Shown: positions 1 to 13,716 of the stretch, piece after piece
Layout: the number at the start of each line of letters is the position of its first letter
Position numbering within the stretch: position 1 is the stretch's first letter
Assembly (NCBI GenBank): GCA_021818645.1
Contig: JAKATS010000058.1
Span: 1 to 13,716, forward strand
Direction of reading: 5' to 3'
DNA: 13,716 nucleotides
From: Acidobacteriota bacterium
Lineage (GTDB): Bacteria; Acidobacteriota; Terriglobia; Terriglobales; SCQP01
The notes under the pieces: model-generated
The model's database searches: none
What the model was told of the DNA's origin: nothing
Seen by the model: only the letters and a program-made list of their open reading frames with translations
Program-made: the position numbers and the translations under genes

Positions 1-151
1 AACACATGTCGTTCAGCACCCGTTCGCGGCCTTCCTTGACCTCGGTTTCGAGGGTGATTTTTTCAACAATTTTGCCTTCCGGGCTGACCGCCGCGATGCG
101 CAGGTTGGTGCCGCCCAGATCAACGCCGATGGAATAGGAAACCGGGTGCAT
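1..151 (-). CDS. ROK-family sugar kinase (glucokinase-like), N-terminal fragment
   Basis: The minus strand opens with ATG at 151-149 and stays open for 50 codons to the window edge, so only the N-terminus is visible. The sequence contains the actin-like ATPase phosphate-1 motif IGVDLGGTNLRIAAV at about residues 8-22, followed by SPEGKIVEKITLETE. This is the typical start of ROK-family glucokinases and sugar kinases, which phosphorylate glucose or N-acyl sugars with ATP in the cytoplasm. The substrate-defining and zinc-binding regions lie outside the window, so ROK repressor or another sugar kinase cannot be excluded. No DNA-binding domain precedes the motif, which favours a kinase over a repressor. 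No clear Shine-Dalgarno sequence precedes the ATG. It is divergent from the cytochrome gene at 264, with 112 bp between them. Confidence 0.8.
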   Translation of the reverse strand, partial: MHPVSYSIGVDLGGTNLRIAAVSPEGKIVEKITLETEVKEGRERVLNDMC

Positions 152-263
152 GGCCAGAATTCATGATAACAGGAGCGGGCCATGGATTTTTACGGCGGTC
201 CGGCGGTCAAAGTGCGAAAAAAGACTTGAAATTTTCAGGATTTCACGGCCCAATTGCCAAGAT

Positions 264-1094
264 ATGCGCATCCGTTTCCTATTTCCGTCCCTCCTGGCTG
301 TGACTTTAACGGCGCTGGCCGCGCCAGCCCCGCATGGCCCGTTCGCCGGGGTCTGGAAGCTGGACCGTCCGGCCAGCCAGATTCCGCGCTTTGCTCCGGC
401 TTATGCCGAGGTAAAAATCAGCCTGCATGCCACGGGAGTTACGCTGATCACGCAATCCAAATTCCGGAATCAGATCGAACAGCAAAAGCTGAAATATCTG
501 CCCGGCTGGGTGACCAGCAACGGCGTATATGGCGACATATCGAAAAGCCGCTCCGCCTGGACTCCGGAGGGGCTGGCCATCCTGACCGTCGGGCATTTTG
601 GCAATCTGCTGACCCATACCCGCCAGCTATGGCAAGTTTCCGCGGATGGGCAGCGGCTGACCCTGGATTTAAACAGCCAGATGGGCCACTTTCCGGCCCT
701 GCATGCCGTAGAGATCTATACCCGGCAGCCGGCCAGCGCCTGGCACGCAGCCCCGCCGCCTCCGCCGGCAGCGAAGGCATTTCGCAATATTCAAGTGTTG
801 AAGACGCTGCCCGCCAACCAGCTCATCCCGATGATGCATCTGTTCGCGCAATCACTGGGCGTGGAATGCACCTTTTGCCATATCCAGCACCACTTTGACA
901 AAGATACCAAGCATAAAATCCGCGCCCGCCAGATGCTGCGCATGGTGGCGATGATCAACCGCACCACATTTAACAACCACCAGCGGGTCAGCTGCTGGAC
1001 CTGCCATCGCGGCAGCGCCAAACCGCAAGGCCTGCCGCCGCTGCCGCACCTGCCGTTCAGCATTCCCCAGCCGCAGCCGGCGCATGGAAAATAA
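264..1094 (+). CDS. Exported di-haem c-type cytochrome, reaction-centre cytochrome c subunit-like, with N-terminal beta domain
   Basis: The protein has 276 residues. It starts with a signal peptide (MRIRFLFPSLLAVTLTALAA), which is why ATG 264 is preferred over the in-frame ATG at 150, whose extra 38 residues look like translated intergenic DNA. Residues about 27-162 form a beta-rich domain beginning FAGVWKLDRPAS, similar to the 'GTWKLN' domains common in Acidobacteriota exported proteins. A proline-rich linker (about 163-169) follows. Residues about 170-260 match the photosynthetic reaction-centre cytochrome c subunit family. They carry two haem motifs, CTFCH (202-206) and CWTCH (244-248), and methionines about 12 residues before the first CxxCH that could be axial ligands. 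These proteins are common in non-phototrophic Acidobacteriota and probably carry electrons in the periplasm; the partner is unknown. It is the first gene of a set of three exported proteins. The Shine-Dalgarno sequence is weak. Confidence 0.85.
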   Translation: MRIRFLFPSLLAVTLTALAAPAPHGPFAGVWKLDRPASQIPRFAPAYAEVKISLHATGVTLITQSKFRNQIEQQKLKYLPGWVTSNGVYGDISKSRSAWTPEGLAILTVGHFGNLLTHTRQLWQVSADGQRLTLDLNSQMGHFPALHAVEIYTRQPASAWHAAPPPPPAAKAFRNIQVLKTLPANQLIPMMHLFAQSLGVECTFCHIQHHFDKDTKHKIRARQMLRMVAMINRTTFNNHQRVSCWTCHRGSAKPQGLPPLPHLPFSIPQPQPAHGK

Positions 1095-1115
1095 GATTTG
1101 GCATTCTTAATCCAG

Positions 1116-1532
1116 ATGAAATTGCGCACCTCAACCTGCCTGCCGGCCACCGGATTGCTGTTCGGTCTGCTGGCCGGCATGAGTTGGGGCCTGCTCCGGC
1201 CCCAACAGGCGCCCGCGCCCGCCGGGGTCCGCGCCACCCGCGAACCCCGGGTGAGCTTTACGGCCCGGATTATCAATGTAGGCGGCAGCGCGCTGCGGCT
1301 GAAACTTAAAAAAACCCTAAAAGACACGCCCAACTTGAAGATTGAGCGCTATCCGGGGGTATTTTTTCGCGGCATGGGCGTGCCCGAGCCGGCACATATC
1401 ATCGAAAACGGCCAGCCCGTCTCCGCGTTTGCCCTGAAATTCGGAATGACAGTGGAAGTCAGCGCCTTTGCATTTAAAACTGCGACCGGTTATCTTTATC
1501 GGGCGACGCGGATTGTAGTCCTTAAAAAGTAA
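1116..1532 (+). CDS. Small exported protein of unknown function
   Basis: The protein has 138 residues. I do not recognise its family with confidence. It begins with a basic stretch and a hydrophobic segment (about residues 8-25), followed by an Ala/Pro-rich linker, so export or membrane anchoring is likely. The rest is a short beta-rich domain (VSFTARIINVGGSALRLKL and, near the end, GMTVEVSAFAF and GYLYRATRIVVLKK). This looks like a single OB-fold-like barrel and recalls DUF5666-type domains, but that is a guess. A TTG at 1098 lies in the same frame 18 bp earlier, only 3 bp after the cytochrome stop, and would allow coupled translation; ATG 1116 keeps the cleaner signal sequence. The spacing (21 bp to the gene before, 31 bp to the gene after) suggests one transcript with both neighbours. 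Confidence 0.65.
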   Translation: MKLRTSTCLPATGLLFGLLAGMSWGLLRPQQAPAPAGVRATREPRVSFTARIINVGGSALRLKLKKTLKDTPNLKIERYPGVFFRGMGVPEPAHIIENGQPVSAFALKFGMTVEVSAFAFKTATGYLYRATRIVVLKK

Positions 1533-1563
1533 GCGCGCCGCAGCTGCCATCAAGGAGACGATC

Positions 1564-3474
1564 ATGACGGGAAGGAAGCCGGTGCAGGGAGCGGTGTGCG
1601 CGCTGCTGGTGGGGGTGGGGTTATGGGCTGCGCCAGCGCCAGCAAAATACAAGCATTTTCAAGTCACGGTTTATATACCCGTCAATATTGTCAAGCGCAT
1701 GGCCGCGCATCCCGGCTGGCTGCGCTCCACCTGGAAACGCATCAGCCGCAACCTGCCGGTCAATCAAGTCTTCATTGAATCGTTTCGCAGTGACGATATC
1801 GCCACCGGCCGGCAACTGGAAACGGTCAAGCGCTTTTTTCAGGCGCATGGGGTACAGACCGCGGGCGGCATTGCCTGGTCGGGGCCGGGCGGGTACGGCC
1901 AGTTCCGCTCGCTCTGCTACACCGATCCGGCGACGCGGGCGATGGTGCGGCGGGTTTCGGCGCTGACGGCACGGCATTTCAACCAGATCATTCTGGACGA
2001 TTTTTTCTTCAACAACACCAAGACCGCAAGCGACATTCAGGCCAAAGGCAGCCAGAGCTGGGCACGGTTCCGGCTCCAGCTCATGGATCAGGTGTCGCAG
2101 AAATTGATTCTTGAGCCAGCGCGCGCCGCCAATCCTCACGTCCAGATCATTATCAAGTTTCCCAACTGGTATCCCTATTTTCCCGGTCTGGGGTATGATC
2201 TGCAGCGCGAGCCGGGAATATTCGGCGAAATCTGGACCGGCGACGAGACCCGCGATCCCATCATCACCGATCAGCAATTGCAACCGTATGAAAGCTATGA
2301 AATTTTCCGCTATTTTGAAAATATAGCTCCGGGCCACAACGGCGGCGGGTGGGTTGATTCATTCTCGATCCGGTACTTCGATCGTTATCCCGAACAGCTC
2401 TGGGACACGCTGCTGGCCAAAGCGCCGGCGCTGAATCTTTTCGAATACACGATGTTATTGCAGCCGGCCCGGCCGGGCCGGCGGAGCGCCTGGGCGGGGC
2501 TCAACACCAGCTTCAATTGGCAACAGATGCTGCGCCAGAGCCATCTGGCGCCGGGGCAGCACCCGATTCTGGCCGATGCCGACGGCTACACGCTCAGAAA
2601 ACTGGATCCCCTGCTGGGACGGCTGGGCACGCCGGTAGGGCTGGCCAGCTACCGGCCATACCAGTCAAGCGGAGAGAATTTCCTGCGGGATGAGCTGGGC
2701 ATGATCGGCCTGCCGATCGAGATGAGCCCGCATTTTGCCCACGCTCCGGTGGTCCTGCTGACAAAAACCGCGCGGTTTGATGCGCACATCGTGGCCCGCA
2801 TCGCGCGGCGGCTGCAAGCCGGCGAAACCATCGTGATCACCAGCGGCTTGCTGCGGGCGCTGCAAAATCACGGGTTTGGCCAGATCACCGACATGCGGGT
2901 TACCGATCATGAACTGGCGGTCAATTCCTACCGCGCCGGCTACGGGGCGGGCAATGGGCAACTGCTCGAACGCACAAAAGCGCCGATTTTATTCCCCCAG
3001 GTCAATTTCGATACCAATGAAGACTGGGCGGTGGTGCGCGGCATGGCCGATGGCCGCGGCGTGCCGCTGCTGCTGACCGATCGTTACGGCAAGGGCACGC
3101 TGATGGTCTGGACCATGCCCGAGAATTTAAATGACCTGTACCGGATTCCGGCGCCGGTGCTGAGCGCCATCAAACACTATCTCACCCCCAAACTGCCGGC
3201 GCGGCTTTACGGACCCGCCGAGGTCAGCCTGTATGAATATAACAACGGGACCTTCGTGGTGGAATCGTTTCTTGACCATCCGGTGACGGTGCACATCGCA
3301 GGCGGATTTGCCCAGATCCGCAACCTGCGGAACCGCGCCATCCTGAAGGGGAAAAAACAGCCGACGCCGTTCTGGATGCATCAACCGACACCGCATTACC
3401 GGTTTACGCTGCGGATTCCGCCGCACAGCTACAGGGCATTTCAGGCTGTAGGCACATGGCAACCCTTCGATTAA
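1564..3474 (+). CDS. Exported putative TIM-barrel carbohydrate-active enzyme
   Basis: The protein has 636 residues. AAGGAG lies about 6 nt before the ATG, a strong ribosome binding site. A signal peptide ends near residue 27 (APAPA before KYKHF). The next 300 or so residues read like a beta/alpha barrel. QIILDDFFFNN (141-151) ends a predicted strand with two aspartates, IIIKFPNWYPYF (195-206) is another strand end rich in aromatics, and WTGDETRDP (224-232) is an acidic loop. Such acidic strand ends with nearby aromatics are typical of glycoside hydrolase active sites. A central region (about 400-530) containing VVLLTKTARFDAHIV and a Lys-Gly-Thr-Leu strand resembles the Rossmann-like domain after the barrel in GH42-type enzymes. 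The C-terminus is beta-rich. I cannot assign a family, and the substrate is unknown. The stop lies 4 bp from the stop of the convergent gene. Confidence 0.7.
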   Translation: MTGRKPVQGAVCALLVGVGLWAAPAPAKYKHFQVTVYIPVNIVKRMAAHPGWLRSTWKRISRNLPVNQVFIESFRSDDIATGRQLETVKRFFQAHGVQTAGGIAWSGPGGYGQFRSLCYTDPATRAMVRRVSALTARHFNQIILDDFFFNNTKTASDIQAKGSQSWARFRLQLMDQVSQKLILEPARAANPHVQIIIKFPNWYPYFPGLGYDLQREPGIFGEIWTGDETRDPIITDQQLQPYESYEIFRYFENIAPGHNGGGWVDSFSIRYFDRYPEQLWDTLLAKAPALNLFEYTMLLQPARPGRRSAWAGLNTSFNWQQMLRQSHLAPGQHPILADADGYTLRKLDPLLGRLGTPVGLASYRPYQSSGENFLRDELGMIGLPIEMSPHFAHAPVVLLTKTARFDAHIVARIARRLQAGETIVITSGLLRALQNHGFGQITDMRVTDHELAVNSYRAGYGAGNGQLLERTKAPILFPQVNFDTNEDWAVVRGMADGRGVPLLLTDRYGKGTLMVWTMPENLNDLYRIPAPVLSAIKHYLTPKLPARLYGPAEVSLYEYNNGTFVVESFLDHPVTVHIAGGFAQIRNLRNRAILKGKKQPTPFWMHQPTPHYRFTLRIPPHSYRAFQAVGTWQPFD

Positions 3475-3503
3475 AAACCTAGCGCCGGGCTTCCACGCGG
3501 CGC
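3473..3503 (-). terminator. Probable intrinsic terminator of the minus-strand export operon
   Basis: On the minus strand GCGCCG (3503-3498) can pair with CGGCGC (3487-3482) around a 10-nt loop. After a 4-nt gap comes TTTTT (3477-3473). The hairpin lies in the last codons of the 3479-4015 gene and the T-tract overlaps the stop codon of the convergent gene. The gap between stem and T-tract makes it a moderate candidate. Confidence 0.4.
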
Positions 3504-4015
3504 AGCGCGGCCAGAAAACCCGACCAATTAACGGCATTGGGCAGGCCCATCCAATGGCCGCGGATATGGCCATGACGGCCGAGCAGGAGAATATACGCCG
3601 CATCGCTCTGGGAATAGCGAAACCCGACCAGCTTTTTCCAGAGGGTTTCGTCATGGTTGAGGATCAAAAAATTCCGCTGATCGGATTTTGACAGGCCATG
3701 CCGCATGCCGGTTTCAATGATGGGGCGAAAGAATGCGGGCGCGTCTTCCAGCACGGCAACGGCAAACTGAGTGACCGGCAGGGATTTGGGCACCGTGGCG
3801 AGTTTCGCGGCCCATTGGCTGGTGGGATCGGACGAGCCCTGAGTAAAGCCAATCACGAGCACAGCCACGCGGCCACGCGACGCCGCCGGCAGGGTGACGC
3901 GCGAGCCAGCCAGCGACGGTAAATTCGTGGAGGGCAACCGTTGCGGCGCCTGAGCCCAGGCCAAACCCGCGCAAATGAACGCAAGACCACCGATGCAGCT
4001 GATTTTTCTATCCAT
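3479..4015 (-). CDS. Exported thioredoxin-fold-like protein without cysteines
   Basis: The protein has 178 residues. ATG at 4015 is chosen because TTTTGGAG lies 8 nt before it and a signal peptide follows directly (MDRKISCIGGLAFICAGLAWA). The mature part, RVAVLVIGFTQGSSDPTSQW, has the strand-loop-helix opening of thioredoxin-like proteins. The usual CxxC position is taken by Gly-Ser-Ser-Asp, and no cysteine remains after the signal peptide. AAYILLLGRHGHIRGHWMG near the end resembles the cis-proline strand and 'D-x-x-G-x-I-R' edge of this fold, as in ATP10-like proteins. A redox role is therefore unlikely; assembly or binding is more plausible, but the function is unknown. It follows the ABC exporter ATPase by 82 bp and may be the last gene of that operon. 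A weak hairpin with TTTTT near 4065-4090 could partly separate it. Confidence 0.65.
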   Translation of the reverse strand: MDRKISCIGGLAFICAGLAWAQAPQRLPSTNLPSLAGSRVTLPAASRGRVAVLVIGFTQGSSDPTSQWAAKLATVPKSLPVTQFAVAVLEDAPAFFRPIIETGMRHGLSKSDQRNFLILNHDETLWKKLVGFRYSQSDAAYILLLGRHGHIRGHWMGLPNAVNWSGFLAALRRVEARR

Positions 4016-4097
4016 CTTCGATTCTCCAAAAGATTTTTTCTTCACTCCCGGACGCTCGTTCCCATCGCTAAAAACGGCCGGCGAGCGGCGTAGCGTT

Positions 4098-4817
4098 TCA
4101 ATTCTGCAACCGGCCTTTTTCCAAATGCCGCACGGTGCGGGCATAGGTCGCCGCGTGGGGATCATGGGTGACCATGACGACGGTTTTGCCATGGTCGCGA
4201 TTGAGCCGGGTCAGAATCTCAAGCACTTCGGTGGCCGAGCCGCTGTCGAGATCGCCGGTAGGCTCGTCGGCCAGCAGCAAGGTGGGATCGGCGGCGAGAG
4301 CGCGGGCGATGGCGACGCGCTGCTCCTGCCCGCCGGAAAGCTGTTTGGGCAGGTGATGCATGCGATCGCCGAGGCCGACCAACTGGAGGGCCAACTCGAC
4401 ATGCTCGCGCCGCTCGGCCTTGCTCAGGCGGGTGAGCAGCAGCGGCAGTTCGACATTTTCGAATGCCGTCAGCACGGGCAGCAAATTAAAAGTCTGAAAG
4501 ATGTAGCCAATATGCCGGTTGCGCCACTGCGCCGCCTGATGATCGCTGAAGGCGAAGACATTTTCATTCATGACCCGCAACTCGCCGCTGGTGGGGTGGT
4601 CAATGGCTGCAATCATGTTCAGCAGGGTGGATTTGCCCGAGCCGGAAGGACCCATGAGGGCGACAAAATCGCCGGCGGCGATCTGCATGGAGACATCATC
4701 GAGGGCCACCACTGCGAAGCTGTCCCGCTGAAATTTTTTGCAAAGATGGCTGACCACCACAATGGGGGCGCCGGCGGCGGCGGAAGTGGAATGGCTAACA
4801 GAGGTTTGTGTGCTCAT
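4098..4817 (-). CDS. ABC transporter ATP-binding protein, LolD/MacB type
   Basis: The protein has 239 residues, normal for this family. All nucleotide-binding motifs are present. Counted from this start they are Walker [10 protein letters not shown] (56-64), Q-loop FQTFNLLP, signature LSGGQ (160-164), Walker [13 protein letters not shown] (180-191) and the H-loop VTHD. The [17 protein letters not shown] stretch is typical of the LolD/MacB/FtsE group, which powers lipoprotein release or tripartite efflux by mechanical coupling instead of classical import. The residue after the signature is Glu (LSGGQEQR), where Gln is more usual. Two ATGs occur in tandem (4820 and 4817). GAGG sits 3 nt before the first and 6 nt before the second, so 4817 is chosen. 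It lies 28 bp after the adaptor gene and should form a complex with the two upstream permeases. Confidence 0.93.
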
Positions 4818-4845
4818 CATGGGCCTCGCAATGTAAAACAGCGGT

Positions 4846-6243
4846 TCAGGGCAGTAGTTTCAGTTTTTCTCCAGGCTGCAGGCCGGCCGCGCCCTGTACG
4901 ATGACCTGTTCGCCGGGCAGCACGCCGGTGACATGATCGGAGCGGGACCCGGCGCGCAACACGCGCACGGGCTGGCGCTGGGCGCGGCCCTCGACATCCA
5001 GCCAGACGTAGGGACCGCGAGCACCCGCATGCATAGCGGCGGCCGGCAGATCGCTGCCGGGCCGGGGAGCGGCATGAGGATGCGCGGAGGCCAGAAAGCG
5101 AACGGTGGCGTTCATTTCCGGCTTGAGAAAAGCGTCGGGATGGAGAATCTGCACCTTGACCTGGACGGTGCCCTTGGCGCGATTGGCGATGGGCGCGATC
5201 TCGGTCAAACGGCCGGCGTAACGGCGGTCGGGATAGGCATCGGTAGTGATTTCGGCCGGCTCATTCTGGCGCAGACGGGCAAAATCACCTTCGGCGATAT
5301 CGCACTGGGCCTGGAGGTCGTTGAGATTGGCCAGCTCGACCACCGAGCCGATAGGTCCGCCGCTGGCGGTGGAAGCGAACTGGGAGGTAATCAGCTCACC
5401 CACCTCGGCGGTGCGATCCAGAATGGTGCCGCTGACAGGGGCGCGAATGCGGGTGGCCCGGAGCAGAGTCTGGGCATAGGCCAACTGGCCCTGCGCCTGC
5501 AGCAACTGGCCCTGGGCCTGCAAAATTGCGCCTGGACGGGAGCCGATGACGGCCAGCCGCCAGGCCTGCTCGAGGGAGTGCACACGCGCCAGATCAGCAT
5601 TGTAGAGGGCCTGATCGCTATCGAGCTGCTGGCGGGCGACAATGCCGGAGGCAAAGAGCTTTTGATCGCGGTGTAAAACGATCGTGTCTTCGGCCAGCGT
5701 GGCGCGGGCCTGGCGCAGATTGGCGCGGGCTTCGCGAATCTGCTGCGGCCGCGAGCCATGCTGCAGGATGCGCAAGTTGGCTCGCGCGGCATCTACCTGC
5801 CCGCGAGCCTGCTCGACCTGGGCGCGGAATTCCGTTGCCTCCAGCCGCACCAGCACCTGGCCTTGATGAACCCGCTGGCCTTTATGCACGCCAATCCAGG
5901 CAATTTTGCCGGTGATCTTGGAGTTCACGTAGATGGTGTGGTGAGCAATGATGTGACCGTCGGCGGAGAGCACCACACGACCTTGCGCGGTGGCGGCGGG
6001 GATGCTGTAGAGCCGGACGCGGGCGATGCGGGGGCGCAGGGCGCGCACGGCCAGCACGATGGCAAGCACGAGAATGATGGCGGCGCCGAGCCAGAGACCC
6101 CAGCGGCGGCGAGGAGCTTCGGAGCGGCTGCGATCAATGCGCAGCCGGTCCAAATCCGGCAGCGGCAAGCCGTTTTGCCGGGGCAGCGAAGAACCGCTGT
6201 CCGCAGTCGAGTTGGGTTGTTCCGAGCGCGTTTCCATGTTCAT
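4846..6243 (-). CDS. Periplasmic adaptor / membrane fusion protein of an ABC exporter (HlyD/MacA-like)
   Basis: The protein has 465 residues. About 45 cytoplasmic residues come first. One membrane segment follows ([19 protein letters not shown], about 48-66). Then comes the first half of a lipoyl-like domain ([18 protein letters not shown]), a long Ala/Gln/Arg-rich coiled-coil hairpin (about 140-260, with the near-repeats [19 protein letters not shown]), and the second lipoyl half [21 protein letters not shown] beta-barrel ([16 protein letters not shown]) and a membrane-proximal domain ending [12 protein letters not shown] complete it. This domain order is that of MacA/HlyD-type adaptors that join an inner-membrane pump to an outer-membrane channel. 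ATG 6243 is chosen; TTG 6249, with GGA 6 nt upstream, and ATG 6237 are also possible. It starts 24 bp after the permease stop. No TolC-like gene is in the window. Confidence 0.92.
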
Positions 6244-6267
6244 GGCCAAAAGTATTCCGTCAGCAAA

Positions 6268-7428
6268 TCAACCCCGCAGCGCGGTGAGGATATTTTCCCG
6301 CGAGGCATGCCAGGCCGGCGCCAGCCCGCCGATCAGCCCCAGGAGCAGGGCGAAGAGCAGAGCATCGGCCAGAACGTGGGGCGTGAAACGAAGCCGAAAG
6401 ACCATTTCACTAAAGGTGGTGCTGTTGAGCGTGCCGGTGGTGAGGCCGTTCCAGGGCAGCAGCGCGAGCATGCCGAGCACGCCTCCAAACAGGGTTAACA
6501 ACACCGATTCCAGAACAAAGGAAAGCAGGATGCTGGGCCGGGTAAAGCCCAGGATGCGCAGCGTGGCGATTTCGCGGGCGCGATAGGCGACGGCCGCATA
6601 CATGGTATTCATGGCGGCGAAACAGGCGCCGATGGCCATGATGAATGCGATCACGCCGCCGATGAAGGCGATGGGAGCGCCGCTCGAAGTCTGCCTGGCG
6701 TAGTAGCTGGTTTCGGTAAGGGCGTGCAGCTTGAGCCGGCGGTCGCTTTCGATATCGCGCACCAGGGCCGAGGCCGCGGCCGGCGAAGCGGCGCGGAGCA
6801 GGACACTGGAAAAATCGGGACGGCCGAAATCGGCGGCCATTTCGTCGCGCGGGGCCCAGATTTCCGAATCGAAGGCCGAGCCGTGGTCCTGAAATACGCC
6901 CACTACATGCCAGTCGCCCTTGCCGAAATGCAGCCGGGCGCCCAGGCGGATATTTTGAAACTGGCGCATGACAGCGACGCCCACCGCAACCTGACGGCGG
7001 CCGGCCTGGGGCCAGTGGCCGGAGAGGAGCCGGGCGCCGGAGCGCAGAGCCAGCCCCTGCAGACCCAGTCCGCGGAGGGTGACATTGGCGCGGCCATCGC
7101 CGCCGCGGCGGCGCAGGCTGACCACGACCACCAGGTCGCCGGAAGCGAGCGGCCGGCCCTGGGCATTGACGGCGATGCCGGGCAGAAATTTGATGGCGCC
7201 GAACTTACTGCGGCTGATGGAACTGGAAACTTCGTCGCTCAGCCCCTTGCGCATCACCAGCACATTGAGCGGATTGCCCGAAGCCTGAAAAGCGCGCTGG
7301 AGGCCGCTGAGCAGGGCCAGAATGAAGCTGGCCACGGCCACGGTCAGGGCCACGCCCAGAGCGGTCATCAGCGTGGCGCCCCAGCGCAGCCGCAGATTGC
7401 GAAGATTGTAGCGAATGGGTATGGCCAT
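6268..7428 (-). CDS. ABC transporter permease, FtsX/MacB type (second of two)
   Basis: The protein has 386 residues. One membrane helix lies near the N-terminus (about 17-40, ATLMTALGVALTVAVASFILAL). A periplasmic domain of about 210 residues of the MacB core type follows (DFSSVLLRAASP). The C-terminal FtsX domain has three helices (about 255-285, 300-330 and 350-375) and ends in the characteristic GGLAPAWHASRENILTALRG. MacB-type pumps move substrates already in the periplasm toward the outer membrane. The start is set by GAGG 8 nt before ATG. That GAGG overlaps the TGA stop of the preceding permease (7441-7439), so the two are probably translationally coupled. It differs clearly from its partner in the periplasmic domain, which suggests an asymmetric heterodimer. 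Confidence 0.92.
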   Translation of the reverse strand: MAIPIRYNLRNLRLRWGATLMTALGVALTVAVASFILALLSGLQRAFQASGNPLNVLVMRKGLSDEVSSSISRSKFGAIKFLPGIAVNAQGRPLASGDLVVVVSLRRRGGDGRANVTLRGLGLQGLALRSGARLLSGHWPQAGRRQVAVGVAVMRQFQNIRLGARLHFGKGDWHVVGVFQDHGSAFDSEIWAPRDEMAADFGRPDFSSVLLRAASPAAASALVRDIESDRRLKLHALTETSYYARQTSSGAPIAFIGGVIAFIMAIGACFAAMNTMYAAVAYRAREIATLRILGFTRPSILLSFVLESVLLTLFGGVLGMLALLPWNGLTTGTLNSTTFSEMVFRLRFTPHVLADALLFALLLGLIGGLAPAWHASRENILTALRG

Positions 7429-7438
7429 GGACGTTGCC

Positions 7439-8587
7439 TCAGCCGACGTGACGCAGAGCCTGCAAAATGTTCAGCCGGGCGGCGCGCCAGGCGGGCAGAA
7501 AGCCGCTGGCCAGGCCGATGAGGGCGGCGGCCGCCCAGGCGGCGACCAGGGTGCCGGGCGTGGCCGCGAGGCTGCTGCCCATCATGGGAGTATTGGGCGA
7601 ATGGGCGATGCCGTAGAGCATGCCGGCGCCGAGCAGGGAGCCGAGAATGCCGCCGGCCAGCGCGACCGCGACCGACTCGCCGACAAAGAGCTTCAGGATC
7701 GTGCCCTGCTCAAAGCCCAGGGTTTTGAGCAGGGCGATCTCGCGGATGCGCTCACGGATGGACATGGCCATGGTATTGGCGGTGACGAGCAGAATGGCAA
7801 AGACCACGGCCAGACCGATGGAGAGAATAAAGGCTTTCACATTGCCCAGCATGCTGACAAAGCTGAGCTGGAAGGCCTTTTCGCTCTCGACCTTTACCTG
7901 ATGGGAAGAGTTGTGGAACATGGCGCCGATCACGTGCTCGACCCGGGGCACATCCGAAGCCGAGCCGACGCGGAAATAGAAAGCGCCATCATTATCGCGG
8001 GCCCAGCTCACCGCGTCGGCAACGTATTTCTGGTGATAAATCAAGCCGGAAAAGCCGGTGGAATGGAAGATGGCGTCGAGCTTGAGATGCAAATTGACGG
8101 GATAGATGGTGCCGCGCAGCACAATACGCCGGCCCAGCTTCCAGCCGTATTTTGCCGCGAGTTTGCGGTTGACCGCGGCGCCCCGGCGGTCGTGGATAAA
8201 GGCCCGCTGCTGCGCCGGCGCGATTTGCCAGTCGGGATAGACATGAAATATGGCGCGCGGATCCACGCCGAACTGAGCGAAGAAATTCCGGGGCTGATGG
8301 TTGATATAAACGCCGCCGAACCAGTTCATGGGAGTGATGGCGCGGACGCCGGGCACCGCCGCGATTTTTTGCAAATCATAAGCGGGGAGGGTGAAGGTCA
8401 GCGAAATGCGGTTGCGCGCGACCAAGCGGAGCGCGGATGCAGGCGGGCCGGCGTCCATATAAAACGACCGCCAGACCGACATCAGCACCGTCAGCAGCAA
8501 CAGAGAAAAAGCCACGCTCAGCACCGTCAACAAGGTGCGCCGCCGGTTGCGGGTAGCATTTTTCAGGACAAAACGCGAAAACGTCAT
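7439..8587 (-). CDS. ABC transporter permease, FtsX/MacB type (first gene of the operon)
   Basis: The protein has 382 residues. ATG 8587 is chosen over an upstream in-frame TTG because GAGGG lies 6 nt before it. The order is an N-terminal helix (about 18-38, TLLTVLSVAFSLLLLTVLMS), a periplasmic domain (about 40-250), then an FtsX domain with three helices (about 258-285, 305-330 and 345-370). The cytoplasmic loop SIRERIREIALLKTLGFEQGTI is typical of the family and contacts the ATPase. The end GFLPAWRAARLNILQALRHVG matches the conserved 'P-A-xx-A-s-x-x-xP-xx-ALR' tail. It begins the operon of two permeases, adaptor and ATPase. Its start is divergent from hpt, with 155 bp between. No drug or lipid substrate can be inferred from sequence. 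Confidence 0.92.
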   Translation of the reverse strand: MTFSRFVLKNATRNRRRTLLTVLSVAFSLLLLTVLMSVWRSFYMDAGPPASALRLVARNRISLTFTLPAYDLQKIAAVPGVRAITPMNWFGGVYINHQPRNFFAQFGVDPRAIFHVYPDWQIAPAQQRAFIHDRRGAAVNRKLAAKYGWKLGRRIVLRGTIYPVNLHLKLDAIFHSTGFSGLIYHQKYVADAVSWARDNDGAFYFRVGSASDVPRVEHVIGAMFHNSSHQVKVESEKAFQLSFVSMLGNVKAFILSIGLAVVFAILLVTANTMAMSIRERIREIALLKTLGFEQGTILKLFVGESVAVALAGGILGSLLGAGMLYGIAHSPNTPMMGSSLAATPGTLVAAWAAAALIGLASGFLPAWRAARLNILQALRHVG

Positions 8588-8730
8588 AGCCAGCCCTCGC
8601 AAGGAGCCCCGGGACTGTCCGGAAATCCAGGCCGGGGATTCCGAACGCTTCGTGGACTAATACGCGGCGGCAAGAAAATTTATTTCACGCGGTGCATGCC
8701 CCGGTTCCCCACTCCGGGAGGCGGCTTTCA

Positions 8731-8736
8731 TATAAT
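8731..8736 (+). promoter_or_regulatory. Consensus -10 box placed for a leaderless hpt transcript
   Basis: A perfect TATAAT lies 6 bp before GTG 8743, so a transcript starting at the usual distance would begin at or within a base or two of the start codon. No good -35 box is seen 16-18 bp upstream (CCCCAC at 8708-8713). The assignment rests on the -10 box and its position alone. Confidence 0.5.
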
Positions 8737-8742
8737 GGGGGC

Positions 8743-9285
8743 GTGCCTGTGCCGGATCCTGCCCTGGAACGAGTGCTCTACACGCGCAATGAGATCGCGA
8801 GCCGGCTGCGGGAGCTGGCGGCGGAGATCCGCCAAGATTATGCCGGGCTGCCGCCGCCGATTCTGATCGGGGTGCTGAAGGGTTCCGTCTTTTTTCTCAC
8901 CGATCTGGCGCGCGAGCTGGCGATGCCGCTGCGGCTGGATTTCCTTTCCATATCCAGTTTTTCCGCCGCGCCTGACCGCGGCCGGGTGCGGATTGAAAAA
9001 GACCTGGAGCTCGATCTGCGGGGCGAGCACGCGCTGCTGGTGGAAGACATCGTGGACACCGGCTTCACGCTGCGCTATCTGCTGGAGACGCTGACGGCAC
9101 GGCAGCCAGCCTCGCTGCGCGTCTGCACGCTGCTGGATAAAAGCTCGCGCCGGCTGATTCCGGTGCCGGTGCACTATCGCGGCTTCGAGATTCCCGACCG
9201 GTTTGTGGTCGGCTACGGGCTCGATTACCGGCAACTCTACCGCAACCTGCCGGAACTGGGGATTCTGCGCCGGGACGAGAGTTAA
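8743..9285 (+). CDS. hpt: Hypoxanthine(-guanine) phosphoribosyltransferase
   Basis: The protein has 180 residues, the family's usual length. It makes IMP (and often GMP) from the free purine base and PRPP in the cytoplasm, the purine salvage step. The PRPP-binding motif VEDIVDTG is at 100-107. GVLKGSVFFLTDLAREL (about 43-59) is the conserved loop and helix near the pyrophosphate site. The base-binding strand and loop near the end are DRFVVGYGLDYRQLYRNLP. GTG 8743 gives the N-terminus expected for the family (PDPALERVLYTRNEIASRL). An ATG at 8692 would add 17 residues unlike known members and would lie upstream of the -10 box. GTG 8749 is another option. There is no Shine-Dalgarno sequence at the normal distance, in keeping with a leaderless message. 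Confidence 0.93.
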   Translation: MPVPDPALERVLYTRNEIASRLRELAAEIRQDYAGLPPPILIGVLKGSVFFLTDLARELAMPLRLDFLSISSFSAAPDRGRVRIEKDLELDLRGEHALLVEDIVDTGFTLRYLLETLTARQPASLRVCTLLDKSSRRLIPVPVHYRGFEIPDRFVVGYGLDYRQLYRNLPELGILRRDES

Positions 9286-9413
9286 CGAACTTATCGCAAC
9301 GATCAGCTTCACATAGCTGCGCTCCACCCTACCCCGCTCACCATTCCACAAGCCACGCGGAATGGTTGCGCCGGAAAAGCCGCAAACCCGCCTTTTTCAT
9401 CCTGCCCTCCCCA

Positions 9414-9444
9414 TTGATGAGACCGGTTCTACCTCGATTACAAT
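9414..9444 (+). promoter_or_regulatory. Possible promoter of the phosphoesterase gene
   Basis: TTGATG (9414-9419) and TACAAT (9439-9444) resemble sigma-70 boxes but are 19 bp apart, longer than ideal. They fall in the 250-bp gap between hpt and the phosphoesterase, which otherwise holds no convincing gene or RNA. The transcript would have a leader of about 85 nt. Confidence 0.25.
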
Positions 9445-9535
9445 TCAATGAAATCAGGGATTGGCACCGGTTAGAACCCCTCGCGCGAATGCTTTTTCAT
9501 GGAAACTATAAGAAGAAGTTTCGCAAGCTCGACTT

Positions 9536-10303
9536 ATGCGGCAGAAGATTGAAACCCTGATCGTTTCCGACCTCCATCTGGGCTCCGGCGTCAGCCGGGC
9601 GGGGGCGCTGCGCCAGGTGCTGCGCCAATACGATTACCGGCGGCTGATTCTCAATGGAGACATCTTCGATCATTCCCGTTTCCAGCGGCTGCGGCGCAGC
9701 GACTGGCGGCTGCTGAGCGAGATCCGCCAGCGGGCGCAGAATACGCCGGACGGCGAGGTGGTCTGGATCGCGGGCAATCACGACCCCTGGCTGCGCCCGA
9801 TTGCCGCGCTCACCGGCGCGCGGGTGTGCAAGGAATACAGCTGGCGGGAAAACGGCCGCCGCTGCCTGGCGCTGCACGGGCACCAGTTTGACCGGTTCAT
9901 GAAAGACAATGCCGGGCTGAGCGCGATCGCCACGGTATTTTATGCGCTGGCCCAGCACTGCGACACCGCCGACTACCGCTGCAGCCGCTGGCTCAAACGG
10001 CGCTGCAAAACCTGGCTGCGCAACTCCGAGCTGGTGGCCCAGCAAGCGCTCGATTATGCCGCGCGGCGCCAGGCGGATGTGGTTTTTTGCGGCCACACGC
10101 ATCAGGCGATGCAGCGAGAGCACAACGGGCGCCGGTATCTTAATTCCGGCTGCTGGACCGATCATTACAGCTATATCGTCACCCGGCCGGGAACGAGAGA
10201 GTGGCTCGGCCTGATGGAAGAAAATCCCCAAACTGCCGCAGCGGTGATCGCATACCCCGTTCGGGCGGCGGAGAACCCGATCATCCGGGAACAGCCGGCC
10301 TGA
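9536..10303 (+). CDS. Calcineurin-like metallophosphoesterase, LpxH / UDP-2,3-diacylglucosamine hydrolase type
   Basis: The protein has 255 residues. All metal-binding motifs of the family are visible: SDLHLG (11-16), GDIFD (41-45), GNHD (80-83), HGHQFD (114-119) and GHTH (186-189). These bind the two metal ions that cleave a phosphate ester or anhydride. The order, the length and the SDLHLG/GDIFD wording fit the group that contains LpxH, which hydrolyses UDP-2,3-diacylglucosamine to lipid X on the inner face of the membrane in lipid A synthesis. An Arg/Cys-rich insert (about 145-165) between the fourth and fifth motifs could be the lipid-binding cap. No other lipid A gene is nearby, so another substrate remains possible. 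No strong ribosome binding site precedes the ATG. Confidence 0.75.
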   Translation: MRQKIETLIVSDLHLGSGVSRAGALRQVLRQYDYRRLILNGDIFDHSRFQRLRRSDWRLLSEIRQRAQNTPDGEVVWIAGNHDPWLRPIAALTGARVCKEYSWRENGRRCLALHGHQFDRFMKDNAGLSAIATVFYALAQHCDTADYRCSRWLKRRCKTWLRNSELVAQQALDYAARRQADVVFCGHTHQAMQREHNGRRYLNSGCWTDHYSYIVTRPGTREWLGLMEENPQTAAAVIAYPVRAAENPIIREQPA

Positions 10304-10372
10304 GCCTGCACCCACGCGCGGCTGCAAGCGGGGGAGCCACTTTTCTTAGTTCGCCATGCCCATGCCCGGCCT

Positions 10373-10969
10373 TTATGCGTGCGCGGGCTGCAATGAGAAC
10401 CGGGGCAGCAATGCAGGCAAAGTAAATTCGCGGGCTAAATGAAGGTGGAGACCGGGCAGGGCGCGCGGGTCGGAATCAGCCGGCGCCAGTTCGAAATCCA
10501 CGCCATCGAGCCGGCGGCGCAGCAAGGGCTCAATCGCGCCGCGCAGCGCCGCGATTCCCGCAGCGTCATTCAGGGCCAGAGCGCGGTTGTTCAGATAAAT
10601 TTCCAGCTCCCGGCCGGAGTAACGAATGCCGCCGGCGAGGGCGGGATCGGCGGCGAGCGCCTGAGCGGCCTCGAGCGCCGAAACCAATGCCTGGGAGAGC
10701 CGTTCCTCGGGCGAGCCGGAGACCGGGGCTTTGCGGTTGTAACGCACACCCCAACGGCCGCGGGCATGATCCAGGCTGTAGTCGGCCTCAAGCCCGATCA
10801 GCACCAGGCCGGGACCTTCGGGAACATGGCGATAGTCGGCCAGATCGATCAGCAGTTCGGGCCGGGCCCGCCGCTGGATCCAGCCATGCAGCACCGGGAT
10901 CAGGGCGGCCAAGGTGGATGCGGAAAGAGGGGCGACGGGAAGTTTCACCACTAAATTTTGCAGTTCCAT
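10373..10969 (-). CDS. Conserved protein of unknown function coupled to sulfite reductase
   Basis: The protein has 198 residues and appears cytoplasmic, with no signal peptide or membrane helix. I do not recognise a named family. The most distinctive stretch is HVPEGPGLVLIGLEADYSLD (about 52-71), followed by GRWGVRYNRK, and it looks like a conserved ligand-binding or catalytic core. The C-terminal half is Ala/Leu-rich and helical, ending in a beta-like tail. ATG 10969 is chosen because GAGG lies 8 nt before it, overlapping the TGA stop of the sulfite reductase gene; an upstream in-frame extension would run backwards into that gene. The 10-bp spacing suggests coupled translation and a shared job in sulfite reduction or its cofactor or electron supply. 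That role is inferred from context only. Confidence 0.75.
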   Translation of the reverse strand: MELQNLVVKLPVAPLSASTLAALIPVLHGWIQRRARPELLIDLADYRHVPEGPGLVLIGLEADYSLDHARGRWGVRYNRKAPVSGSPEERLSQALVSALEAAQALAADPALAGGIRYSGRELEIYLNNRALALNDAAGIAALRGAIEPLLRRRLDGVDFELAPADSDPRALPGLHLHLAREFTLPALLPRFSLQPAHA

Positions 10970-10979
10970 GAAATCAGCC

Positions 10980-13241
10980 TCAGGCCACCGTGGCCGCCGC
11001 TGCGGGAGCGGAGATGCGGGTGTAGCAGCTATGCGCGGCATCAATGAACAGCTCGGCTTCATCGAGCTGCAGGCGGGCGGCCTCGGCATCGGAGGCGGCG
11101 CCGGCGCGGGCATGGGCGGCGAATAAATACTGCGCGAATTTACCGCCGACGAAAGGATCAAAGAATTTGCGGGTATCGTAATAGCGGGCGCGGAACTCGC
11201 TCACGATGCGAGCGGGGTCATCGGGCAGCGGGCCGAGTTCGCGACGCACCAGGGCTTTGGCGGCACGCACCATGGCGAGGTAAGCGCGGCGGGCGGCGCC
11301 GGCGGCATCGCCAGCCTCGAGCGCGAGATGCGCCTCGAAGGCTTCGCGCTCGGCGGCGGCCAGCTCGAACTCGACCGCGGAGACCATTTCGCCGGCGCAT
11401 TCACCGGTGCCCATGTCGTCGAGCGAATAGACGCGCGGATCGCCCCAGTCGCTGAAATCACCGGGCGGCGGCTGGACCAGATCTTCCAGCATTTTTTTCA
11501 GCTCGGCCCGGCCCAGCCGGCGGGTAAATTCCGCAAAGCTTTCAGCGGGCTGGCGTTCGGCATGAAAGCGGGCGGTCAGGCGTTCGACCGCGGCGGGCAC
11601 GTGCTTGGAGGGCAGCGCCATGACCGCAGCGCCATAGGCGCCGGCGTTGTGTTCCCACTCGCCGCCCAGCACCAGTTGAAAATGCGGGACGGCATAGCCG
11701 CCGGACTTGCGGCTGACGCCGTAAAAGCCAAGATCGGAGATGTGATGCTGGCCGCAGCTATTGAAACAGCCGCTGATTTTAAGATGCAATTGCCGCACCT
11801 CGGCGGGCTGCGAGGCCATAGAGGGCTGCAGCCGCGAGCGCAGCTCGCGGGCCAGGCCGCGGGAAGCGGAAATGCCAAGCTTGCAGGTATCGGTGCCGGG
11901 ACAGGAGACGATATCGCCGAGCCCGCCGGCGCCGGCTTCGGCCAGATGAGCGGGCCCCAGCGCGGCATAGAGTTCAGATAAATCCGCGCCGCTGACCCAG
12001 CGCAGCACCAGATTCTGCTCGACGGTGGTGCGGACGGTTTCGCGGGTGAAGCGGCGGGCCAGGTCGGCGAGGGCGCGCAACTGGGGGGCGGTAATGTCGC
12101 CGAGCGGGAGCTTGAGGGTGACGGTGAAATGGCCGGGCAATTTCTGCGGGCGCACATTGGTGCGCAGCCATTCAAGGAATTCCGGGCTGCCGGTGACGGG
12201 CAGCGGGCCGGCGGGGCGCAGCGGCGCCTCGGCGAAGTCCGCGGCGGGGGCGACGAAATCGGTCCAGCGCGGATCAGGAGTGAGCTGCGTCAGCTCGGCC
12301 TGGACCAGCTCGCGGAATTTTTCGATGCCCAGATCCTGCACGAGGAATTTGAAGCGGGCCCGGTTGCGGTTTTTCTTTTCGCCCAGACGGGCGAAGACCC
12401 GGCCGATGGCCTGGGAGAGCGGAAGGATTTCCTCGACCGGAACGAAATCACTGTAGAGCTTGGCCTGATAGGGCACGGCGCCGAGGCCGCCGCCCACCCA
12501 GACCTCAAAACCACGCTGGGGTTCGCCAGCGTGCGAGCCAAGGGCCGGCCGCACGCGCGCGACAAAACCCAGGTCATGCAACTTGACGAGCCCGCAGGCA
12601 TGCTGGCCGCAGCCGCTGAAGGCGGGCTTGAACTTGCGGCCGAATTCCTGGCAGTCGGGATGGCCGAGCAGAAACCGGAACAGCGCCTGAGCGTAAGGCG
12701 TGACGTCAAACGACTCATCGGCGCAGACGCCGGCGTAGGGGCAGGCGGTAATGTTGCGCACGCCGTTGCCGCAGGCCTCGCGGGTGGTGATACCGACGGC
12801 AGCCAGTCGGCGCATGACGGCGGGAGTGTCCTCGATATGGACGTAATGGAGCTGGAAATCCTGGCGGGTGGTGACGTGGCCGATGCCGTCGGAATATTCC
12901 TCGGCCAGATCGGCGATGGTTTCGAGCTGGGCCGCGTCCATGCCGCCGCCGGGAAATTTGATGCGCTGCATGCCGGGAGCATCCCAGACGGTGCTGACGC
13001 CCTTGCTGGGCTTATCGGCGTAGGGCAACACCTGCAGCGCCCGGCCGTCATGGCGCTGGCCGTTGTCGTAGCGCTGGCCATAGACGCCGCGGCGCAGCCG
13101 GGTTTCGGCGAAGAGCTTTTCATCGAGCTTGCCGGTTTTGCGCAGGTTGATTTCCGACTCGAAGACGTCAATTTCCTGCGCCAGCGCCGGCGGCAATTGC
13201 GGTTCGAGCCGCTGTTTCCAGATTTCGTTATGAGATTTCAT
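10980..13241 (-). CDS. Ferredoxin-type siroheme sulfite (or nitrite) reductase with C-terminal helical extension
   Basis: The protein has 753 residues. It reduces sulfite to sulfide (or nitrite to ammonia) with six electrons, using siroheme coupled to a 4Fe-4S cluster. Both cluster motifs are present: CPGTDTC (457-463) and CFNSC (502-506). Active-site basic residues are visible in TTRQ (Arg126) and RKFK (Lys203, Lys205). A second Lys in RKFK is typical of sulfite reductases, whereas nitrite reductases usually have Asn there. The first half also carries the pseudo-symmetric motif SGCGQHACGL (209-218). Related enzymes are usually about 550-600 residues; residues about 605-753 are an extra Ala/Glu/Arg-rich helical region. 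AAGGA lies 12 nt before the ATG. The leader contains a Cys-rich reading frame and a terminator, which supports a role in cysteine synthesis. Nitrite activity cannot be ruled out from sequence. Confidence 0.9.
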   Translation of the reverse strand: MKSHNEIWKQRLEPQLPPALAQEIDVFESEINLRKTGKLDEKLFAETRLRRGVYGQRYDNGQRHDGRALQVLPYADKPSKGVSTVWDAPGMQRIKFPGGGMDAAQLETIADLAEEYSDGIGHVTTRQDFQLHYVHIEDTPAVMRRLAAVGITTREACGNGVRNITACPYAGVCADESFDVTPYAQALFRFLLGHPDCQEFGRKFKPAFSGCGQHACGLVKLHDLGFVARVRPALGSHAGEPQRGFEVWVGGGLGAVPYQAKLYSDFVPVEEILPLSQAIGRVFARLGEKKNRNRARFKFLVQDLGIEKFRELVQAELTQLTPDPRWTDFVAPAADFAEAPLRPAGPLPVTGSPEFLEWLRTNVRPQKLPGHFTVTLKLPLGDITAPQLRALADLARRFTRETVRTTVEQNLVLRWVSGADLSELYAALGPAHLAEAGAGGLGDIVSCPGTDTCKLGISASRGLARELRSRLQPSMASQPAEVRQLHLKISGCFNSCGQHHISDLGFYGVSRKSGGYAVPHFQLVLGGEWEHNAGAYGAAVMALPSKHVPAAVERLTARFHAERQPAESFAEFTRRLGRAELKKMLEDLVQPPPGDFSDWGDPRVYSLDDMGTGECAGEMVSAVEFELAAAEREAFEAHLALEAGDAAGAARRAYLAMVRAAKALVRRELGPLPDDPARIVSEFRARYYDTRKFFDPFVGGKFAQYLFAAHARAGAASDAEAARLQLDEAELFIDAAHSCYTRISAPAAAATVA

Positions 13242-13262
13242 GAAGACTCAGAGTCCTTGCGC

Positions 13263-13295
13263 AAAAACAAAAAACCCATCGCCGGGGGCGACGGG
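13263..13295 (-). terminator. Strong intrinsic terminator in the leader of the sulfite reductase gene
   Basis: On the minus strand CCCGTCGCC (13295-13287) pairs fully with GGCGATGGG (13283-13275), including one G-U pair, around a CCC loop. TTTTTTGTTTTT (13274-13263) follows directly. It ends 21 nt before the ATG of the gene it precedes, and no minus-strand protein gene lies upstream in the window. It must therefore act as an attenuator of sulfite reductase and not as the end of another unit. Confidence 0.88.
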
Positions 13296-13403
13296 GTGGC
13301 ATGCGAAATTCAGTTTCAGGCTGAAGGCTTACGCACCCCGGAAGGCCGGCATGATACAGGGACAACACGGCATCAGAGCCGCGGCCGGCGAAGTGACGTA
13401 AGC
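13275..13403 (-). promoter_or_regulatory. Attenuator RNA with mutually exclusive 1:2, 2:3 and 3:4 pairings
   Basis: In minus-strand order the pairings are as follows. The 1:2 hairpin joins GCTTACG (13403-13397) to CGTAAGC (13333-13327), CACTTC (13395-13390) to GGGGTG (13339-13334, two G-U pairs), and GCCGGC (13389-13384) to GCCGGC (13350-13345). The 2:3 antiterminator joins CGGGGTG (13340-13334) to CACCCCG (13298-13292). The 3:4 pairing is the terminator (13295-13275). Segment 2 cannot serve both 1:2 and 2:3, and four bases of segment 3 (13295-13292) are shared by antiterminator and terminator. A small TTCAG/CTGAA hairpin (13325-13309) fills the 2:3 loop. The stop codon of the leader peptide lies in the 3' arm of 1:2. 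Confidence 0.75.
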
Positions 13404-13424
13404 GAAATGAAGAGCCGGAGACAT
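13329..13424 (-). CDS. Cysteine-rich leader peptide (predicted cysteine attenuator)
   Basis: This is a 31-codon reading frame from ATG 13424 to TAA 13329. It begins MSPALHFAYVTSPAAALM and then has PCCPCIMPAFRGA. Three Cys codons (all TGT) fall within four codons at 13367-13356, although Cys is normally rare. It starts about 7 nt after the predicted transcription start, so translation would be nearly leaderless; GGA lies about 10 nt upstream. An inner ATG (codon 18) just before the Cys run could also be used. A ribosome halted at the Cys codons would block segment 1 of the attenuator RNA and leave segment 2 free. A ribosome reaching the stop would cover segment 2. The peptide is probably not functional itself. 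Translation has not been shown. Confidence 0.72.
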   Translation of the reverse strand: MSPALHFAYVTSPAAALMPCCPCIMPAFRGA

Positions 13425-13437
13425 GCGAATCAATTCC

Positions 13438-13467
13438 ATTTTCGCAGCAACGCAGCGAATGTGTCAA
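13438..13467 (-). promoter_or_regulatory. Promoter of the sulfite reductase operon
   Basis: On the minus strand a perfect -35 box TTGACA (13467-13462) is followed, 18 bp later, by GAAAAT (13443-13438). GAAAAT matches the -10 consensus at 4 of 6 positions and is preceded by an extended TGC. The transcript would start near 13431, about 7 nt before the leader peptide ATG and 190 nt before sulfite reductase. Confidence 0.65.
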
Positions 13468-13475
13468 TGCCCAAC

Positions 13476-13535
13476 GCGGGGCCCGGCGCGGGCATGAAAA
13501 CCCAAAACCTGCGGTTGGGTATGCCCGCGCCCCGC
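13476..13535. repeat. Long GC-rich inverted repeat next to the operon promoter
   Basis: The left arm GCGGGG (13476-13481) plus CGCGGGCAT (13487-13495), split by a 5-bp CCCGG bulge, is matched by ATGCCCGCG (13521-13529) plus CCCCGC (13530-13535). Inside, ACCCAA (13500-13505) matches TTGGGT (13515-13520). That makes 21 possible base pairs over 60 bp. TTTT (13536-13539) follows on the plus strand, so it could end a plus-strand transcript, but none is known to reach it. It lies 8 bp upstream of the -35 box of the sulfite reductase promoter. Confidence 0.7.
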
Positions 13536-13559
13536 TTTTGCCCGACGCGATGCCAGGCC

Positions 13560-13584
13560 GGAGCGGGCGAGGCTGGAGCGGGCG
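13560..13584. repeat. Two direct copies of GGAGCGGGCG
   Basis: GGAGCGGGCG occurs at 13560-13569 and again at 13575-13584, 15 bp apart start to start. They are just upstream of the likely tRNA-His promoter and could be a binding site or a chance tandem duplication in GC-rich DNA. Confidence 0.5.
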
Positions 13585-13603
13585 TGGGGAAATTACCCGC
13601 GAG

Positions 13604-13637
13604 TTGACCCCTGCGGTTGTTTCAGGCATGCTAAATT
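13604..13637 (+). promoter_or_regulatory. Possible tRNA-His promoter
   Basis: TTGACC (13604-13609) is a near-consensus -35 box. The -10 is less clear: CATGCT at 17 bp spacing (13627-13632), or CTAAAT (13631-13636) at 21 bp. Either gives a start a few bases before the tRNA. Confidence 0.35.
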
Positions 13638-13646
13638 TCAGGGTCT

Positions 13647-13716
13647 GGTGAGTGTAGCTCAGCTGGTAGAGCGCTGGATTGTGGCTCCAGTGGTCGTGGG
13701 TTCGAACCCCATCACT
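13647..13716 (+). tRNA. tRNA-His (anticodon GTG), 3' end cut by the window
   Basis: The cloverleaf is clear. The acceptor 5' strand GTGAGTG (13648-13654) is preceded by G at 13647, the extra G-1 that marks tRNA-His. The D-arm is GCTC..GAGC, and the anticodon arm CTGGA-TTGTGGC-TCCAG carries anticodon GTG. The T-arm is GTGGG-TTCGAAC-CCCAT. The window ends after CACT, four bases into the acceptor 3' strand, so about four encoded bases (plus CCA if encoded) are missing. Confidence 0.96.

Follow-up and report, generated by a model that had tools for sequence, protein, structure and literature searches.

In the trpL leader of E. coli, an ORF with codons for the product amino acid is followed by a mutually exclusive antiterminator and intrinsic terminator, and the thrL-type attenuators of the same organism possess a Thr/Ile-rich leader. 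In the case of cysteine, leaders with Cys runs have been described before cys operons of Actinobacteria including mycobacteria, where terminators were not found according to the accessible part of the source (Seliverstov 2005, PMC1262725). Mycobacterial leaders rich in Cys are also reported in the accessible text of PMC4633059; the original prediction for our locus had likewise pointed to poly-Cys leader frames in mycobacteria. Such poly-Cys leaderless ORFs were addressed by Canestrari 2020, as cited in the available portions of PMC9031893 and PMC13236596, and are termed translation attenuation in the latter. An intrinsic terminator in combination with Cys codons of an upstream ORF has been reported for uORFC-8-2 before cysS in Rhodobacterales, as far as the available text of PMC8632094 describes it. 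Regarding Acidobacteriota, almost none of the predicted attenuators possessed an assigned function according to the accessible part of a study from 2010 (PMC2965389), and attenuation is absent from the available portion of a paper on sulfur in this phylum (PMC8528874). A cysteine attenuator in Acidobacteriota was not found in searches of the open-access literature, PMC4833913 included, to which most subscription papers do not belong, hence absence is unproven; the original prediction had known of no such case either.

The present locus is situated in a window of 13,716 nucleotides, which is the whole stretch of DNA that was analyzed. The following features form the leader element and its downstream gene:

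13438..13467, minus strand: sigma-70-like promoter by motif match, TTGACA 13467-13462, 18-nt spacer, GAAAAT 13443-13438, with an extended -10.
ATG 13424 to TAA 13329, minus strand: leader ORF of 31 amino acids plus stop, MSPALHFAYVTSPAAALMPCCPCIMPAFRGA, from the ORF reading; a Cys-run ORF recurs in relatives.
13393..13403, minus strand: strand 1, predicted to pair with 13336-13327 as a protector hairpin if the leader is ribosome-free.
13356..13367, minus strand: regulatory codons TGT TGT CCC TGT (Cys-Cys-Pro-Cys), from the sequence, identical in the sister genome (L019).
13330..13347, minus strand: strand 2, antiterminator 5' arm from folding, core CGGGGTG 13340-13334, within the last leader codons.
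13287..13301, minus strand: strand 3, antiterminator 3' arm from folding, core CACCCCG 13298-13292; it shares bases with the 5' arm of the terminator.
13275..13295, minus strand: intrinsic terminator stem-loop CCCGTCGCC-CCC-GGCGATGGG (strands 3:4), then T-run 13274-13269, from sequence, relatives and covariation.
10980..13241, minus strand: NirA-type nitrite/sulfite reductase of 753 amino acids, ATG at 13241, the predicted regulated gene, by Pfam NIR_SIR and NIR_SIR_ferr.

The 31-codon frame claimed before is hence present on the minus strand, and its three TGT in four codon positions (13367-13365, 13364-13362 and 13358-13356, with CCC in between) form a non-contiguous Cys run, CCPC. The promoter-like site directly upstream, which had been called a good promoter, shows 10 of 12 matches, while 0.2 such sites are expected per shuffle of the 617-base region. 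Transcription might start near 13431, approximately 7 nt 5' of the ATG at 13424. A second in-frame ATG at 13439 would lengthen the ORF; 13424 is the likelier start, because 13439 overlaps the -10 hexamer. No ribosome-binding site is evident 5' of the ATG at 13424. The downstream gene is a nitrite/sulfite reductase of the NirA type as judged by Pfam, and the NCBIfam NirA model matches it below its cut-off; sulfite reductase supplies sulfide for cysteine. The stem-loop CCCGTCGCC-CCC-GGCGATGGG, followed by TTTTTTGTTTTT, begins 33 bases past the leader stop and sits between the leader ORF and the reductase gene. A divergent tRNA-His lies on the other side of the element. At 150-1094, the window also codes for a protein whose CytoC_RC domain is that of the cytochrome c subunit of photosynthetic reaction centres.

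The original prediction had left the switch itself unlocated. It can be assigned to the intrinsic terminator at 13295-13275 and an antiterminator formed by 13347-13330 with 13301-13287, which are mutually exclusive. The core CGGGGTG in the last ORF codons is complementary to CACCCCG, which takes in the start of the terminator, while 13403-13393 can be predicted to pair with 13336-13327 and so to mask strand 2. This arrangement matches the four strands known from trp-type attenuators, and on the level of sequence the element agrees with the definition of this type. It is very probably a ribosome-mediated transcription attenuator sensing charged tRNA-Cys. The ORF, its Cys codons, the terminator, the exclusive pairings, the recurrence in relatives and the association with sulfur genes, on which this assignment is based, can be read from the sequences. 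Compared to E. coli trpL, the order of product codons, antiterminator and terminator is alike, whereas the window element is predicted to sense Cys instead of Trp, may have a near-leaderless start and is unrelated in sequence. With the mycobacterial poly-Cys leaderless ORFs it shares the Cys run near the stop codon and the position upstream of cys genes; like theirs, its leader would begin close to the RNA 5' end if the proposed +1 about 7 nt before the ATG is correct. In contrast to them it has a terminator and antiterminator, and it belongs to another phylum and precedes other genes.

The proposed mechanism would work as follows. RNA polymerase would start near 13431, and a ribosome would translate the leader co-transcriptionally. 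If Cys-tRNA is plentiful, the ribosome would reach the stop codon at 13329 and cover strand 2 (13347-13330), thereby permitting 3:4 pairing; the terminator at 13295-13275 would then form and end transcription upstream of the sulfite reductase gene. Under a shortage of Cys-tRNA, the ribosome would stall at TGT TGT CCC TGT (13367-13356) and leave strand 2 free, which would capture strand 3 first, block the terminator and permit transcription of the gene. In case that no ribosome is present, strand 1 (13403-13393) could mask strand 2, hence termination would be the default. The transcription start, the translation of the ORF, the stalling and the response to cysteine are what we infer from this architecture.

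Folding calculations are consistent with such a switch. The antiterminator of the window has -19.6 kcal/mol, a value equalled by 1.5% of 200 shuffles. For further calculations the modelled ribosome shielded the RNA as far as 15 nt beyond the initial base of the A-site codon, and the fraction of strand 3 paired with strand 2 was taken for transcripts whose 3' end lies in the terminator loop. This 2:3 pairing in the window amounts to 0.77 for a ribosome stalled on the first Cys codon, 0.44 on the last one, 0.00 at the stop codon and 0.10 in the ribosome-free state; the gain from a stall at the last Cys is thus modest. E. coli trpL behaves likewise with 0.56, 0.55, 0.02 and 0.00 for first codon, last codon, stop and no ribosome, respectively. 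The analysis was extended to 28 loci including the window, which remained after L022, L068, L089 and L095 had been removed by hand and loci with a spacing above 80 nt by rule. Their mean values are 0.65 and 0.63 at the first and last Cys, 0.004 at the stop codon and 0.35 without ribosome, and stalling lifts the pairing by more than 0.3 above the stop state in 27 of them. Since the ribosome-free mean is 0.35 over the 28 loci compared to 0.10 in the window, the protector hairpin is not general. The pairing just before terminator completion was adopted as measure after equilibrium folding gave no separation: with the full leader the terminator is preferred in nearly all ribosome states, with means between 0.84 and 0.95 and with values of 0.70 to 0.99 in the window. 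A switch is seen for L030 and L050 alone among the 28 loci, and for E. coli trp, too, the terminator probabilities, here 0.92 to 0.95, fail to separate the ribosome states. Because the equilibrium prefers the terminator, kinetic control, i.e. the order of events during transcription, would be required.

The match between the arms is also found across the 28 loci. Strand 2 with the terminator 5' arm reaches a mean of -18.7 kcal/mol, compared to -3.4 for the spacer, which is shorter, however. In 17 of the 28 loci, strand 2 pairs better than shuffled versions of itself at z <= -1.645; in the other 11 it does not. Permuted partners give -15.9 kcal/mol and 0 of 5000 permutations reach the value of the own terminator arm, a test that is confounded by the relatedness of the 28 sequences, which are not independent. 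Covariation of the terminator helix is significant, with 13 cells changed on both sides and pairing kept compared to 5.5 for shuffles, none of the 500 reaching this number, whereas the number of such pairs is matched by 20 of 500 shuffles. Sliding the terminator by -1 column gives 14 such cells, but only 51% of the cells are then paired. The antiterminator shows no significant covariation when it is scored by fixed columns (71.4% paired, 93 of 500 shuffles as high), and the alignment holds at least two antiterminator pairing registers, of the GCCGGCGTGTGG and TTCTGGGGATGGGGT types, with the window in another one.

A comparison of leaders before homologous reductase genes had been proposed both as a check and as a way to refute the prediction. 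At least 80 loci encode a relative, the best matches being listed. The near set comprises the window and L019-L059 (42 loci), of which 39 with at least 140 nt upstream were testable; the border at L059 was chosen after a first look at the leaders. L028, L054 and L059 as well as L098, one of 39 farther loci, were left out due to too short upstream sequences, identical upstream regions were entered once, and L003, L004 and L005, being the same as L019, L021 and L038, were counted once. Among the matches listed, an ORF with at least three Cys in six codons occurs in 29 of the 39 near upstream regions compared to 1.24 expected from dinucleotide shuffles, and at least four Cys are found in 18 of 39 compared to 0.10 expected. 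The Cys-run leader hence recurs while the remaining peptide drifts, the opposite of the outcome that would have refuted the prediction. The ten near loci without a Cys leader are L020, L023, L025, L031, L036, L039, L051, L056, L057 and L058. Among the matches listed, the farther loci show the leader in 4 of 38 testable cases (0.80 expected) and lack it in 34, giving 33 of 77 compared to 2.04 expected for both sets pooled. When all 20 amino acids were compared at three of six codons, only Cys was in excess (29 observed, 1.5 expected); at four of six Leu (12 vs 2.1) and Val (7 vs 0.4) were in excess as well, as expected for TGT repeats translated in the other two frames. The sister genome L019, whose contig starts within the leader so that the start codon lies outside it, keeps PCCPC, both arms and the terminator, with drift between them and at the leader end, and loci of the same family have CCPC (L021) or CCCPC (L038).

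Two further observations were made among the reductase loci. Three loci from Anaerolineales of the Chloroflexota (L068, L089 and L095) show Cys-rich leaders, for example CACAVCMCTCMCC or CMCMACMCMCC, together with terminators before the same reductase; their antiterminator pairing is weaker, and it is absent in L095. The loci L020, L025, L031 and L117, in which the reductase gene has no Cys leader, have a common TGCAGTTC in a hairpin directly 5' of the gene, which is perhaps another control element.

Instead of acting on termination, the Cys codons might work via translation or Rho, i.e. a stalled ribosome would free the start site of the gene or block Rho, and the hairpin would be incidental. 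Mycobacteria provide a precedent, since their poly-Cys leaders are without terminators in the accessible text of PMC1262725 and were named translation attenuation in that of PMC13236596, and the leader in the window may, like the mycobacterial ones, start almost at the RNA 5' end. However, a strong hairpin with a T-tail (terminator of <= -15 kcal/mol) lies between leader and gene in 26 of the 29 leader-bearing near relatives among the matches listed, and such a terminator was detected in 1 of the 10 near loci lacking a Cys leader. The rule overlooked hairpins that the eye recognizes in L034 and L035, and these were scored as misses. Moreover, the terminator 5' arm is complementary to the segment directly 3' of the Cys codons. 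We therefore consider this explanation improbable compared to the trp-type attenuator.

The spacing and codon usage of the leaders point to the same attenuator. In the chosen 28 loci, the distance from the last Cys codon to the terminator is 53-67 nt (mean 61, SD 3.3), and the stop codon is located 22-48 nt from the terminator (SD 6.2). The Cys codons of the window are situated 60 nt from the terminator, compared to a distance of 54 nt in E. coli trpL for its Trp codons. The leader runs contain TGT and TGC in a ratio of 96:20 compared to 24:287 in the reductase genes of the same loci, and the TGT fraction is higher in leader than in gene in 28 of 28 loci. The remaining leader codons have no such bias for T in the third position (NNT:NNC 144:190). 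The rare codon TGT as regulatory codon would raise the sensitivity of the sensor.

The distribution of the element was analyzed with two models, the covariance model R1 of the element including the Cys codons, and R2, which was derived from the segment 3' of the Cys run only, in order to lessen circularity; their E-values are rough due to short calibration. Of the genomes of the class, R1 matches in 120 of 250 and R2 in 126 of 299; a single genome has up to six sites by R1 and up to seven by R2, aspartokinase sites included. Sixty regions corresponding to 61 R2 matches were fetched, none containing a training core. They were taken down the R2 match list and are mostly new (L261, L294 and L307 were previously in the set), hence they are non-random and mutually related. 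At the start of these matches, at least three Cys in six codons were found in 32 of 61 compared to 0.66 expected. When the downstream genes were typed by local BLAST against typed references, Cys runs occurred before 9 of 10 CysD, 11 of 12 rhodanese and 4 of 5 short NirA-type reductase genes, as well as before the single long NirA and the single sulfonate-binding protein. Siroheme synthase (0 of 2) and an outer-membrane receptor (0 of 1) stayed below the threshold, these three carrying two Cys. Altogether, 26 of 32 matches before sulfur-type genes show Cys runs vs 0 of 20 before aspartokinase (Fisher 3.7e-9, kinship ignored). Among nine R2 matches outside the typed classes six have Cys runs, including those before ATP sulfurylase (L280), a sulfate-binding protein (L263) and a small rhodanese (L305). 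The R1 set has Cys runs in 36 of 42 matches, a value that is biased since R1 contains the Cys codons.

In the reading as a regulon that is taken up below, Cys-run leaders with terminators precede genes for sulfite reductases, CysD, CysH, siroheme synthase and ATP sulfurylase, and further for sulfate/sulfonate binding proteins, TauE exporters, rhodaneses, peroxiredoxins, outer-membrane receptors and an encapsulin. Among these, the TauE/SafE exporters, peroxiredoxin, Porin_5, CarboxypepD_reg/OMP receptors and the SrpI-like encapsulin were found behind R1 sites. The gene start may be far from the site, namely 469 nt in case of the encapsulin and 201 nt for one receptor. Phylum-wide, R1 matches in 41 of 297 genomes, 19 of them outside the class, and at least three Cys in six codons are present in 11 of 14 sites outside and 6 of 6 inside the class among 20 such sites; the Cys runs before the CysH genes (L311 and L321) comprise six and seven residues. 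L319, which is counted among the 11, lies before a DAHP synthase gene and reads WYWW in another frame; its Cys count is therefore probably incidental. Compared to uORFC-8-2, which has two tandem Cys codons with UGC dominant and belongs to one gene, that of cysteinyl-tRNA synthetase in Alphaproteobacteria, the Acidobacteriota sites share Cys codons of an upstream ORF, an intrinsic terminator and the predicted ribosome-mediated attenuation. They differ by the dominance of TGT, by several sites per genome and by the position of many of them before sulfur-assimilation genes, the window gene being NirA-type and not cysS.

The window's own genome, which is 54% complete, gave seven more weak R1 matches, the best of which (17 bits) lies inside a long ORF. 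The CysD profile matches at four places in this genome, and no short ORF with three Cys in six codons was found at the examined L207-L209; L208 matches the profile from residue 100 only, so the gene start may be elsewhere.

Some individual sites may be mentioned separately. A gene for a SrpI-like type 2A encapsulin is situated 469 nt 3' of a Cys-rich leader with terminator (L200), and encapsulin of this type is linked to sulfur metabolism. Cys-run leaders before outer-membrane receptors or porins (OMP_b-brl_4, Porin_5, Toluene_X) at L170, L181, L192 and L302 mark these proteins as candidate uptake routes for sulfur compounds, and similar receptors at L186 and L194 have only two Cys in six codons. 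Peroxiredoxin genes, named by Pfam for L184 and by eye for L185, L201 and L322-L327 (from the taxonomic order to which the window belongs), follow leaders with four to six clustered Cys.

The same RNA frame was also found with other codons. Aspartokinase loci (L176, L179, L183, L197, L248, L250, L251, L254, L255, L257-L260, L265, L267, L268, L270-L272, L274, L275, L277, L288 and L293; the genes of L179, L183 and L197 were named by eye) have leaders such as VMTTIATKRITSKSTTTTMKKTMTASGDGRNS in L179, which are rich in Thr/Ile/Met/Lys in 20 of 20 cases of the R2 set and are followed by the same frame of terminator and antiterminator. These leaders would represent a thrL-like attenuator. They resemble the E. 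coli thrL-type by their Thr/Ile-rich leaders, and differ from it in that one RNA model, which covers strands 2, 3 and 4, matches both them and the Cys sites of the class. A homoserine dehydrogenase gene (L304) has a Thr/Ser-rich leader, and overlapping ORFs with CWW and WYWW occur before anthranilate synthase (L317) and DAHP synthase (L319), which are perhaps Trp attenuators.

These findings bear on the assumption that the ORF encodes a small functional Cys-rich protein with a metal or redox role and no sensor function. CCPC and CxxC-like patterns resemble metal ligands. However, number and order of Cys vary (CCPC, CACCC, CCCCTC, CICCMCC), the length ranges from about 15 to 50 amino acids, the sole recurrent residues past the run are those encoded by the RNA arm, and the aspartokinase leaders hold the RNA frame while Thr/Ile/Met/Lys replace Cys; a protein function is hence very improbable. 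A ligand-binding RNA in the leader, i.e. a riboswitch that does not respond to charged tRNA-Cys and makes the ORF incidental, deserves equally little credence. A terminator with a competing hairpin would fit such an RNA, too. Yet at gathering score Rfam reports tRNA only in the whole window and no family in the leader, where two weak and implausible matches (E up to 5) appear below this score, the sequence between the arms is poorly conserved, and the codon runs follow the product of the downstream gene. Finally, a chance ORF before an unrelated terminator could be imagined from the window alone, in which an ORF with at least three Cys in six codons arises within 300 nt upstream in 4% of dinucleotide shuffles and terminator-like sites appear 0.9 times per shuffled region, but it is hardly credible given the recurrence, the terminators, the Cys runs of the R2 set and the sulfur-gene association in relatives, the match of the window by R1 (E 9e-10) and R2 (E 2e-6), though it is in both training sets, and the divergent tRNA-His as neighbour, owing to which no upstream gene ends in the hairpin.

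Collectively, the terminator/antiterminator pair, its recurrence in relatives and the sulfur genes downstream support the leader-peptide attenuator of the original prediction, which was right in its reading, and the case is stronger and wider than was known then. The element would be a cysteine version with intrinsic terminator in a phylum for which none was found described, and part of a dispersed set. Relatives carry the same device before many sulfur genes; hence, these bacteria probably sense cysteine shortage via the ribosome itself. We further regard it as somewhat more probable than not that Acidobacteriota control a cysteine regulon by dispersed attenuators of the trp type, which would replace or accompany a CysB-like protein and are widespread in one class and present in some genomes from elsewhere in the phylum, and that one chassis is re-addressed by its codons, with Thr/Ile/Met/Lys before aspartokinase and a Cys version tuned by the rare TGT.

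Such an attenuator would give sulfur assimilation a sensor in a dominant soil phylum. Our data suggest that attenuation may serve as a dispersed regulon and not as a single-operon device, and that outer-membrane receptors, rhodanese, peroxiredoxin and perhaps the encapsulin are tied to the cysteine supply. Moreover, the occurrence of one RNA frame with different codons offers a natural series for testing how codon choice sets the response.
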